From Rivularia sp. PCC 7116 (GTDB lineage Bacteria > Cyanobacteriota > Cyanobacteriia > Cyanobacteriales > Nostocaceae): a stretch of DNA of 64,000 nt. The translations under genes and the position numbers were made by a program. The notes under the pieces are model-generated. The model ran no database searches. It saw only the letters and a program-made list of their open reading frames with translations, and was not told where the DNA came from. The DNA lies in assembly GCF_000316665.1 (NCBI RefSeq), contig NC_019678.1:4092001-4156000 (forward strand), in the 5' to 3' direction. Positions 1-64,000 of the stretch are shown in pieces. Position 1 is the stretch's first letter. The number at the start of each line of letters is the position of its first letter.

Positions 1-494
1 AAGATTTAGAAGAAATAAAAACGACTAGTGGCAATCAAACTATAGGTGTAACACCTCGTATGGGTGTAACTTTTTATGTCCGGAATGGTGATGCTTCTCC
101 AAATTTAAAATTAGAAAGCGCTAGTTACAATCCCGAAACTAAAAAAGTTAGTCTTCAAGTTAAAAATAGTGGCAATGCAACCGCTCGTCCTAAGATTAAA
201 TGGAATTTACAAAATTCATCAGGAAATGTAGCAAATGGTAGAGAAAATGCTTATACGGTAATAGCTGAAGGTGAAAGAAATATTCAAATTGATTTATCTG
301 CTAAAGAAAAAGAAATCGCTGCGGGTAACTATAAATTAACAGGTAAATTAACTTGGAGAGAAGGAGATAAGGATAAGAGTTTACCTTTTAATGTTGATGT
401 GAATGTTTCGGATAAAGTTACGGCAACAGATGTGACGGATAATCAAAAAGCTTCGTTGGAAAGTCGGTTGAAGAAGTTGTTGAAGGGTAATTAA
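1..494 (+). CDS. Pilus-assembly chaperone-like protein, C-terminal part
   Basis: The reading frame is open from position 3 to the stop at 492-494, so the gene begins left of the window; the ATG at 60 is internal. About 163 residues are visible: beta-rich sequence with a CARDB/Ig-like stretch (LKLESASYNPETKKVSLQVK, then SGNATARPKIKWNL) and a charged helical tail ending in LKKLLKGN. It lies 311 bp upstream of, and co-oriented with, an usher-like gene, the usual order of chaperone-usher pilus clusters. The chaperone assignment rests mainly on that context. The diagnostic N-terminal half is outside the window, so a general Ig-fold periplasmic protein is also possible. Confidence 0.6.
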   Translation, partial: DLEEIKTTSGNQTIGVTPRMGVTFYVRNGDASPNLKLESASYNPETKKVSLQVKNSGNATARPKIKWNLQNSSGNVANGRENAYTVIAEGERNIQIDLSAKEKEIAAGNYKLTGKLTWREGDKDKSLPFNVDVNVSDKVTATDVTDNQKASLESRLKKLLKGN

Positions 495-503
495 AGGTTA
501 TTG

Positions 504-632
504 GTAGGGTGTGTTATCGCGGAGCGTAACGCACCATTATCTGCTTAATTCATATACTCAATTAACAATTAACCGTTCTGCAGCATTTCCATATTTTTGG
601 TGCGTTAGACGAAACGTCGTAACGCACCCTAC
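504..632. repeat. Intergenic inverted-repeat element (GTAGGGTG type)
   Basis: The left arm at 504-535 starts GTAGGGTGTGTTA and ends CGTAACGCACC. The right arm at 599-632 starts GGTGCGTTA and ends TAACGCACCCTAC. Each arm can fold on itself and the two arms can pair with each other. This is the form of small non-coding palindromic elements common between cyanobacterial genes. It occupies most of the 495-805 gap, and an ORF read through it is not a gene. Confidence 0.7.
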
Positions 633-643
633 AAAGTTCGGCA

Positions 644-668
644 CCCCTCTCCTTGTCAAGGAGAGGGG
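644..668. repeat. Perfect 11-bp hairpin
   Basis: CCCCTCTCCTT (644-654), spacer GTC, AAGGAGAGGGG (658-668). It is a perfect inverted repeat directly after the GTAGGGTG element. No T-run follows, so it reads as another palindromic repeat and not as an intrinsic terminator. Confidence 0.65.
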
Positions 669-805
669 AAGAAAATTGGGTTTATTAAAGAGATTTAATC
701 AAGCGATTTATATGGATTTGAGCTACTAGCCCGGAACTTAATTTTCGGGCAATCTTGCGTACTCTTTTTTCTCAGTTATTCAATTTTTAAAAGATATTTA
801 TAGAT

Positions 806-3559
806 ATGATGTATCCAGATATTCCGATTAAACACAACGTCGAAATAATCGAAATACAGCCCTGTATACATTATATATATACTAAAAACGAAAAATCAAA
901 TGATAAAAAAACAAATCCAAATTGTTACTTTCCTTATTCACTAAAAAAAGATTCAACACCCCAGACTATTTCGTTAATAGAGGAAGAAAATAAGAGTAAT
1001 TCGTCTTTGTCATTACGACAAAAGCTGAATAATTCCAAAAATACCATTGCCAACCAAATTAAATCAACCAAAAACGTATTTACTATTATCCCTGTAGGTT
1101 TAAATATAGGTAGACGCAACGTCAACGAATCAATTTTAATTCGCGGTTTTGAAGACGGAAGCAAAGCGGTTAATTTCGATAGCTGGCTGCTTCCTTTTGA
1201 TGATGTAATTTCGGCTTTAAAAATTACTAAAACCACTTTAGATGACGGACAATTAGAATTACGTTCACCGGGTTTAGTTAAGCGGATAAATCCCAATGAT
1301 TTAAAAACAGATGCTGAATTAGGTTTAGTTATATCTGTCGCGGATATCAAAAATATTCTGGGAGTACCGACGGAATTTGATATTGTAAAATACGCTATTG
1401 TATTTAATCCTCCTTGGTTGGGTTTAAGAAAGAAGAAAGGTAATCGTCAAGCAGAAATTCCGGTAATTTTAGACGGTTTACCTCAAGTTAATTCCCCTGG
1501 ATTCAGCTTTTCTACTGTCGGACAAAGTATTAATGTTTTTGCTACGGGAAACAATACAAATACCCGAGGAAATTTAACTGCTATCGGTACAATGTTTGGT
1601 GGTAGCTGGTATATCCGCACAAATCAGCCAAGTTTAACTGACAGAAAAAACTGGAATATCAATGAAGCGCAATATTTACGTCAAACTCCAACTTCTGATT
1701 ATGTAGTTGGTTCCCAACCGACATTTTGGAGAAGTCAAGGAGGACAATTTTGGGGTTTCACTACAGTGCAAAGATTTGGCTATAATCCATCAAATGCTGT
1801 AGGAGGTGGTTTTAGCCCATCTCAAAGAATGCAAAGCAGTAAAATTCAACGCACTATCAGTGGGGAAGCTGCACCGGGAACTTTGGTACAGTTAACCCAA
1901 GGTTTTGGCGATAATGTTATTGCAGAAATCTTGGTTGATTCTTCTGGTATTTACCGTTTTGAAAATATATCCACGGGAGGAAGTGGAATTGGTGGAAGTA
2001 ATAATTATCGCGTGCGTCTTTATCCCGACGGACAATTAACCGCAACACCAGAGATACGCGATGCTATTTTTGCTAGTTTACCAGGTCAATTAACTAAAGG
2101 TACATCGGCTTTAATTGTTTCTAGCGGTTTAAATCGAGAAAATACTCAAAGTTCTTTGCTTGGTAATTTTAATAGTTTTCGCGGTGGCGTTGCTTATCGT
2201 CTTGGTGTGACAGAAGATTTAACTTTGGGTACGGGGGTTATTTACGATAAATCAATGTTGGGTTTGGGAGAATTATTCTATCAACCCGCTAACTTTCCCT
2301 TAGAAGTTGCTTTTTCGGGATTGCTGGGAACCGATGAAGGTTTGGAATATAATGCCGATATCCGCTTTCGTCCATCCAACGATTTTGATTTAAACTTTAA
2401 TAGCGACAAGCTTTCTCAAAGATTCCGCGCAAACTACCGTGCTTTTAAAGGTATCAACTTCCGTGCTAGCGGTAATACTCGCGAAAATACTTTAGCTGCT
2501 GGTTTTAGCTATTCTCGTAGCAGCAGAAATTTCTTTACTTCTGTAAGTGCAGATATTGATACTAACAATAACTTCCGCTGGAATCTTAGTTCCCGTTTGG
2601 GAAAGCTACAGCTAAGAAATTACGGAAACGAAATTAACACCAATTCCCAACTCAGCTACAATTTTTCTAAAAGTTCCTCAACTGGAAACTCTTTAAATCT
2701 TAATTACGAAACTTCTAAAGAAAATAACCTTGCTTCCTTAAACTGGAAATTTCGCTCCAAATCTCGCAATAGATACGGACGCAGTTTATTCGATTTTGAT
2801 TTAGGTTACGGTATAGGTTCCCAAGGTAGCGGCATCATCGCTTCAGCTTCCACTGGTGTAATACCGGGTATGGATTTACGCGCTCGATATCAGGGAATTT
2901 CCACAACTTCAGATAGAAATAGTTTCCGCATTGAATTATCTCCCAGCTTCTACATTCAACCCAAGCTAGCTTTAGGAGACAACCGCTACGAACGTTTACG
3001 AGGTGAGGGAGGATTATTAATTCAACCTTTCTTAGATAAAAACGGTAACGGTAAATTAGATAAAAAAGAAAAAATTTACACTGAAGATTTAGATTTACTT
3101 TTAAGTTTAAATAATAAATCCATCAAACGTTTCCGCCCAGATACTAACAACAACGGAGTACTAATTAGAACTGCTCCCGATAACTATCGCTTAGATTTAG
3201 ATCCCGCAGGTTATCCCATCGATTGGAAACCAACACAAACAGCTTATGCAGTAGAAGTTGCAGCTGGAGGTTTTACTCAACTACTCGTACCATTTATTCC
3301 ATCCTACACCGTCGCCGGAACAGTTATTAATGCAGAAGGTAAACCCGTTGGTGGTGCAAGAGTGGAAGCGGTAGTTACCGATAAAAAAGGTAAAGTTAAG
3401 AAAACGATGTCGGTAACAAATGGTGCGGGAATTTTCTTCTTAGAAAACTTGCAGCAGGGGAATTATAAGTTACTTGTTAACGAAAAAAGTGCAAAACCGG
3501 GAGAGATTTTGATTGATGAGAAATCGGAAACTATGCAGGAAGTTGAGTTGAGGATTTAG
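806..3559 (+). CDS. Usher-like outer-membrane protein with C-terminal carboxypeptidase-regulatory-like domain
   Basis: 917 residues. Residues 100-230 carry an N-terminal domain (VGLNIGRRNVNESILIRGFE and onward). Residues 360-420 hold an Ig-like plug-type stretch (ISGEAAPGTLVQL to YRVRLYPDGQL). Residues 440-720 are alternating beta-strands ending in aromatic residues, as in an outer-membrane barrel. An EF-hand-like loop DKNGNGKLDKKE follows at about 744-755, and a CarboxypepD_reg-like beta domain (YTVAGTVINAEGKPVGGARV) from about 832 to the end. This matches usher proteins that secrete and anchor chaperone-usher pili, and the preceding gene fits as the chaperone. Odd point: no signal peptide is visible. 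The start is ATG-ATG at 806, and an in-frame stop at 788-790 excludes an upstream start, so the export signal is lost, cryptic or frameshifted. Confidence 0.7.
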   Translation: MMYPDIPIKHNVEIIEIQPCIHYIYTKNEKSNDKKTNPNCYFPYSLKKDSTPQTISLIEEENKSNSSLSLRQKLNNSKNTIANQIKSTKNVFTIIPVGLNIGRRNVNESILIRGFEDGSKAVNFDSWLLPFDDVISALKITKTTLDDGQLELRSPGLVKRINPNDLKTDAELGLVISVADIKNILGVPTEFDIVKYAIVFNPPWLGLRKKKGNRQAEIPVILDGLPQVNSPGFSFSTVGQSINVFATGNNTNTRGNLTAIGTMFGGSWYIRTNQPSLTDRKNWNINEAQYLRQTPTSDYVVGSQPTFWRSQGGQFWGFTTVQRFGYNPSNAVGGGFSPSQRMQSSKIQRTISGEAAPGTLVQLTQGFGDNVIAEILVDSSGIYRFENISTGGSGIGGSNNYRVRLYPDGQLTATPEIRDAIFASLPGQLTKGTSALIVSSGLNRENTQSSLLGNFNSFRGGVAYRLGVTEDLTLGTGVIYDKSMLGLGELFYQPANFPLEVAFSGLLGTDEGLEYNADIRFRPSNDFDLNFNSDKLSQRFRANYRAFKGINFRASGNTRENTLAAGFSYSRSSRNFFTSVSADIDTNNNFRWNLSSRLGKLQLRNYGNEINTNSQLSYNFSKSSSTGNSLNLNYETSKENNLASLNWKFRSKSRNRYGRSLFDFDLGYGIGSQGSGIIASASTGVIPGMDLRARYQGISTTSDRNSFRIELSPSFYIQPKLALGDNRYERLRGEGGLLIQPFLDKNGNGKLDKKEKIYTEDLDLLLSLNNKSIKRFRPDTNNNGVLIRTAPDNYRLDLDPAGYPIDWKPTQTAYAVEVAAGGFTQLLVPFIPSYTVAGTVINAEGKPVGGARVEAVVTDKKGKVKKTMSVTNGAGIFFLENLQQGNYKLLVNEKSAKPGEILIDEKSETMQEVELRI

Positions 3560-3611
3560 AGGGGGAAGAGGGAGAAGATAGGAAGATAAGAGATGGGAAA
3601 AATGATTTACG

Positions 3612-3650
3612 AATTCCCAATGCCCAATTCCCAATGCCCAATGCCTAATT
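3612..3650. repeat. CCCAATTCCC/TGCCCAAT low-complexity tract
   Basis: Degenerate tandem of CCCAAT(TC/GC) words between the usher-like gene and the convergent J-domain gene. The same word family recurs beside many other genes in this window. Confidence 0.6.
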
Positions 3651-3651
3651 A

Positions 3652-4308
3652 TTAAAAAACCTGCTCCAACTTCTTAAAATCGCGCTGCACCTCATTAATC
3701 AAAGATTTATTTTTAGGATCTGTTTTCAAAGCCTTTTTAAGAAAAATTCTTGCTTTAAGCAACTGTTTTTCAGCTATTAAGGCTCGTCCCCAAAGCTGAT
3801 ACGATATGGCTAACCATTGTCGGACTTCAGCATCATGGGGTAAACGTTCGACTAAAGCCTCTGCTAAGGCGATCGCTTGAGGAAAGCGTCTCTGTTTCAA
3901 AAACTGCTGTAGCTGTTCGTAAGTCTTCCACTTCAGACGTTGTTCAATTTCAGCTACATGAGGAGGCTTTGGCTGTGTGGGCTGCTGCTTTGGTTTTTGC
4001 GGTGATGCTTGTCTTTGTACCTCACGGGTTTTTTGCTGCCATTTTTCTTTAGCCCGCTTCGGTTCTTTTGGCGGCGTTTCGACAGCTTGCGATGCTTTCT
4101 TATGAGAATTATTTTCAGGAGGCGGTATAACTTGCAACAGCAACTTATATGCCTCAGTTACAGCAATAAACTTTTCCTTGGCTCTGTCATCATCCGGATT
4201 AATATCGGGATGATATTGCTGTGCGAGTCGGCGATAAGACGATTTGATATCGGGAAAAGAAGCTCCCGACCTTAAACCTAGTAAACGGTAGCAATCTAGA
4301 AGATCCAT
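3652..4308 (-). CDS. J-domain protein with C-terminal TPR-like region
   Basis: 218 residues. Residues 4-60 form a J-domain with HPD at 33-35 (YHPDINPDD), the loop that stimulates Hsp70 (DnaK) ATPase. A basic, Pro/Gln-rich linker covers about 70-115 (KPKQQPTQPKPPH). From about 115 to the end there are helix pairs resembling TPRs (FPQAIALAEALVERLPHDAE, then LLKARIFLKKALKTDPKNKS). There is no G/F region or zinc finger, so this is a class III (DnaJ-C type) co-chaperone that probably directs DnaK to a specific client. It is convergent with the usher-like gene. Confidence 0.85.
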   Translation of the reverse strand: MDLLDCYRLLGLRSGASFPDIKSSYRRLAQQYHPDINPDDDRAKEKFIAVTEAYKLLLQVIPPPENNSHKKASQAVETPPKEPKRAKEKWQQKTREVQRQASPQKPKQQPTQPKPPHVAEIEQRLKWKTYEQLQQFLKQRRFPQAIALAEALVERLPHDAEVRQWLAISYQLWGRALIAEKQLLKARIFLKKALKTDPKNKSLINEVQRDFKKLEQVF

Positions 4309-4625
4309 TTCGAGCTATCAGAAGCACTTTTAACAGCTATCAGCTTACTTAATTTTTAAAATTCTAATTTTTAAAATTATTAAAGCATTAAAGTAAGTGA
4401 CTGATTATATTACATTTCCAGCTAATTGCTGAAGCCATTAATGATAAAGACTAAATTTTAAATTTAAAGTTCACCAGGTACAAGTTTACAATAAATGGTA
4501 ATTGGTAATTGAGAATTGGTAATTGGTAAGATTTTCAACCTATTACCCCTTCGGGTTCACCACTCCCCTCAACGGAGAGAACCTCCGCAGGGGGTGGATT
4601 CACCATTACCCATTACCAATCAAAC
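4309..4625. other. Intergenic region with AATTGGTAATTGG tract
   Basis: 317 bp between the clpP stop and the J-domain start, both minus strand. 4497-4530 is a tandem of AATTGGTAATTGG words. 4545-4610 holds GC-richer, partly self-complementary sequence (CCCCTTCGGGTTCACCACTC and onward) resembling a degenerate interspersed repeat. No gene or clear promoter seen. Confidence 0.5.
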
Positions 4626-5222
4626 CTAAACTGGTCGCTCTTCAATTACTTTGTCAATCAAGCCATACTCTTTGGCTTGTTCTGCTGACATGAAGAAGTC
4701 GCGATCCATGTCTTTTTCGATTTTTTCGAGTGATTGACCAGTATTGTTAGCGTAAATACCGTTTAATTGATGCCGAATTCGTAAGATTTCTTTAGCTTCG
4801 ATTTCGATGTCGGTTGCTTGTCCGCGAGTTCCACCGGAAGGTTGGTGAATCATAATCCGCGAATGAGGTAATGCTAATCGCTTACCTTTGGTTCCACCAC
4901 CTAATAGGAATGAACCCATTGAAGCTGCTAAACCCAGACATATTGTTACCACGTCAGACTTGATATGCTGCATGGTATCGTAAATTGCTAAACCAGATGT
5001 TACAACACCACCTGGTGAATTTATGTACAGAAAAATATCTTTGCCTGGGTCTTCGGAATCAAGGTATAACATGATAGCAATGATTTCGTTGGCTATCTGG
5101 TCGTTTACCTCATCACCCAAGAATATGATGCGATCGCGGGCGAGGCGAGTATAAATATTAACCCACTGAGTATATTGTTCCCCTGGTAGTTTATAAGGAA
5201 CGCTAGGATAGCCTATTGGCAT
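4626..5222 (-). CDS. clpP: ATP-dependent Clp protease proteolytic subunit ClpP
   Basis: 198 residues, full family length, all three catalytic residues of the serine protease present: Ser101 (GLAASMGS), His126 (IMIHQP) and Asp175 (DRDFF). The handle region [17 protein letters not shown] is intact. ClpP forms heptameric rings that degrade substrates unfolded by ClpC or ClpX. It lies 290 bp downstream of clpR on the same strand. This is the clpR-clpP3 arrangement known from cyanobacteria, whose products form a mixed ClpP3/ClpR ring, so this is probably the clpP3 paralogue. Confidence 0.95.
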
Positions 5223-5512
5223 ATTTCCGACTCCGTTTGTAATTAATGGAAAATGAAAATCAAAATTTAGAAGTTATTCTGCGCTGAGAATAATCATCGT
5301 GTATAGCCATTGCAAATAATTTCCTAACCATAGGTATTTTCTTTGAAAGGGCTACCACAATAAACTTACTCTGCCTCGGCGAAAGCATAAACTCTAAATA
5401 ATTGCAGCTATAAACTGCTTGTAGGATGAAAGATTAAATCAAATTTAATTTAAATTAATTTAATTAAATTTAATTTTTAATTTCATCCAGAATAAAATAT
5501 CTACGTGCTTGT

Positions 5513-6178
5513 TTATAAAACTCCTGCTGGCGCAGCAGATTCGGAGTCTAATTGGGCTTTGCTTTCAAAAACTCGGTCAATTAAGCCATATTCTACTGCT
5601 TGGTCTGGTGTTATGTAGAATAAGCGATCCATATCTTTTTTAACTTTTGCTTTATCTTGTCCGGTGTTCCGAGCAAAGATTTCAACCATTGCTTCTTTGT
5701 TAACAAAGACTTCTTTCGCCATGATTTGAATATCGGTGGCTTGTCCTCTAGTACCGCTAATAGGCTGCTTGAGAACAATTGAAGCATGGGGTAAAGCGGC
5801 TCTACAACCTTTTGTTCCGGCACTAAGTAACATTGCTGCCATACCCATTGCCTGACCGATACAAATAGTATGAATGGGAGGCTTAATGTACCTCATAGTA
5901 TCGTATATAGCAAAAGCTTCTGTTTCAAAAGCAATAGGCTGGTCGCCGAAACTTGTACCAACAGAGTTAATATAAATTTTTATTGGCTTGTCTGGGTCTT
6001 CCGACTGCAAATAAAGCAATTCGGCAATAATTAATTTAGTAACTTCTGGCACCAGTGGCGCTCCCAGATATACGATACGTTCCTTCAGCAATAAAGAAGG
6101 TAAATCTGGGGGTGGCGTGCGATAAAAATTGTCGCCCGTGTAAGGCGCTTGCATAGCCTTGATGGGTGAATGTTCCAT
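5513..6178 (-). CDS. clpR: ClpR, catalytically inactive ClpP paralogue
   Basis: 221 residues, ClpP fold. All three catalytic positions are replaced: Gly112 at the Ser site (GQAMGMAAMLL), Lys137 at the His site (IVLKQPISG) and Leu186 at the Asp site (DMDRLFY). There is an extra loop of about ten residues (TSFGDQPIAFETEAF) after the first strands. The triad loss and loop are the known marks of cyanobacterial ClpR, which fills non-catalytic places in the ClpP3/R ring. It is transcribed first, ahead of clpP. Confidence 0.95.
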   Translation of the reverse strand: MEHSPIKAMQAPYTGDNFYRTPPPDLPSLLLKERIVYLGAPLVPEVTKLIIAELLYLQSEDPDKPIKIYINSVGTSFGDQPIAFETEAFAIYDTMRYIKPPIHTICIGQAMGMAAMLLSAGTKGCRAALPHASIVLKQPISGTRGQATDIQIMAKEVFVNKEAMVEIFARNTGQDKAKVKKDMDRLFYITPDQAVEYGLIDRVFESKAQLDSESAAPAGVL

Positions 6179-6496
6179 TTTCCAACCGTTGCCTGAATTA
6201 ACGCTATTAACTGTAGTACATACTAGCGCGTGGATAAAGACTATGGAGGTGTGGATTTCTCTCTTTTTACAAATTTAGTAGTTAGTAGTTAGTAGTTAGT
6301 TGTCTTATCTTTTTCCCCATCACCCCATCTTCCTTCTCTAAAATTATTTCTTCCGAACAATTTTATTATCTAGCAAGTGAAATTATGAATATCATTTAAT
6401 ATATTGAACTGCACCAGGAGTTTTCCGTAGCGAGCTGGCTGCCTTCTGGAGTTATTTATATATAATGTATAGTCCGTGCAAGGAACCGCAACTAGT
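6179..6496. other. Divergent intergenic region with TAGTTAG heptamers
   Basis: 318 bp between clpR (minus) and the VWA gene (plus), so it must hold promoters for both. 6276-6299 is a run of the heptamer TAGTTAG/AGTAGTT. AAGGA at 6480-6484 is a ribosome-binding site for the ATG at 6497. I could not fix a -35/-10 pair. Confidence 0.5.
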
Positions 6497-7744
6497 ATGA
6501 AAGTAAGCTTATTGCCCGAACTCAATGATAGCAATCTGGATGTAAATCAATCAAGCTCTCAACGCCAGTTAGCAGTTTCTTTAACTGCTAAGGTTGAAAA
6601 TTTAGACCGCAGCGTTCCCCTTAATTTATGCTTGATTTTAGACCATAGCGGTTCCATGAACGGTCGTCCGCTAGAAACTGTTAAAAAAGCTGCAAACCGC
6701 ATTGTTGACAGACTCAAAAATGGCGATCGCCTCAGTATTGTAGTTTTCGATCACCGAGCCAAGGTACTCGTTCCCAACCAGGAAATAGAAGATAGAGAAG
6801 GTATAAAACAGCAGATTAATCGTCTCAGTGCTGATGGCGGTACTTCTATTGATGAAGGTTTGCGTTTGGGTATTGAGGAATTAGCTAAGGGTAAGAAAGA
6901 AGCTATTTCTCAGGCTTTTTTATTGACTGATGGTGAAAACGAACATGGTGATAACAATCGCTGTCTAAAATTTGCTCAATTAGCTATAGATTACAGTTTA
7001 ACTTTAAATTCTCTGGGATTTGGCGACAATTGGAACCAAGATGTTCTCGAACAAATCGCAGATGCTGGCGGTGGTAGTTTGTCGCATATAGCACAGCCAG
7101 AGGAAGCTGAAAATAAATTTAGTCAATTATTTAGCCGCATTCAAACTGTTGGTTTGACAAATGCCTATTTACTATTTTCATTAATGCCAAAGGTTCGGTT
7201 AGCTGAACTTAAACCTGTAGCTCAGGTATACCCAGATACTATTGAATTGCCAGTACAGCAAGAAGCAGACGGACGTTTTGCGGTGCGTTTGGGTGATTTA
7301 ATGAAGGATAGCAAAAGAACGGTTTTGGCAAATATTTATTTAGGACAATTCCCAGAAGGTAATCATACAGTAGCTCAAATACAAGTACGTTACGACGATC
7401 CAGTCAGCAATATGACGGGATTGCTTTCCGATACTATACCTATAGAAATCAACGCAGTTGGAACATATCAACCTTTCTCTAATCCACAAGTTCAGCCTCA
7501 TGTTTTAGCACTCGCAAAATATCGGCAAACCCAACTTGCAGAAGCCAAACTGCAACAAGGAGATAGAGCAGGTGCTGCTACGATGTTGCAAACCGCAGCG
7601 AAAACAGCTTTGCAAATGGGAGACAGCGGTGCTGCAACCGTTTTACAAACTTCTGCAACTCGCTTGCAATCTGGAGAAGAACTTTCAGAAGCTGATAAAA
7701 AGAAAACTAGAATCGTTTCTAAAACAACATTACAAGATTCGTAA
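6497..7744 (+). CDS. VWA-domain protein
   Basis: 415 residues from ATG 6497, preferred over the in-frame GTG at 6476 because AAGGA lies 12 nt before the ATG. Residues 43-210 form a von Willebrand A domain with a complete metal-binding MIDAS: DHSGS at 49-53, the Thr of GGTSIDEG and the Asp of LLTDGENE. A beta-rich domain follows (about 215-330), then a helical, Gln/Ala-rich tail. No signal peptide or membrane segment. Cytoplasmic VWA proteins of this shape are common in cyanobacteria and probably act in metal-dependent protein binding; the partner is unknown. Confidence 0.8.
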   Translation: MKVSLLPELNDSNLDVNQSSSQRQLAVSLTAKVENLDRSVPLNLCLILDHSGSMNGRPLETVKKAANRIVDRLKNGDRLSIVVFDHRAKVLVPNQEIEDREGIKQQINRLSADGGTSIDEGLRLGIEELAKGKKEAISQAFLLTDGENEHGDNNRCLKFAQLAIDYSLTLNSLGFGDNWNQDVLEQIADAGGGSLSHIAQPEEAENKFSQLFSRIQTVGLTNAYLLFSLMPKVRLAELKPVAQVYPDTIELPVQQEADGRFAVRLGDLMKDSKRTVLANIYLGQFPEGNHTVAQIQVRYDDPVSNMTGLLSDTIPIEINAVGTYQPFSNPQVQPHVLALAKYRQTQLAEAKLQQGDRAGAATMLQTAAKTALQMGDSGAATVLQTSATRLQSGEELSEADKKKTRIVSKTTLQDS

Positions 7745-7858
7745 TGGCGAGATGGGGAGACAAGGAGATGATGAGATGAGGAGATAACTTTTATTCCATC
7801 GCTTCATCACTCCATCACTCCATCACTCTATAATTTTCCTCCTAACTCTTAGCCCAAA

Positions 7859-8245
7859 ATGAAAGTCAGCAGAATCCATCATGTAGCTATTATTTGCTCA
7901 AATTACGAAGTTTCCAAAAAGTTCTATACGGAAATTTTAGGTTTTTCCATAATTAAAGAAACCTTTCGCGATGCGAGAAACTCTTACAAGTTAGATTTAC
8001 GAGTGGGAGAAAATGACCAAATTGAGTTGTTTTCCTTTCCCCAACCACCGCAAAGAGTTAGTAATCCAGAAGCTTGTGGTTTGAGACACCTTTCTTTTGA
8101 AGTAGACAACGTTGAGAAAAGTGTCCGCTACTTAAAATCCAAAGGTGTAGAAGTCGAAGATATTAGAATTGATGAAATTACTGATAAGCGATTTACATTT
8201 TTCAAAGATCCTGATGATTTACCGCTAGAAATTTACGAAAATTAA
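7859..8245 (+). CDS. VOC-fold protein (glyoxalase/dioxygenase superfamily, YaeR-like)
   Basis: 128 residues: two beta-alpha-beta-beta-beta modules of the vicinal-oxygen-chelate fold. Candidate metal ligands are His8 (RIHHVAI), Glu near 57 (IELFSF), His near 79 (LRHLSFEV) and Glu at the end (PLEIYEN). The closest type I recognise is YaeR/Gly_SMU1112c, a small metal-binding group of unknown substrate. It follows the VWA gene after 114 bp containing TCCATCACT repeats. The fold is secure, the substrate is not. Confidence 0.8.
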   Translation: MKVSRIHHVAIICSNYEVSKKFYTEILGFSIIKETFRDARNSYKLDLRVGENDQIELFSFPQPPQRVSNPEACGLRHLSFEVDNVEKSVRYLKSKGVEVEDIRIDEITDKRFTFFKDPDDLPLEIYEN

Positions 8246-9068
8246 TTTTAATCTCAGTAAATGCTTTCGCTAGTTTGATTTTGATTTAGATAAATATTAC
8301 TTAAATTATTTGGAAAATAAATAATTTAAATAATTAAACGTATATACTTTTTCACCGCAAATATTAACAAATATTAATCAGACTTTTGGATGAGTACAAT
8401 CATAATTTTTATTGAATACAATAAAATATGTTTATAATCTCAGAACTTACTATAAGTATTCCAATCTATAGGAGAGAGTAGGGAAAATAAAGATGCCGAT
8501 ACCATTGTATTTTACACAATTGCTATTTAAATCATAATTTACGATCGAAATATTACTTATTACTTAATAGCAAATAATCTTGTTAATAAAAGTCAAATAT
8601 AAAAAAATAGTGTAAAACAGCTTATGTACGCAATAGTGATTAAAGTTGTCATTGTTGATAATAGGGCTTCTAAAAAGTTTTGATAAATAAATTGACACTT
8701 GCCTATGTGTATTTGCTATGGTTGTGAGACATCAAAATCTATGGCAATATGAATATCTATTAAATAGGAGATTTTTTACTTTACCTACAAATTCCTCCTG
8801 TAAAAGAAATTATTAAATTTAGACAAAAATCTATTTTTTTAATAATAAAATCAGATAAAAGGCAACATGTTTTATAGAGCTTTATCAATATTTGATAGAA
8901 AATTCTAGTTGATTATATTATTGGCTTATTACAAGCATCTTTTTTCTCTCATTGTCAAAAAGTCACTATATTGCCACATTAATATGACAACATCATAAAC
9001 AGTCACCTTTAGAATTCTCATTTTCAAAAAACGAAGTATAATATTTATTTTCAATTGATTTTAAATCT
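8246..9068. other. Long AT-rich intergenic region
   Basis: 823 bp without a credible ORF on either strand. It is very AT-rich with poly-A/poly-T runs. One promoter-like pair is visible: TTGACA at 8692-8697 and TATGGT at 8717-8722 with an extended TGC before it. The 19-nt spacing is long, and the next start is about 340 nt away. A small RNA or long leader could begin here, but nothing else supports it. Confidence 0.4.
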
Positions 9069-9365
9069 ATGAACTTTTCTGTAGAAATGCAATCACAACT
9101 TATCGTAACTTGCACTAAAGACTTAACTCATCTCAAATACGGAAGCTTAAGTAAGTGGTCATTGTATGGCAATTTCATGGTCAAGTATGAATGGCATTGT
9201 CCTGAAAAAGATAGCCATCGCAAGCAAGAAATAGATTTTGAGAATTTACCGCTAGAAATTCAGATACAGATAGCAAAAAAAGCGATTAAAAGTCCTTTAC
9301 TAAAAACTCTTGAAGACGAAAAACAGTTGATGCTGGTTCATCTGGCTGTGATGAATAATGAATAA
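9069..9365 (+). CDS. Small hypothetical protein (98 aa)
   Basis: 98 residues, no recognised domain. The sequence looks protein-like: an N-terminal mixed alpha/beta half with aromatic residues (KWSLYGNFMVKYEWHC) and a helical C-terminus (LPLEIQIQIAKKAIKSPLLK). There are two Cys, and no signal peptide or membrane segment. It precedes the nucA-like gene by 103 bp on the same strand. No clear Shine-Dalgarno before ATG 9069. Probably real from its amino-acid content, function unknown. Confidence 0.55.
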   Translation: MNFSVEMQSQLIVTCTKDLTHLKYGSLSKWSLYGNFMVKYEWHCPEKDSHRKQEIDFENLPLEIQIQIAKKAIKSPLLKTLEDEKQLMLVHLAVMNNE

Positions 9366-9468
9366 AACAGTTGGGAAGTGCTAGATTTCAATCATCTTGT
9401 GATATTCCCCCTTTTCAAAAGCAGCCTCGGAATGGAATACTTCTAAACGGAAACTTCTAAAAACCATT

Positions 9469-10266
9469 GTGAAACGAAAATTAGTTTTTGTTATTCCTCT
9501 ATTCCTGTTTGCCTTGATTGCTGGCTGTCAACTTCTTTTAAAGCAACCAGTCAGCCCTCATTTAGTAATGGGAAATCCTAGTAATGCAGGAAGTAATCCC
9601 AATAACTATTTGATAATAAAACCTCAATACGCTTTATCATACAGTCGCGAACGAGGTACTCCAAATTGGGTATCTTGGCAGCTTAATCGAAGTTGGCTGG
9701 GGGATATTGAACGTCAAGACGATTTTCGTCCCGATGATTCTCTACCGCCGGATTGGTATCGCGTCAAGCCAAGCGATTATACTCGTAGCGGTTACGACAG
9801 GGGACATATGGTTCCTTCTGCTGACAGAACATCCAGCGTAAAGGATAATTCTGCAACTTTCTTAATGACCAATATTGTGCCGCAAACTCCCGACAATAAT
9901 CGCGGTGCATGGCGAGATTTAGAAGAATATTGTCGGTATTTAGTCAAGCAAGGAAAAGAACTTTATATTATTGCCGGTGTTGACGGTAACTCCAGAAGAA
10001 TTGGTAGGAAAAAAGAAGTTATCGCACCTTCGTATACCTGGAAGGTGATTGTAGTTTTAGATAAACCGGGAGCAGGTATAGGAGAAATATCTAAAAATAC
10101 AAGAGTTATTGCTGTGAATGTAACTAATCGTCAAAATACCAGCGATAATTGGGAAAGATATGTAGTCTCAGTGGATGAGATAGAAGCCAAAACAGGTTAC
10201 AACTTTTTGACTCAATTACCCGAATCTATTCAGCAAGTAATTGAAAGTAAAGTTGATAGAAGGTAA
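9469..10266 (+). CDS. nucA: NucA-like DNA/RNA non-specific endonuclease, exported (lipoprotein-like)
   Basis: 265 residues from GTG 9469. Residues 1-20 form a signal sequence ending in a lipobox-like LIAGC (Cys20), so the enzyme is exported and possibly lipid-anchored. The beta-beta-alpha-metal nuclease domain covers about 45-255. DRGH at 110-113 holds catalytic His113. Asn144 (TPDNNR) and Glu152 (DLEEYC) have the same spacing as His124, Asn155 and Glu163 of Anabaena NucA. The activity is Mg2+/Mn2+-dependent cleavage of DNA and RNA. The convergent gene 56 bp downstream encodes the specific inhibitor NuiA. The preference for lipoprotein over ordinary signal-peptide cleavage is inference. Confidence 0.92.
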   Translation: MKRKLVFVIPLFLFALIAGCQLLLKQPVSPHLVMGNPSNAGSNPNNYLIIKPQYALSYSRERGTPNWVSWQLNRSWLGDIERQDDFRPDDSLPPDWYRVKPSDYTRSGYDRGHMVPSADRTSSVKDNSATFLMTNIVPQTPDNNRGAWRDLEEYCRYLVKQGKELYIIAGVDGNSRRIGRKKEVIAPSYTWKVIVVLDKPGAGIGEISKNTRVIAVNVTNRQNTSDNWERYVVSVDEIEAKTGYNFLTQLPESIQQVIESKVDRR

Positions 10267-10290
10267 TTGGTAATTGGGAATTGGGCATTG
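10263..10290. repeat. AATTGGGAATTGGGCATTG tract
   Basis: Low-complexity tract of the CCCAATTCCC family, overlapping the nucA stop codon region and lying between two convergent genes. Confidence 0.5.
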
Positions 10291-10322
10291 ATAAATAACA
10301 ACTAACAACTAACAACTAATCG

Positions 10323-10733
10323 TTAAGTTTCTACAGCTTTTGTTGACAAACCAAGCCAATCCCCGGTTTTTAACTGCCCGACAATATAAACATCAATTTC
10401 AACGTCACCAATTTTATAGACTTGGATATTGTCTAAATTTTGCTTTAATGTTTCTACAAGGGCTTGGTATTTTTTAGCAATTTCCCTTTCTTCGGAGTCG
10501 TACCAGTCTTTTTCGGCTGTTGCTCGTTGAAAAAACTTTTCCATATCTATAACTTTGACAGGAGCATCCAGAGAATGGTTAGTTTTTTGGAGCAAATTTT
10601 TGGTGTTTACTTCTTCTAATTCTTGATTTGACCATGTAAAAGTGTCAAAAGGATAGTCAGATTCGCTCATCCAGACTAAATCTTGAGAAAGCGACTTAAT
10701 TTTTTTGGGAATATCAAATTCGTTACTGTTCAT
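10323..10733 (-). CDS. nuiA: NuiA-like nuclease inhibitor
   Basis: 136 residues, one more than Anabaena NuiA, and recognisably the same protein along its length: LVWMSESDYPFDTF, LDAPVKVIDMEKFF, ATAEKDWYD, GDVEIDVYIVGQ and the C-terminal STKAVET. From memory, the NuiA residues most important for binding NucA are Glu24, Trp76 and the C-terminal Thr135; here Glu24, Trp77 and Thr136 occupy those places. No signal peptide, so it is cytoplasmic and would neutralise nuclease that fails to leave the cell. It is convergent with the nuclease gene. Confidence 0.93.
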   Translation of the reverse strand: MNSNEFDIPKKIKSLSQDLVWMSESDYPFDTFTWSNQELEEVNTKNLLQKTNHSLDAPVKVIDMEKFFQRATAEKDWYDSEEREIAKKYQALVETLKQNLDNIQVYKIGDVEIDVYIVGQLKTGDWLGLSTKAVET

Positions 10734-10795
10734 GATTTAATCAGGTTAAAGGTTAAAGTCCAAAGCTCAAAGTTATAACTTTTAACTAATTAAAA

Positions 10796-10978
10796 TTACT
10801 TTTTTTTGGCTTTCCAAGTTCCACCATAAACATAAAATGGGTTGTTTTGACTAATTTGTTGCCAACATTGGGGACATACAAAAACCCAATCGCCATCTTC
10901 AAGGTATTTTACTCGGTACAAAATTGCTCCAGCTTGATTGCATAGAGAGCAAAATTTATTACGTGACTGACGCGCCAT
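10796..10978 (-). CDS. Small zinc-ribbon protein (60 aa)
   Basis: 60 residues with two Cys pairs: Cys10-x2-Cys13 (FCSLCNQ) and Cys35-x2-Cys38 (VCPQCWQ), separated by 21 residues. This is a single zinc ribbon. The ends are basic (MARQSRNK, KAKKK), which suggests nucleic-acid or ribosome contact. It is 62 bp upstream of nuiA on the same strand and may be co-transcribed with it. Function unknown. Confidence 0.7.
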   Translation of the reverse strand: MARQSRNKFCSLCNQAGAILYRVKYLEDGDWVFVCPQCWQQISQNNPFYVYGGTWKAKKK

Positions 10979-11123
10979 TGATTCATCCTTACTAGATTTT
11001 TAGAAAATTTTGACCTACTGTTTTACACTATTTTCAATATAGTAGGTGGTTTTTTCCTAGATGAAGCGCTTAGTGTTTTACTTTCAGCTGAACCATTCTT
11101 TTTGCACTTTAGATAGATTTTAA

Positions 11124-11158
11124 ATAAAAAAGAATCGATGCGGTTAAACCACATCGAT
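11124..11158 (-). terminator. Rho-independent terminator of the PIN/TRAM gene
   Basis: Read on the minus strand, ATCGATG-T-GGTTTAACC-G-CATCGAT forms a stem (11134-11158), followed by a run of T (A-run at 11126-11131 on the plus strand). It begins about 40 nt after the stop codon of the PIN/TRAM gene. Confidence 0.75.
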
Positions 11159-11199
11159 CTATAGATGAAAACGAAAATATTGAAACAATCTTCAAATAT

Positions 11200-12276
11200 T
11201 CATGCAAAAGCAGAAGCTTGGGGTTTTGCAAAAATCATTCTACCGGCTGAAGTCTGCAATGAACTGGTAACAATAACTCGTACTTCACCACCAACAAAAT
11301 GACTTCCTTCTTCAACGACTACCATCGTACCGTCATCTAAATAGCCGATACCTTGGCTGGGTTCTTTACCTTCTTTGAGGATTTTCAAGTCTATGTTATC
11401 CCCTGGTAAATAATTCGGACGCACTGCATTTACCAAATCGTTAACATTCAATACTGGCACTTTCTGCACGCTAGCAACTTTCGATAAATTGTAATCGTTA
11501 GTTAATAGAGTGGCGCTGATTTCCTGAGCAAATCTGACTAATTTAGCATCTACCGTCGCAATCTCTTCATAATCAAGGGAGTTGATCACAATGCGTTCGG
11601 AATAAGATTTCTTAATTCGGTTAAGAATCTCTAATCCTCGCCTTCCCCTGACTCGCTTTTGATCTTTGCTAGCATCAGCGACTTGCTGCAACTCTAGCAG
11701 AATAAATTGCGGTACAATTATTTGTCCTTCTAAAAAGCCAGTATCTAGCAGCGTTTCAATACGACCATCGATGATGCAGCTGGTATCTAAAACTTTGGTA
11801 GTCGCGGGCTTAAGTGTCCCTTCGGCTACCATTGTCTCTACCGTGTTCGGGTTAATTAATCGTAACAAACCCCGTCCGTGAGTATCCGCTAAATTCATGC
11901 CAGTATATGCCAGAGTGATACTGCCCATAACGGCGACTAATGGCTTGATGAAGCTAAAATCTTCGGGGATCGGTAGTAAGAATAAGGGCGCTAACATTAA
12001 ATTAGCTACCAACAATCCAATTACTAAACCAATTGAACGTGTGAGAATAACTTCGAGGGGCATGTCTCGGACTTGCGCTTCTAAACGGCGATATCCGGTT
12101 TGGACTCGCAGCCCGATCGCGCCACCGATAATAGCTGTAAAAGCAGCAAACACTAAGCGCAAGGCATCTAGATTGCTTACATTATTTAGCGTACCTTCAG
12201 GTAGCAAATCGGTTGCGTAGTAACCTATCCCCGTTGCTGCTAGGACGAATGAGAAAATTATAATAGCGTCAAACAT
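11200..12276 (-). CDS. PIN/TRAM-domain membrane protein (YacL-like)
   Basis: 358 residues from the ATG at 12276 (MFDAIIIFSFVLAATG); an in-frame ATG at 12303 would add nine polar residues. There are four membrane segments at about 2-20, 40-58, 80-102 and 110-128. A PIN nuclease domain covers about 160-280, with the acidic residues of VLDTSCIIDGR (Asp164, Asp170), the QQVADASKDQKRVRGRRGLE segment and LLTNDYNLS. A C-terminal TRAM RNA-binding domain covers about 295-355 (GDNIDLKILKEGKEPSQGIG). The architecture equals Bacillus YacL and is highly conserved in cyanobacteria. Probably a membrane-tethered RNase; the target RNA is unknown. Confidence 0.88.
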   Translation of the reverse strand: MFDAIIIFSFVLAATGIGYYATDLLPEGTLNNVSNLDALRLVFAAFTAIIGGAIGLRVQTGYRRLEAQVRDMPLEVILTRSIGLVIGLLVANLMLAPLFLLPIPEDFSFIKPLVAVMGSITLAYTGMNLADTHGRGLLRLINPNTVETMVAEGTLKPATTKVLDTSCIIDGRIETLLDTGFLEGQIIVPQFILLELQQVADASKDQKRVRGRRGLEILNRIKKSYSERIVINSLDYEEIATVDAKLVRFAQEISATLLTNDYNLSKVASVQKVPVLNVNDLVNAVRPNYLPGDNIDLKILKEGKEPSQGIGYLDDGTMVVVEEGSHFVGGEVRVIVTSSLQTSAGRMIFAKPQASAFA

Positions 12277-12529
12277 GATTGTGTTGTTTTCCTGCAACTG
12301 CATTACCTGATGTAATCAAGTAATTTTGTATGTAATCGGGTTAAAAATCTTAAAAATATTTGCAGTTAACCTACAGGCTGAAGGTAAAGCATCTGCAATT
12401 ATTATAACCAAATATTCCCAGCTTTTTTATTCTGCTTATATTGTTGTAAAACCATACAAAAATGTATATTTCTCATTAATTTTTACTATTTCTAATTCAT
12501 TTGTAATTTAAATTAAATTGTCTCTCATA

Positions 12530-13717
12530 ATGCCCAATAATCTTGCTAATTCAATCACTTCCAGCCTTCCTAGTGCAGCCTACATACACATTCCTTTCTG
12601 TCGGCGACGCTGCTTTTATTGTGATTTTCCCATATATGTGGTAGGAAACACAATCAGAGGTGAACAATCTGGTGCTATTTCTCAATATGTTGAAGTTTTA
12701 TGTCAAGAAATTGTCACTCTAGAAGTCGATAGCAAATCTTTAGAAACAATTTTTTTTGGTGGTGGTACTCCTTCATTACTTTCGACACAACAATTACAAA
12801 GAATATTAGAAGTTTTAAATGGGAAATTTGGTATTGACAAATTTGCAGAAATTTCGATGGAAATAGATCCCGGTACTTTTGACTCTTACCATTTGCAAGG
12901 ATATACAGATGCAGGTGTAAATCGTATTAGCTTAGGAGTGCAGGCTTTCCAAGAAAAATTATTGCAAGCTTGCGGACGTTATCACAACGTTTCAGACATT
13001 TTTGCTGCTGTCGATTTGATTCATCAAGCTGGGATCGCCAACTTTAGTATAGATTTAATTTCTGGTTTACCCTATCAAACCGAATCAATATGGCAAGAAT
13101 CCTTAGAGCAAGCAATCAACATTGCCCCCGCTCACATATCTATATATGACCTCACAATCGAAGCCGGTACTGCTTTTGGACGTTATTACAAACCAGGCGA
13201 TCGCCCTTTACCAACGGATGAAACAACGGTGAAAATGTACCGGATGGCGCAAGAAATCCTCAGTGAGGCAGGTTACGAACATTATGAAATTTCTAACTAT
13301 GCCAAACCGGGATATCAATGCCGTCATAATCGAGTTTACTGGCAAAACAATCCTTATTACGGTTTTGGCATGGGAGCGGCAAGTTTCTATCAAGGAAAAC
13401 GATTTAGCCGTCCTCGCAAAACCAAAGAATATTATGCTTGGGTAAATGATGGAAGTATAGTTGATTGCGAACTTACTACTTCCCATGAAGCTTTGTTAGA
13501 AACCTTAATGTTAGGTTTGCGTTTGGCAGAAGGTGTAAGTTTGCAAATATTAACAGAAAAATTTGGCGCGGATAAAATTGAGGAAGTGTATCAGGTATTG
13601 CAACCTTATTTCGATAAAGGTTGGGTACAAGTTATTAATGGAAGGTTGCAATTACACGATCCCGATGGATTTTTATTTTCTAACGTAGTGTTAGCAGAAT
13701 TATTTGAAAAACTTTAA
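12530..13717 (+). CDS. hemW: HemW-like radical SAM heme chaperone
   Basis: 395 residues from ATG 12530 (an in-frame TTG lies at 12518). The radical-SAM cluster motif is C24-x3-C28-x2-C31 (FCRRRCFYCDF), followed by FFGGGTPSLL and ISMEIDPGTF, which bind SAM. The C-terminal HemN_C-like domain lies at about 300-395 (LMLGLRLAEGVSLQILTEKF). The usual annotation is oxygen-independent coproporphyrinogen III oxidase. Proteins with the short N-terminus and C-x3-C-x2-C motif belong to the HemW branch, heme-binding chaperones without the oxidase activity. Confidence 0.88.
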   Translation: MPNNLANSITSSLPSAAYIHIPFCRRRCFYCDFPIYVVGNTIRGEQSGAISQYVEVLCQEIVTLEVDSKSLETIFFGGGTPSLLSTQQLQRILEVLNGKFGIDKFAEISMEIDPGTFDSYHLQGYTDAGVNRISLGVQAFQEKLLQACGRYHNVSDIFAAVDLIHQAGIANFSIDLISGLPYQTESIWQESLEQAINIAPAHISIYDLTIEAGTAFGRYYKPGDRPLPTDETTVKMYRMAQEILSEAGYEHYEISNYAKPGYQCRHNRVYWQNNPYYGFGMGAASFYQGKRFSRPRKTKEYYAWVNDGSIVDCELTTSHEALLETLMLGLRLAEGVSLQILTEKFGADKIEEVYQVLQPYFDKGWVQVINGRLQLHDPDGFLFSNVVLAELFEKL

Positions 13718-13952
13718 CCTATTTTAAAAAACTGGTTTATTGTAAATATTATGAGTATAGCCCTACGCCAAGGTAAAGGGTTAAAGGTCAAAGGTCTGGA
13801 TGTTTACGAATTATAGGTTTCAGCCTTTGTTAATCTCCTAATTTAATCACCTAGCGCCGTAAATAAATAATAGGTAATTATTATACTTTAATATACTTAA
13901 AAAGTTAAATTCAAAATCCAAAATCTATGTCAGAATCTACAACTAAAAAATA

Positions 13953-14363
13953 ATGGAACCCTTTGTCAAAAATCTCATCGATATAGCAATCAGTACCTGT
14001 CAACTATTAGCCCTGTTCGTAATTTCTATAGGGCTAATCAAAGGTTTAATTATATTTTTACGAAATGCCTTATCTTTTTCAAACTCAGCTAAAATGTTCC
14101 AAGAAAGCCGGTTACAAATGGGTTACTCGTTTTCTTTAGGATTAAACTTTCTAGTTGGAGGAAGTATTCTCAGAACTACCATAACTCCTAGCTGGGAAGA
14201 TATAGGAAGGTTAGCTGTAATTATTGTGATTCGCACAGTTTTAAATTACTTACTACTACAAAATATACACAAACCCGTAAGAAGAGATAGTTCATTAGCA
14301 TCAGAGAATTATCAAAAATTAAACGATAAATCTTTTATTGAGAACGTGAAAGATAAAATCTAA
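13953..14363 (+). CDS. DUF1622 membrane protein
   Basis: 136 residues with three hydrophobic segments (about 13-38, 66-76 and 86-102) and the family-typical stretches LGLNFLVGGSILRTTITPSW and RLAVIIVIRTVLNYLLLQ. The C-terminus is charged and probably cytoplasmic. Integral membrane protein of unknown function. It stands alone between hemW and the convergent universal stress gene, with TA-rich heptamer repeats downstream (14416-14466). Confidence 0.8.
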   Translation: MEPFVKNLIDIAISTCQLLALFVISIGLIKGLIIFLRNALSFSNSAKMFQESRLQMGYSFSLGLNFLVGGSILRTTITPSWEDIGRLAVIIVIRTVLNYLLLQNIHKPVRRDSSLASENYQKLNDKSFIENVKDKI

Positions 14364-14470
14364 TTTTTTTTAAATAAGGGAATAGAGATAGGAAATGGGG
14401 AGAAATTAATTATTTACTCGCTACTAGCTACTAGCTACTCCTAACTCTTAATTCCTAACTCCTAACTTAC

Positions 14471-14881
14471 CTACGGTATAATCAGCACCGGACAGGGAGA
14501 AAGATTAATTACCCGGTTAGTAACGCTATCGTGAGAACCTTCATCGGTTAATCCCAATCCACGACAGCCCATAACTATTAAACTGGCTTTAATTTCATCA
14601 GCCACATCACAAATTACGAAAGCAGGTTTACCTTCCTTTTCAAGAATCGACGCTTCTATTCCCTGACTAGAAAAAAAAGCTTGACCATCTTGAAGTAATT
14701 TTTCAACCTTTTGTGGCGATTTCATCGCATCATCATCTTTTGATTCTGACACATCAGATTCTTCCACCACGCTCAGCAAGATCAAGCTGCTTTGATGAAT
14801 CTGTACTAACCCAGCCACAACCTCCGCAGCCTCCCGTGCTTCTCGACTTTGATCTACTGGAAAAAGAATTGTTTTGAACAT
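14471..14881 (-). CDS. Universal stress protein (UspA family)
   Basis: 136 residues from ATG 14881 (MFKTILFPVDQSREA). A strong AGGGGA ribosome-binding site precedes this ATG; a longer frame running to 15109 would overlap pgk and is rejected. Usp fold with VDQS in the first loop and MGCRG near the end. The ATP-binding pattern G-x2-G-x9-G(S/T) is incomplete: after GCRG and nine residues comes DS, not GS, so nucleotide binding is uncertain. It is divergent from pgk with 88 bp between starts. Confidence 0.88.
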   Translation of the reverse strand: MFKTILFPVDQSREAREAAEVVAGLVQIHQSSLILLSVVEESDVSESKDDDAMKSPQKVEKLLQDGQAFFSSQGIEASILEKEGKPAFVICDVADEIKASLIVMGCRGLGLTDEGSHDSVTNRVINLSPCPVLIIP

Positions 14882-14969
14882 CGGATTCCCCTGTGACACC
14901 GAAACTCTGTAAAATCTTGATAGTTCTACTTCAAAACAATAACAAAAAGGCGATCGGGAGAGCTTGATT

Positions 14970-16175
14970 ATGGCGAAAAAAACTTTAGCAAATTTGTCTA
15001 AAACCGACTTACAAGGTAAACGCGCTTTAGTGCGGGCTGATTTTAACGTACCTTTGGATGATGCAGGTAACATTACAGACGACACCCGCATTAGAGCAGC
15101 TTTACCCACAATTCAAGACTTAATTAGCAAAGAAGCCAAAGTAATTTTAACCAGTCATTTCGGAAGACCAAAGGGCGAAGTTAAAGATAAACTACGTTTA
15201 ACTCCAGTTGCTAAACGTCTTTCTGAGTTGCTGGGTAAAGATGTTGCAAAATGTGACGACTGTATTGGTGATGAAGTTACCAATAAAGTCGGGGCACTGC
15301 AAAATGGAGACGTGCTGTTATTAGAAAACGTGCGCTTCTATAGTGAAGAAGAAAAAAATGACCCCGAATTTGCGAAAAAATTAGCTTCTAATGCCGATTT
15401 ATACGTAAATGATGCTTTTGGTACTGCACACCGCGCTCATGCTTCCACCGAAGGTGTAACTCGCTATTTGAGTCCTTCTATTGCTGGATATTTAATTGAG
15501 AAGGAATTACAGTATTTACAAAATGCTATCGAAAATCCCCAGCGTCCTTTAGCTGCAATCATTGGTGGTTCTAAAGTTTCCAGCAAAATCGGTGTAATTG
15601 AAACTTTACTTGACAAGTGCGACAAATTAATAATCGGTGGTGGAATGATTTTCACATTCTACAAAGCCCGTGGTTTGAATGTTGGTAAGTCTTTGGTAGA
15701 AGAAGACAAATTAGAATTAGCAAAGACTTTGGAAGCTAAAGCTAAAGAAAAAGGTGTAGAGCTATTGTTACCTACCGATGTAGTTGTAGCCGATAACTTT
15801 GCTGCTGATGCTAATTCTCAAACTGTCAGCATCGAAAATATTCCCGATGGTTGGATGGGTTTAGATATTGGCCCCGATGCCGTTAAAACGTTCCAAGAAG
15901 CTCTTGGCGACTGTAAATCAGTAATTTGGAACGGTCCTATGGGTGTATTTGAATTCGATAAATTTGCTGTTGGTACCGAAGCAATTGCTCGTACTTTAGC
16001 CGATTTGAGCAAGAAAGGTGCTACTACCATTATCGGTGGTGGTGACTCCGTTGCAGCCGTAGAAAAAGTTGGTTTAGCCGAGCAAATGAGCCATATTTCT
16101 ACTGGTGGTGGTGCTAGCTTAGAACTACTTGAAGGTAAGACTTTACCTGGTATTGCAGCATTGAATGATGCTTAA
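14970..16175 (+). CDS. pgk: Phosphoglycerate kinase
   Basis: 401 residues from ATG 14970 with GGGAG nine bases upstream; the in-frame TTG at 14964 is not needed. The signature [12 protein letters not shown], substrate-binding [11 protein letters not shown] and SHFGRPKG, hinge [12 protein letters not shown] and nucleotide-loop [15 protein letters not shown] are all present. It interconverts 1,3-bisphosphoglycerate plus ADP and 3-phosphoglycerate plus ATP, running toward ATP use in the Calvin cycle and toward ATP synthesis in glycolysis. Single gene, full length. Confidence 0.97.
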
Positions 16176-16194
16176 TTAGTTTTTAGTTTTTAGT

Positions 16195-16316
16195 AGGACT
16201 TACGCAACTGGCACATTTATGCTGTAGGGTGCTTGTACACAGATTAATTGTTAAGGGAATAATAAAGCAATCAGTGTACGGCACCACCCGAGTTGTGTGA
16301 TGCTTGCGTAAGTCCT
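16195..16316. repeat. MITE-like element with 12-bp terminal inverted repeats
   Basis: AGGACTTACGCA at 16195-16206 and its exact reverse complement TGCGTAAGTCCT at 16305-16316 bound 122 bp of non-coding sequence. The shape matches short non-autonomous palindromic elements frequent in cyanobacteria. TTAGTTTTTAGT-type repeats flank it. It lies 19 bp after the pgk stop. Confidence 0.75.
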
Positions 16317-16513
16317 GTTTAGTTGTTAGTGGTTAGTGGTTAGTAGTTAGTTTTTAATTAACTATTAACTGTAGTTTCTAACTCTTTACTAACAAAAAAT
16401 CTTGTGGAGTGGCTCAGTTTGGGGGAAGATGTTCTTGCTCCCAACTTAGTCACATCCTTCGGATAAACGTGGCATCTTTGCCCGCCCGTGATTATGAATA
16501 ATTATAAAAATCA

Positions 16514-17137
16514 ATGCAGCCAAAATGGTTAGAGTGGGCGCAAAAAATTCAAGCTATTGCTCAAAAAGGTCTACTTTATAACAAAAATCCGTATCAAATC
16601 GAAGATTATAAATTATTACGTAATATTGCATCGGAAATTATCTCAACTCATACTCAAATTGACCAAAGCGAAATATTAGATTTATTAGTTAAAGAAATTG
16701 GGTATCCCACACCTAAAGTTGCTGTAAGCAGTGCGGTATTTCAAGAAAATAAAATATTGTTGGTGAAACAACGTTCTGATGGATTTTGGTCTTTACCGGG
16801 TGGATTTACAGAAGTTGGAGAATCTCCGGGAGAAGTGGCAGTTAGAGAAACTTTTGAAGAATCGGGATATCAAACTAAACCGATTAAATTATTGTCTGTT
16901 TACGACAATAACAATAACAAGCACGGACATACACCTTTTCCCTACGGTTTATATAAGTTGTGTTTTCAGTGTGAAATTATTGGTGGAAAAGCAACAACCA
17001 GTATTGAAACCGAAGAAGTAGGATTTTTTGCTGAAGATAATATTCCGCCACTATCTATTAACAGGGTAACAACATCACAAATTACTCGATTATTTGAGCA
17101 TTATCGCAACCCAGATTTACCGACGGATTTTGATTGA
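16514..17137 (+). CDS. NUDIX hydrolase with N-terminal Nudt_N-type domain
   Basis: 207 residues. Residues 1-62 form a helical N-terminal domain like that of ADP-ribose/NDP-X hydrolases (WLEWAQKIQAIAQKGLLY). Residues 68-200 are the NUDIX fold with an intact box at 97-119 (GFTEVGESPGEVAVRETFEE, G-x5-E-x7-RE-x2-EE-x-G) that binds the metal at the pyrophosphate. Likely substrates are nucleoside diphosphates linked to another group; the exact one cannot be read. A broken partial copy of this gene starts 25 bp after its stop. Confidence 0.88.
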   Translation: MQPKWLEWAQKIQAIAQKGLLYNKNPYQIEDYKLLRNIASEIISTHTQIDQSEILDLLVKEIGYPTPKVAVSSAVFQENKILLVKQRSDGFWSLPGGFTEVGESPGEVAVRETFEESGYQTKPIKLLSVYDNNNNKHGHTPFPYGLYKLCFQCEIIGGKATTSIETEEVGFFAEDNIPPLSINRVTTSQITRLFEHYRNPDLPTDFD

Positions 17138-17162
17138 TTGTCTTCATAGAGCAAATTAACTA

Positions 17163-17398
17163 ATGTAGCCAAAATGGCTAGAATAGGCGCAAAAAATTCA
17201 AGCTACTGCTCAAAATAGCTATTCTTTCAATGCCAACTTGTCGGAGGTTCAGCTTCCACAAGCATCGAAACAGAAGATGTAGGTTTTTTCGCGGAAGATA
17301 ATATTCCGCAATTGTCGTTAGGGCGTATCTTACCGAATCAAATTACCTGGCTGTTTAAACATTATCGCAATCCAGATTTAGCAGCAGACCTTGATTAA
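17163..17398 (+). pseudogene. Decayed partial duplicate of the adjacent NUDIX gene
   Basis: From ATG 17163 the sequence matches the start of the NUDIX gene (MQPKWLEWAQKIQAIAQ) but has stop codons at codons 2 and 8. After about 60 bp it jumps to sequence matching the last third of the gene: FQCQLVGGSASTSIETEDVG to HYRNPDLAADLD-stop, against FQCEIIGGKATTSIETEEVG to HYRNPDLPTDFD. The middle, including the whole NUDIX box, is missing. This is an old tandem duplication with a deletion of about 390 bp. Confidence 0.88.
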
Positions 17399-17890
17399 TC
17401 TACTTTCAGAGAAAAATTCTTTATCTCTATATATAATTCAATAAATATACTCTATCAAAAGTAATATAAATTGGATGAACTATTACTTTTGATAGATAAG
17501 CTAAGCATAGAAGCCTGAGATATTTGTATACGGGTTATAAATTAACTCAAAATCCATAAAAACAACTTAGCGTTCTTGATTATTTAAGAGTGCTAACTTT
17601 TGCTATGGCTTGGTTAGTATGGCAGTCAAAATATAATCTTAGTTGTCTAAAGGTAGTTATCCCTAGAGTCATAATGAATTAATTATACCAATAAAGTAAT
17701 TAATTCGTAATTTTAGGTAGCTATTATTTTAGATAATTTTCATGCTGTATAACCTTTTCATGTCTATACAAGATTTGCAAAATCTAAGTATAGATTGATG
17801 TAGTTTAATTTCAATTTTTTTCGTAAAGGTAATCGAACAAAGTTAATTTGATTCGATAAGATATTGCTTGCTTCAAATAAAAGGAGAAAC
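17399..17890. other. Intergenic region before the beta-helix gene
   Basis: 492 bp, AT-rich. It contains the 16-bp hairpin listed at 17451-17496. AAGGAG at 17881-17886 is the ribosome-binding site of the next gene. No ORF or clear promoter elements otherwise. Confidence 0.5.
17451..17496. repeat. Perfect 16-bp inverted repeat
   Basis: TCTATCAAAAGTAATA (17451-17466) and TATTACTTTTGATAGA (17481-17496) are exact reverse complements around a 14-nt loop. No T-run follows, so it is not a standard terminator. It could be a processing/stability hairpin, a protein-binding palindrome or a small palindromic element. Confidence 0.7.
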
Positions 17891-19576
17891 ATGGACTTGA
17901 CTGAATCACAAATTTTTCAAACTGAAGCTTTTCTTCCAGTAAATCCCTTAGAAGAATTTATTCCTAGTGAAAATAATCTCAGCCTTGCTTCACTAAATAC
18001 TGGAGATTATGTCAACAATCTGTCTAATGAGGATATAGCTGTTTCTAATTCGATGGATGTAGATATAGAAAGCGGTGCTTTGATAGATTCAGATAGCCTC
18101 GATGGTAGTTACGATTCAGATCAAATTACGGGAAATGAAACGGCTGTTGCTTTAGTAGGAGCTTCCGTAACAACCTCTACAAATCCAACTCCTCAAAGCA
18201 GTGGTGGCAGATTTTATTATGTTTCTCCAAGTGGTAATGATAATAATTCTGGTTCGCAAAACCAGCCTTGGAAAAGTATTAATTATGCAGTCAGCGAAGA
18301 CTCTCCTATCGCTCCCGGCGATACAGTTTTAGTTCAACCAGGTACCTATACAGAATTAATTAGTCTTGGTAAATCTGGTAGCGATTCGCAAAGGATTACC
18401 CTCAAAGCTAACGGTGATGTCACATTGCGCGATCCAAATCCGAATAGCGGTGGTTTTCCAGAAGGCGTGATTCAATCCCCAGGGCAGAGTAATTGGGTAA
18501 TTGATGGTTTTCGGATAGAGAATACATCCTGGGCTGGAATATCGCTCAGTGACGCAAAAAACATGACCGTTCAGAATAACGAAACTTATCAAACGGGAAG
18601 TTCTGGAATTATCGTTTTACCAAAAACTTTTTTTGGCGGTGGAGAAAGAGAAATCACCGGAAGTAATGTCAAAATACTTAACAATACTGTCGAACGAGCT
18701 AACTGGAAATGGGATGGTCCTGGAGATACAGACGGAGATCAAGAAGCACTAAGTATCTGGGGTGTTGATGGTTTTGAAGTTGCCAACAATAGAATGATAG
18801 ACGGCAAGCGAGAAGGTATGGATATTAAAGTTGGTTCTCGGAACGGCTTGATTCACGGTAATTCGATAACCTCTCAAGCTCTGATTTCTGGTACGTATGA
18901 CGGTTTTAGAGGTGGTGGTGCTATCTATGTAGATGGCAATCGTGCCGATTCATTTAACTTAGATATCTATAACAATGAAATCTTTTCTAACACCGCCGAT
19001 GGAATAGTGATTGCAGATGAAGTTCCTAGTGTCGGAGATGTATCCGACATCAACATCTATAACAACGTTATTTATGGAAATGGAAGACGGGTAGAAAATG
19101 GTGGTAGGGGAGTTGCCATTATTAATAATGTAGAAAATGTAGAGATTGTAAATAATACTTTTGCTAACAACGTCCAAGGTGTTTATGTAGACAATAGCGG
19201 TAGGGGTTACAATCCTAGAAATGTGACGATTCGCAATAACATCTTTTCTGAAAATAGTTATCGGAATGCCTATGTGGAAGATGCCAGTAACGTCACTTTG
19301 GACAATAACTTATTTGTAAATACAGAGGAATTTGCAGATAAAACCGAAGTTCTTTATGACGGAGGAACTAGAGTTGGAAATTTCAACGCTTTTGACAATG
19401 AATTAGCCGAATCAGTTGATTTTGTGAATTCATCAGGTAATAATTATCGTCTCACATCAACTTCACCAGCAATAGATATAAGCTCGTTTTTCATTGGTAA
19501 TTATGCAAAACTCGATAAAGATGGCAAGCAGCGTTTAACAGGTACTGGTGTTGATGCAGGAGCTTATGAATTTTAA
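17891..19576 (+). CDS. Right-handed parallel beta-helix protein (DUF1565/pectate-lyase-like fold)
   Basis: 561 residues from ATG 17891, chosen for AAGGAG five bases upstream; an in-frame TTG at 17864 is rejected. Residues 1-105 are acidic, Ser/Asn-rich and disordered-looking with no signal peptide. Residues 108-165 start the helix (FYYVSPSGNDNNSGS, GDTVLVQPGTY, DUF1565-like). Residues 190-480 are about a dozen coils of the form V-x-N-N-x-I/V (MTVQNNETYQT, VKILNNTVERA, LDIYNNEIFS, NVTIRNNIFSEN). The C-terminus reads DAGAYEF. Such proteins bind or cleave polysaccharides outside the cell. Without a signal peptide, type I secretion is a likely route. Substrate unknown. Confidence 0.8.
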   Translation: MDLTESQIFQTEAFLPVNPLEEFIPSENNLSLASLNTGDYVNNLSNEDIAVSNSMDVDIESGALIDSDSLDGSYDSDQITGNETAVALVGASVTTSTNPTPQSSGGRFYYVSPSGNDNNSGSQNQPWKSINYAVSEDSPIAPGDTVLVQPGTYTELISLGKSGSDSQRITLKANGDVTLRDPNPNSGGFPEGVIQSPGQSNWVIDGFRIENTSWAGISLSDAKNMTVQNNETYQTGSSGIIVLPKTFFGGGEREITGSNVKILNNTVERANWKWDGPGDTDGDQEALSIWGVDGFEVANNRMIDGKREGMDIKVGSRNGLIHGNSITSQALISGTYDGFRGGGAIYVDGNRADSFNLDIYNNEIFSNTADGIVIADEVPSVGDVSDINIYNNVIYGNGRRVENGGRGVAIINNVENVEIVNNTFANNVQGVYVDNSGRGYNPRNVTIRNNIFSENSYRNAYVEDASNVTLDNNLFVNTEEFADKTEVLYDGGTRVGNFNAFDNELAESVDFVNSSGNNYRLTSTSPAIDISSFFIGNYAKLDKDGKQRLTGTGVDAGAYEF

Positions 19577-20217
19577 CAAATATTTAGTAACATCAGGTTC
19601 GGTTAATAACTTATAAGATGCTATTTATGGCGATCGCCGCGAATACATCTCAATATTAAATAATTGCGATGAGTTGCACTTTATGGTTCTTCAGTAAATT
19701 GGTGTAACTCATTTTTTATATATAGTAAATAGTGTTTATTTTATAAGTAATTTTACTGAAAAAAGCAGAAACTACCTGCGTTAAGTTTTCAAAATAATTA
19801 TATTCTTATTGCTCTAAATTTAATTATACAAATAATAACTAATAACATTAAGTTTTTTCACTTATAAACTATAAAATTTTTATCAAAAAATATTTAAGTT
19901 TCAAATTTATAAGTACTCGCAATTTAAATCAGAATTAAGTGCTAGTTCTGAAGGAATAAACTTTGCAAGTGGTTAAGATTGCCTTAATCACCTTATTATC
20001 CGGTATTTCAGAAATAAGTTTTTTATTTTTTGCTGGTCAAATAAAAAATGTATACAGCTTGAATTAATAATTATTCCTACAGTGTGTTGCAGCTAAATCT
20101 ATTTAAAAACAAATTCTTAATAAAAAATCTACACATGCAGTAGTTCAGTTTATTTAGATTGCTGAAATTTTGTACTGATTAATAAATCAATTTAAATCAC
20201 CTCAAACATTTAATAAA
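19577..20217. other. AT-rich intergenic region
   Basis: 641 bp between the two exoprotein genes. One GCGATCGC-type site at 19629. No ORF, no strong hairpin and no convincing -35/-10 found. The length suggests the downstream gene has its own promoter. Confidence 0.4.
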
Positions 20218-23200
20218 ATGAACAATAATAATTTGGCTTACGATTTTGCTGGAACTAATGACACTTCAAATACGAATAAAAGCTCTGTAGATTCTACAAT
20301 TATAAATCCTCCTACAGCCACAATTAATGTTAATTACTATGGCTTTGAAGCTCAAAACCCTAACGATCCTGAAGAAGTTAAAAAAGTTAAAGAAGCTAAA
20401 AATGCTTTTGAATATGCAGCAACTATCTGGGAAGGATGGATAAAATCTGATGTTCCTATTGAAGTTGATGCTAAATGGATAGATTTAAATTCATACGGTC
20501 GCGATGTTCTCGGTGGGGCTGTGACTTCTTCTATTGACTTTAGAAGCAATTTCACGGGTGCAACTCAGGATGATACTTCTTATATAATGTCATTAGCCAA
20601 TCACTTAGCTGGTGAAGATTTAAATGGCGGTCGTGCGGAAATTGAAGTATGGTTGAACAGCGGTTTTGATAATTGGCATCTTCCTACTGATGGAAAGCCA
20701 GGAAATAAATTTGATTTTACTACTGTCGTTTTACATGAGTTAGGGCATGGTTTTGGAATCACCGATAGAATTAATAGCAACGGTACGGGTACTAATGGAA
20801 CTACAATTTTTGAGAGCTTTATAGTCGAGCTCAACAAGGATAAGGATGGTAATCCAAAGCTTGATCCATTGTCTAATGATTCCTCAGAGCTTAAAACACA
20901 ATTAAGAAGCAACAACCTATTTTTTAACGGTGCAAATGCAACAGCAGCCAATGGTGGCGAGCAAGTTAAGCTATATGCACCTAGTAAGTGGGAAAATGGT
21001 TCAAGTATTGCTCATCTTGACGAGCGTACATATTCTAAAGGTAATCCAGGTTCTTTAATGACACCTAGATTAAATCCAGGTGAAGTAATTCATAATCCTG
21101 GTGCGATTACTTTAGGGGTTTTAGAAGATTTAGGCTGGGATATTAATCAGGTTGAGACACAGAACCAAGCACAACAAGCATCCGAGCCAGTGGAAACTCC
21201 GGCACCTGGATCTATTATTAATTTTCAACAAGATAAAATCACTTCCTATGTCGATCAAGACAGTTCAGCCTCTATAGTAAAAACCATAGAAAACAATCAA
21301 GGCATAGAACTTATCAACAATGGTTGGAAGAAATTTGATTTCAACTATCAAGTTACTAAAGACACAATCTTAGAATTTGAATTTAAGAGCATTATCAAAG
21401 GAGAAATTCAAGCAATCGGCTTTGAAACCAACGATAAGTTTGACGCAAATCGCGATCAAGGGCGAATATTCCAATTAGAAGGTAAAGATAAATTTGGTAT
21501 TACTGACTTCAAACAAGACGTTACCGGTAAAGGTTGGCAAACTTATAAAATTAATGTTGGAGATTACTTCAACGGCGACATTGACTATCTTCTATTTACC
21601 AACGATCATGATAACGGAGCAAAGAACGGTCATAGTCAGTGGAAGAACTTGAGATTATACGAAAAAGGTCAGGAAACTCAAACACCAGCCGAATCTCAGC
21701 CACCAACAGAAACTCAAAAACCAACAGAATCTCAATCACCAGTTGAAGTTCCATCTATCAATTTTCAAGACGGTGAAATCAGTTCCTATGTCGATCAAGA
21801 CGACTCAAAGTCTGTAGTAAACACTATAGAAAACAATCAAGGCATAGAAATCATCAAAAATGGTTGGAAGAAATTTGATTTCAACTATCAAGTTACTAAA
21901 GACACAATCTTAGAATTTGAATTTAACAGCCTTATCAAAGGAGAAATTCAAGCAATCGGCTTAGAAACCAACGATAAGTTTGACGCAAATCGCGATCAAG
22001 GGCGAATATTCCAATTAGAAGGTAAAGACAACTTTGGTATTACCGACTTCAAACAAGATGTTACCGGTAAAGGTTGGCAAACTTATCAAATTAAGCTTTC
22101 AGACTACTTTAGTGAAGATATCAATATCAACTATCTGCTGTTTGCAAACGATCATGATAACGGTAGCAAGAATGCCCACAGTCAGTGGAAGAACTTGAGA
22201 GTTTACGAAAAAGGTCAGGAAACTCAAAAACCAACAGAATCTCAATCACCAGTTGAAGTTCCATCTATCAATTTTCAAGACGGTGAAATCACTTCCTATG
22301 TCGATCAAGACGACTCAAAGTCTGTAGTAAACACTATAGACAACAATCAAGGCATAGAAATCATCAAAAATGGTTGGAAGAAATTTGATTTCAACTATCA
22401 AGTTACTAAAGACACCATCCTAGAATTTGAATTTAACAGCATTATCAAAGGAGAAATTCAAGCAATCGGCTTAGAAACCAACGATAAGTTTGACGCAAAT
22501 AGTGATAAACAGCGAATATTTCAATTAGAAGGTAAAGACAACTTTGGTATTACCGACTTCAAACAAGATGTTACCGGTAAAGGTTGGCAAACTTATAAAA
22601 TTAAGCTCTCAGACTACTTTAGTGAAGATATCAATATCAACTATCTGCTGTTTGCAAACGATCATGATAACGGTAGCAAGAATGCCCACAGTCAGTGGAA
22701 AAACTTGAGAGTTTACGAACAAAATCAACAAACTCAGCCAGAAGCAGAAACTCAACCACCAGCAGAAATTCCATCTATCAATTTTCAAGACGGTGAAATC
22801 ACTTCCTATGTCGATCAAGACGACTCAAAGTCTGTAGTAAACACTATAGACAACAATCAAGGCATAGAAATCATCAAAAATGGTTGGAAGAAATTTGATT
22901 TCAACTATCAAGTTACTAAAGACACCATCCTAGAATTTGAATTTAACAGCATTATCAAAGGAGAAATTCAAGCAATCGGCTTAGAAACTGACAGCAAATT
23001 TGACGCAAATAGCGATAAAGGGCGAATATTTCAATTAGAAGGTAAAGACAACTTTGGTATTACCGACTTCAAACAAGACGTTACTGGTAAAGGTTGGCAA
23101 ACTTATAAAATCAATGTTGGAGATTACTTCAACGGCGACATTAACTATCTTCTATTTACCAACGACCACGATAATGGAGCAAAGAACGGTCATAGTCAAT

Positions 23201-23748
23201 TCCGCAATCTCAAAATTTATGAAGCAAATGCAAATCAATTCAGCAGAGCGGCAAACCAAGAAGTTGTATTAACCGTACAAGATAGTACCAACAATTACAA
23301 TCTTTCTTCATACGGTGGTAAAAATCAAGATAAAGGAATATTTAACATTTATGACGATCAAACCGCAGTTGAATTAACAGGTAACAGTTGGAAGAAATTA
23401 GATATCACTAACTACAATATCACCGAGAATACTGTTCTCAAATTTGAATTTCAAAGCGCTGCGGAAGGAGAAATACAGGGCATCGGTTTTGACAATGACG
23501 ATATTATCACAGATGACGATGGCGCTAACTTTTTCCAAGTCTCGGGAATTCAAGATTGGGGAAGAAAAATAAAACCAGAGTTAGAAGATGACTACACTAT
23601 CGGCTCTGAATGGCAAACCTATGAAGTCAAAGTCGGAGACTATGATATAGGCGGTAATTTTAATTACTTAACTCTTGGTAACGACCATGATGTTAGTAAT
23701 GCTAACGCTCACAGTCAATTCCGCAATATTTCTTTGTCTGAAATGTAA
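20218..23748 (+). CDS. Metzincin-like metalloprotease with five tandem beta-sandwich-like domains
   Basis: 1176 residues. Residues 30-315 form a zincin domain with HELGHGFGITD near 176-186 (H-E-x2-H-x2-G-x2-D) and a Met-turn-like SLMTP near 279-283, so a metzincin-type zinc peptidase. Residues 330-1000 hold four copies of a roughly 150-residue module (start INFQ, then SYVDQD, NGWKKFDFNYQVTKDTILEF, GEIQAIG, RIFQLEGKD, NDHDNG, HSQWKNL) joined by Gln/Pro/Thr linkers. A fifth, divergent copy runs from about 1015 to the end and lacks a linker. The module resembles a carbohydrate- or Ca-binding beta-sandwich, but I cannot name the family with certainty. No signal peptide, like the preceding gene. 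Confidence 0.78.
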   Translation: MNNNNLAYDFAGTNDTSNTNKSSVDSTIINPPTATINVNYYGFEAQNPNDPEEVKKVKEAKNAFEYAATIWEGWIKSDVPIEVDAKWIDLNSYGRDVLGGAVTSSIDFRSNFTGATQDDTSYIMSLANHLAGEDLNGGRAEIEVWLNSGFDNWHLPTDGKPGNKFDFTTVVLHELGHGFGITDRINSNGTGTNGTTIFESFIVELNKDKDGNPKLDPLSNDSSELKTQLRSNNLFFNGANATAANGGEQVKLYAPSKWENGSSIAHLDERTYSKGNPGSLMTPRLNPGEVIHNPGAITLGVLEDLGWDINQVETQNQAQQASEPVETPAPGSIINFQQDKITSYVDQDSSASIVKTIENNQGIELINNGWKKFDFNYQVTKDTILEFEFKSIIKGEIQAIGFETNDKFDANRDQGRIFQLEGKDKFGITDFKQDVTGKGWQTYKINVGDYFNGDIDYLLFTNDHDNGAKNGHSQWKNLRLYEKGQETQTPAESQPPTETQKPTESQSPVEVPSINFQDGEISSYVDQDDSKSVVNTIENNQGIEIIKNGWKKFDFNYQVTKDTILEFEFNSLIKGEIQAIGLETNDKFDANRDQGRIFQLEGKDNFGITDFKQDVTGKGWQTYQIKLSDYFSEDININYLLFANDHDNGSKNAHSQWKNLRVYEKGQETQKPTESQSPVEVPSINFQDGEITSYVDQDDSKSVVNTIDNNQGIEIIKNGWKKFDFNYQVTKDTILEFEFNSIIKGEIQAIGLETNDKFDANSDKQRIFQLEGKDNFGITDFKQDVTGKGWQTYKIKLSDYFSEDININYLLFANDHDNGSKNAHSQWKNLRVYEQNQQTQPEAETQPPAEIPSINFQDGEITSYVDQDDSKSVVNTIDNNQGIEIIKNGWKKFDFNYQVTKDTILEFEFNSIIKGEIQAIGLETDSKFDANSDKGRIFQLEGKDNFGITDFKQDVTGKGWQTYKINVGDYFNGDINYLLFTNDHDNGAKNGHSQFRNLKIYEANANQFSRAANQEVVLTVQDSTNNYNLSSYGGKNQDKGIFNIYDDQTAVELTGNSWKKLDITNYNITENTVLKFEFQSAAEGEIQGIGFDNDDIITDDDGANFFQVSGIQDWGRKIKPELEDDYTIGSEWQTYEVKVGDYDIGGNFNYLTLGNDHDVSNANAHSQFRNISLSEM
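21211..23222 (+). repeat. Four near-identical intragenic repeats (about 450 bp each)
   Basis: Units begin at 21211, 21751, 22261 and 22771, that is 540, 510 and 510 bp apart including linkers. Units 2-4 are nearly identical over hundreds of bases (for example around TGGTTGGAAGAAATTTGATT at 21860, 22370 and 22880), including third codon positions. This points to recent duplication or ongoing gene conversion. Confidence 0.9.
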
Positions 23749-23816
23749 AGATTGGGGATATTAGTAATTGGTTGAAATACAACAACTGATTTCTTCCCGG
23801 CTTTATAAACGTAGAC

Positions 23817-23859
23817 GTAGGTTGGGTTGAACCGAATGGTATCCCAGCCTACAATTTTT
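23817..23859 (+). terminator. Candidate terminator after the metalloprotease gene
   Basis: GTAGGTTGGG (23817-23826) pairs with CCCAGCCTAC (23843-23852) through ten pairs including one G-U, followed by TTTTT at 23855-23859. The sequence is also of the GTAGGTTGGG interspersed-repeat type, so termination may be incidental. Confidence 0.5.
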
Positions 23860-23925
23860 CGCTAATCGCATAAGTAGGATAGGAGTAATTGATTTTTTCT
23901 TTGTCTCCCATCCCTTATTTTCTTA

Positions 23926-24363
23926 TTACTTATTTGCAGCAGCAGACATCAAACTTTCTTCAAGATTTTTCAACTGAGGTGTCAATCTTCCTCTAGGAAT
24001 TTTGAGAAGTACGTGATTCTTAGCTTGAAAAGCTTTTACTAAGTATTTGCAGGCTTTTTCGGGTTCTGCATGTTCCCCGCAGGTAAACATATCTACAGCA
24101 ATATAACCAATTTCGGGCCAAGTATGAACCGAAACATGAGACTCTGCCAACAGTGCCAAAGCCGTAACTCCATAAGGTTCAAACTGATGAGTCAGTTCTC
24201 TAAGCAAAGTTGAGTCAGCTTCTTTGACTCCTTCTTCCAAAGTTTTTTTAATAAAATCAACATCGTTGAGCAAATCTTTGGGACAGTCATATAGTTCCAA
24301 AATACAATGACTACCTACCGGAACCAAAGGAGTGTCTTTTTCTAAATATGATTGATTTGCCAA
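23926..24363 (-). CDS. speD: S-adenosylmethionine decarboxylase proenzyme
   Basis: 145 residues, small prokaryotic (SpeH-like) class. Self-cleavage occurs between Glu74 and Ser75 in LLAESHVSVHTWPE, turning Ser75 into the pyruvoyl cofactor. His80 and Cys95 (MFTCGEHAE) are the expected processing and proton-donor residues. It makes decarboxylated SAM, the aminopropyl donor for spermidine. It lies 97 bp from the stop of the upstream kinase gene on the same strand. Confidence 0.95.
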   Translation of the reverse strand: MANQSYLEKDTPLVPVGSHCILELYDCPKDLLNDVDFIKKTLEEGVKEADSTLLRELTHQFEPYGVTALALLAESHVSVHTWPEIGYIAVDMFTCGEHAEPEKACKYLVKAFQAKNHVLLKIPRGRLTPQLKNLEESLMSAAANK

Positions 24364-24459
24364 TTTATTTCCCCACCGATTTACAACAAACCTGTCATTA
24401 TATCAGTTACCAGTGAACAGTGACCACTTAGATGTCAGTCTCATCCATCTCCCCATCCT

Positions 24460-26637
24460 TTACGATTCCTCAACCGGGGTTGCTGTCGGGGTTGGGGTTG
24501 GTGTTGGTGTGACTTCCGGCGTAGGTGTTGGGGTTGGTGTTGGTGTAACTTCCGGCGTAGGTGTAACTTTTGGCGTAGGTGTAACTTCCGGTGTGGGTGT
24601 CGGTTCTGGTGGTGGTGCGGGGTTTTCTACCTGTAAGCGCATCCGATAATCTTGAGATTCGGATGATGTGGAAACGACAACAAATTCATAATACCCGTTT
24701 TCTCTAAGAGTACCCGACCACGAGCGTCTTGTAGAGTCTTCTAATAATACTCTTTGACCGGAAGGTGAATATATAGAGAATAATACTTGAGGAGAAGCTG
24801 TTAAATTAACTCGCATTTCTTGACCTTTGCCAAGTTGAGCGATAAAAATTTTACCTTGTAGGTTTTTGAAATTACCGCTTCTGGTGACGGTTGTATCGCC
24901 ACTTTGAAATCTTAGTCTTTCAAAAGCACTGCGAGCAAATACCGCATTTACTTTGTCGAATACAAATCCATGCCAGACCTGTCCTACGGGTTTATTGATA
25001 AAGTTTTTACTTCTTTGCTCGGGGAATTCTCGGTAAAATGGTGCGTCGGCTAAATCGTATACCGAACGGCTGCCGACATTAATATTGTTAACTCTAACTT
25101 TCCAGCGATCGCGGTCTGCTGTGGTGAAGGTTCCGAGTCTACGGCGAGCGTCGGAACTAAGTTGTGACATCTTATTGAGCAATTCGCTCGCTGTTTCGTC
25201 CCATTTTTGGCGCAAGTCTTCGTCTTGGGGTTCATCGCTCAAAGTACGTCCGTTTAAGCTGGGATTTTGCTCCCAAAATCTTTGATTAACTAGTTTGACA
25301 TAAAAGTTATAGTCTATACCTAGTTGCTCGCGACGTGCTTTGAGTCTTTCTTTACGTCGCCGTTCCTGCGCGGAAAATTTGGAAGGAACGGGTGGTTCTG
25401 ATGATGTGGGAGTAGGTGTAGGTGTATTACCTGAGTCTGACGTTAGCTGAGAAAAGCCAAAGTAAGTTAAACCTCCTAAAATAACCATTGCAAAAAATAG
25501 CATTCCAATTTTTGCAGGTGTCCACCAAGTTGTAGATTTAGGTTGAGATTCTGAGAACCCAGGAGAAATGATTTTAGGTTGGGGAGTCGAAGGAGCCGAT
25601 TCTACGGCAGGTGCAACGGCGAAAGTTTTCTGTGTTATTTGTTGGGGAAATGATTGTTGTGGTTGGTTGTTTGTAGGTGGGGGGGGGTTAAGTGCTTGTA
25701 AAACTTGATTCGCACTTTGATAGCGTTCTCCCGGTACGGCAGATATCATTTTATCTAATATTGCCCCAAATTCAGGACTAACATTAATGAATCTCCGCCA
25801 CTGCCATTGCAAATTGTAGTTATCAATTAGCTCTGCTGGCTGTTTGCCTGTAAGTAAAACTAATGCTGTTGCAGCTAAAGCATATAAATCGCTGTGGGGT
25901 TCAACTGAGCCGGTTTGCATTTGTTCTGCTGGAGCATAACCGACTTTCCCTAATAAAGTAGGGATTGGGGTTGCTGGAGGATTTCCAGGTGCATAATATT
26001 GAGAAGCTACGGTTGCTACAACTTGTTTAACTCCACCAAAGTCTATTAATACTGGTAATTGGTCAGTTTTACGAAGAATTAAGTTATCGGGTGAAATATC
26101 GCGGTGAATTACACCCATTGAATGAATATAGTTTAATACCGGTAATATTTGCTGTAATAGCTGTTTTACCTCGCTCTCGCTAAATTTCATTCCTTGCTGT
26201 TGACGATTAGCTAACAAGGAACTGTAATTTTCCCCTTCTACATAATCTTGAACCAAAAATAAATACTCTTTATCCTCAATAGTGAGGCGCAAAAGTTCGC
26301 GAAAGCGCGGAATTTGAGGATGCTGTAACTTATAAAGAACGCTGGCTTCTCGTTCAAAAAGTTCTTCCGATTTTTGTAAAACGTATTCGGTTTGAACTTG
26401 AGGAGAAAATTCTTTTAAAACGCAAGGTTCCCGAAAACGGTTGATGTCTTCTGCTAAATAAGTCCGTCCAAATCCCCCTTGTCCCAATTGACGTACTACT
26501 AAATAACGTTCGCCTAAAGTCAAGCCGGGTTGAATACCAATATTAACTGGGGTATCAACCAACATTTCACCGCAGTGTAGACAAAAGCGACTAGCAGCCG
26601 GATTTTCATGTCCTTTGGAGCATTTAAGGGGTGTCAT
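24460..26637 (-). CDS. Membrane Ser/Thr protein kinase with zinc ribbon, PPC-like domain and PTPTP tail
   Basis: 725 residues. Residues 6-22 form an N-terminal zinc-ribbon remnant (Cys6, Cys19, Cys22). The Hanks-type kinase covers about 45-315: glycine loop LGQGGFGRTY (51-60), Lys75 (VLKEF), catalytic HRDISPDN (178-185) and DFG (199-201), with SPDN typical of the cyanobacterial group. A Pro-rich linker leads to one membrane segment at about 377-394. Beyond it lie a helical domain shared with the next kinase (NPSLNGRTLSDEPQDEDLRQ and onward), a PPC-like beta domain (IFIAQLGKGQEMRVNLT and onward), and a tail of PTPEVTPTP repeats encoded at 24478-24610. It probably senses an envelope signal. Confidence 0.88.
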   Translation of the reverse strand: MTPLKCSKGHENPAASRFCLHCGEMLVDTPVNIGIQPGLTLGERYLVVRQLGQGGFGRTYLAEDINRFREPCVLKEFSPQVQTEYVLQKSEELFEREASVLYKLQHPQIPRFRELLRLTIEDKEYLFLVQDYVEGENYSSLLANRQQQGMKFSESEVKQLLQQILPVLNYIHSMGVIHRDISPDNLILRKTDQLPVLIDFGGVKQVVATVASQYYAPGNPPATPIPTLLGKVGYAPAEQMQTGSVEPHSDLYALAATALVLLTGKQPAELIDNYNLQWQWRRFINVSPEFGAILDKMISAVPGERYQSANQVLQALNPPPPTNNQPQQSFPQQITQKTFAVAPAVESAPSTPQPKIISPGFSESQPKSTTWWTPAKIGMLFFAMVILGGLTYFGFSQLTSDSGNTPTPTPTSSEPPVPSKFSAQERRRKERLKARREQLGIDYNFYVKLVNQRFWEQNPSLNGRTLSDEPQDEDLRQKWDETASELLNKMSQLSSDARRRLGTFTTADRDRWKVRVNNINVGSRSVYDLADAPFYREFPEQRSKNFINKPVGQVWHGFVFDKVNAVFARSAFERLRFQSGDTTVTRSGNFKNLQGKIFIAQLGKGQEMRVNLTASPQVLFSIYSPSGQRVLLEDSTRRSWSGTLRENGYYEFVVVSTSSESQDYRMRLQVENPAPPPEPTPTPEVTPTPKVTPTPEVTPTPTPTPTPEVTPTPTPTPTATPVEES

Positions 26638-27092
26638 GGGAGGGTATTGAGTTAAAAATTAAGAGTATTGAGTTAAAAGTTATGAGTTAAGAGCAAAAAG
26701 TTACAGAAATCGAACTACAGTCCTGAACTGACATAATAACCTTAATCCTCCTGAGAGAACTTTAGCTAAAAGACGGGGAACGAAATTATAAAGGCAGATA
26801 AGAAAAAAGACAAAGAATTTGCAGACACAAAATAGATATCAATTGTTTTTATCTTTTAGGATTATTAATGCATGGTATAAACAAATATACTATTCAATAA
26901 TTAAGATAGTTTTGAAGATTAGTTTAAGACGGCACGAGTTAGAAAGTAAATTGAACCACTAAAACCATTAGCTTGATACATAAAACTACAGCCGCAGCAA
27001 TGAAATTTCCTTTAACCCAATAGCTTGAGATAATAAATTATTATTTCAACTGATTGACGAAAGTAAAACCGCAACTAATTGGTAACTGATAA
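26638..27092. other. Intergenic region between the two kinase genes
   Basis: 455 bp. AAGAGTATTGAGTTAAAA-type repeats at 26658-26695 near the start of the downstream kinase; the rest is AT-rich without an ORF. I looked for a remnant of the PPC-like domain that the upstream kinase lacks and saw none. Confidence 0.4.
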
Positions 27093-28802
27093 TTAATTTA
27101 CTCGTTTGCGAACTTCCTCATCAGCGAATGCATACCAAATTTGACCAAAAGTTTGTTGCTTAAGGTTCCCCTGTCGTTCTCCGGGAAACAATTTGTCAAA
27201 TTTACGATTGGTATCTCTATTTAAATCTTTAATCGTATAATTACTTAACTGCCCCGCTTCTATCTGCCGCTGCCAATTTTCATAATCTCTTCCGCTATAG
27301 CTTCCTAATTTTTCTCTGGTTTGCTGGCTCAAATTATCTCTATCTAACTTTTCGAGCAAATCTTGAGCAATATTGTACCACTTCTTCCTCAAAGCTTCGT
27401 CTTCTCGGCTTCCTGTTAAAGTACGACCGCGAGCTTGGGGATTTTGAGTATAAAAAATATCATTGACGGTGCGATTAAAAAATGATTCTGAAATTTTCAA
27501 CCGCTGACGTTGACTAACAATTTTACCAATATTACTTGTTTCTTCACGGCTTAACCCCTCTTCAGAATTATTATCGTTCCCAGGCAAACTAGGCAATTCA
27601 ACTTTGGGAAACTCTGGCAAAGAAAAAGAAGTTACTGCGTTGATAACTCCACTAATTAACGCCCAGGTACCAGCAAAAACTAAAACAACGACGCTAGTAC
27701 TTACCAAACTGACGAAAAAAGGACGCAGCCAAATAGGTAAATGGATGGCTTGAGCAAAAGCTTGAGTCTTGTTGTGAAATTGAGTTGCAACTGCACCAGC
27801 ACCTTTGCGCCCAGGAGCAACTACAGCCGTATGAATCTTGCTAATATTAGGATTTACGGGTTTAGCAGGAGACGAAACAGGAGTAGTAGACTGTAAATCT
27901 TTTAACACTTGCTCCGCACTTTGGTACCTATCGTTGGGTTTATGAGCAACCATCTTCTTCAGTACCGCTTCAAAGTTGCCGCTAATTTTTATACTTTCCC
28001 CCCAACGCCACGTACCCTGATAACTGTCGTAAAGTTTCTGCGGTTCCTGTCCGGTAAGTAACACTAAAGCCGATACTCCCAAAGAGTATAAATCACTGCT
28101 GTGAAAGGCTTTACCCTGACGCAACTGTTCTTCAGGAGCGTAACCCTTTTTACCCAATAAAGTGCGATTTACCGGCAGTTGGGTAAACCATAATCCTTGA
28201 GAAGCCGGTAGTTGCTTGACACCGCCAAAATCAATTAAAACTGGCAAATTATCCGCTGTACGTAAAATTAAGTTATCTGGCGAAATATCGCGGTGAACAA
28301 CATCTTTGGAGTGGATGTAACTTAATACTGGCAGAATTTGCGTCAACAAATGAAATACTTCTTCTTCACTAAAACATCGTCTTTCATTAAGACGCTTCTC
28401 TAATAAATCCTGATAGTTTTCACCTTCAATATAATCTTGGATCAAAAAGAAAAAATCTTTGTTACGTAACTTTACCTGTAGCGAACAATGCAAGCGGGGA
28501 ATTTGTGAATGCTCAAGCTGCTTAAGTACGCTAGCTTCTCTTTCAAATAATTCCTTGGCTTTAATTAAATCTTTATCTTCTTCTACTTGGGGTGCAAATT
28601 CCTTCAGCACGCAGTTTTGAGAAGAATTATGCATATCTTCCGCTAAATAAGTACGTCCGAAACCTCCTTGACCAAGTTGACGTACAATTTTATAACGGTC
28701 AATAATAACCTCCCCAGAAGGAAGAGGCAAAGGTTCGCCACATATAGTACAAAAGCGGTTATTTGAAGAGTTAACGTGGTTTCGAGTGCAATAAACCTGC
28801 AT
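27093..28802 (-). CDS. Membrane Ser/Thr protein kinase with zinc ribbon, shorter paralogue
   Basis: 569 residues from ATG 28802 (MQVYCTRNHV); the frame extends to a TTG at 28811, which is less likely. Zinc-ribbon Cys5, Cys18 and Cys21. Kinase at about 35-305 with LGQGGFGRTY, VLKEF, HRDISPDN (170-177) and DFG (191-193). One membrane segment lies at about 355-378 (FVSLVSTSVVVLVFAGTWAL). The same unnamed helical domain as in the neighbouring kinase follows (NPQARGRTL, EDEALRKKW, LGSYSGRDYENW, FGQIWYAF). It stops there and lacks the PPC-like domain and PTPTP tail. The two kinases are clearly paralogues from tandem duplication, followed by loss or gain of the C-terminal part. Confidence 0.88.
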   Translation of the reverse strand: MQVYCTRNHVNSSNNRFCTICGEPLPLPSGEVIIDRYKIVRQLGQGGFGRTYLAEDMHNSSQNCVLKEFAPQVEEDKDLIKAKELFEREASVLKQLEHSQIPRLHCSLQVKLRNKDFFFLIQDYIEGENYQDLLEKRLNERRCFSEEEVFHLLTQILPVLSYIHSKDVVHRDISPDNLILRTADNLPVLIDFGGVKQLPASQGLWFTQLPVNRTLLGKKGYAPEEQLRQGKAFHSSDLYSLGVSALVLLTGQEPQKLYDSYQGTWRWGESIKISGNFEAVLKKMVAHKPNDRYQSAEQVLKDLQSTTPVSSPAKPVNPNISKIHTAVVAPGRKGAGAVATQFHNKTQAFAQAIHLPIWLRPFFVSLVSTSVVVLVFAGTWALISGVINAVTSFSLPEFPKVELPSLPGNDNNSEEGLSREETSNIGKIVSQRQRLKISESFFNRTVNDIFYTQNPQARGRTLTGSREDEALRKKWYNIAQDLLEKLDRDNLSQQTREKLGSYSGRDYENWQRQIEAGQLSNYTIKDLNRDTNRKFDKLFPGERQGNLKQQTFGQIWYAFADEEVRKRVN

Positions 28803-29111
28803 GATGCCCAAAATTTAAAGGGTTTTTGCTAATAACTACAAGATAGCGAACATAATTTACGTATAATCTCTAAGAATTAATCATCGGGCATGGGGCATAG
28901 GGCATTAAGAATAAAAAGTTATGAGTTAGGAGTTATAAGTAGCAAGTAGCAAGTAGCAAGTAGGAAGTTGCTAATTATTCTCTTCCAATACCCATTCCCA
29001 ACCACCAATTACCCATTACCTATCACCAATGCCCAATACCCAATTCCCATTCCCAATTACCCATCTAATAACAGGTCATAATAATCCGTTTTTTTGACTT
29101 CAACAAGACTT
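28803..29111. other. Divergent intergenic region filled with short repeats
   Basis: Holds AAGTAGC heptamers at 28937-28966 and a long CCCATTCCCAA/TTACCCATTACC tract at about 28981-29065. Promoters for both divergent genes must lie here but are obscured by the repeats. Nothing else seen. Confidence 0.5.
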
Positions 29112-30650
29112 ATGAACTACCAACAGCAAAGTCAACGCGCAATTGAGGGGTTCGAGAACTTTTTAAATACTCCTCTCGAAAATTTATTACAACAGCATAT
29201 TACTAAAAACCCTGCTAGTGAAATTATCAGTTTATTCCAGGATGTGGCTGCAAATGTACCTGCGTATAAAGATTTTTTGACGCAACAGCATATTAATCCC
29301 GAACAAATTCAAACTTTTGATGATTTTCAAAAATTACCACCACTTACCAAAGATAATTACCTTAGATGCTATCCTTTAGCGGATTTCTGCCGTCATGGAA
29401 AAATTGAAAGCTGCGATACTATAGCAGCCTCATCAGGCTCCACAGGTAAACCTACCTTCTGGTTGCGCTTCTTTACGGATGAGTTGGCGATCGCTACCCG
29501 GTTTGAGCAAATATTTTACGATAGTTTTTTTGCGGATACTAAATCGACTTTAGCCGTAGTTTGCTTTGCATTAGGCACTTGGGTAGGGGGAATGTTCACC
29601 TATAATTGCTGTCGCTATCTTTCTAGCAAAGGTTATCCAGTGACTGTAATCTCTCCAGGAACAAACAAAGCTGAAATTTTACGAGTAGTAGAAGAATTAA
29701 GTCCAAATTTTGAACAAACTGTTTTATTAGGATATCCGCCTTTTCTCAAAGATGTAATTGATACGGCTATTGCTAAGGGTATGGAATTGAAACCCCGTAA
29801 GCTTAAATTTGTAATGGCTGGAGAAGTATTTAGTGAAGAATGGCGGAATTTAGTCGGGGAAAGAGTTGGCTCCCAAAACCCATGTTATGATTTTGCATCT
29901 TTATATGGCACTGCTGATGCTGGGGTTTTAGGTAATGAAACACCTTTAAGTATTCGTATCCGGCAATTTTTAGCAGAAAATCCCGAAGCTGCACGCAATT
30001 TATTTGGAGAATCCCGTTTACCGACTTTAGTTCAGTATGACCCGATAAATCGTTTTTTTGAAGTGATTCCAAATTCTTCTAATTCCAATCATCAAGGAAT
30101 TTCCAGAGGTACGCTGCTATTTTCTGGAGATAATGGAGTTCCCTTGATACGTTACAACATTTTAGATAATGGCGGAATAATTACTTATGATGCCATGATG
30201 GAGTTTTTATCTGAATATGGATTTAACCCTGTAGAAGCACTATCAAATAACAGAGGAATTCGTAATCTACCTTTCGTTTTCGTTTTTGGACGCTCGAATT
30301 TTACTATTTCCTACTTTGGTGCAAATATCTACCCAGAAAATATCAAAGTTGGTTTAGAACAACCTGTAATCAGAGATTGGGTAACGGGTAAATTCGTAAT
30401 GCAAATACAAGAAGATACTGATAAAAATCGTTTTTTATTTATTGCTATAGAATTAGCACCGGAAGTTAAAGCTAATGAAGAGAAAAAACAAGCTGTAGCG
30501 GATTCGATTCTAACTCAACTCAAAAGACTTAACAGCGAATTTGCAAATTACGTTCCCTCAGAGTATCAAACACCTCAAATAGAATTATTACCAATGGGAG
30601 AACCAAATTATTTTCCTCAAGGCGTAAAGCATCGCTACACTCGGAGTTAG
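29112..30650 (+). CDS. Phenylacetate-CoA ligase-like adenylate-forming enzyme (PaaK family)
   Basis: 512 residues from ATG 29112 (in-frame TTG at 29094 rejected). The AMP-binding P-loop SSGSTGKPT lies at 107-115. A YGTADAGVLG motif, LIRYNILDNGG and a C-terminal domain ending HRYTRS match PaaK-type enzymes that activate a carboxylic acid as acyl-AMP and pass it to CoA. Length is longer than PaaK (about 430). No ring-cleavage genes are nearby, so a phenylacetate pathway is unlikely; the real substrate is unknown. It stands alone, divergent from the kinase. Confidence 0.78.
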   Translation: MNYQQQSQRAIEGFENFLNTPLENLLQQHITKNPASEIISLFQDVAANVPAYKDFLTQQHINPEQIQTFDDFQKLPPLTKDNYLRCYPLADFCRHGKIESCDTIAASSGSTGKPTFWLRFFTDELAIATRFEQIFYDSFFADTKSTLAVVCFALGTWVGGMFTYNCCRYLSSKGYPVTVISPGTNKAEILRVVEELSPNFEQTVLLGYPPFLKDVIDTAIAKGMELKPRKLKFVMAGEVFSEEWRNLVGERVGSQNPCYDFASLYGTADAGVLGNETPLSIRIRQFLAENPEAARNLFGESRLPTLVQYDPINRFFEVIPNSSNSNHQGISRGTLLFSGDNGVPLIRYNILDNGGIITYDAMMEFLSEYGFNPVEALSNNRGIRNLPFVFVFGRSNFTISYFGANIYPENIKVGLEQPVIRDWVTGKFVMQIQEDTDKNRFLFIAIELAPEVKANEEKKQAVADSILTQLKRLNSEFANYVPSEYQTPQIELLPMGEPNYFPQGVKHRYTRS

Positions 30651-30693
30651 CAAGATAGGAGAGGGCAGGGAAGGAATTGGGAATGATTTTTTC

Positions 30694-30735
30694 GTGCCCA
30701 ATGCCCCATGCCCTATGCCCTATGCCCTATTCCCT
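30694..30735. repeat. ATGCCC(TA/CA) low-complexity tract
   Basis: Tandem of ATGCCCTATGCCC-type words between the convergent ligase and fasciclin genes, same family as the other CCCAAT tracts. Confidence 0.5.
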
Positions 30736-30736
30736 T

Positions 30737-31636
30737 TTATAAATCGGGAGGCAAAATAACGTTGTCGATGACGTGAATTACACCGTTGCTAGCACTAACA
30801 TCCGGCTGTACTACGGTAGCGTCATTTACCTGCACGCCTGTAGCTGGGTCAACTTTGACGCTAATTGGTCCACCTTCAACGCTTTTGACTTCACCTGATT
30901 TCAAATCGGTCGAAAGCACTCTACCTGGTACTACGTGATAAGTCAGAATTTTTACCAATACTTCTTTATTTTCTGGCTTTAACAAATCTTGTACGGCATC
31001 TTGCGGTAACTTCGCGAATGCTGCATCGCTGGGTGCAAAAACTGTAAAGGGACCATCTCCCTTCAAAGTCTCTACCAATCCTGCTGCTTTCAAGGCTTTA
31101 GTAAGCATTGTAAATGAAGGATTGGACTCAGCAACACTTATAATATCTTCACCTTCTGTCCCGGCCGAAGGTTGGGGTGTTTCCTCTGCCCCTGAATCAG
31201 GTATAGTTGCTGGGGGTGCAGTTGGAACTTCTGTTCCTGGTAATGGAGGCACGCCACCCGGAACTGGCGCTGGTTCTGGTACTGTTGATGGTGGTAGCGG
31301 CGCAGGTGAAGTTGAAGGGGCGTTATTTCCACAAGCCGCACGGTTATAAGGACATTCATCCAATATACTTGGTCTGGGATTTAGTACCCCACCGTTTTGT
31401 GCTAATAAAGTTTTATTCGGTTTGTCACTCTTGGAAGTCCGTATAACCGATGAGTTAGTGTTATCAGCACTTACGGTCACTGCTTGAGAGCGATTATAAG
31501 GAGCTTCTGTAAAAACACTGGGGTTAGGATTGAGCGCGTTGTTCGCCTTCACAGGCAAACCGATCAGTAAACCGATGCTTGTCACTCCCACAATGCCAGT
31601 TATTTTAGTCAGCAAATTGCTGTAGTATACCTTCAT
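30737..31636 (-). CDS. Exported fasciclin-domain (FAS1) protein
   Basis: 299 residues. Signal peptide at about 1-31 (KITGIVGVTSIGLLIGLPVKANN). Two copies of a short motif follow, LNPNPSVFTEAPYNRS and LNPRPSILDECPYNRAA. A Pro/Thr-rich spacer covers about 100-160. A complete FAS1 domain runs from about 165 to the end, with the H1 box FTVFAPSDAAFAKL, YHVVPGRV and the H2-like NGVIHVIDNVILPP. FAS1 proteins mediate adhesion or surface organisation. The spacer explains plus-strand ORFs in this interval. Confidence 0.9.
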   Translation of the reverse strand: MKVYYSNLLTKITGIVGVTSIGLLIGLPVKANNALNPNPSVFTEAPYNRSQAVTVSADNTNSSVIRTSKSDKPNKTLLAQNGGVLNPRPSILDECPYNRAACGNNAPSTSPAPLPPSTVPEPAPVPGGVPPLPGTEVPTAPPATIPDSGAEETPQPSAGTEGEDIISVAESNPSFTMLTKALKAAGLVETLKGDGPFTVFAPSDAAFAKLPQDAVQDLLKPENKEVLVKILTYHVVPGRVLSTDLKSGEVKSVEGGPISVKVDPATGVQVNDATVVQPDVSASNGVIHVIDNVILPPDL

Positions 31637-32330
31637 AACGATTTTATCTGGCTTTTATTCCACACTTTACATAAAAATCTTATACCATTTTCTTAGGCAA
31701 AAAATCTAACTCGCAAAGTTTGATTTTTATCGTATTATGGCAATACTGTTGATAGTGCATCTAAGAAAAAAAACGTCTAATTAACTTTACTTATAGCGGC
31801 ATAAACAGAATTTAACAGCAATCATCCTTGATTAATATTTTATTTGCGTAGAGTATTTTTGTAGTTATTGTAGCATAATAATATTATATCCATATATTTT
31901 TGACTTCAACTGAAGCCGACTTTTATCAAATTAAAAAAAATCAGAAATATTGATTCTCTATTTTGGGAAATATTTTATTTATAATTTTGAAATTATCACT
32001 TAGATCTAAATAGCCAAACTTGTTACTACGGAAGGGTTTGCGCTCTGCGCTTCAAAAATAATCGCGAAATGAGCGTTGTTAAGAAATAATTAACTTTTCT
32101 GTTCCTAATATTGTATTAAAGGCGGTAGTTGTTTCGCGCTTTAATTTAATTATCTGCCTATAAATGTCTATATTCAAATTTATATAATGCTTGCATTGAA
32201 TCAGTCAGAAATTCATATCTCTACAGACATAATCCGCAAGTAAGAAATTTTCCGCCTATAGCTCGAACATATTATTAACAAAAATAAAGTTGTAGAATTT
32301 ATAGGTCAACAAATTACCGGCAAACTAATC
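31637..32330. other. AT-rich intergenic region
   Basis: 694 bp between divergent fasciclin and GST genes; it should hold both promoters. Mostly AT-rich with poly-A and poly-T runs. I see no ORF, no strong palindrome and no unambiguous promoter. Confidence 0.4.
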
Positions 32331-33125
32331 ATGTTAGAGTTGTACCAATTTGAACTTTCTCAGTACTCAGAAAAAGTTCGTTTGATTCTAGACTATAAAG
32401 GTCTGGAATACCGCAAAATAGAGGTGACACCGGGTATCGGTCAAGTTGAGCTATTTCAAAAAACAGGGCAACGTCAAGTACCAGTACTTAAAGATGGCAA
32501 TAAATATATAGCTGATTCTACTGAAATAGCTAAGTATATAGATGCACAGCATCCCGAGCGTCCTTTGATTCCTCAAGACCCTAAAACTCGGGGATTATGC
32601 TTAATGATGGAAGAATGGGCGGATGAATCTATCGGCACCAAAAGTAGAAAAGCTTTATTTTCTGCCATTAGTAAAGACCAGTATTTGCGTAAAGCGTTAT
32701 TGCCTAACTCTACACCAGACCTACTAAAAACCTTAGTAGAAGGAGTTCCTCCTGATATTTTAAAAGTGTTAGGTGTAGGTGTAGGTTACAGCCCCGATGT
32801 CGTACAGGGCGCAATGAGAGACTTAGAGCAAGATTTAGAAGCTTTGACATTAATATTAGAAAGCAGCCCCTATTTATTAGGAGATGAACCCTGTCTGGCT
32901 GATTTTGCAGTCGCTGGTTTATCTGTGTTATTAAAATTCCCAGATGGTAATTATTTAGATTTACCAGACACGATTAAAGGTAAAGGAGTACCCGGTTTAG
33001 CAGACAATCCGATTTATCAACCGTTTTTTGACTGGCGCGATAGACTTTACGTTCAATTCCGTAAACCAATAATCGGTTCTACAATTAACAGTCCGAGTGC
33101 CCCGACATCTATTCAGATTGATTAA
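32331..33125 (+). CDS. Glutathione S-transferase family protein
   Basis: 264 residues. N-terminal thioredoxin-fold domain (MLELYQFELSQYSEKVRLIL) with the catalytic-type Ser in SQYSEKV, cis-Pro in RQVPVLKDG and glutathione-binding DSTEIAKYID. C-terminal helical domain from about 90, with SSPYLLGDEPCLADFAVAGL as the N-capping box. The insertion at about 110-160 makes it longer than classic GSTs (about 210-220). Function: glutathione conjugation or thiol transfer; substrate unknown. Confidence 0.85.
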   Translation: MLELYQFELSQYSEKVRLILDYKGLEYRKIEVTPGIGQVELFQKTGQRQVPVLKDGNKYIADSTEIAKYIDAQHPERPLIPQDPKTRGLCLMMEEWADESIGTKSRKALFSAISKDQYLRKALLPNSTPDLLKTLVEGVPPDILKVLGVGVGYSPDVVQGAMRDLEQDLEALTLILESSPYLLGDEPCLADFAVAGLSVLLKFPDGNYLDLPDTIKGKGVPGLADNPIYQPFFDWRDRLYVQFRKPIIGSTINSPSAPTSIQID

Positions 33126-33448
33126 ATAATTGGTAATTGGTAATGGGAAGTTGGGAATTGGGTAATTGACTCAATAACAAACTAACAATTATTGATAATT
33201 AGGTTGAGACAGAAGCGAACGGTTAAAAGTTACAGCTTTGCAGTCTTCTAGAAAGATGAGTTGTTATCCGGCTGACTTTTATATGCTTGGGTAATTAATT
33301 CAGATATTTCAAGCTAATTCCCAATTACCAATTACCCATTACCCATTCCCAATTTTATTAAAATTTGTTCGTACAATTGTTCGCATTATTAATACAGTGC
33401 AATTAAAATTCTTTAAAGAAGAAAGAATAAAATTATGCGTTGATTTGT
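33126..33448. other. Intergenic region with two AATTGGG/CCCAATT tracts
   Basis: AATTGGTAATGGGAAGTTGGG-type tract at 33127-33166 and the complementary-type tract ATTCCCAATTACC at 33319-33357, which together could pair. No ORF. Confidence 0.4.
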
Positions 33449-35185
33449 ATGGATTCTATTAGCAGACAGCCATTAGGTTCGGTTACTCAAGGTTCTTTAA
33501 CTGGGGGTTTAGAAGTTAGGTTGCACCCGGATATTTTGGTTGAGGATATGCGGGTAGGCAAGTTTCTGGTTGTTCAAGGTATGCGATCGCGATTCTTCTG
33601 TATGCTGACGGATGTAGCCTTGGGAATAGCTAACCAAAGGATTGTCGCTTATCCTCCGAGTTGGGAAGATACTTTTATGCGCGATATTCTGGCAGGAAGC
33701 GGTACTTACGGTACCATCAATCTCGCGCCGATGTTGATGTTTACCCCGGAATCGAATGAAGATAATTCCAATGTAGATGGTAAGTCTGCAAAGTTAAAAG
33801 AAGCTGTAAATACTAGTTTGGCATCGTTTCAAGCACAAACTAGCACTACGATGGAATTGATGCCAGTTAAAACAATTCCGACTCATTTCAGTCAAGTTTA
33901 CGAAGCTTCACAAGATGATTTTCGTCGAGTTTTTGGCTGGGAAGACGATCCACACAGAAAGAATTTTTCCATTGGTAAACCTTTGGATATGGATGTACCC
34001 GTCTGTATCGACTTAAATAAGTTTGTCGAAAGAAGTAATGGCGTTTTTGGTAAATCTGGAACCGGTAAATCTTTTCTAACTCGCTTACTTTTAGCTGGGA
34101 CTATTCGTAAGAATGCAGCGGTAAATTTAATTTTCGATATGCACTCGGAATACGGTTGGGAAGCGGTTTCCGAAGGTAAAAATTTGAGTACAGTCAAAGG
34201 CTTAAAGCAGTTATTTCCCAACAAAATAGAAGTTTACACTCTTGACCCGGAATCTACAAAACGCCGAGGAGTTCCTCACGCTCAAGACCTTTATTTAAGT
34301 TACGACCAAATCGAAGTTGAAGATATTAAGTTATGTTCTCGCGATTTAGGACTTTCCGATGCGAGTATTGATAATGCCAATATTTTATGTGCTGAATTCG
34401 GTAAATCTTGGATTGTTCAATTGTTGAATATGACAAACGAAGAAATCAAGATGTTTTGCGAAGAAAAACGAGGACACCAAGGTTCGATTACCGCATTACA
34501 GCGCAAGTTATTGCGAATGGACAATTTAAAGTACATGCGTGCAGCTTGTCCGCACAACTATATTAATCAAATTATGCGTTCCCTTGAAGCCGGGAAAAAT
34601 GTTGTAGTGGAATTTGGTTCTCAATCGGATATGCTTTCCTACATGCTGGTGACAAACATGATTACTCGCCGCGTTCACCAGCAATATGTTCGTAAAGCAG
34701 AAAAATTCCTCCAAACTAAAAATCCCGTTGATAAACCATTACAGTTGATGATTACTATCGAAGAAGCACACCGTTTCCTCGATTCAGCAATAGTACAAAG
34801 TACAATTTTTGGTACTATAGCCCGTGAAATGCGGAAATATTTCGTTACTTTATTAGTAGTAGACCAAAGACCTTCGGGGATAGATAATGAAGTTATGTCC
34901 CAAGTTGGTACCCGCATCACCGCTTTACTCAACGACGAGAAAGATATCGACGCTATTTTTACAGGAGTTTCCGGTGCTGGTGGTTTGAAATCGGTATTGG
35001 CAAAATTAGATTCAAAACAGCAAGCATTAATTTTAGGTCATGCTGTCCCTATGCCGGTAGTAGTTCGTACCCGTCCTTACGATACCGCCTTTTATCAAGA
35101 AATTGGCGATCCAGATTGGGAAGGAAAACCAGATGAAGAAGTTTTTGCAGCAGCCGAATTAGCAAAAGCAGATTTAGGATTTTAG
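33449..35185 (+). CDS. HerA-like ATPase (DUF87)
   Basis: 578 residues from ATG 33449 (in-frame TTG at 33440). N-terminal HAS-barrel-like domain at about 1-110 (GLEVRLHPDILVEDMRVGKF). RecA/FtsK-type core with Walker A GKSGTGKS at 201-208, followed by FLTRLLLAG, Walker B region MITIEEAHRFL and arginine-rich ARE-MRKYFVTLLVVDQRPS. HerA proteins are hexameric DNA translocases, often paired with the nuclease NurA in end resection. No NurA is visible here. In cyanobacteria this protein is usually encoded alone. Confidence 0.82.
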   Translation: MDSISRQPLGSVTQGSLTGGLEVRLHPDILVEDMRVGKFLVVQGMRSRFFCMLTDVALGIANQRIVAYPPSWEDTFMRDILAGSGTYGTINLAPMLMFTPESNEDNSNVDGKSAKLKEAVNTSLASFQAQTSTTMELMPVKTIPTHFSQVYEASQDDFRRVFGWEDDPHRKNFSIGKPLDMDVPVCIDLNKFVERSNGVFGKSGTGKSFLTRLLLAGTIRKNAAVNLIFDMHSEYGWEAVSEGKNLSTVKGLKQLFPNKIEVYTLDPESTKRRGVPHAQDLYLSYDQIEVEDIKLCSRDLGLSDASIDNANILCAEFGKSWIVQLLNMTNEEIKMFCEEKRGHQGSITALQRKLLRMDNLKYMRAACPHNYINQIMRSLEAGKNVVVEFGSQSDMLSYMLVTNMITRRVHQQYVRKAEKFLQTKNPVDKPLQLMITIEEAHRFLDSAIVQSTIFGTIAREMRKYFVTLLVVDQRPSGIDNEVMSQVGTRITALLNDEKDIDAIFTGVSGAGGLKSVLAKLDSKQQALILGHAVPMPVVVRTRPYDTAFYQEIGDPDWEGKPDEEVFAAAELAKADLGF

Positions 35186-35186
35186 T

Positions 35187-35249
35187 CAGTGAGCAGTGAG
35201 CAGTGAGCAGTGAGCAGTGAGCAGTGAGCAGTGAGCAGTGAGCAGTGAG
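35187..35249. repeat. Nine exact copies of CAGTGAG
   Basis: Nine head-to-tail copies of the 7-mer CAGTGAG start one base after the HerA-like stop codon. Heptameric short tandem repeats of this sort are a trait of filamentous cyanobacteria; copy number is probably variable between strains. Confidence 0.95.
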
Positions 35250-36046
35250 AAAATTTTTCCTTATCTCTACTTTCTTCTCCTACCCTTTCCACATATACAA
35301 ATGTAGTTTATTTTACTTGACCCTGTTTCTAAATAGTGGGAGGGTAATATTATTCATTTCCTTTCTCAACTTGAAATTCGATGAATGGTACTCATTGATT
35401 TATTGAAGCAAACGATACATTGTAATAAAGCGCTTTTCTTAAATCCGAAACTAACCTTCAGATAGATCGGGCTTAGCATAAATTAGCGCGAAAATACTGA
35501 TTAAAAGACAATCTATTAACTACAAATCCGCAATTATTGATTCCGCAATCAATTAATTTAGTAACATCCACCCATGACAAATCCCCTTAAGTTCGGTTAT
35601 CTGGCTATTTCAAGAGAACCGGATTGGCTATTTTCGCGTCACTATATATATATCACCCGCCAAAAAATACAAATGATTCCGGTGTTTTGGCAAATGAACC
35701 CTTAATACACTATAATGGGAAGATTTATATAATGGCTCTTTACTATCGACAAAATTTGTCGTAATATTAGATTAAGTAAAACTCATACTGACTTCATATA
35801 TTGCGATCGCCATTAGCGATTCGCCAGAAACGAATAAATTGTTGAAACTATAAAAGTTTACTTCTAGGGGATTGATAAATAGGGGGAGGCAGAGGAACTA
35901 ATGGGGAAGTTTCGCCGTCTACAAAATCTCTGTATGAGTAGGGATTTAAAGAAGGTATTTCCGTCAGTTCTATCGATAGTATTTTCCATACCCTCCCTAA
36001 GTAATTAAATACTCATAGTATTTACGGAGTAGAGGAAAACGCACCA
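35250..36046. other. Long leader/promoter region of the sigma factor gene
   Basis: 797 bp without an ORF. It contains GCGATCGC at 35803 and the promoter candidate at 35687-35716. The transcript from that promoter would have a leader of about 320 nt. Confidence 0.5.
35687..35716 (+). promoter_or_regulatory. Candidate sigma-70-type promoter
   Basis: TTGGCA at 35687-35692, 18-bp spacer, TATAAT at 35711-35716. It faces the group 2 sigma factor gene 330 bp downstream. The elements are good matches by eye; a transcription start is not shown. Confidence 0.5.
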
Positions 36047-37030
36047 ATGCCCATTGAAAACACTGTAACTGAAAAAACCAATACCAAGTTTACGGCTGAT
36101 ATGGTGCGAACCTATCTGCGCGAGATTGGTAGAGTACCGTTGCTTACCCGCGAGCAAGAAATTATTTTCGGGAAGCAAGTACAAAAAATGATGAAGCTGG
36201 TTGAAGCTAAAGAAGCTTTAGCTAAAAAGCTTGGTCGAGAGGTTAGCTTGGAAGAATGGACTCAAGAAGTTGGCTTAGCTGAAACTGAACTGAAGAAGAC
36301 AGTTTTAGAAGGTAAACGAGCCAAGCAGAAGATGATTGAAGCTAATTTACGCTTGGTTGTAGCGATCGCCAAAAAGTACCAGAAGCGAAATATGGAGTTT
36401 CTGGATTTAATTCAGGAAGGAGCTTTAGGACTGGAGAGGGGTGTAGAAAAATTTGACCCGACTCGTGGTTATAAGTTCTCTACCTATGCTTACTGGTGGA
36501 TTCGTCAAGCGATTACTCGTGCCATTGCACAGCAAGGTAGAACTATTCGCTTACCTATTCATATAACTGAGAAGCTCAACAAAATCAAAAAAGTACAGCG
36601 CGAACTTGCTCAGAAATTAGGACGTTCTCCAATTCCTTCGGAAATTGCTAAAGAGTTGGATTTAGAACCCGCCCAGATTCGCGAGTATTTAAACATGGCT
36701 CGTCAGCCAGTTTCTTTAGATGTAAGAGTTGGCGACAATCAGGATACCGAGCTGCAAGAAATGCTTGAAGATGATGGTCCTTCACCGGAATATTACACAA
36801 CTCAGGAGTTCTTACGTCAAGACTTGAACAATTTATTAGCTGAACTTACTCCCCAGCAAAGGCAAGTTTTAGCTTTACGCTTTGGATTAAGTGACGGAAA
36901 TGAAATGTCCTTAGCAAAAGTTGGCGAACGTTTAAGTCTTAGTCGCGAAAGAGTTCGTCAATTAGAACATCAAGCACTGGCTCACTTGCGTCGCCGTCGT
37001 GCCAATGTCAAGGAATATGTCGCAAGTTAA
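36047..37030 (+). CDS. Group 2 RNA polymerase sigma factor (RpoD/SigA family)
   Basis: 327 residues. Region 1.2 at 16-48 (DMVRTYLREIGRVPLLTREQ), region 2 at 95-165 with -10 recognition helix YKFSTYAYWWIRQAITRAI, region 3 at 170-250 and region 4 at 262-316 with the HTH LSLSRERVRQLEHQALAHL. Region 1.1 is absent and the total is short, so this is a non-essential group 2 factor and not the housekeeping SigA. Of the cyanobacterial types, SigB/SigD/SigC-like is likeliest; I cannot choose between them. A long leader and own promoter suggest regulated expression. Confidence 0.93.
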   Translation: MPIENTVTEKTNTKFTADMVRTYLREIGRVPLLTREQEIIFGKQVQKMMKLVEAKEALAKKLGREVSLEEWTQEVGLAETELKKTVLEGKRAKQKMIEANLRLVVAIAKKYQKRNMEFLDLIQEGALGLERGVEKFDPTRGYKFSTYAYWWIRQAITRAIAQQGRTIRLPIHITEKLNKIKKVQRELAQKLGRSPIPSEIAKELDLEPAQIREYLNMARQPVSLDVRVGDNQDTELQEMLEDDGPSPEYYTTQEFLRQDLNNLLAELTPQQRQVLALRFGLSDGNEMSLAKVGERLSLSRERVRQLEHQALAHLRRRRANVKEYVAS

Positions 37031-37066
37031 TTAACTATAGTTAGATGTATCAATAGTTAACAAGCA

Positions 37067-37097
37067 ATACGCCTTCTATAAGGAGGCGTATTTTTTT
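37067..37097 (+). terminator. Rho-independent terminator of the sigma factor gene
   Basis: ATACGCCT (37067-37074) pairs with AGGCGTAT (37084-37091), with a T-run at 37091-37097, 37 bp after the stop codon. Confidence 0.88.
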
Positions 37098-37863
37098 GGC
37101 GTTGCTGAATAAAAATATGAAGTGTTGGTTTCATATTGTTTGAGACGCTGTATTATGCAAGCCGTCTCTACACTAATTGTTCTCAAAAACTACGCGTAAT
37201 ATTCACACTTTTGATTTATTAAAACCATTTGCGAAGTTAAGAAAGCCTAACTCCGGATTGTGCATATTAAAATTCCATAACAGGAGGCAGCACCATAAAA
37301 TATAAAACTTCTATGTAGATTTAGAAAATCTTTGCAAAAAGATATACATATGAATCAAAAAGCTTAAATAGAAATTGATGAAAAAGTTTTAAATATAAAA
37401 AAAAATTATATTATTCAAGATTAATAATGAATAATATCTTTGTTACTGATAAATTTTTATTTATCAACACCTCAAAATTTGAAAATTATTGAAAATCATA
37501 CATAGCAAAGCTTTCAGCTTCTAAAATATCAATAAATACTATAAATACTTACAGTTGAAAATATGCAAAGCGAAGGATGACAAACTTTAAATTTTTTAAA
37601 ATTTATTTTTAAAACAATATTTTTATAATTATTTTATATTTGAAATTTTATTCCTTTTGAGTAGACCTTTTGGACGATCTACGAACACTTATACCAATGT
37701 TAGTATAAAGTCAATACACAAAAATTCAATAAAAGTTTGAATAGCTTACGGTTTTTTTACCGGACAATATAAACTAAAGTTTTAATAGTGCTATAAATCA
37801 AAATACTTAGTTTTAATTGAGACTTCATACTGATAAAAACAGATTATTTATAGGAGAAGTAGG
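37098..37863. other. AT-rich intergenic region
   Basis: 766 bp. AT content is very high around 37320-37660. AGGAG at 37853-37857 is the ribosome-binding site of the next gene. No ORF or structured element recognised. Confidence 0.4.
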
Positions 37864-38664
37864 GTGTTTAAAAAGATTCAAAAGATTATTCCACCCCGTC
37901 GTTTTGCAGTTCCTCTACTCGGTATCGTCGTAGCGATTGCAGCAATAGCTCAACGCGCTCAACCCGTTTTGTCCAAACAAATTGCTCTACTGCAAACAGC
38001 ATCTCCATCAAAAGTCATCGAAGAAGAAGCAGTACCAACTACTTGGATGGAAAGGAATCCTAATAATATAGATTCCGAATCAGTTTCAAAGGCAGCCCGA
38101 TTGCGGAAGGTATTAGATTCATCTTCTGTGTCGCAATCTGCTGGTAGTGCTGTATCTCCGGGTAAAACCTATACTTGGATACAGCGAAATAATTCTTCGA
38201 GTTATGAAAAAGTATCGCAAGAATTAGACAATCTATCTACCACTCAAGCAAAAATTTCTGAAGATAAAGCGTCTATTAAAGGAGTTGCCCCCACGACTAA
38301 TTTTCCTAATGGTGATGGTGTGTTTCTTTATGGTAGTTCGAGGCAAATGGGGCAACTTGGGCATGGATATATAGTCTTTGAAAAACGAGCCGGTAAAGTT
38401 GTGGGTGGCATGTATATGCCTTCTTCCGAGTTCAATTGTTTCCAGGGGAATCTTGATAGTTCTGGAGAAATAGCTATGACAGTCAAGGGTTATGTAGGTG
38501 ATATTAGCCCAACTCAGGTAGCTTCAAATAATGTACTGTTTAGATTGAACGAAAATGAACCAACAAATTACGCTTACTCGGTAACGTTGCAAGATTATTA
38601 TCAACTCGACGCTGTTAGTAAGAACGACCTAAATATCCTAAAAACCTGCAAAGCTAATTTTTAA
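37864..38664 (+). CDS. Exported protein of unknown function
   Basis: 266 residues, GTG start at 37864 supported by AGGAG seven bases upstream. Residues 14-36 are a basic-then-hydrophobic signal or anchor segment (FAVPLLGIVVAIAAIAQRAQ). Two short repeats follow, each with W-x2-R-N (Trp61, Trp105) and a downstream SVSKAARL/KVSQELDNL-like helix. The C-terminal half (about 135-266) is a beta-rich domain with HGYIVFEKRAGKVVGGMYMP and one Cys pair (Cys196-type FNCFQG and Cys262-type KTCKANF). I do not recognise the family; similar exported proteins are common in cyanobacteria. Confidence 0.7.
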   Translation: MFKKIQKIIPPRRFAVPLLGIVVAIAAIAQRAQPVLSKQIALLQTASPSKVIEEEAVPTTWMERNPNNIDSESVSKAARLRKVLDSSSVSQSAGSAVSPGKTYTWIQRNNSSSYEKVSQELDNLSTTQAKISEDKASIKGVAPTTNFPNGDGVFLYGSSRQMGQLGHGYIVFEKRAGKVVGGMYMPSSEFNCFQGNLDSSGEIAMTVKGYVGDISPTQVASNNVLFRLNENEPTNYAYSVTLQDYYQLDAVSKNDLNILKTCKANF

Positions 38665-38783
38665 CACACTTAGTTATTAGATAGTTTATAGATAGTTGAT
38701 GGTTGATAAACCGCAGTTTTCAGGTCAAAGTTTTAAATATTTGCTATCAGTATTAACCATCAACTACTAAGCACTAACAAATA

Positions 38784-39446
38784 TTAATACTCAATCCCTG
38801 GCTGTGCTTTTATCGATTTATCGCGGAAAGGATGTTTAATTAGGTTCATTTCGGTTACCAAATCGGCTCTTTCGATTAGCGATTGGGGTGCCCCCCTGCC
38901 TGTGAGTATTACATGATTTCTTTCAGGTTTCTCTTCTAATCCAGCTAAAACCTCTTCAACTCTTAAATAACCGAGTTTCATCGCGATATTAATCTCATCC
39001 AAAAGTACCAACTTATACTCTGGATTGCGGATATATTCTAACCCTTTATTCCAAGCAGAACAGGCTTTTTCAATATCGCGATCGCGATCTTGGGTTTCCC
39101 AGGTAAACCCTTCACCCATTGCATGAAATTCTAGCTGCCCGTTTTCTTTCCAAGTACTAAATGCTTTTTTTTCAGAAGGCTCCCAAGCTCCTTTTATAAA
39201 CTGAACAATTGCTACTTTGTAACCGTGTCCTAGGGAACGTAATACCATTCCTAAAGATGCTGTAGTCTTTCCCTTGCCATTACCGGTATTAACAACAATT
39301 AAACCTTTCTCAAGAGAAGCATCTGCGATTCTTTGGTCTTGCACTTCTTTACGTCGCTGCATTTTTTTACGATACTGCTCGGGCGTTAGCGACTTGCTTT
39401 CTGCAACGCTTGTATCAGATGTAGTTTGATACGACTGATTATTCAT
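38784..39446 (-). CDS. cobO: Cob(I)yrinic acid a,c-diamide adenosyltransferase
   Basis: 220 residues. Walker A-like GNGKGKTT at about 55-62, then LGMVLRSLGHGYKVAIVQF, and the acidic LLDEINIAMKLGYL. C-terminus VTEMNLIKHPF. This is CobO/BtuR, which transfers the 5'-deoxyadenosyl group of ATP to the cobalt of cobyrinic acid diamide in B12 synthesis and salvage. The first 45 residues are a polar, charged extension. No cobalamin riboswitch is recognisable upstream. Confidence 0.95.
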   Translation of the reverse strand: MNNQSYQTTSDTSVAESKSLTPEQYRKKMQRRKEVQDQRIADASLEKGLIVVNTGNGKGKTTASLGMVLRSLGHGYKVAIVQFIKGAWEPSEKKAFSTWKENGQLEFHAMGEGFTWETQDRDRDIEKACSAWNKGLEYIRNPEYKLVLLDEINIAMKLGYLRVEEVLAGLEEKPERNHVILTGRGAPQSLIERADLVTEMNLIKHPFRDKSIKAQPGIEY

Positions 39447-39752
39447 TATAGTACCCTGTATTTTCAGATAAGAGCTTGATAAACTTTTTTGACAACTGTA
39501 GTTGTTTAGGTAAAAGAACTTATTTTGATTTGTACTTGTAAATAATATCTTTACAAAAAAAACACTATTAATTCAAAGTTATTAGTAGGTTTTTATCGTA
39601 AGTTTTAAAGTAGTAATAGGCAATTACTAATTTGCATTATTTTTATTTAATACTAAGTGCCATTTATGACATTAAAAATGTACAGAATACAAATTATTTT
39701 TGTCAAAGCCAATACATAAAGCGTTATTCAAATTTAGGCAAGTAGTTTTTTT
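39447..39752. other. AT-rich divergent intergenic region
   Basis: 306 bp between cobO (minus) and the glycosyltransferase (plus). No ORF, riboswitch-like B12 box or strong palindrome seen. Confidence 0.4.
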
Positions 39753-40613
39753 ATGAAATTAAGTGTTATTGTTCCATGTTTTAACGCTGCTGATACTATT
39801 ACCGCTCAATTAGAGGCTTTAGGTAAACAGCAATGCCTTGAACCTTGGGAAATTATTATTGCTGACAACGGTTCAACAGATGAAACTGTAAATATTGTAA
39901 AACAGTATCAGCAGATTTTTACTAATTTACGTTTAGTCGATGCATCAGCAGTTAAAGGCTCTGCTCACGCTCGTAACACAGGTGCAAGTGTAGCTTTATC
40001 TGAAAATTTAGCATTTTGCGACGCTGACGATGAAGTCACTTCAGGATGGGTAGCAGCAATGATAGAAGCGCTCTCGAAACATGACTTTGTTGCCGGTTGT
40101 AGCGATTATTCAAAATTAAATGAACCGTGGGTAGTCAAGAGCTGCGGAGTAAGAGAAGCTAACGGAGTCAAGGATTATGTATATTTTCCTTATGCGGCAG
40201 GAAATAACCTTGGTATTAAACGTTCGATTCACAATCTAGTCGGTGGTTTTGATGAAAAGATGCTGTTACTCCAAGATATCGATTACTGCTGGAGAGTGCA
40301 AAAGACAGGTATTAAGCTCGAATCTGTATCAAATGCAATAATTTATTTTCGCTTTCGCAATACAGTTAAAGGTATGTACCGTCGATGTTGGAGATTGGCT
40401 TGTTACGATATTTTGCTGCATCAAAAACATCAACAGATGGGAATGCCTAAATTAATCCGATGGAGGCATTTATCTAAAGATGCTGCAATTCTTCCTTTAA
40501 AATTTCTACTCAAAGTCCGCAACAAAGAAACTTTCGTGAGATGGTTGTTAGATTTGGCTTGGTTGGGAGGACATGTACAAGGCTGCCTTAAGTATAATTA
40601 CTTAACAATTTAG
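39753..40613 (+). CDS. Family 2 glycosyltransferase
   Basis: 286 residues. GT-A fold start MKLSVIVPCFNAADTITAQL, nucleotide-sugar binding ADNGSTD, and a DXD-type metal motif in FCDADDEVTSGW. GGFDEKMLLLQDIDYCWRVQ is the acceptor/catalytic region with the ED/DxD-like LQDIDYCWR. No membrane segment, so the enzyme is peripheral. It transfers a sugar from a UDP/GDP-sugar to a polysaccharide or lipid; acceptor unknown. No exopolysaccharide cluster around it. Confidence 0.9.
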   Translation: MKLSVIVPCFNAADTITAQLEALGKQQCLEPWEIIIADNGSTDETVNIVKQYQQIFTNLRLVDASAVKGSAHARNTGASVALSENLAFCDADDEVTSGWVAAMIEALSKHDFVAGCSDYSKLNEPWVVKSCGVREANGVKDYVYFPYAAGNNLGIKRSIHNLVGGFDEKMLLLQDIDYCWRVQKTGIKLESVSNAIIYFRFRNTVKGMYRRCWRLACYDILLHQKHQQMGMPKLIRWRHLSKDAAILPLKFLLKVRNKETFVRWLLDLAWLGGHVQGCLKYNYLTI

Positions 40614-40877
40614 ATTTAAATCCGATTGAATTAGATTAAATCAAAATTAGATTAATCAAAATTATGATGATGCGAAGTTAACAGATTGACAATCAGGTAA
40701 TGGTTTCATGCATTTTTGAAAATTTTATTTACTGAAAACCCAGAGTATCAATATGAACTTTGGCTATATTCTGATAATAACCATAATGAAACCATAATAC
40801 TAAATCTGTTTATATTATCTGCTTATATTTATAGTTACGAACTTACAAATTATTCTCTCCCCATAACTTGACCCTTA

Positions 40878-40886
40878 TGTTATACT
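40878..40886 (+). promoter_or_regulatory. Candidate extended -10 promoter of the RRM gene
   Basis: TGTTATACT: extended TGn followed by TATACT at 40881-40886. No good -35 element. Transcription would start near 40893, giving a leader of about 100 nt that contains the inverted repeat at 40942-40985. Confidence 0.45.
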
Positions 40887-40941
40887 TACCGAGGAGAATA
40901 GAATTCGGTAGACAGCGTTTGTTTAAGTATCCACAGACTTA

Positions 40942-40985
40942 TCTCCGAAATGTAAATCTCTACACACTAATGATGATTTCGGAGA
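40942..40985 (+). promoter_or_regulatory. Leader hairpin enclosing the rbp Shine-Dalgarno
   Basis: TCTCCGAAAT (40942-40951) and ATTTCGGAGA (40976-40985) are exact reverse complements with a 24-nt loop. The right arm contains GGAG (40981-40984), which is the ribosome-binding site seven bases before ATG 40992. If the stem forms, translation initiation is blocked. Confidence 0.75.
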
Positions 40986-40991
40986 CGATCC

Positions 40992-41291
40992 ATGTCCATT
41001 TACGTAGGTAATCTTTCTTACGACGTTACAGAGGAAAATTTGAATGCCGTTTTTGCAGAATATGGCACTGTAAGACGCGTTCAAATTCCTACTGACCGCG
41101 AAACAGGTAGAGTACGCGGGTTTGGCTTTGTAGAAATGAGTTCAGAAGATGAAGAAGCAGCAGCTATCGAAGCTCTTGATGGTGCTGAATGGATGGGTCG
41201 CGACCTTAAAGTCAATAAGGCAAGACCCAGAGAAGAAAGAAATTCCTTCGGAGGCAATCGTAGAAATAACAATTTCCGCAACCGCTACTAA
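40992..41291 (+). CDS. Cyanobacterial RRM RNA-binding protein (Rbp type)
   Basis: 99 residues: one RRM (residues 1-80) with RNP2 IYVGNL at 3-8 and RNP1 RGFGFVEM at 42-49, then a short Gly/Asn/Arg tail (GGNRRNNNFRNRY). The family is made in multiple copies in filamentous cyanobacteria and several members are cold-induced; the tail type is the one associated with cold response. It binds RNA single strands and probably acts as an RNA chaperone or localisation factor. Leader structure and two terminators are listed separately. Confidence 0.95.
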   Translation: MSIYVGNLSYDVTEENLNAVFAEYGTVRRVQIPTDRETGRVRGFGFVEMSSEDEEAAAIEALDGAEWMGRDLKVNKARPREERNSFGGNRRNNNFRNRY

Positions 41292-41356
41292 GGTTAATCT
41301 TATAGCTTAAATAGCTAAATTACTTAAGTTTAGTTAACAAATTTGATTTAATTATT

Positions 41357-41383
41357 ACTCAGGCAAAAATGCTTGAGTTTTTT
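41357..41383 (+). terminator. Rho-independent terminator of the RRM gene
   Basis: ACTCAGGC (41357-41364) pairs with GCTTGAGT (41371-41378) through eight pairs, one of them G-U, loop AAAAAT, T-run to 41383. Confidence 0.85.
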
Positions 41384-41409
41384 GGTTTAATTTGATGTAA
41401 AAGCTAACA

Positions 41410-41446
41410 AACCCGAGTTTTCAGGAACCGGGTTTTTGTTTTTTAG
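41410..41446 (+). terminator. Second terminator-like hairpin after the RRM gene
   Basis: AACCCG (41410-41415) pairs with CGGGTT (41429-41434), followed by TTTGTTTTTT. A back-up terminator, or one shared with the convergent DJ-1/PfpI gene. Confidence 0.6.
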
Positions 41447-41487
41447 CTTTTGTATTACTAAATATTCAAATATTCAAAGCAGAAAAA

Positions 41488-42186
41488 TTATTGAGATAGA
41501 TTTTCTGCTGTAATTTTTGTCTGCGCCAAAGTAGCTTCTAATAAAGGCTGCCCAAATTTTTTAACTTGCTCGACTAAAACGTCTCCAGCATTATCCGGGG
41601 AACCTGCATCAAAGGGAGGCTCGGGATTATATTCCAACAAAAGCTGAATTCTTTTTGCAGTTTCCTCTCCACAAAGCTGACTAACAACCACTAACCCAAA
41701 ATCAATCCCAGCAGTTACACCACCACCAGTAATTCTATTCCGATCGACTACAACCCTTTGATTCTTAACTTCAACTCCCAGCATTGCCAAATATTCGCGA
41801 AATAGCCAATGACAACCGGCGCGATAGCCTTTGAGCAAACCCGCAGCAGCAAGAATCAAAGAACCAGTACATACAGAAGTAATATATTTTGCGGTTTTAG
41901 ATTGCTGTTGCAAAAATTCCAGAACTTCTGAATCTGCCATTGTTTCCACGGTTCCCATGCCACCACCAGGAACGCAAATAACATCTAGCTGAGGACATTG
42001 CTCGAAAGTGGTTGTTGGTAAAATGATTAATCCTTCCCCACTAGTTACGGATTCTAAATTTTTCCATAACATATGCACCTGAACTTCGGGAATAAAAGAA
42101 AATACTTGATGTGGTGCGGTTATATCAAGCTGAGTCATGCCGGGGTAAATTACTAAGCCGATGTGATATTTAGGTTGATTAGTCAC
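41488..42186 (-). CDS. DJ-1/PfpI family protein
   Basis: 232 residues from a GTG at 42186 with AGG upstream; the frame could extend to a GTG at 42264, but the extra 26 residues look unrelated and would leave only 18 bp to the divergent gene. GLVIYPGMTQLDITAPHQVF is the family start. The nucleophile elbow is Cys106 in ITSVCTGSLILAAAGLL, with Glu in the first loop replaced by Asp. The most similar group is isonitrile hydratase/cyclohexyl-isocyanide hydratase-like; a regulator or glyoxalase-like role is also possible. It is divergent from a broken LuxR-type regulator gene. Confidence 0.85.
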   Translation of the reverse strand: MTNQPKYHIGLVIYPGMTQLDITAPHQVFSFIPEVQVHMLWKNLESVTSGEGLIILPTTTFEQCPQLDVICVPGGGMGTVETMADSEVLEFLQQQSKTAKYITSVCTGSLILAAAGLLKGYRAGCHWLFREYLAMLGVEVKNQRVVVDRNRITGGGVTAGIDFGLVVVSQLCGEETAKRIQLLLEYNPEPPFDAGSPDNAGDVLVEQVKKFGQPLLEATLAQTKITAENLSQ

Positions 42187-42282
42187 GATTATCTTTGCCT
42201 CAACTTCGTTATTTACTATGCTAAAAATGACTTCAAAATTTGCATAGTCCCCAACTGGGTACACTTTTGATTAATTGATGCA

Positions 42283-42707
42283 ATGGCTAACTCTTTACAT
42301 AACTTATTTCATGCCGTAGCTACAGCCAAAAACGAGTATCAACTGCGGATGCGCTTTATGGATAATATCAGCGAGCATTTTGGCATATCTCGGCTAGTAT
42401 CGCAGCCTTACAAGCTCGACAAACTTCACCAACTATATTTAGTTCATCTTCATCTTTGAGCGATCGCCTTACATGCCGTGAAATTCAAATAGCCAAACTT
42501 GTAGCAAAAGGATTAACCAATAAACAAATCGGCGTAGAACTTTGGATTACGCAAAATTCTGTAAAACAAGCTTTGAAGCGGATATTTAGGAAATTAAAAG
42601 TATCCTCGCGTACAGAAATGGTAGCAATAAAGCGGGAAGAGAATCTACACCGCTTTTTGCCTAACAAAATTGCAAGATATCCTGAATTCGGATTCTTAAA
42701 GCTGTAG
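42283..42707 (+). pseudogene. Broken LuxR-type transcription regulator (internal deletion and frameshift)
   Basis: From ATG 42283 one frame gives MANSLHNLFHAVATAKNEYQ and on to EHFGISRL, a typical N-terminus of cyanobacterial LuxR-family regulators, then ends at a stop near 42460. The +1-shifted frame becomes coherent from about 42400 (AALQARQTSPTIFSSSSS) and continues into a complete LuxR HTH: LTCREIQIAKLVAKGLTNKQ, then SVKQALKRIFRKLKVSSRTE, stop at 42707. Most of the central sensor domain (normally about 100 or more residues) is missing. The HTH part alone (83 aa from TTG 42456) could still be translated. Confidence 0.8.
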
Positions 42708-42773
42708 GCATTAAGTGATACTTATAGAAGAAATATTTATCATTACAAACTTGTATCCCAATTTACTTGTTAT

Positions 42774-42828
42774 CGATTTTCCATTCTGTGAAAATCGTGA
42801 AACAGCACGCAGAAGTGGGATTTTCCCA
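42774..42828. repeat. Two adjacent small hairpins in a GC-richer patch
   Basis: CGATTTTC/GAAAATCG (42774-42781/42790-42797) and TGGGA/TCCCA (42816-42820/42824-42828), followed by AAGGAGATACCCGAAGAGTC. It sits before a small membrane-protein gene and could be part of its leader. No known riboswitch recognised. Confidence 0.4.
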
Positions 42829-42928
42829 TAAGGAGATACCCGAAGAGTCAAAGGACGGATAATTATTTCTGTTGTGGAATAGGTATTATAGTTTCTCTAC
42901 GTAGTCAAAATTAACTAATTTCTCGATC

Positions 42929-43162
42929 ATGCCCACTGAATTAATTGTTTTAATTGCTGCATTAATTGTTGCTTGGTTAGTTTTTCAGGCTTTAATCAAA
43001 GTACTGAAAACTACTCTTAGTACGGCTGTTGCTGTTTTTATCGTCGTTGTGTTTTTGGGAATTTTTGGTATCGGTTCTGAAGACTTAATTCAAGAAATTA
43101 CCAAATTACCCGAAACTTTGATGCGCCTATTTACGAATACACAATCGCAAATAGGCATATAG
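42929..43162 (+). CDS. Small conserved membrane protein (77 aa)
   Basis: 77 residues with two hydrophobic segments (about 5-22 and 30-52: LIVLIAALIVAWLVFQAL, TAVAVFIVVVFLGIFGIG) and a short amphipathic C-terminus. The composition is that of a small integral membrane protein; I believe this type is widespread in cyanobacteria but know no function. It is convergent, 10 bp apart, with the next gene. Confidence 0.7.
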   Translation: MPTELIVLIAALIVAWLVFQALIKVLKTTLSTAVAVFIVVVFLGIFGIGSEDLIQEITKLPETLMRLFTNTQSQIGI

Positions 43163-43172
43163 TCAACAACAA

Positions 43173-44516
43173 TTATTTTTTTATCAAAATATATGCTTTA
43201 GCATAGGTTGGTAATTTCTTAATATATTGGTTGAAACTGGCTTTACTTTTAAAAATACCCGCCAGATAATCGAGTTGATGAAAATTGGGTAAAAACGCAC
43301 CCCCAGTATCAGCAACTACTCCCATTCTTAAATGCCTGCGTCCATTTTTCATATACTCAATCACAATCATTCTACCTAAACCAACATTGAGTACGTCGCC
43401 AGCAAAAGTGACTCCCGATTTGATAGATATCTTCTCATCAATTTTATAGCCGTAGCCTTTGATATCCTTAACTTCTCTAAAATACCAATAGCGCTTTTGT
43501 AAACGTCTATTTATACCTCTAACATAAGGAATTTGATTACTTCTATCAACATTGAAATAAGCAGAAGAACCACCACCTAAATCAACTAGTATTGTTCCTT
43601 CCATTAATGCTTCTTCTAACCCCTCCCGAGTCATATAAACGATGGGTTTAACTTTGCCAAATTCCTTTCCACCTGGTTCGTAAATACCTGATAAAACATC
43701 TTGCTTGGTATATTTAGTGTAGAATTTATCCGTTTTAGCAATATCGTTCAGACTGTAAAGAGGAATATTAAATTTAGCAGTTTTCTTACGAGAACCAGGA
43801 TGAACGAAGACAGCGTACTTAGTAATTCGTAGATTTTTGCGTTTGGGTTGTTTGGGATTATAAGCAGACCATCTAATGACTCGAAAATTAGAGTTGATAA
43901 AATTCGGGTCTTGTAAACGAGTCGGACGATTATTAGCTATATCTTCTTGCAATACAGCAATCATAAAATCAAGAGTTTTGACAATATCTTCTACAGATAT
44001 ATTTTGAGTCCCGAGTACTCCCGGACGTAGTATATTAGGGTCATCGTCAGCATGGTCTTGATAATATTGTCTGGTGTTAACCAAAGTAGACAATAAATCT
44101 TTTTGGTTGAAACTAACTCTATTGCTACTAGGTAATTTTGCAGGACTAAAAAGCTTATTGCCATTGATGGTATATTGGAATTTTTTTAATTCGTCAATAA
44201 CTTTATAAGCTTGAGATAGTAGCTGGGGTTGATAAAGATTATTTGTTGATGGGATAGTTTGACAAGGAACAGAAGAAAACTGAATGCAGGATGCTGTTTT
44301 AAATGAAAAGTTTGGAACTAATCTCAGACTTGAATTCGTTAAACCTTGCTGTCTTAAATTCTGCTGTTCTAAAGATATTTTTTTAATCTTTGTTAGAGAA
44401 TTATTATTTTGAGTTAACTGCTGATTTTGCGAGCGAGCATAAGCATAACTACTCAAACTTCCAGTTAACAGCAAACTAGCTAAACCTACTACAAAACGCA
44501 TTTTGGGAATTAACAT
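43173..44516 (-). CDS. Exported 3D-domain (MltA-like) protein
   Basis: 447 residues from ATG 44516; a TTG at 44543 extends the frame and ATG 44501 is an alternative. Signal peptide MRFVVGLASLLLTGSLSSYAYA near the start. Low-complexity region to about 90, an all-alpha/mixed region at about 100-200, then a beta domain (about 230-445) with ILVDLGGGSSAYFNVD and a C-terminal double-psi barrel with the 3D motif MGVVADTGGAFLP. The three-Asp signature is that of MltA lytic transglycosylases, so a cell-wall glycan cleaving role is likely. The N-terminal part does not resemble E. coli MltA. Confidence 0.75.
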   Translation of the reverse strand: MLIPKMRFVVGLASLLLTGSLSSYAYARSQNQQLTQNNNSLTKIKKISLEQQNLRQQGLTNSSLRLVPNFSFKTASCIQFSSVPCQTIPSTNNLYQPQLLSQAYKVIDELKKFQYTINGNKLFSPAKLPSSNRVSFNQKDLLSTLVNTRQYYQDHADDDPNILRPGVLGTQNISVEDIVKTLDFMIAVLQEDIANNRPTRLQDPNFINSNFRVIRWSAYNPKQPKRKNLRITKYAVFVHPGSRKKTAKFNIPLYSLNDIAKTDKFYTKYTKQDVLSGIYEPGGKEFGKVKPIVYMTREGLEEALMEGTILVDLGGGSSAYFNVDRSNQIPYVRGINRRLQKRYWYFREVKDIKGYGYKIDEKISIKSGVTFAGDVLNVGLGRMIVIEYMKNGRRHLRMGVVADTGGAFLPNFHQLDYLAGIFKSKASFNQYIKKLPTYAKAYILIKK

Positions 44517-44679
44517 CTCGATCACATTCTGTGGTTGACTCAATTGATATACCAGGAAAAATAAAATAGGTCAAAAATTAAGGGTTAGAGGTTAAAAGTT
44601 AAGGATTAAAATTTTGATTTTCCCTCGGATGAGTAAATATACTTCATAATTGAAATATTGGCTGATTCTTGCAGAAACA

Positions 44680-45468
44680 ATGTATTTAACTTATTTAGAC
44701 AGCAATAGCTGGTTAATTGAAATGGGCGGTCAAAGTATACTGATTGACCCTTGGCTGATTGGTTCCCTAACTTTTGCTAATTTAGATTGGCTTTTCAAAG
44801 GTTCGCGTCCTCAAGAACGTCCCATTCCCGAAAAAATTGACCTGATTTTACTATCTCAAGGTTTGGAAGACCACGCCCATCCACCAACCCTCAAGGAACT
44901 CAACCGAAATATTCCGGTTGTGGCTTCAGAAAATGCTGCTAAAGTTGTAAATCAATTCGATTACCAACAAGTAAATTCCCTGGCTCACGGTGAAACTTTC
45001 ACTCTTAAGGGCACTGTCGAAATTACAGCTACTCCCGGCTCTCCCATCGGTCCTAACTTAGTAGAAAACGGATATCTCCTCAAAGAACTCGAAACTGGTT
45101 TTACTCTTTATTACGAACCCCACGGATATCATTCTGAATCGCTTAAAAAATATACTCCTATCGATGTTGTCATCACCCCATTAATAGATTTAGGTTTACC
45201 CCTAATAGGACCAATTATCAAAGGTAAACAAAAAGCTCTAGAAGTCGCTCAATGGCTAGAACCTCAAGTTATGTTACCAACTGCGGCTGGTGGTGATGTA
45301 ATGTTTGAAGGATTGCTGATGAACTTGATCAAGCCAGAAGGAACCGTTGAAGAGTTTCGTTCCTTACTACAACAACATAATATATCAGCCCAAGTACTCG
45401 AACCAAAAAGTGGAGAGCGCACTCTATTAGATTTGCAAAAGCGAACGGTTTCGGGAGTTTCCGCTTAA
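44680..45468 (+). CDS. MBL-fold metallo-hydrolase with incomplete metal motif
   Basis: 262 residues from ATG 44680 (frame open to a TTG at 44650). Beta-lactamase fold start LDSNSWLIEMGGQSILIDPWLIG. The main metal motif H-x-H-x-D-H appears as Q60-G-L62-E-D64-H65, so the first two His are missing while Asp64, His65 and His67 remain. YEPHGYHS, DVVITPLID and MLPTAAGGDV are later loop elements. It belongs to the group annotated as Zn-dependent hydrolases of the beta-lactamase fold in cyanobacteria. One metal site at most is plausible; substrate unknown. Confidence 0.8.
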   Translation: MYLTYLDSNSWLIEMGGQSILIDPWLIGSLTFANLDWLFKGSRPQERPIPEKIDLILLSQGLEDHAHPPTLKELNRNIPVVASENAAKVVNQFDYQQVNSLAHGETFTLKGTVEITATPGSPIGPNLVENGYLLKELETGFTLYYEPHGYHSESLKKYTPIDVVITPLIDLGLPLIGPIIKGKQKALEVAQWLEPQVMLPTAAGGDVMFEGLLMNLIKPEGTVEEFRSLLQQHNISAQVLEPKSGERTLLDLQKRTVSGVSA

Positions 45469-45734
45469 AAGGAAATTTGCCTTAAAGTAATACTTTAGTA
45501 CCAAATTAAAAACTGATTAACGACCAAATTAACTATTTGGTCTATTTTTGTGATTTTATAGCAGTAGTTAATATAGATAAATTTTCAACTTATTGTCTAT
45601 TATCTACTTTTAATTGCTTTATTAATTTAATATTGATAATTGTTTTAGGATACAACGGTTTTATTGTAAATCTGTTAAATATTGATACATCTATATTTAT
45701 TTCTACCTATCCGTAATTGTTGCAGGAATCTCTG

Positions 45735-46541
45735 ATGAAGTTAAATTTAGTACGCCCGATGGCATTTATTGACTTAGAAACAACTGGAATCGATATTGTC
45801 AAAGATAGAATTATACAAATTGCCGTATTAAAAGTATTTCCTGATGGCAATGAAGAAATGAAAACTTGGATAATTAATCCTACTATTCCAATTCCAAATG
45901 CATCATCAGAAATACATGGAATTTATGACGAAGATGTAAAGGATAAACCTACTTTTGCAAAAATAGCCCATAGTTTAGCAGATTACATTAACGATAGCGA
46001 TTTAGCTGGGTATAATTCAAATCGATTTGATATCCCCGTACTTATAGCAGAATTTTCTCGCGTTGATATCGATTTTAAACTTGAAGGCAGAAGAATTATT
46101 GACGTACAAACTATTTTCCATAAAATGGAACCTCGGACTTTGAGAGCAGCTTATAGATATTATTGCGGGGAAAAATTAGAAGGCGCTCATGATGCAGCAA
46201 ATGATATCCGCGCTACATACGAAGTATTTAAAGCACAATTAGAACGTTACGAAAATGAAGAGTATGAGGATAAAGATGGCAATATATCTTATCCTGTAAA
46301 AAACAATATGGATGAGTTGCAAGAATTCATACCCTTTGATTTTCTTGACCCCACTAAAAGAGTTATTTACGACGAAAATAACGAGATAATTTTTAATTTT
46401 GGTAAATATAAAGGTAAATCAGTAGCTGAATCATTTAAGAAAGAACCAAATTATTATAAATGGATGATGGAAAAGGAATTTTCTGTTTTTACTAAGAAAG
46501 CAGTAACTAAGATTTGGGAATCGATGAATCAGGAAGAATAG
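45735..46541 (+). CDS. DnaQ-like (DEDDh) 3'-5' exonuclease with C-terminal ExoX-like module
   Basis: 268 residues from ATG 45735, chosen for AGGA at 45724-45727. Exo I: FIDLETTGID (Asp13, Glu15). Exo II: SDLAGYNSNRFDIPVL. Exo III: GAHDAANDIRATYEV with catalytic His and Asp. After residue 190 a short second module appears (IIFNFGKYKGKSVAESF, YYKWMMEKEF), the ExoX C-terminal-like domain. It degrades single strands of DNA or RNA from 3' ends. A broad role in repair or RNA processing is likely. Confidence 0.88.
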   Translation: MKLNLVRPMAFIDLETTGIDIVKDRIIQIAVLKVFPDGNEEMKTWIINPTIPIPNASSEIHGIYDEDVKDKPTFAKIAHSLADYINDSDLAGYNSNRFDIPVLIAEFSRVDIDFKLEGRRIIDVQTIFHKMEPRTLRAAYRYYCGEKLEGAHDAANDIRATYEVFKAQLERYENEEYEDKDGNISYPVKNNMDELQEFIPFDFLDPTKRVIYDENNEIIFNFGKYKGKSVAESFKKEPNYYKWMMEKEFSVFTKKAVTKIWESMNQEE

Positions 46542-46643
46542 GGAATGGGGAATAGGGAATGGGGAAAAGATGTCAATTAGGCAGCGAGAAGCTCCCACTA
46601 TTATGAACGGGAGTATTCCAATTATTAAAAAATATTTTACCTA

Positions 46644-46734
46644 ACACCCTGGAAGGGTGTGGCTACACAAACCAAGCCCACCTTACGGTGGGCTTAGTTT
46701 TCTTAGCCCCAGACTCATAGTCTGAGGGCTTTTT
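46644..46734. repeat. Cluster of three hairpins, the last acting as terminator
   Basis: ACACCCT-GGA-AGGGTGT at 46644-46660; AAGCCCACC-TTAC-GGTGGGCTT at 46674-46695; AGCCC(C)AGACT-CAT-AGTCT(GA)GGGCT at 46705-46730 followed by TTTTTT. The same words (CACCC-x-GGGTG, AAGCCCACC) recur at 54849-54935. They are intergenic palindromic repeats that sit between the exonuclease gene and the convergent tetR and may terminate both. Confidence 0.7.
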
Positions 46735-46744
46735 CTAGACCAAA

Positions 46745-47344
46745 TTATCCTAGAGAACTATCAATTAAAGTAGACAAAACTTTCTGAGCATAATTTGCAC
46801 TTCCAGGAGCTCCTTCAATCGTAGCCATTAAGCTAGCTCCTCCAATTAACAATAAATATTGCTGAGAAAATGATTCTGAATCTTTGATTCCTACTTCTTC
46901 TGCTAGCTGCTTGATATGGCAACGAATTGACTCTCTAACTCCTACAGAAACAGCATGAGCCGGATGAGAAGCGTCAGATATTTCTAATACAGCATTAATA
47001 AAAGGACAACCCCGAAAATTAGGACTCGCATACCAATCTCGCATCACATCAAAGGTGGCGAGCAATCTTTCTTTGGGCGTATTTCCGCTGTCTTGTACCG
47101 CAACTTCAAACCATTGCAGCCATTCTCTAGCTCGATGTTTCATTACTTCTTCAATTAGTTGTTTTTTAGAAGCAAAATACCGATATAGAGTCTTTTTAGC
47201 TACGCCACTAGTCGCAATAATTTCGTTAATACCTACGTTTTGAATTCCCTTTTGATAGAAGAGTTCGGAAGCTGTTTCTAGAATTTTTTGATGAGGGTTA
47301 ATATTTGACTTCATTCTTCTCGGAGTAGACAAACTTGTCTCCAT
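46745..47344 (-). CDS. TetR/AcrR family transcription regulator
   Basis: 199 residues. HTH at about 18-62 (KILETASELFYQKGIQNVGI, TSGVAKKTLYRYFASKKQL); ligand-binding C-terminal helices from about 75 with a conserved NFRGCPFINA. A later ATG at 47314 would give a 189-residue form; the choice matters because operator palindrome 1 lies over codons 2-6 of the longer form. It is divergent from an AhpD-like gene with two operator-like palindromes in the space, so it probably represses both itself and that gene. Confidence 0.92.
   Translation of the reverse strand: METSLSTPRRMKSNINPHQKILETASELFYQKGIQNVGINEIIATSGVAKKTLYRYFASKKQLIEEVMKHRAREWLQWFEVAVQDSGNTPKERLLATFDVMRDWYASPNFRGCPFINAVLEISDASHPAHAVSVGVRESIRCHIKQLAEEVGIKDSESFSQQYLLLIGGASLMATIEGAPGSANYAQKVLSTLIDSSLG
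47327..47340. promoter_or_regulatory. TetR operator palindrome 1
   Basis: AGACAA-AC-TTGTCT, perfect 6-bp half-sites, overlapping the first codons of tetR. The same half-sites recur at 47371-47384, 44 bp away centre to centre, about four helical turns. Confidence 0.75.
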
Positions 47345-47370
47345 AAAGATATACTATCACCAAATCTGGT

Positions 47371-47384
47371 AGACAAAGTTGTCT
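47371..47384. promoter_or_regulatory. TetR operator palindrome 2
   Basis: AGACAA-AG-TTGTCT, same half-sites as palindrome 1, 30 bp upstream of the AhpD-like start codon. Confidence 0.75.
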
Positions 47385-47413
47385 CCTAATTTATCGAGGA
47401 GGAGATTTAAACA

Positions 47414-47971
47414 ATGGAATTTACAATTCATACATTAGAAACGGCACCAAATGCTTCCAAAGAATCATTAGCTCATGCTAAAGAAACTTTTGGTTTTATT
47501 CCTAATTTAGAAGGAATTTTTGCAGAAGCTCCAGCATTGTTAAAAGGTTCAATGACACTGTGGGATTTGTTTGAAACCACAAGTTTTACTGCAATCGAGC
47601 AACAAATTATTTACTTAACTGCAAATTATGAAAATTCTTGTAACTACTGCATGGCAGCACATTCGGGATTAGCGAAAATGATTGGCATGTCTGACGAGGA
47701 TGTGGAAGCACTGAGGAATGGCACACCAATGTCAGACAAGAAATTACAAGCCCTACGCCACTTTACACAACAAATGGTAAGGCAACGTGGTTGGGTTGAA
47801 GATAATGATATTGAAGCGTTTATGGCTGCTGGATATGTAAAACAGCAGGTTTTAGAAGTAATTTTAGGTATAGCTATAAAAGTAATGCATAATTACACCA
47901 ACCATGTTGCTAAAACTCCTTTAGACAAGCAATTTAGCAAAAATATCTGGTCAAAACCGGATGTAACTTAA
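47414..47971 (+). CDS. AhpD-like carboxymuconolactone-decarboxylase-family protein
   Basis: 185 residues with a strong GGAGGAG ribosome-binding site. Redox motif Cys76-x2-Cys79-x3-His83 (ENSCNYCMAAHSG) preceded by a Glu (IEQQ), as in AhpD alkylhydroperoxidases. It likely reduces peroxides or accepts electrons via the Cys pair. Probably controlled by the divergent TetR, so a defined small molecule or oxidative signal may induce it. Confidence 0.88.
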   Translation: MEFTIHTLETAPNASKESLAHAKETFGFIPNLEGIFAEAPALLKGSMTLWDLFETTSFTAIEQQIIYLTANYENSCNYCMAAHSGLAKMIGMSDEDVEALRNGTPMSDKKLQALRHFTQQMVRQRGWVEDNDIEAFMAAGYVKQQVLEVILGIAIKVMHNYTNHVAKTPLDKQFSKNIWSKPDVT

Positions 47972-48060
47972 AGCTATATAACCATTTTCGTACTACAAAA
48001 AGCGGCGTTATCAGCTATATAGCATGTGAGATGAACTTAAGATAATTAAGATAATTATCA

Positions 48061-49890
48061 TCATCGAGAACCAGAAGGTGGAATTTTCTCAATACTAATT
48101 AAAGACTCCATTACCTTTTTTGCAATAGGTGCTGCAACAGTACTACCGAAGGTGTGTTCTCCTTGGGGTTCGTCTACTAACGTTAAAACAACATAACGAG
48201 GTGTTTCTACCGGTAAGATACTCACAAAACTAGTAATCTTTGAACCACTAATATAACCTCCAGTCGCACCAGCTTTTTCAGCCGTACCAGTTTTACCTGC
48301 AATGCGATATCCCGGAATTTTCGCAGCTTTTCCGGAACCTTTGTTAACCACACTTTCCATCATTTGCAATACTGTTTGAGTTGTTGTGGGGGAGAAGATT
48401 TGACGAGATGGTGGTAGATTTTTCTCTTTGTGAATTTGGTCTTTATCATCTATCAAGCCTTTTACAACATGGGGAGTCACTAATCTACCACCGTTAGCTA
48501 ATGCTCCCTGCATTTGAACTAACTGTAATGGTGTTAGGGAAAAACCTTGCCCGAAGGAAGCTGCCGCTGGTTCAATAGGTGAATTAATGAATTCTTCTTG
48601 GGGCTTAAGCCGACTGGTAGTTTCAAATGGCAAATCTGTTTCGGATTTCTGTCTTAATCCCAATCGTTCTAACCAACCGTAGTAAATACTTGGCTGCAAC
48701 CGCTGGATAATTTTGACCATACCAATGTTGCTGGAAGTTTGTAAAATTTGAGAAACGGTGATTCTTCCCTTGGCATCTTCCTCAGCATTTTTAATCTCGC
48801 GATCTGCAACTTTAATTAAGCCCGTATCATTAAACACTTCACCGGGTCTGATCCTGCCAGTTTCTAAAGCTATAGCTACATTTAAAGGTTTGAAAGTAGA
48901 GCCGGGTTCGTACAAATCGGCTACAGCCCAATTTCTAAATAGAGCATAATCTTCTTTAGTAAATTTGCCATTGGGGTTGTAAGTCGGGTAACAAGCAAGC
49001 GCTAAGATAGAACCGTCCCATGAATCCATGACAATTACTGCTCCGCGTTTGGCTTTGAATTTTTTTATTTGTTCTTTGAGTGCCAATCTCGAATCGCGTT
49101 GCAAACGGCTGTCAATAGTTAGCTGCATTCGCAATTTGTCAAAATTAAGGAATCCATCTGGAGCATGATCTGGCATTAATGCACCGTTTCCTGCTCTTGA
49201 CAAACGTACCGTTTTCATGGAACGCTCTAAAAGCTTTTCTTGAGAGTATTCTATTCCTGCTTTACCACGACGATCTGAATTAACAAATCCAACGATATCA
49301 GCAACTAAATCGTCAGGAGGATAGTAGCGGTTAAATTTTTTTCTTAAATCTATACCGTTAAGCTTCAAACTACTAATTTGGTCTGCCACTTCTTCTTGTA
49401 AATTAGAAGAAAGAAAAATCCCACTTTCGTTTTTGTTAAACTTTGCTTCTAATTCATCAGCATCTTTATTTAAAATGGTTGCGAGCTTCCGTGCAACGTA
49501 GGATCGAGATTTGTTCTTGTCAAACATCTTCGGATGCACGTACAAAGTATAAATAGGAACGTCTATTGCGACAACTCTTTTATTCCGGTCTACAATTTGA
49601 CGGCGAGGAATAAAAGGACGCATACTGAACATCTGCTGATTTCGCGCCTTTTTAGTTAGTGTTGCACCGTCAACAATTTGCAAACGATACAAGTTTATTC
49701 CCAAACCCAAGCAAGCAACTATTAATACACCCCAAACCATAAACAATCTGATTTTCGGGTTTGGTGCAACTTTTGGAGATTTTGCGCTAAATTTCCGTTG
49801 ATTTTTACCTCTGGGAGTATTGCGATTCAAAGGAGATTGTGAGTAATTTCTTCTGGGAATTCTATTGGTTTTACCTGGAAATTTTTGCAT
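48061..49890 (-). CDS. ftsI: FtsI-type penicillin-binding protein (septal PBP, class B)
   Basis: 609 residues. Basic N-terminus, one membrane segment at about 47-69, dimerisation domain with RRQIVDRNKRVVAIDV, transpeptidase domain with STFK (Ser331-Lys334), SSN (386-388) and KTG (533-535), all intact. It cross-links septal peptidoglycan. The upstream gene looks like FtsL, the usual neighbour. Confidence 0.94.
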   Translation of the reverse strand: MQKFPGKTNRIPRRNYSQSPLNRNTPRGKNQRKFSAKSPKVAPNPKIRLFMVWGVLIVACLGLGINLYRLQIVDGATLTKKARNQQMFSMRPFIPRRQIVDRNKRVVAIDVPIYTLYVHPKMFDKNKSRSYVARKLATILNKDADELEAKFNKNESGIFLSSNLQEEVADQISSLKLNGIDLRKKFNRYYPPDDLVADIVGFVNSDRRGKAGIEYSQEKLLERSMKTVRLSRAGNGALMPDHAPDGFLNFDKLRMQLTIDSRLQRDSRLALKEQIKKFKAKRGAVIVMDSWDGSILALACYPTYNPNGKFTKEDYALFRNWAVADLYEPGSTFKPLNVAIALETGRIRPGEVFNDTGLIKVADREIKNAEEDAKGRITVSQILQTSSNIGMVKIIQRLQPSIYYGWLERLGLRQKSETDLPFETTSRLKPQEEFINSPIEPAAASFGQGFSLTPLQLVQMQGALANGGRLVTPHVVKGLIDDKDQIHKEKNLPPSRQIFSPTTTQTVLQMMESVVNKGSGKAAKIPGYRIAGKTGTAEKAGATGGYISGSKITSFVSILPVETPRYVVLTLVDEPQGEHTFGSTVAAPIAKKVMESLISIEKIPPSGSR

Positions 49891-50009
49891 AAAGCTGCTC
49901 CTTCATGAGGTTCTTGGGGCAAAGAAAGCACTAACAATCCTTCAGATTTTTTCTCCACTCACCCAAAGGTATTCTGTTTTAACATTTAAACAGGCGAAGT
50001 GCATTTAAA

Positions 50010-50055
50010 CTAAAAACTAAAAACTAAAAACTAAAAACTAAAAACTAAAAAACTA
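50010..50055. repeat. CTAAAAA heptamer repeats
   Basis: Five exact copies of CTAAAAA from 50010, then an imperfect one, between ftsI and the FtsL-like gene. Confidence 0.85.
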
Positions 50056-50101
50056 AATTAAAAAATGGAGATAGCATCAATCTATCAATGAATTATTGGT
50101 T

Positions 50102-50779
50102 TCAATATCCCATTGGGTTTGAAGGTTGTTCCACTGTTTCCTTCATTTCTTTGTCAATTGATTGAGAACTTGATGGTGTAGTTTCTTCCAAAAAAATGGT
50201 ATTTGCTGGAGTTGGTGATACGAAGCCAGAATGTGGTTTCTCAGCTTCTATTGCCATTCTATTTTTCAGAATTTCGTCATGTTTTGTCAGCTGACGCTCA
50301 TCTCGTTGTAATTCTTGTAATTTTTTGTACGAACGGCTCCAAAGATGTTGCGAGTATACTGTCCACCCATAAACAACCAGAGTTGCGCTGACTAATAAGA
50401 AAGTTATAACCGCACTGTGACGGTGAAGTGAATTCCAACGCATCAACCATACAGGTATTTTGGAACCATCCGGCATTACAGGTATAGCTCTACGATCGCG
50501 ATTCGCAGAATTTTTATGATTGATACCGTTATTTACAATGCGTTGGGGTTTAGCTTTTGTTGATGCCGGAGTCCGAACAACAGTCGAACCAGTTTTTGAC
50601 CAGAAAGATGGGGTAGGACGTTTTTGTCTGTTTACAAGTCCCGGAGAGGTTTTTGTTAAAGGTGGAAGATTCGCACGCTCATTTGTCCTATAACCTCTGA
50701 AGTTGCTTTCTCCACCAGTAGAATCTCGTCCCAACCAGCGCTTTTTCCCTCTTAGATTTGATTTACGAATAGTAGCCAT
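50102..50779 (-). CDS. FtsL-like bitopic membrane protein
   Basis: 225 residues. Residues 1-118 are a basic, poorly conserved cytoplasmic-type region. One membrane segment lies at about 122-143 (SAVITFLLVSATLVVYGWTV), followed by a coiled-coil-like helix at 146-180 (SRSYKKLQELQRDERQLTKH). The Ser/Pro/Glu-rich end is periplasmic. Topology plus its place directly upstream of ftsI on the same strand point to FtsL of the divisome. Sequence similarity to FtsL is too weak to see, so this is inference. Confidence 0.7.
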   Translation of the reverse strand: MATIRKSNLRGKKRWLGRDSTGGESNFRGYRTNERANLPPLTKTSPGLVNRQKRPTPSFWSKTGSTVVRTPASTKAKPQRIVNNGINHKNSANRDRRAIPVMPDGSKIPVWLMRWNSLHRHSAVITFLLVSATLVVYGWTVYSQHLWSRSYKKLQELQRDERQLTKHDEILKNRMAIEAEKPHSGFVSPTPANTIFLEETTPSSSQSIDKEMKETVEQPSNPMGY

Positions 50780-51267
50780 AAGTTTTTATTTTAGAAATAC
50801 TGTACTTTAGATAGAGATGAAAGGTTAATGTCGCCCAAGTTATTTTTGCTACAAGCTATTGACTTAGTATCTTACTGTGTTCTCCAATTGCTTGAAGAAA
50901 TAACACTGGTCAACTCGAATGTTACGAAAGCTATAATTTTATAATTACGTCGCCGCATCATAGCATCTAAAGTATAAGAATATCCATCGCTCGTAGACAT
51001 AATACTTCCGTAATATCGTAATTTCTGGTATGATATCGTTTTTTGTAATCAAAATAACTCAAAAAATCGATCTAGGACTAAAGTGACAAAAGATTAGCGC
51101 TAATATTAACTACAAAAACAACTTTCCTAAGTAATGGTCAGTATAAAAATGAATAATTTTGTTTATAAAAGCTAATTAAAACTACAATATTTAAAAAAAT
51201 CAGCTTTTAAGGTATCTTATTCAACAGGCTATAAATAGATCTTGACTAAATTGGTGAAAGAGGAGTT
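50780..51267. other. Divergent intergenic region
   Basis: 488 bp between the FtsL-like gene and the small lipoprotein gene. AT-rich, no ORF; AGGAG at 51261-51265 belongs to the lipoprotein gene. Nothing else recognised. Confidence 0.4.
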
Positions 51268-51423
51268 ATGAAAATAAAAGTCTTTGGTTTTGCTTTATTG
51301 TTAGGTTTGGCTACCGCTCTGGGAGCTTGCGAAAATGCAGAGGAACCTGCAACTACAGAAACTCCAGTTGGAGAGCCTACAGATGCTCCTGCTGCAACCC
51401 CCGAACCAACCGCTACCCCGTAG
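51268..51423 (+). CDS. Small lipoprotein (51 aa)
   Basis: 51 codons from ATG 51268 with AGGAG two bases upstream (in AAGAGGAG). MKIKVFGFALLLGLATALGA followed by Cys21: a signal sequence with lipobox LGAC. The mature part is about 30 residues, acidic and Thr/Pro/Ala-rich (ATTETPVGEPTDAPAATPEP), with no fold. A terminator stands at 51610-51645. It is short enough to be missed by gene finders; signal, lipobox and ribosome-binding site make it convincing. Function unknown. Confidence 0.8.
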   Translation: MKIKVFGFALLLGLATALGACENAEEPATTETPVGEPTDAPAATPEPTATP

Positions 51424-51861
51424 TTGACAGTAATTATTTAAACTACTGTCGCCATGTTTTGAGGCTCGCTCCTCACTTCCTTTTGATTGATTACCCACAA
51501 GCAGTTTTATCCAATTAAACTGTTGTGAACTTCAAAATTTGAGAATAGGGTATCGTGGTTTGGGAGTAATATCTTTAGTTTTCCCTTTATGGCTTCGGTA
51601 AATAAATATAAACCTGGTAATGATTATCGAGATTGCCAGGTTTTTATGTTTATATTTTTGGTGATGGGGTTCCTTATCGGATTTATTGTTAGAACATAGA
51701 AATTTATGATTATTTTCTCAACAAGATAATAGAAAATGCAACACTACAACACTTATTGATTAAAAGTTATACTTTCAAAATTATAAATAGTTAAATTAAA
51801 CTTAAATATTCATACTTTAAGGATTTTTAGTATCCTTGAACTATGTATAACAAACTAAGAA
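51424..51861. other. Intergenic region with terminator
   Basis: 438 bp; apart from the terminator at 51610-51645 it is AT-rich without an ORF of credible content. Confidence 0.4.
51610..51645 (+). terminator. Rho-independent terminator
   Basis: AAACCTGGTAAT (51610-51621) pairs with ATTGCCAGGTTT (51632-51643) through twelve pairs including one G-U, then T to 51645. It probably ends the lipoprotein transcript, giving a 3' untranslated region of about 190 nt. Confidence 0.8.
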
Positions 51862-52197
51862 ATGAGAAGAAAAGAAACTTATAAAGCAGTTTTACTGATA
51901 CTTATAACTGCTGTGTCACCGGTCATTTTTCAATTGTTTGCATACCATAAAGGGTTCGTAATTGCATTGCCCCCAAAGGAAGATATCCCCGAAGAAATAT
52001 TGCGAACGGAAATTATTCTCGAAGCGCGATCGCCGATTGACGGTAAACTTCTAAGTGCAGCAGAATATGCTCAGTTGCAAGCTCAATTAAAAACACGCCC
52101 CTACCCTCCGAAGCTTAGTCCTAAAGTACGGGAAACAGTTTTTTTTCTACGTTTACTCAAAATATTAAAAACACTTTTCCCTTTTGTGGATTTTTAA
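51862..52197 (+). CDS. Hypothetical protein with N-terminal membrane segment (111 aa)
   Basis: 111 residues, N-terminal hydrophobic segment at about 8-28 (KAVLLILITAVSPVIFQLFA), then a Pro/Glu-rich part with VIALPPKEDIPEEILRTEII and LEARSPIDGKLLSAAEYAQL and a C-terminal hydrophobic helix. The middle motif is characteristic and I believe it is conserved in cyanobacteria. It precedes glgB by 190 bp. Function unknown; membrane-attached. Confidence 0.65.
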   Translation: MRRKETYKAVLLILITAVSPVIFQLFAYHKGFVIALPPKEDIPEEILRTEIILEARSPIDGKLLSAAEYAQLQAQLKTRPYPPKLSPKVRETVFFLRLLKILKTLFPFVDF

Positions 52198-52386
52198 TTA
52201 GATAATGATAAAGGGAATTAGGAGTTGCGAATAGCTTGTCAATAATTAATTTTCCTTGTTCCCTGGCACATTTGTGCATCTTTCTTCCTCAAGAGGCGGG
52301 CAAAAATTACAAATAAATGTAAAGAATATATGTAGATATACAAAACGTAAATTCATTAATTCATAATATCCAACGTAATTAGCTCC

Positions 52387-54684
52387 ATGACTATGACCAC
52401 TATTGCCCCAGAACAGGTTAACAGCATCATCAACAACCAGCATAGCGACCCTTTCAAAATACTTGGTTCCCACAAAATAGAGAAGGATGGCAAAAACGTC
52501 TGGGTTGTGCGAGCTTATTTGCCTACCGCAAGTGCTGCTTGGGTTGTTCTTCCAGAAGAGCGTAAGGAAGAACCGATGCAAAGCGTGCATGACCCTCATT
52601 TCTTTGAATGCACGGTAGATGCTGAAGAATTAGCTAACTATCAACTTAAGATTAAAGAAGAAGACCAAGAACGGGTATTCTATGACGCTTATGCTTTTAA
52701 TTCTCCCAAGCTAACAGAATTCGATTTGCACCTGTTTAATGAAGGAAATCATCACCGAATTTATGAGAAATTAGGAGCGCATTTCACTGAAATTAAAGGT
52801 GTAAAAGGCGTTTATTTTGCGGTTTGGGCACCGAATGCGCGTAATGTATCGATTTTGGGAGACTTCAACAGTTGGGATGGACGCAAGCATCAAATGCGTA
52901 AAGGTCCCACTGGAGTATGGGAGCTATTTATTCCCGGATTGGAGGTAGGAGAGCATTACAAATACGAAATCAAAAATACCGCAGGACATATTTACGAAAA
53001 ATCTGACCCCTACGGTTTTGCTCAGGAAGTTCGTCCTAAAACTGCTTCTATTGTTACTGACTTAGATGCTTATAAGTGGAATGACAGCGAATGGATGGAA
53101 AAACGCCGTCATAGCGATCCACTTTCCGAACCAATTTCAGTTTATGAACTACATTTAGGTTCGTGGTTGCACGCCGGTACTGACGAACCATCCTTACTAC
53201 CAGATGGTACATCCGAGCCTGTAGTACAGGTTTCTGAACTTAAAACTGGCGCGCGTTTTCTAACTTATCGGGAATTGGCGGCAAAACTGATTCCTTATGT
53301 TAAAGAATTAGGCTATACCCATATTGAAATGCTGCCAGTAGCCGAACATCCATTTGATGGTTCTTGGGGATATCAAGTAACTGGTTATTACGCTCCTACT
53401 TCCCGTTATGGCAGTCCTGAAGACTTTATGTACTTTGTGGATGAATGTCATAAAAACGGCATTGGCGTGCTTGTGGATTGGGTTCCCGGTCACTTTCCTA
53501 AAGATGGGCATGGTTTAGCCTTCTTTGACGGTACTCATCTTTACGAACATGCAGATCCTCGTAAGGGCGAACATAAAGAGTGGGGAACTCTAGTATTTAA
53601 TTATTCGCGTCATGAAGTACGTAATTTTCTGACAGCGAATGCTTTATTTTGGTTTGATAAATATCATATTGACGGTATTCGCGTTGATGCAGTGGCTTCA
53701 ATGCTTTATTTAGATTACTGTCGCGAACCCGGTACCTGGGTTGCAAATGAATATGGTGGTAGAGAAAATTTAGAAGCAGTAGAATTTATTCGCAGCGTAA
53801 ATCACCTCATTTTTAGTTACTTCCCCGGTTCGCTATCCATTGCAGAAGAATCTACTTCATGGCCGATGGTATCTTGGCCTACATACACCGGTGGATTGGG
53901 CTTTAACCTGAAGTGGAATATGGGTTGGATGCATGACATGCTCGATTACTTCAGCATGGACCCCTGGTTCCGTCAGTTCCACCAAAATAATCTGACTTTT
54001 AGTATGTGGTATCACCACAGCGAAAACTTTATGTTGGCGCTGTCCCATGACGAAGTGGTGCATGGTAAGAGTAATATTATCGGGAAAATGCCCGGAGATA
54101 GATGGCAGAAGTTCGCAAATGCGCGTTGTTTATTTGCCTATATGTTTGCTCATCCCGGTAAGAAAACCATGTTTATGAGCATGGAATTTGGACAGTGGAG
54201 CGAATGGAATGTTTGGGCAGATTTGGAATGGAGCTTAATGCAGTTTGAGCCACACCAACAGCTCAAAATATTCTTCCAAGATTTAAATAAACTTTACCGC
54301 AACGAACCTGCTTTATACACTCAAGACTTTGAGGAAGCAGGGTTTCAATGGATTGACTGTAGCGACAATCGTCATAGCGTAGTTTCATTTATCCGTCGCG
54401 ATAAAGATTCGGATGGTTTTGTTGTTGCTATTTGTAATTTCACCCCGCAACCCCATTCCCACTACCGCATCGGTGTACCAGAGCCTGGATTCTACACTGA
54501 ATTATTTAACAGCGATGCCCGAGAATACGGCGGTAGCAACATGGGTAATTTAGGCGGTAAGTGGACTGATAGCTGGTCAATGCACAATCAAGAACACTCC
54601 TTGGATTTATGTCTTCCACCTTTAGGAGTATTAGTTTTGAAATTGGATCGAAATAAAACTGGTGAGGTGATGGAAGAAGAGTAA
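52387..54684 (+). CDS. glgB: 1,4-alpha-glucan branching enzyme
   Basis: 765 residues, GH13. N-terminal CBM48-type domains ([32 protein letters not shown]). The catalytic barrel has [12 protein letters not shown] with Asp434, SIAEEST with the acid/base Glu at about 487, and the transition-state Asp in [11 protein letters not shown]-terminal beta domain ends [10 protein letters not shown]. It makes alpha-1,6 branches in glycogen. Full length and intact. Confidence 0.97.
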
Positions 54685-54762
54685 AAGGTAGGCTGGTTTG
54701 ATTAAGGAGAGACGTAGCGTTGGTCTGTTCCTTAAAAACTGATAGTTTTGATCGCACATTCG

Positions 54763-54783
54763 CTTGGGGTTGCAAACCCCAAG
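54763..54783. repeat. Hairpin with GGGGTTGCAAACCCC core
   Basis: CTTGGGG-TTGCAAA-CCCCAAG, a perfect 7-bp stem. The inverted form of its core, GGGGTTTGCAACCCC, occurs at 62232-62250 and 62302-62324 beyond the other end of the NACHT operon. Confidence 0.8.
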
Positions 54784-54788
54784 CTAAC

Positions 54789-54964
54789 GGGAGCATCCCA
54801 ATGCAGGCAAAAAGCCCGCAGGCTATAAGCCTGGGGCTAATACTACGAAGCCCACCTGCGTGGGCTTGGAAACTCTCATAGCTCACGCAGGTGGGCTTTG
54901 TTTTTGTAGCCGCACCCTTCTAGGGTGTCGGATAAAGTATTTATTCCTACATTGGGATGCTCCC
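54789..54964. repeat. Composite palindromic element with 15-bp terminal inverted repeats
   Basis: GGGAGCATCCCAATG (54789-54803) and its exact reverse complement CATTGGGATGCTCCC (54950-54964) enclose nested repeats: AGCCCACCTGCGTG (54849-54862) opposite CACGCAGGTGGGCT (54884-54897), and CACCCTTCTAGGGTG at about 54913. A 176-bp MITE-like structure able to fold into a cruciform. Confidence 0.8.
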
Positions 54965-54978
54965 AAGCTAACAGCGAA

Positions 54979-54996
54979 AGTCCTATAAATAGGACT
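54979..54996. repeat. AGTCCTATAAATAGGACT palindrome
   Basis: An 18-nt near-perfect palindrome. Its inverted form, AGTCCTATTTATAGGACT, lies at 62202-62219. Confidence 0.75.
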
Positions 54997-55076
54997 GGAA
55001 AACAGGTCATCAAAACTAATACAGAAAACAATGCTACGTCTCTATATTTTAGGTTTTGAAGGTAGGGTTTAATTAA

Positions 55077-58000
55077 TTATTTAGGAAACAGAATCTGCTC
55101 TACTTCGGCTGCTTTTTCTTGTAAATCCAAATCTTGATAAATTTGTAGACTTTCTGATAAAAAGTGGGTAGCAATTGACTCTGCGTCTGGCTGATTTTGT
55201 TGAGTGCGTTTCTGGTAAATTTCACCTAATAGTTTGCGTGCTGCGGCTTCTAATTTTCGGCGGTTATAGTCTTGAGAGACTTGCAAACATTCTTTGGCGA
55301 TTTCTTCGCTTTTATCAAGATTTTCTAGAGCTTCCACTTCTAAATAAGCACGAGCGATATTAAGAGCTTGTTCTGATTTTTTTATTGCTTGTCCTAATTC
55401 ATCAAAATGGGTAAAACCCTTATGGTAATACTCTTCAAATAAGAGAATTTTTTCTTGTTTTGATGAGTCGTTAGGTATCCAGCGTAAACGTTCTGAGCAG
55501 AGCAAACTGAAAACAATGTAGTCGTAAGCAAGATTTTTTATATATTCGCCTGTAGTATTTATTTTTATGGCTTGATTTATGTTTTCTTCTGCTTGTGTTA
55601 GTAAATCAAAGATTTCTCTTTGGTTTGAGGTATTTTTTGCTAATAGAATTTGAGAAGAAGTAAGTTGCCGATACCGAATGGCTACTTTTTCATTTTGACC
55701 TAACTGTTGGTACAAAATAAGGCTTTTTTGACAATACTCAATTGCTTTTTTGTAGTCTTTTGAATCTCGATAGCAATTAGCTAATAAACACCACTGACTA
55801 GCAACATCTTTATCTTGACCTAATTGTTGATAAATATCTTTACTTTGTTGGTAATAATCAATAGCTTGTTCGTATTTACACCAACTTTTATAAATCCATC
55901 CTAATAGAAAATATGTGAATGCAATATCAGCTTGATTCTCTAATTGCTGACAAATTGTTAAGACTTGATTTTGATATTCAACAGCTTGTTTGTATTTACC
56001 CCATAAGCGATAGCAATAAGCTAAGTTATTCCACCGTCTAGCAATATCTTTATCCCTGCCTAACTGTTTATAAAGTTCTTTACTTTGTTGATAGTAATCA
56101 ACAGCTTGTTCGTATTTACCCCAGTCTTGATAAATTCTTCCTAATTGATAGTAAGTTAATGCAATATCAGCTTGGTCATTTAATTGCTGACGAATTTCTA
56201 AGCATTTACTTTGATATTTGATTGCTTGTTCGTATTTACTCCATAAGCGATAGCAATCAGCTAAGTTATACCATTGACTAGCAATATGTTTATTTAGTTT
56301 TAATTGTTGATAAATATCTTTACTTTTTTGATAGCAATTAATAGCTTGTTCGTATTTACCCCAACCTTGATAAACCCATCCTAAGTGAACGTATGTTAAT
56401 GCAATATCAGCTTGTTCGTCCAATTGCTGACGAATTATTAAACACTGATTTTGAGATTCAATAGCTTGCTGATATTTACCCCATAAGCGATAGCAATAAG
56501 CTAAGTCAGACAACCGTCTAGCAATATCTTTTTCACTACCTAATTGTTGATAAATATCTTTACTTTGTTGGTGGCAATTAATAGCTTGTTCGTATTTACC
56601 CCAGTCTTTATAAATACTTCCTAGCTGATAGTATGCGAGTGCAACACTAGCTTGGTTATTTAACTGCTGACTAATTGTTAAGCATTGATTTCCACATTCA
56701 ACAGCTTGCTGATATTTACCCCATGAACGATAGCATTCACCCAGACGATGCCAGTGGTTAGCAAGATATTTATTACGACCTAATTGTTGATAAATATCTT
56801 TACTTTGTTGAAAGTAATCAACAGCTTGCTCATATTTACCCCAATCTTGGTAAATCCTTCCTAGTTTGTAGTATGTAGTAGCAATACTGGCTTGGTCATC
56901 CAACCGCTGATAAATTTCTAATTCTTTATTTTTATATTCAACAGCTTGTTCGTATTTATTCCAATCTTGATAAATCGTTCCTAATTCATAGTATGCGAAT
57001 GCAATACCGGCTTGGTCGTCTACCTGTTGACTAATTGTTAAGCATTGATTTTTACATTCAACAGCTTGCTGATATTTACCCCATGAATGATAGCATTCAC
57101 TCAGACGATACCAGTGGTTAATAACACTTTTATTTCGACCCAATTGTTGATAAATATCTTTGCTTTGTTGGTAGAAATTAACAGCTTGTTCGTATTTACC
57201 CCAATCTTCATAAATCCTTCCTAGCTGATAGTAAGCGTCAGCAATATTAATTTGGTCATTTAACTGCTGACGAATTTCTAAATCTTTATTTTGATATTCA
57301 ACAGCTTGCTCGTATTTACCCCATAAGCGATAGCAGTTACCTAGCCAATACCACTGGTTTGCAATATCTTTATCACGACCTAATTGTTGATAAAGCTCTT
57401 TACTTTGTTGGTGATAATTAATAGCTTCTTGGTATTTACCCCAACACTGATATGCTCTACCAACAATGCTTAAAATAATTGCTTCGTATTTGAGGTTACC
57501 TAATTGTTTTATTAGAGACAATGTTTTTTGATAATAGTCTAATGATTCTTCATATTTTTTGTAATCTGATTGACATTTACCCCAAGAAAGCCAGAACCAA
57601 GCACTATCTATAAATTCACTATAAATTTTTGCATTATTATAATACTGATTAGCTTTTTCATATTCTTTTTTTTCTTGATAGCAAATTGCCAATCCCCAAT
57701 CAATAAATGCTTCTAAGTTGTCATTATATTGATTTTTTATATCTTCTAAAATAGATATAGCTAAATCATGTTTATCTTTACGAATGTAAGATATTCCTGT
57801 AATAAAATCTAATGCTATTTGGTATCGTCCTTCAACTAAACTGTACTTTCTACTAGCTTCGAGAGCAGGTGTCATATCTTGACCAAGATTTTGCACAAAA
57901 CTAATAGTACAAAAAAATAAAAATGGCTCTAATCCAGTAACAAATTCTGTCGCATAATTAACTAATACTGTTGAATCACAACAAGCAACATAAAGAATGG

Positions 58001-60497
58001 CTGTTTTTGTTAGAATACGAATTTCTTCAGACAGAGTTAAATCATCAGCGAATTCTTTTAATAAATCTATGACTTCATTTTTTTTATAAAACTGTTCTAT
58101 TTTACGCAGTAATCTTAATAATTGCTTAGTCGTATCATCTCCAAAGTCATCAGTATCTATACCAAGACAGGTAATAACTAGCTTACGAATCAGCTTTTTC
58201 CTAAAAATACTATTAACTTCAACTTCTGCAATTACCTGTCCTGCAAATAGCAAATTTTTTAACTTTAATTCTACTTCCTGAGAGTTGTTTTCTGATTTAT
58301 CCTCTGCTTTTAAGTAAATAATTGTTTGCTCTTCAGATGAGGAATTTTTAATTTGTATTTCACCATGTTGTAGAGTTGGTTGATAATCTTCTAAATTCTT
58401 GAACAGTTTTTTTATTAGCTTCTTTACTTGTGTTGGAAAATGAATCCCGTAATATCCTAACGCTAATAAAATTGGTTCATTCCAGCGCGGCTCGTGAAGA
58501 TGGTTCTGGATAAGTTGTAAAATTTCATTTGGGTCATTATCTGCAATATAACGAGCTGCAAAATACTCTTCAAATGTCAGGTGCATAAAGCCATAAAACC
58601 CAGGTGTTCGTTCCACAAATAAACCCGTGGTTTCCCGTACTTTTCGCAAAAACTCTCCTACTGCTTGAAGGACGGATTCTGACTCTGGTTCATCATCATT
58701 CAATTCAGCCAGCTTTTGTGCTAAATTTTCCTCAACTTCTTGCTCACTAACTACACCAGAAGGTTTTTCTTCATGCATCCAATATGCCAAGGGTGCTAAA
58801 AGTTCTACTACTTCTGTTTCCTTTAACACTACTTTTGGTGCATCTGGTAATTTCTTACTAAGTTGCCAATCTTCCGTCAGAGTTTGCACTGCTAATTCAT
58901 AGAGTTTAACTCGACGGTTAGGAAGGCGATCGCCATTTCGGTGAATGAGTGCCAAAATAGTTAACAGTAGGGGGTTAGTTGTTAACCGCTTCACACCTTC
59001 ATTGACTTCAACTGACTGTAAAATATCTTGTACTTGCTCGTTTCCTCTGCTTTGCCATTGCTCTTCACTAGCATCTGGCTGTTGTGCTTTCTCAACTGTA
59101 TGACACCAGCGAGACAAGAATAGTTCTACCTGTTCGCTATCCATGTCTTCGATGGTAAATTCTGCAAATCTACCGCTTAGTTGTACATCGCGGTAGCCAG
59201 CAATGCGACTGGTAATTACAAATTTGTTGTTGGGAAATTCATCAACAAACTGATTAATACATTTTACGATTTGTTTGCGACTTTCTTGATCGAATACCTC
59301 ATCTAAACCATCTAGCAACATCAAACATTGTCCTTGACGCATCCTCAGTAGAAGAAATTCTGCTACCTCCTTCTGAGTTCCCATTTCTTCTTCTGTTTGA
59401 AAATGAGCTTCCCACTGACGGTAAAACTGACGTAGATATTCAAGTAAAGTTAAGTTTGGCTGCTGTTTGAGTTGCTCTGCAAAGTCAGCAATCCGAAAGA
59501 AAACTGGTAACAAAGTTTTACCTAATTCTTCTTTATCTTCGCCGACAATTACTGTTTCCCCATCATCTCTCTTTGTCTTTGCAAAATGTAATGCTAAATA
59601 ACGTAGAAGAGTAGTCTTCCCCGCACCTGGAGCGCCTAAAATTACACTATAAGGATTTTCTCGTACCGCTTGGGATAATGCAATTTTTTTGTTAACAGTT
59701 TTAGTACTAGAAACAGTTATTGAGTCTTCAATAAGTGCTTCGTAATCGTAGGCTTCATTCAAATCATCTTGACTAACATCCATCTCGTCAAATTTAACAC
59801 TTTGAGATTGCAATACACTTGCCACATTTGGTTTTGTTGTATTAGCCTCAGAAGTTTCGGTAATATGTTGTCGCCATTGTGCTTGTAGGGATACATAAAC
59901 TTGGTCAAGGAAAATATCAACTTGGCGATTTACCTGCATTACCCCACTTATTTTGAGATAAGAATTCTCAGCAATTAACCACTCTAAATAAGGATAAAGT
60001 AAGGGATTGCGTGTTTTAAATTCTACTACCTTTTCTCGCCAATCCCAAAAATCTGGCGCACGCTGACGAAATTCATCTAAAAACTGATTTTTATTTAGCC
60101 ATAAAATTAATACTAAATTTCTTCCAAATAGCTCTTCTCTACCCAAATTCAATTGTTTCATTTCTTTAACCAAGCGCGGTGTAGGTAATTGGTCAATTCC
60201 AAATGCCATCACGAATTTGCGCTCAGTTTGAGTATTCTGCTGTTTATTATCATCCAATCTATAAAGAAAATTATGAAAAGAATCTTCGCTGTAAAAAAAA
60301 TTATAAAACTCAAAACTTTCTTCAGTAGTTTCTAAAGAATCCTTCAGACTTTTAACTACTATATGCTGGGGACTAATCTCTGGTGTAATACCGAAAATAA
60401 TTGTCGTCCCACTGGAAATTTCTAATAAAGTAACTAACTTATCTAATTCTTTTTTATCGGCTTCGCTCAAAGAATAGTTAGTGTCTTGATTAAGCAT
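55077..60497 (-). CDS. NACHT-TPR STAND protein
   Basis: 1806 residues. Residues 20-180 form an N-terminal domain with a P-loop-like position lacking its motif (TTIIFGITPEIS) followed by NLVLILWLNKNQF, perhaps an inactive STAND-type domain. NACHT NTPase at about 280-560: Walker A GAPGAGKTT (288-296), Walker B LLDGLDE (394-400), sensor VITSRIAGY, winged-helix-like region to about 650 with GFMHLTFEEYFAARYIAD at about 645. A linker region follows to about 930. About 17 TPR-like units of exactly 40 residues cover about 930-1600, and a helical C-terminus. STAND proteins act as switches that assemble on sensing a trigger. The gene starts 53 bp after a P-loop ATPase gene, on the same strand. Confidence 0.88.
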   Translation of the reverse strand: MLNQDTNYSLSEADKKELDKLVTLLEISSGTTIIFGITPEISPQHIVVKSLKDSLETTEESFEFYNFFYSEDSFHNFLYRLDDNKQQNTQTERKFVMAFGIDQLPTPRLVKEMKQLNLGREELFGRNLVLILWLNKNQFLDEFRQRAPDFWDWREKVVEFKTRNPLLYPYLEWLIAENSYLKISGVMQVNRQVDIFLDQVYVSLQAQWRQHITETSEANTTKPNVASVLQSQSVKFDEMDVSQDDLNEAYDYEALIEDSITVSSTKTVNKKIALSQAVRENPYSVILGAPGAGKTTLLRYLALHFAKTKRDDGETVIVGEDKEELGKTLLPVFFRIADFAEQLKQQPNLTLLEYLRQFYRQWEAHFQTEEEMGTQKEVAEFLLLRMRQGQCLMLLDGLDEVFDQESRKQIVKCINQFVDEFPNNKFVITSRIAGYRDVQLSGRFAEFTIEDMDSEQVELFLSRWCHTVEKAQQPDASEEQWQSRGNEQVQDILQSVEVNEGVKRLTTNPLLLTILALIHRNGDRLPNRRVKLYELAVQTLTEDWQLSKKLPDAPKVVLKETEVVELLAPLAYWMHEEKPSGVVSEQEVEENLAQKLAELNDDEPESESVLQAVGEFLRKVRETTGLFVERTPGFYGFMHLTFEEYFAARYIADNDPNEILQLIQNHLHEPRWNEPILLALGYYGIHFPTQVKKLIKKLFKNLEDYQPTLQHGEIQIKNSSSEEQTIIYLKAEDKSENNSQEVELKLKNLLFAGQVIAEVEVNSIFRKKLIRKLVITCLGIDTDDFGDDTTKQLLRLLRKIEQFYKKNEVIDLLKEFADDLTLSEEIRILTKTAILYVACCDSTVLVNYATEFVTGLEPFLFFCTISFVQNLGQDMTPALEASRKYSLVEGRYQIALDFITGISYIRKDKHDLAISILEDIKNQYNDNLEAFIDWGLAICYQEKKEYEKANQYYNNAKIYSEFIDSAWFWLSWGKCQSDYKKYEESLDYYQKTLSLIKQLGNLKYEAIILSIVGRAYQCWGKYQEAINYHQQSKELYQQLGRDKDIANQWYWLGNCYRLWGKYEQAVEYQNKDLEIRQQLNDQINIADAYYQLGRIYEDWGKYEQAVNFYQQSKDIYQQLGRNKSVINHWYRLSECYHSWGKYQQAVECKNQCLTISQQVDDQAGIAFAYYELGTIYQDWNKYEQAVEYKNKELEIYQRLDDQASIATTYYKLGRIYQDWGKYEQAVDYFQQSKDIYQQLGRNKYLANHWHRLGECYRSWGKYQQAVECGNQCLTISQQLNNQASVALAYYQLGSIYKDWGKYEQAINCHQQSKDIYQQLGSEKDIARRLSDLAYCYRLWGKYQQAIESQNQCLIIRQQLDEQADIALTYVHLGWVYQGWGKYEQAINCYQKSKDIYQQLKLNKHIASQWYNLADCYRLWSKYEQAIKYQSKCLEIRQQLNDQADIALTYYQLGRIYQDWGKYEQAVDYYQQSKELYKQLGRDKDIARRWNNLAYCYRLWGKYKQAVEYQNQVLTICQQLENQADIAFTYFLLGWIYKSWCKYEQAIDYYQQSKDIYQQLGQDKDVASQWCLLANCYRDSKDYKKAIEYCQKSLILYQQLGQNEKVAIRYRQLTSSQILLAKNTSNQREIFDLLTQAEENINQAIKINTTGEYIKNLAYDYIVFSLLCSERLRWIPNDSSKQEKILLFEEYYHKGFTHFDELGQAIKKSEQALNIARAYLEVEALENLDKSEEIAKECLQVSQDYNRRKLEAAARKLLGEIYQKRTQQNQPDAESIATHFLSESLQIYQDLDLQEKAAEVEQILFPK
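55700..57720 (-). repeat. Tandem 120-bp TPR-coding repeats in strict phase
   Basis: The word GTATTTACCCCA or a close form recurs at 55871, 55991, 56111 and then every 120 bp to 57431, without any indel in between. Divergent units lie in phase at 55751, 57551 and 57671. Odd and even units differ (YRLWGKYQQAVE versus YQDWGKYEQAVDYYQQSKDI), giving a 240-bp higher-order unit. Confidence 0.9.
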
Positions 60498-60550
60498 AAG
60501 TCAACCAGATAAAGTTAACATTGATAGATAAAATGAAAATGAAAAAGTTT

Positions 60551-61855
60551 TTATGATATATTATTTGTAGCTTGCCAACGCTGTAAATCCTCCATCAAAA
60601 TAGGATTAATATCAAACCAAGATTCCTGCTTTGAATTGTAATAACCTAAAACTAATTTATTTTGCAAAAGTTCGTCAGAAATAATAAATTCGCCTTTATT
60701 AGGTAATTTATGAGTTTTAGTAGTTAACTTCCCAGTTTTGTGTATAGACTCAAGCTCCGGATAGTGGTAGTCACTTAAGTTATACTCTCGACGTACTTCT
60801 TGTACTGCTTCTTGTGCAGTATCTAAGTCTATAAATGAAAGTTTGTTTCGCAATCCAATTTCACAGGTAGTACGTGCAAGCCTAACTAAATCTCGCATCA
60901 CACCACCACTTTTTTCACAAATTAATTCCAAAGCATCGGGATTAAATAAACCTTTATAACTATCACCCAACTTAACAAGACGTGCATTTATTACTTTGAT
61001 TAAAATTTCTCGACCATGTTGATTGGGATTATTAGTAGGACATAAATTATCATCAGATTCAAATACTGGAGGATTATTCAAATCCAAGCATTTTTGAAAA
61101 CTTTCCATCGGTTGACGGAAACTTGGAGAATATCGCAAAGAAATAGGAATCGAATAGACAATATGGGATTTTAATTCTACTAATAGTGGACTAGAAAACA
61201 TCTCCAAAGCAGTTACTTGGTCGTGTCTATCTAAACCATCAACAATGATTAATAGCCTTTGTTCTCTTTCCTCTTCCGCAGCCTTGATAATATCATTAAC
61301 TCTATCAATAATCTCGCTCAATAAAGGACGAACATTAAGAGTTTTATTTACTTCTCTAGTTAAACCACGCTTGAGAACTAATCCTAATTTGGTCAGAAAT
61401 TCTGGAAATTGCAAACCATCAGTTTCACTATCTTTATCTTGATAAACTACAGTTTTTAGACTATCTTGCAGAGCATTTAATAATTCATCTTTTCTATTAG
61501 ATAGCCAATTAGATTGAATGGCTTGACGTGCAATTTCTAAACCAATTAAAACTATCACTTCCGCATAGCCAATATTGTATCTATCTAAAGCAGTTTGCGT
61601 ATCAATCCATATAACAGTGTAAAAATCAGCTACTTTTTGTTGCAACCGTCGCAACTCAGTAGTTTTTCCCCCACCCCGATGACCAGCCAATAAAAATTTT
61701 GCTGGATCGTCTTCCATTTCCAGCAAACTAACGAGCTTATTTACGGGACTGTTATCTCTTTGAACGTAAAAATTTCTCAGGTCTTCAGCCGTTACCAGAG
61801 GTTCTTCTGGTTTAAATAGCTGGTAAGCATTTCGCCAAAATTTTGTATTACTCAT
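60551..61855 (-). CDS. P-loop ATPase, partner of the NACHT-TPR protein
   Basis: 434 residues. Walker A AGHRGGGKTTEL with the Lys at 64, Walker B LLIIVDGLDR (201-210, Asp206/Asp209), arginine and sensor-type residues at VYSIPISLRYSP. The C-terminal part (about 300-434) is winged-helix-like and includes VMRDLVRLARTTCEIG. It resembles ORC/Cdc6-like or STAND-type AAA ATPases of unknown function. It is transcribed first in a two-gene operon with the NACHT-TPR gene. Start is ATG 61855; no obvious ribosome-binding site. Confidence 0.85.
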   Translation of the reverse strand: MSNTKFWRNAYQLFKPEEPLVTAEDLRNFYVQRDNSPVNKLVSLLEMEDDPAKFLLAGHRGGGKTTELRRLQQKVADFYTVIWIDTQTALDRYNIGYAEVIVLIGLEIARQAIQSNWLSNRKDELLNALQDSLKTVVYQDKDSETDGLQFPEFLTKLGLVLKRGLTREVNKTLNVRPLLSEIIDRVNDIIKAAEEEREQRLLIIVDGLDRHDQVTALEMFSSPLLVELKSHIVYSIPISLRYSPSFRQPMESFQKCLDLNNPPVFESDDNLCPTNNPNQHGREILIKVINARLVKLGDSYKGLFNPDALELICEKSGGVMRDLVRLARTTCEIGLRNKLSFIDLDTAQEAVQEVRREYNLSDYHYPELESIHKTGKLTTKTHKLPNKGEFIISDELLQNKLVLGYYNSKQESWFDINPILMEDLQRWQATNNIS

Positions 61856-62201
61856 ACTGACAATATTTAATCAAAATACTTGATTTAAAGTATTAAACGT
61901 TGCTTTATAGAATCATAAAGTATAATAATTTTTTTAATAGACTTATGTAACATAAAATACTTGAAGTAAAACTTTTGTCAGTGATGAATTATTAATACTA
62001 ATAAAATATACCCAAAACTTAATTTACCTGCATTTTCAACAATTCTTAATTTAAATGCAAATATTCATTACGATTACATGGAATACTAGTCCTATTTATC
62101 TGATATCTTGAACCAATATCAATTAGCGCTCAAAATCGCCTAGGATTGAAAATCCCAGGCTAATAGCTCAAGTCTACTTAAGTAGACTGAAAGTCTTTCC
62201 C
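61856..62201. other. Intergenic region upstream of the ATPase gene
   Basis: AT-rich stretch that should contain the operon promoter (minus strand) plus the first part of the hairpin cluster: AAGTCTACTTAAGTAGACT-type palindrome at about 62170-62189. No ORF. Confidence 0.45.
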
Positions 62202-62324
62202 AGTCCTATTTATAGGACTTTTTCTATGAGACGGGGGTTTGCAACCCCCGGCGGTGTTGAGAATGGTGCAAGATGTCAGATTTATAGGACTTGTGCTATC
62301 AGACTGGGGTTTGCAACCCCAGTC
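62202..62324. repeat. Hairpin cluster matching the left flank in inverted form
   Basis: AGTCCTATTTATAGGACT (62202-62219), CGGGGGTTTGCAACCCCCG (62232-62250) and GACTGGGG-TTTGCAA-CCCCAGTC (62302-62324). The first and the cores of the others are the reverse complements of the palindromes at 54979 and 54763. Confidence 0.8.
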
Positions 62325-62327
62325 GGG

Positions 62328-63416
62328 CTATGATAATAACCCCTCAAAAAAATCAACTACCGTCTTCGCAATCACTTCATTCCCATCAATTGCAATAGCT
62401 TCTTGACAACGAGGTGCTTCCAATGGCTGTTTCAAAAACTCCCAAGAACTTTCAAATAATTCGGCGGGAGTTAGTATTTGATGATAGTTGTAATTTTTTA
62501 TTCCTTCTAAAAGAAAAGTTGCTTCTGCAAAATTATCTCTAGTAACTGAAATAATTGGCACTCCTAATTTAGTTGCTTCTGCAAAAGTACCGAATCCGGG
62601 TTTGGAAACTATTTTCCCGCAAACTGGCATGAAATCAACGGGACGGATATGTATATCATTTACTTTAATTAAATTTGGTAAATCTGGTGCCGATTTATCA
62701 AATGTGATAAATTGCCAGTCTGGAAAATTAACTAAATTTTGGTAAGGTATTTGCTGTAAACCCAAGCCGCCGAAGGTAAGCAATATAGTCTTTTCGCGGG
62801 GTGCGGTAATATTCCACTTAGATTTAATTTCTTCGGCATCAATAAAAGGAGAACCACCAATTAAACCGATATCAGTTATGTTATTAAATGCCTGCATCGG
62901 TTCGTGGAAAGGAAGACGAAACAGGCGATCGCACTTTGAATAACATTCGCCAATCCAGTCAGATATGTCAATAAAATCACCACCCCAATCTCTGTAAATA
63001 AAATCCCAACCAAAGTTACTAATTGCCCAACAGGGGACATTTGCAGCTTTGCCAATATCTGCGGCTAAGAAAGGAATATCTGCCAAAATTAAATTAACGT
63101 GATTCTGATGAATAAAATCAACTTCAGAAGCGATGATAGAAGATTGCTTTTTCTTTATTTTTAATAATTTGTCTAAGGTAGCTTGCTTATCCATACTGAA
63201 ACTATCAGCTTGGATAACTCCCACATCGTAAGCACGGGGGCGATGGATAAAATCACCTTTGATATAGCATTCCAACAACCAACGCGGTGCTGCTGTCACC
63301 ATAATTAGCAAGGCTTCCGGACATAACTTTTGAATAGTCGCCGCTACAGAAGCACTACGAGTAGCATGTCCGAAACCATGACTTGTAATTGCAATATATA
63401 TAATAGGACGTTGCAT
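62328..63416 (-). CDS. MurG-like glycosyltransferase family protein
   Basis: 362 residues from ATG 63416 (MQRPIIYIAITSHGFGHATR); an in-frame ATG at 63440 lies inside a CCCAATTCCC tract and is less likely. GT-B fold: N-terminal SHGFGHATR loop, C-terminal LLTFGGLGL and VSKPGFGTFAEATKLGVPII, which bind the nucleotide sugar as in MurG. It differs clearly from MurG elsewhere, so the acceptor is unknown. The N-terminal type also occurs fused to sugar kinases. Confidence 0.82.
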   Translation of the reverse strand: MQRPIIYIAITSHGFGHATRSASVAATIQKLCPEALLIMVTAAPRWLLECYIKGDFIHRPRAYDVGVIQADSFSMDKQATLDKLLKIKKKQSSIIASEVDFIHQNHVNLILADIPFLAADIGKAANVPCWAISNFGWDFIYRDWGGDFIDISDWIGECYSKCDRLFRLPFHEPMQAFNNITDIGLIGGSPFIDAEEIKSKWNITAPREKTILLTFGGLGLQQIPYQNLVNFPDWQFITFDKSAPDLPNLIKVNDIHIRPVDFMPVCGKIVSKPGFGTFAEATKLGVPIISVTRDNFAEATFLLEGIKNYNYHQILTPAELFESSWEFLKQPLEAPRCQEAIAIDGNEVIAKTVVDFFEGLLS

Positions 63417-63761
63417 ATTTGAAAATAGGGAATTGGGCATTGAGCATTGGGAATAGCAATTAATTATTTGTTATTTCTTCTATTCCTTTTACATTTAACA
63501 CTTTATATGTTTTGGTATAATTTCGCATCTCAACTTATGTGGCGGAGTACTAGTACTTCACCACATTAATTGTGCTAGGTTAGGAAGTCGCTCCGTAGGT
63601 TGGGTGAAGCGAAGCGCAACCCAACACTAGTGGTGCTTTTCATTTATTTTGACGGATTGTAGAGACGTAGCAATGCTACGTCTCCCGACGTTAGGGAGAA
63701 AACGAACCCATCAAAATTAATGAAATAGAACACTAGTAACCTATGCCCAATTCCCAATTTT
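63417..63761. other. Intergenic region rich in palindromic repeats
   Basis: CCCAATTCCC-type tract at 63423-63452; palindrome AGTACTAGTACT at 63546-63557 within a longer imperfect one (63539-63564); GTTGGGT...ACCCAAC at 63599-63625; GAGACGTAGCA-A-TGCTACGTCTC at 63662-63684; another tract at 63740-63770. No gene. Confidence 0.6.
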
Positions 63762-64000
63762 CTAATTAAAAAACTTCTGAATTTCCTCAACCAACCGATC
63801 CATTTCCGATTCTAAAGTAAAGTAATGGACGCAAGCACGGACACAATCGGGGTCTAGAATTGTACGTGTAAATATTTTTTTTGATTCTAAAAATGTTACT
63901 AGTTCTAAACTGCTTTTAGATTGATTACTTTCTAATTCAAAGGAAACTAAACCGGATTCGGGGGGAGAATTCCGCAAACATTTTATACCCGATACCTGCA
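63762..64000 (-). CDS. Class V aminotransferase (cysteine-desulfurase-like), C-terminal part
   Basis: The frame is open beyond the right edge (reading ..QVSGIKCLRNSPPESG), so only about the last 79 residues are visible. GLVSFELESN, LVTFLESKKIFTRTILDPD, VRACVHYFTLESEMDRLVEE are typical of the C-terminal domain of PLP-dependent class V aminotransferases. The lysine and catalytic cysteine regions are off the window, so the exact enzyme (desulfurase, epimerase-like) is open. Confidence 0.75.
   Translation of the reverse strand, partial: QVSGIKCLRNSPPESGLVSFELESNQSKSSLELVTFLESKKIFTRTILDPDCVRACVHYFTLESEMDRLVEEIQKFFN

Follow-up and report, generated by a model that had tools for sequence, protein, structure and literature searches.

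What do two adjacent NTPase genes, one of them encoding a giant NACHT-TPR protein, do together in the cyanobacterium Rivularia sp. PCC 7116, and is their role one of defense? We analyzed a window of 64,000 nucleotides, the whole stretch of DNA under study, in which the following features were located.

60551-61855, minus strand: gene A, ORC/STAND-like AAA+ ATPase, 434 aa (ORF)
61658..61684, minus strand: Walker A of gene A, GHRGGGKTT, residues 58-66 (translation and alignment A4)
55077-60497, minus strand: gene B, NT-NACHT-TPR protein, 1,806 aa (ORF, Pfam)
60003..60497, minus strand: NT domain of gene B, residues 1-165, predicted AAA+-like fold without Walker A
59100..59648, minus strand: NACHT NTPase domain of gene B, residues 284-466, Walker motifs intact (Pfam)
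55830..57509, minus strand: TPR array of gene B, residues 997-1556 (14 units of 40 residues)
about 55075..62364, no strand: stretch missing at the same place in two congeners (genome comparison)
about 54723-55028: smaller second stretch specific to the window (genome comparison)

Domain make-up of the two proteins

Both genes are intact and lie on the same strand with 53 bp between them, confirming the co-directional arrangement described in the first-pass annotation. Its claim of intact Walker motifs in both proteins also held: in gene A, GHRGGGKTT spans residues 58-66 and LLIIVDGLD contains D206; in gene B, GAPGAGKTT begins at residue 288 and is followed by LLDGLDE. Scanning the window for Rfam families and tRNAs gave no hits, and promoter- and terminator-like sites within it showed no excess over shuffles.

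Gene A reached the gathering score of Pfam KAP_NTPase (PF07693; 25.7 bits, gathering score 20), a family matched by 43 of 53 ATPase rows at E≤0.01. KAP NTPases have a transmembrane insertion within the P-loop domain. Residues G58, H59, G61, G63 and K64 were kept in all 53 rows of ATPase alignment A4, the window's own included. A structural match to an AAA+/ORC-like fold spanned the ATPase: ORC and TnsC proteins ranked on top, a plant resistosome and CED-4 scored nearly as high, and the RdrA ring and Apaf-1 were among the Foldseek rows. Gene A is an ORC/STAND-like ATPase, with a C-terminal region that we take, from the ORC and STAND matches, to be winged-helix-like. A PDB sequence search with the ATPase profile returned only weak, generic P-loop chains. 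PADLOC matches were likewise generic: PDC-S20 at 0.0063 for the window ATPase, and VakA in 24 of the 53 rows (best 3.2e-8), with no match at 1e-3 for the window's own ATPase.

The N-terminal domain of gene B (NT) had been proposed to be an inactive nucleotide-binding domain, and the structure model, its AAA+ matches and the loss of Walker A favor that proposal. The predicted AAA+-like fold covers residues ~7-164; clamp-loader subunits, Sir3 and Rif2 were among the best Foldseek rows, and ORC was also matched. Walker A was found in 0 of 114 NT proteins, and no Pfam family reached its cut-off over gene B residues 1-225. The fold call rests on the structure model, because nearly all the chains listed in a PDB sequence search with the NT profile were TPR ones, which the alignment's TPR tail had picked up. 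Clamp-loader subunits, Sir3 and Rif2 are inactive AAA+ proteins; NT resembles them by structural match but differs in being about 165 residues long and joined to receptor modules. R154 of NT, a possible arginine finger, was present in only 52 of 64 NT rows.

These matches could also describe a DNA-loading ATPase of the TnsC type that has an inactive, clamp-loader-like subunit and works on DNA in target choice or in plasmid or element maintenance: gene A is structurally closest to ORC and TnsC, and NT matches ORC and clamp-loader subunits. However, CED-4 and the resistosome score nearly equally for gene A, gene B proteins bear protein-binding repeats, NACHT, nSTAND1 or CHAT, and the transposases annotated close to some plasmid copies belong to IS4 or IS5 and lie outside the pair. 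We consider such a role highly improbable.

Behind NT, gene B matched Pfam NACHT at residues 284-466 (E=1.3e-10) and NCBIfam EruA at residues 377-653 (3.6e-14; 51.9 bits, far below the cut-off of 1000). The PADLOC matches of gene B were all generic (a TPR model, PDC-S39 within the TPR stretch and mad8, at 2.6e-6, within the NACHT region), and no Avs model was among them at E≤1. Proteins of the bNACHT, EruA and Avs types share a layout of N-terminal module, STAND NTPase and C-terminal repeat sensor. Gene B resembles them in its C-terminal TPR sensor and its intact-Walker NACHT, a region related to that of EruA, but its N-terminal module is a predicted dead AAA+ domain and it is paired with a second gene. 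The N-terminus is predicted to be AAA+-like rather than a known effector (nuclease, protease, TIR or similar), and no curated model of a named protein was reached (EruA cut-off, PADLOC). The open-license literature yielded nothing on EruA.

The best TPR family matched at E=4.7e-110. The 40-residue array noted earlier was recovered as 14 or 15 units, according to the scoring used, with a spacing of exactly 40 residues throughout; the units alternate, giving an 80-residue double repeat. Unit number varied among arrays (9-27 in the 15 that scored, out of 18). Fungal NLRs, according to the available text of Dyrka et al. 2014 (PMC4986451), have internally conserved TPR, WD and ANK repeats, and three positions of their TPR show signs of positive selection. 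Gene B shares with them NACHT and internally similar TPR repeats of changing number. Against the three selected positions reported in that text, only one of 40 exceeded a pN/pS of 1 here, by a simple count over unit pairs with ≥60% identity. Because pN/pS was 0.39 overall, with this single position above 1, diversifying selection on the units is weak at best. Positive selection in the TPR units found no support beyond that one position.

The modules that follow NT differ among proteins: TPR alone, CHAT, nSTAND1 (in some cases with WD40) or, in the window, NACHT-TPR. These labels are simple patterns assigned to distinct sequences, proteins cut at contig ends included, and 35 of the 114 NT proteins were labeled NT only, many of which by eye carry TPR. 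In the first gene B proteins examined outside clade I, the clade of the window, NT and TPR were present and the window-type NACHT was unmatched; NACHT is therefore one of several middle modules.

Linkage of the ATPase and NT across genomes

The best 80 of 424 confirmed ATPase loci, which span several bacterial phyla and archaea, were chosen by their ATPase. An NT gene lay downstream on the same strand in 73 of these 80; NT matches accounted for 73 of 2,475 ORFs across the set, every one of them in that position. The gap was between -70 and +500 bp in 71 of the 73 pairs, with one of 1,105 bp and one overlap of 99, and four of the seven NT-less loci in this set stop within 140 bp of the ATPase. 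Misbinning may affect the archaeal loci and several of the rest, which come from contigs of metagenome-assembled genomes.

Loci selected by ATPase are uninformative on NT without ATPase, and 21 relatives were examined for that. Both parts were present in 19 of the 21, and NT lay within 1.7 kb downstream of 55 of 64 ATPase matches. No ATPase adjoined 33 of 87 NT matches, a number inflated by contig breaks. Solo NT genes, encoding proteins of about 156-212 aa, occurred in 16 of the 21 relatives. Among 20 regions picked for variety rather than at random, five (L095, L096, L100, L105 and L108) had NT with no ATPase in the stretch. NT-less full ATPases were found inside contigs, plasmid or chromosomal (G039:C110 and G229:C167, with a partial one at G229:C273).

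The pairing of ATPase and NT is more than chance. The first-pass annotation had suggested checking co-occurrence across genomes and had named rare adjacency as a refutation of its reading; with adjacency to NT in 73 of the best 80 of 424 loci, and in 55 of 64 matches in the relatives, that refutation fails. Its specific pairing of ATPase with NACHT stood in part: the genes are neighbors far beyond the Rivularia genome, but the partner of the ATPase is NT, not NACHT. Judged from sequence, the conserved unit is the ATPase plus NT, a predicted dead AAA+ domain, rather than the ATPase plus NACHT. NT is a domain with a fixed partner and without a Pfam match.

Distance matrices for 107 ATPase-NT pairs (ATPases ≥380 aa, NT ORFs ≥180 aa, identical ATPases dropped) gave a Pearson correlation of 0.97 and a Spearman correlation of 0.60, to which shared ancestry contributes; the best of 1,000 Pearson permutations, with shared ancestry left in, was 0.15. 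Gaps between L031 and L032 are in part a product of a fixed cut.

One operon may also yield two independent products, gene B being an ordinary bNACHT antiphage protein and gene A serving a separate purpose. The likeness of the NACHT region to that of EruA and a plasmid fusion that carries the ATPase without NT are consistent with this. Across phyla, however, linkage tracks NT rather than NACHT, and the ATPase and NT distances co-vary, and we regard independent products as quite improbable.

A proposed two-protein switch and published systems

We put the probability at about one in two that the pair is an AAA+/STAND switch made up of two proteins and belonging to a conflict system, immune or cell-death, in which NT docks gene B onto gene A. 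Gene A would be the active, predicted ORC-like ATPase, and gene B an NLR-like receptor with an NT adaptor, a central NACHT switch and a TPR sensor at its C-terminus. As an AAA+-fold domain minus the nucleotide-binding loop, NT would dock as a non-hydrolysing subunit; the bacterial clamp loader, which contains inactive subunits, offers a comparison. We infer a course in four steps: a trigger would be bound by the TPR array, NACHT would exchange nucleotide and oligomerize, the clustered NT domains would assemble or activate rings of gene A, and gene A would produce the output. R120, D149 and R154 of NT and K64 of gene A are clear enough for direct testing.

The co-occurrence of NT and the ATPase across many bacteria and some archaea suggests that they form docking machinery which receptor-type switches can reuse. 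A broader and doubtful extension makes NT a general prokaryotic adaptor, linking NACHT-TPR, nSTAND1-WD40, TPR-CHAT and plain TPR chassis to one family of ORC-like ATPases. NT would then play a role like that of the death-fold adaptors of animal inflammasomes, and solo NTs could serve, much as CARD-only proteins do, as naturally occurring decoys or brakes. If the pair works as proposed, a set of repeat-bearing cyanobacterial STAND proteins could share one output via a separate AAA+ ATPase and a dead AAA+ adaptor.

No description of the ATPase-NT pair was found in the main texts of the open-license literature. The closest published idea is nSTAND2, which the available text of Kaur et al. 2021 (PMC8195603) describes as a two-gene counter-invader system of one active and one eroded STAND protein, encoded in a mobile operon, placed near Dap3 and suggested to form a hetero-ring. 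The pair may be a member of that system, in which case its core has been described already and novelty is confined to the NACHT-TPR version. The layout given in that text is the same (two neighboring genes, of which one has eroded NTP-binding motifs and carries variable modules), and Pfam DAP3 was matched by 20 of the 53 ATPase rows (best 3.7e-6). However, GT4 and HEPN are named there as the most common modules on the eroded partner, and the modules here are TPR, NACHT-TPR, nSTAND1 (with or without WD40) and CHAT, in a comparison of families by description. Neither GT4 nor HEPN was among the Pfam matches listed for eight gene B proteins (E≤1e-6; 25 families listed for three of them) or among the 25 families listed for the window's gene B. 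As the available text calls them only the most common, they are not required of every member. We judge membership unlikely; were it true, the NACHT-TPR, nSTAND1-WD40 and CHAT architectures and the loci from archaeal assemblies would still be added.

A second published likeness is the WRAP operon of Nostoc punctiforme, in which a STAND-WD40 gene and a TIR-STAND gene are coupled (Dunin-Horkawicz 2014, via the available text of PMC9218822). Both cases have two coupled cyanobacterial STAND genes, one with recently amplified repeats (PMC9218822), but gene A here is without TIR.

Genomic setting and a plasmid fusion

Genome comparison shows the window pair to be inserted relative to two congeners, in which the site is empty; the site is flanked by glgB and a glycosyltransferase-like gene, names that we read from the ORFs. 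Clade-I ATPases occurred in at least 8 of 386 genomes of the phylum, a lower bound with up to four candidates scored per genome (up to seven in a second survey, likewise). Two of the eight genomes of the genus carried clade I, and all eight carried ATPase relatives. Among 14 other clade-I loci, none had a match at E≤1e-10 to the window's flanking genes (ORFs from 45 kb on), and in some the pair was broken. Five of the 14 (L116, L117, L118, L119 and L126) shared look-alike upstream genes by length, those of L116 and L118 being alike by sequence too; the pair therefore has a settled place in some Nostocales.

The ATPase had no match among 50,697 phage records at 1e-5, and 95 stretches of viral contigs fitted the pattern with none confirmed. 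The window NT had no match on plasmids by tblastn at 1e-5; a profile detected distant NT on them. Certain plasmid pairs lie close to TIR, NB-ARC and CHAT genes, and others close to HicAB and a NACHT gene, between two recombinases.

A role in regulation or development rather than defense, with the pair as a TPR regulator that filamentous cyanobacteria drive by ATP, must be weighed against this setting. It would suit the related pairs found in many genomes, several in each, the ATPase relatives throughout the genus, the presence of both parts in 19 of the 21 relatives, the near-universal solo NT among them (16/21) and the best matches of gene A, DNA-binding ORC and TnsC proteins. The window clade, however, is patchy and inserted relative to two congeners, its 14 other loci lack the window's flanking genes, the pair is broken in some, and some plasmid pairs are close to conflict-type genes. 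We find a regulator rather unlikely.

The conflict-system reading also draws on a locus of the Nostoc plasmid p057_J, where a clade-I ATPase is fused behind a SAV_2336 N-terminal domain and NT is absent; the ATPase can therefore exist without an NT partner. The fusion gene adjoins MoxR and VMAP genes, and this arrangement resembles the VMAP ternary conflict system in the available text of PMC7159879. The SAV_2336-domain protein is taken as the vWA component of such a system, although Pfam at 1e-3 gave no vWA domain in it. The C-terminus of the vWA component is assigned to effectors in the available texts of PMC7159879 and PMC8195603. The window instead carries NT-NACHT-TPR, and no MoxR, vWA or VMAP gene was recognized by eye among its ORFs at 46-64 kb. 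The swapped ATPase would tie NLR-like receptors to VMAP-MoxR conflict systems.

The gene pair and its insertion site

The first-pass annotation had described two co-directional NTPase genes with intact Walker motifs, and both points were borne out by the reading frames. The pair and the genes flanking its insertion lie in the window as follows.

Features of the insertion (flanking genes by our reading)
52387-54684: glgB, flank of insertion
55077-60497, minus strand: gene B, intact ORF, 1,806 aa
60551-61855, minus strand: gene A, intact ORF, 434 aa
62328-63440: glycosyltransferase-like gene, flank of insertion

The two frames are 53 bp apart. Translated gene A, an ORC/STAND-like ATPase, contains GHRGGGKTT and LLIIVDGLD. 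In gene B, a long TPR array accompanies a NACHT domain (Pfam, 1.3e-10) that bears GAPGAGKTT and LLDGLDE. Three other pairs occur in the same 8.7-Mb genome, every one of nSTAND1 type.

The distance from glgB to the glycosyltransferase-like gene was 585 and 598 bp in two congeners (other genomes of the genus), compared to 7,649 bp in the window. Alignment between window and congener resumed at approximately 54722 and 62365, with an additional 44-46-bp match at 55029-55074. The other five congeners were uninformative, having the two flanking genes on separate contigs or 24 kb apart. Clade I, the gene A relatives closest to that of the window, was present in two of the genus's eight genomes, in one of them as a fragment at a contig end. 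Look-alike upstream genes were common to 5/14 clade-I loci, which counts against free mobility. Short AGTCCTATAAATAGGACT-like palindromes and GGGGTTTGCAACCCC-like repeats flank the insertion on both sides (54740-55000 and 62170-62330) and are perhaps a small dispersed repeat.

Linkage of the ATPase to the N-terminal domain

Relatives of gene A were detected, using one query sequence, in at least 78 of 386 phylum genomes. At least eight of these had clade-I copies at ≥52% identity, one of which is interrupted by a stop; the remaining matches listed were 24-31% identical. Of the first 30 loci, 26 had a downstream gene that matched gene B residues 1-225, the query for its N-terminal domain (NT, predicted to have an AAA+-like fold). 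These loci extend just ~1.5 kb beyond the ATPase, and NACHT matched in only seven clade-I loci, those reaching it. In longer stretches outside clade I, NT was present and window-type NACHT unmatched.

Linkage was then assessed in 80 loci, the best 80 of 424 confirmed, from cyanobacteria, Anaerolineae and other Chloroflexi, an acidobacterium, planctomycetes, a deltaproteobacterium, Nitrospinota, gammaproteobacteria and archaea. NT was matched by 73 of their 2,475 ORFs, all 73 downstream of the ATPase on the same strand. The gap was -70 to +500 bp in 71 loci and 1,105 bp in one; one showed a 99-bp overlap. Among the seven loci lacking NT, four run out no more than 140 bp from the ATPase, in two the ATPase itself is broken, and the last stops 376 bp past it, with a 133-aa ORF fragment matching a second NT profile. 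ATPase and NT distances co-varied across 107 pairs (Pearson 0.97, Spearman 0.60; best of 1,000 Pearson permutations 0.15). The two have thus been inherited together, which is no proof of contact. Judged from sequence, the partner of the ATPase is the N-terminal domain rather than NACHT. The proposed pairing held in other genomes for the downstream NT gene (73/80 loci) and not for NACHT of the window's type, which was unmatched in the stretches read outside clade I.

Tandem ATPases followed by a single NT protein were seen in two genomes (L238:3370-10670 and L241:7368-10783). Within clade I, the ATPase is split at L112, and gene B is seemingly in two pieces at L119 and L120; L112 and L120 are metagenome assemblies, where assembly error is possible.

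In a reciprocal search of 21 relatives with both profiles, 55/64 ATPase matches had NT within 1.7 kb downstream. The nine exceptions comprised one fragment, three contig-internal matches (one partial) and five lying no more than 140 bases from where a contig ends. NT matches were paired in 54/87 cases and unpaired in 33/87, a figure inflated by contig breaks; linkage from NT to ATPase was weaker than from ATPase to NT. Solo NT frames of 156-212 aa made up 18 of the 33 unpaired matches, in 16 of the 21 genomes, and three of the 18 had a stop inside the match.

Solo NT example
G000:C1 5749428-5749880 (L260:4701-5336): orphan NT, with 17 similar orphan matches in relatives

No ATPase of the gene A family was found near solo NT in 12 regions read (8-11 kb each), and neighbours varied among these except between close relatives. 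Solo NT frames are possible decoys or regulators.

Modules, plasmid contexts and proposed mechanism

Among 114 NT proteins, labelled by simple sequence patterns with Pfam checks on eight, 18 carried window-like NACHT, 14 nSTAND1 (8/14 with WD40) and one CHAT; the remainder had TPR or no module picked up by these patterns. At L044:6557-9970 (also L135:11279-14692), an NT-TPR-CHAT protein lies downstream of the ATPase, so that the NT chassis here bears a caspase-like protease domain.

NT lay downstream of the ATPase in 6/7 plasmid records with an ATPase relative; these neighbourhoods were read one by one, and the conflict-type genes in them are individual observations. On an Acaryochloris conjugative plasmid, the pair is near TIR, NB-ARC and CHAT genes. 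Another plasmid has the pair flanked by two recombinases, with HicAB within and a NACHT gene just outside. Plasmids H5 and H6 carry a DNA cytosine methyltransferase within 8 kb of the pair, H5 also a CHAT gene; H4 and H7 showed few conflict-type neighbours. In H4 (L250:9247-9708, Nostoc sp. UHCC 0302 plasmid unnamed6) the ATPase partner is a lone 153-aa NT.

On the seventh plasmid, Nostoc sp. C057 p057_J (L246:6693-11866), a SAV_2336 N-terminal domain (1.1e-161) precedes a 71.5% identical clade-I ATPase in one fusion protein, whose gene adjoins a MoxR-annotated gene and a VMAP protein (VMAP-C 1.1e-33, VMAP-M1 1.6e-18), with no NT within the 24 kb read. We take the SAV_2336 part to be the vWA component, and Pfam detected no vWA domain in that protein. 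Variable effectors, including STAND NTPases, stand behind such a component according to PMC7159879 and PMC8195603.

Gene B would be an NLR-like receptor whose N-terminal adaptor, a dead AAA+ subunit, would recruit gene A. The computed part of this mechanism comprises predicted folds, motifs, linkage, modularity and insertion; we infer the binding, ring assembly, trigger and output of the pair, output being the weakest part. Because no toxic enzyme was recognised in either protein, the effector may be gene A itself, as the place of a clade-I ATPase in the VMAP locus suggests. Among published proposals, nSTAND2 comes closest: PMC8195603 (section 15) describes a mobile operon of two genes, one encoding an active STAND and the other an eroded one. 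The likeness is one of described layout; that the core of the pair is nSTAND2 itself is unlikely, at about one chance in five.

Repeat turnover in the TPR array

The 40-residue period reported for gene B proved exact in 14/14 anchor spacings. Alternate units were more alike than neighbouring units (mean identity 0.56 vs 0.41), so the array repeats as an 80-residue double unit. Clade-I arrays had 9-27 units (15/18 proteins scored, at least one of these cut by a contig). Two relatives with 94.1% identity across residues 1-700 had 13 and 15 units; their identity across residues 951-1690 was 85.5%, with part of the gaps there caused by a fixed cut. Strong diversifying selection on the units was not supported by codon comparison (pN/pS 0.39; 740 unit pairs, 13 genes). 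The ratio was highest at positions 8, 11, 15 and 18, a spacing like one helix face, and exceeded 1 at position 11 only. From the differing unit counts, repeat number turns over.
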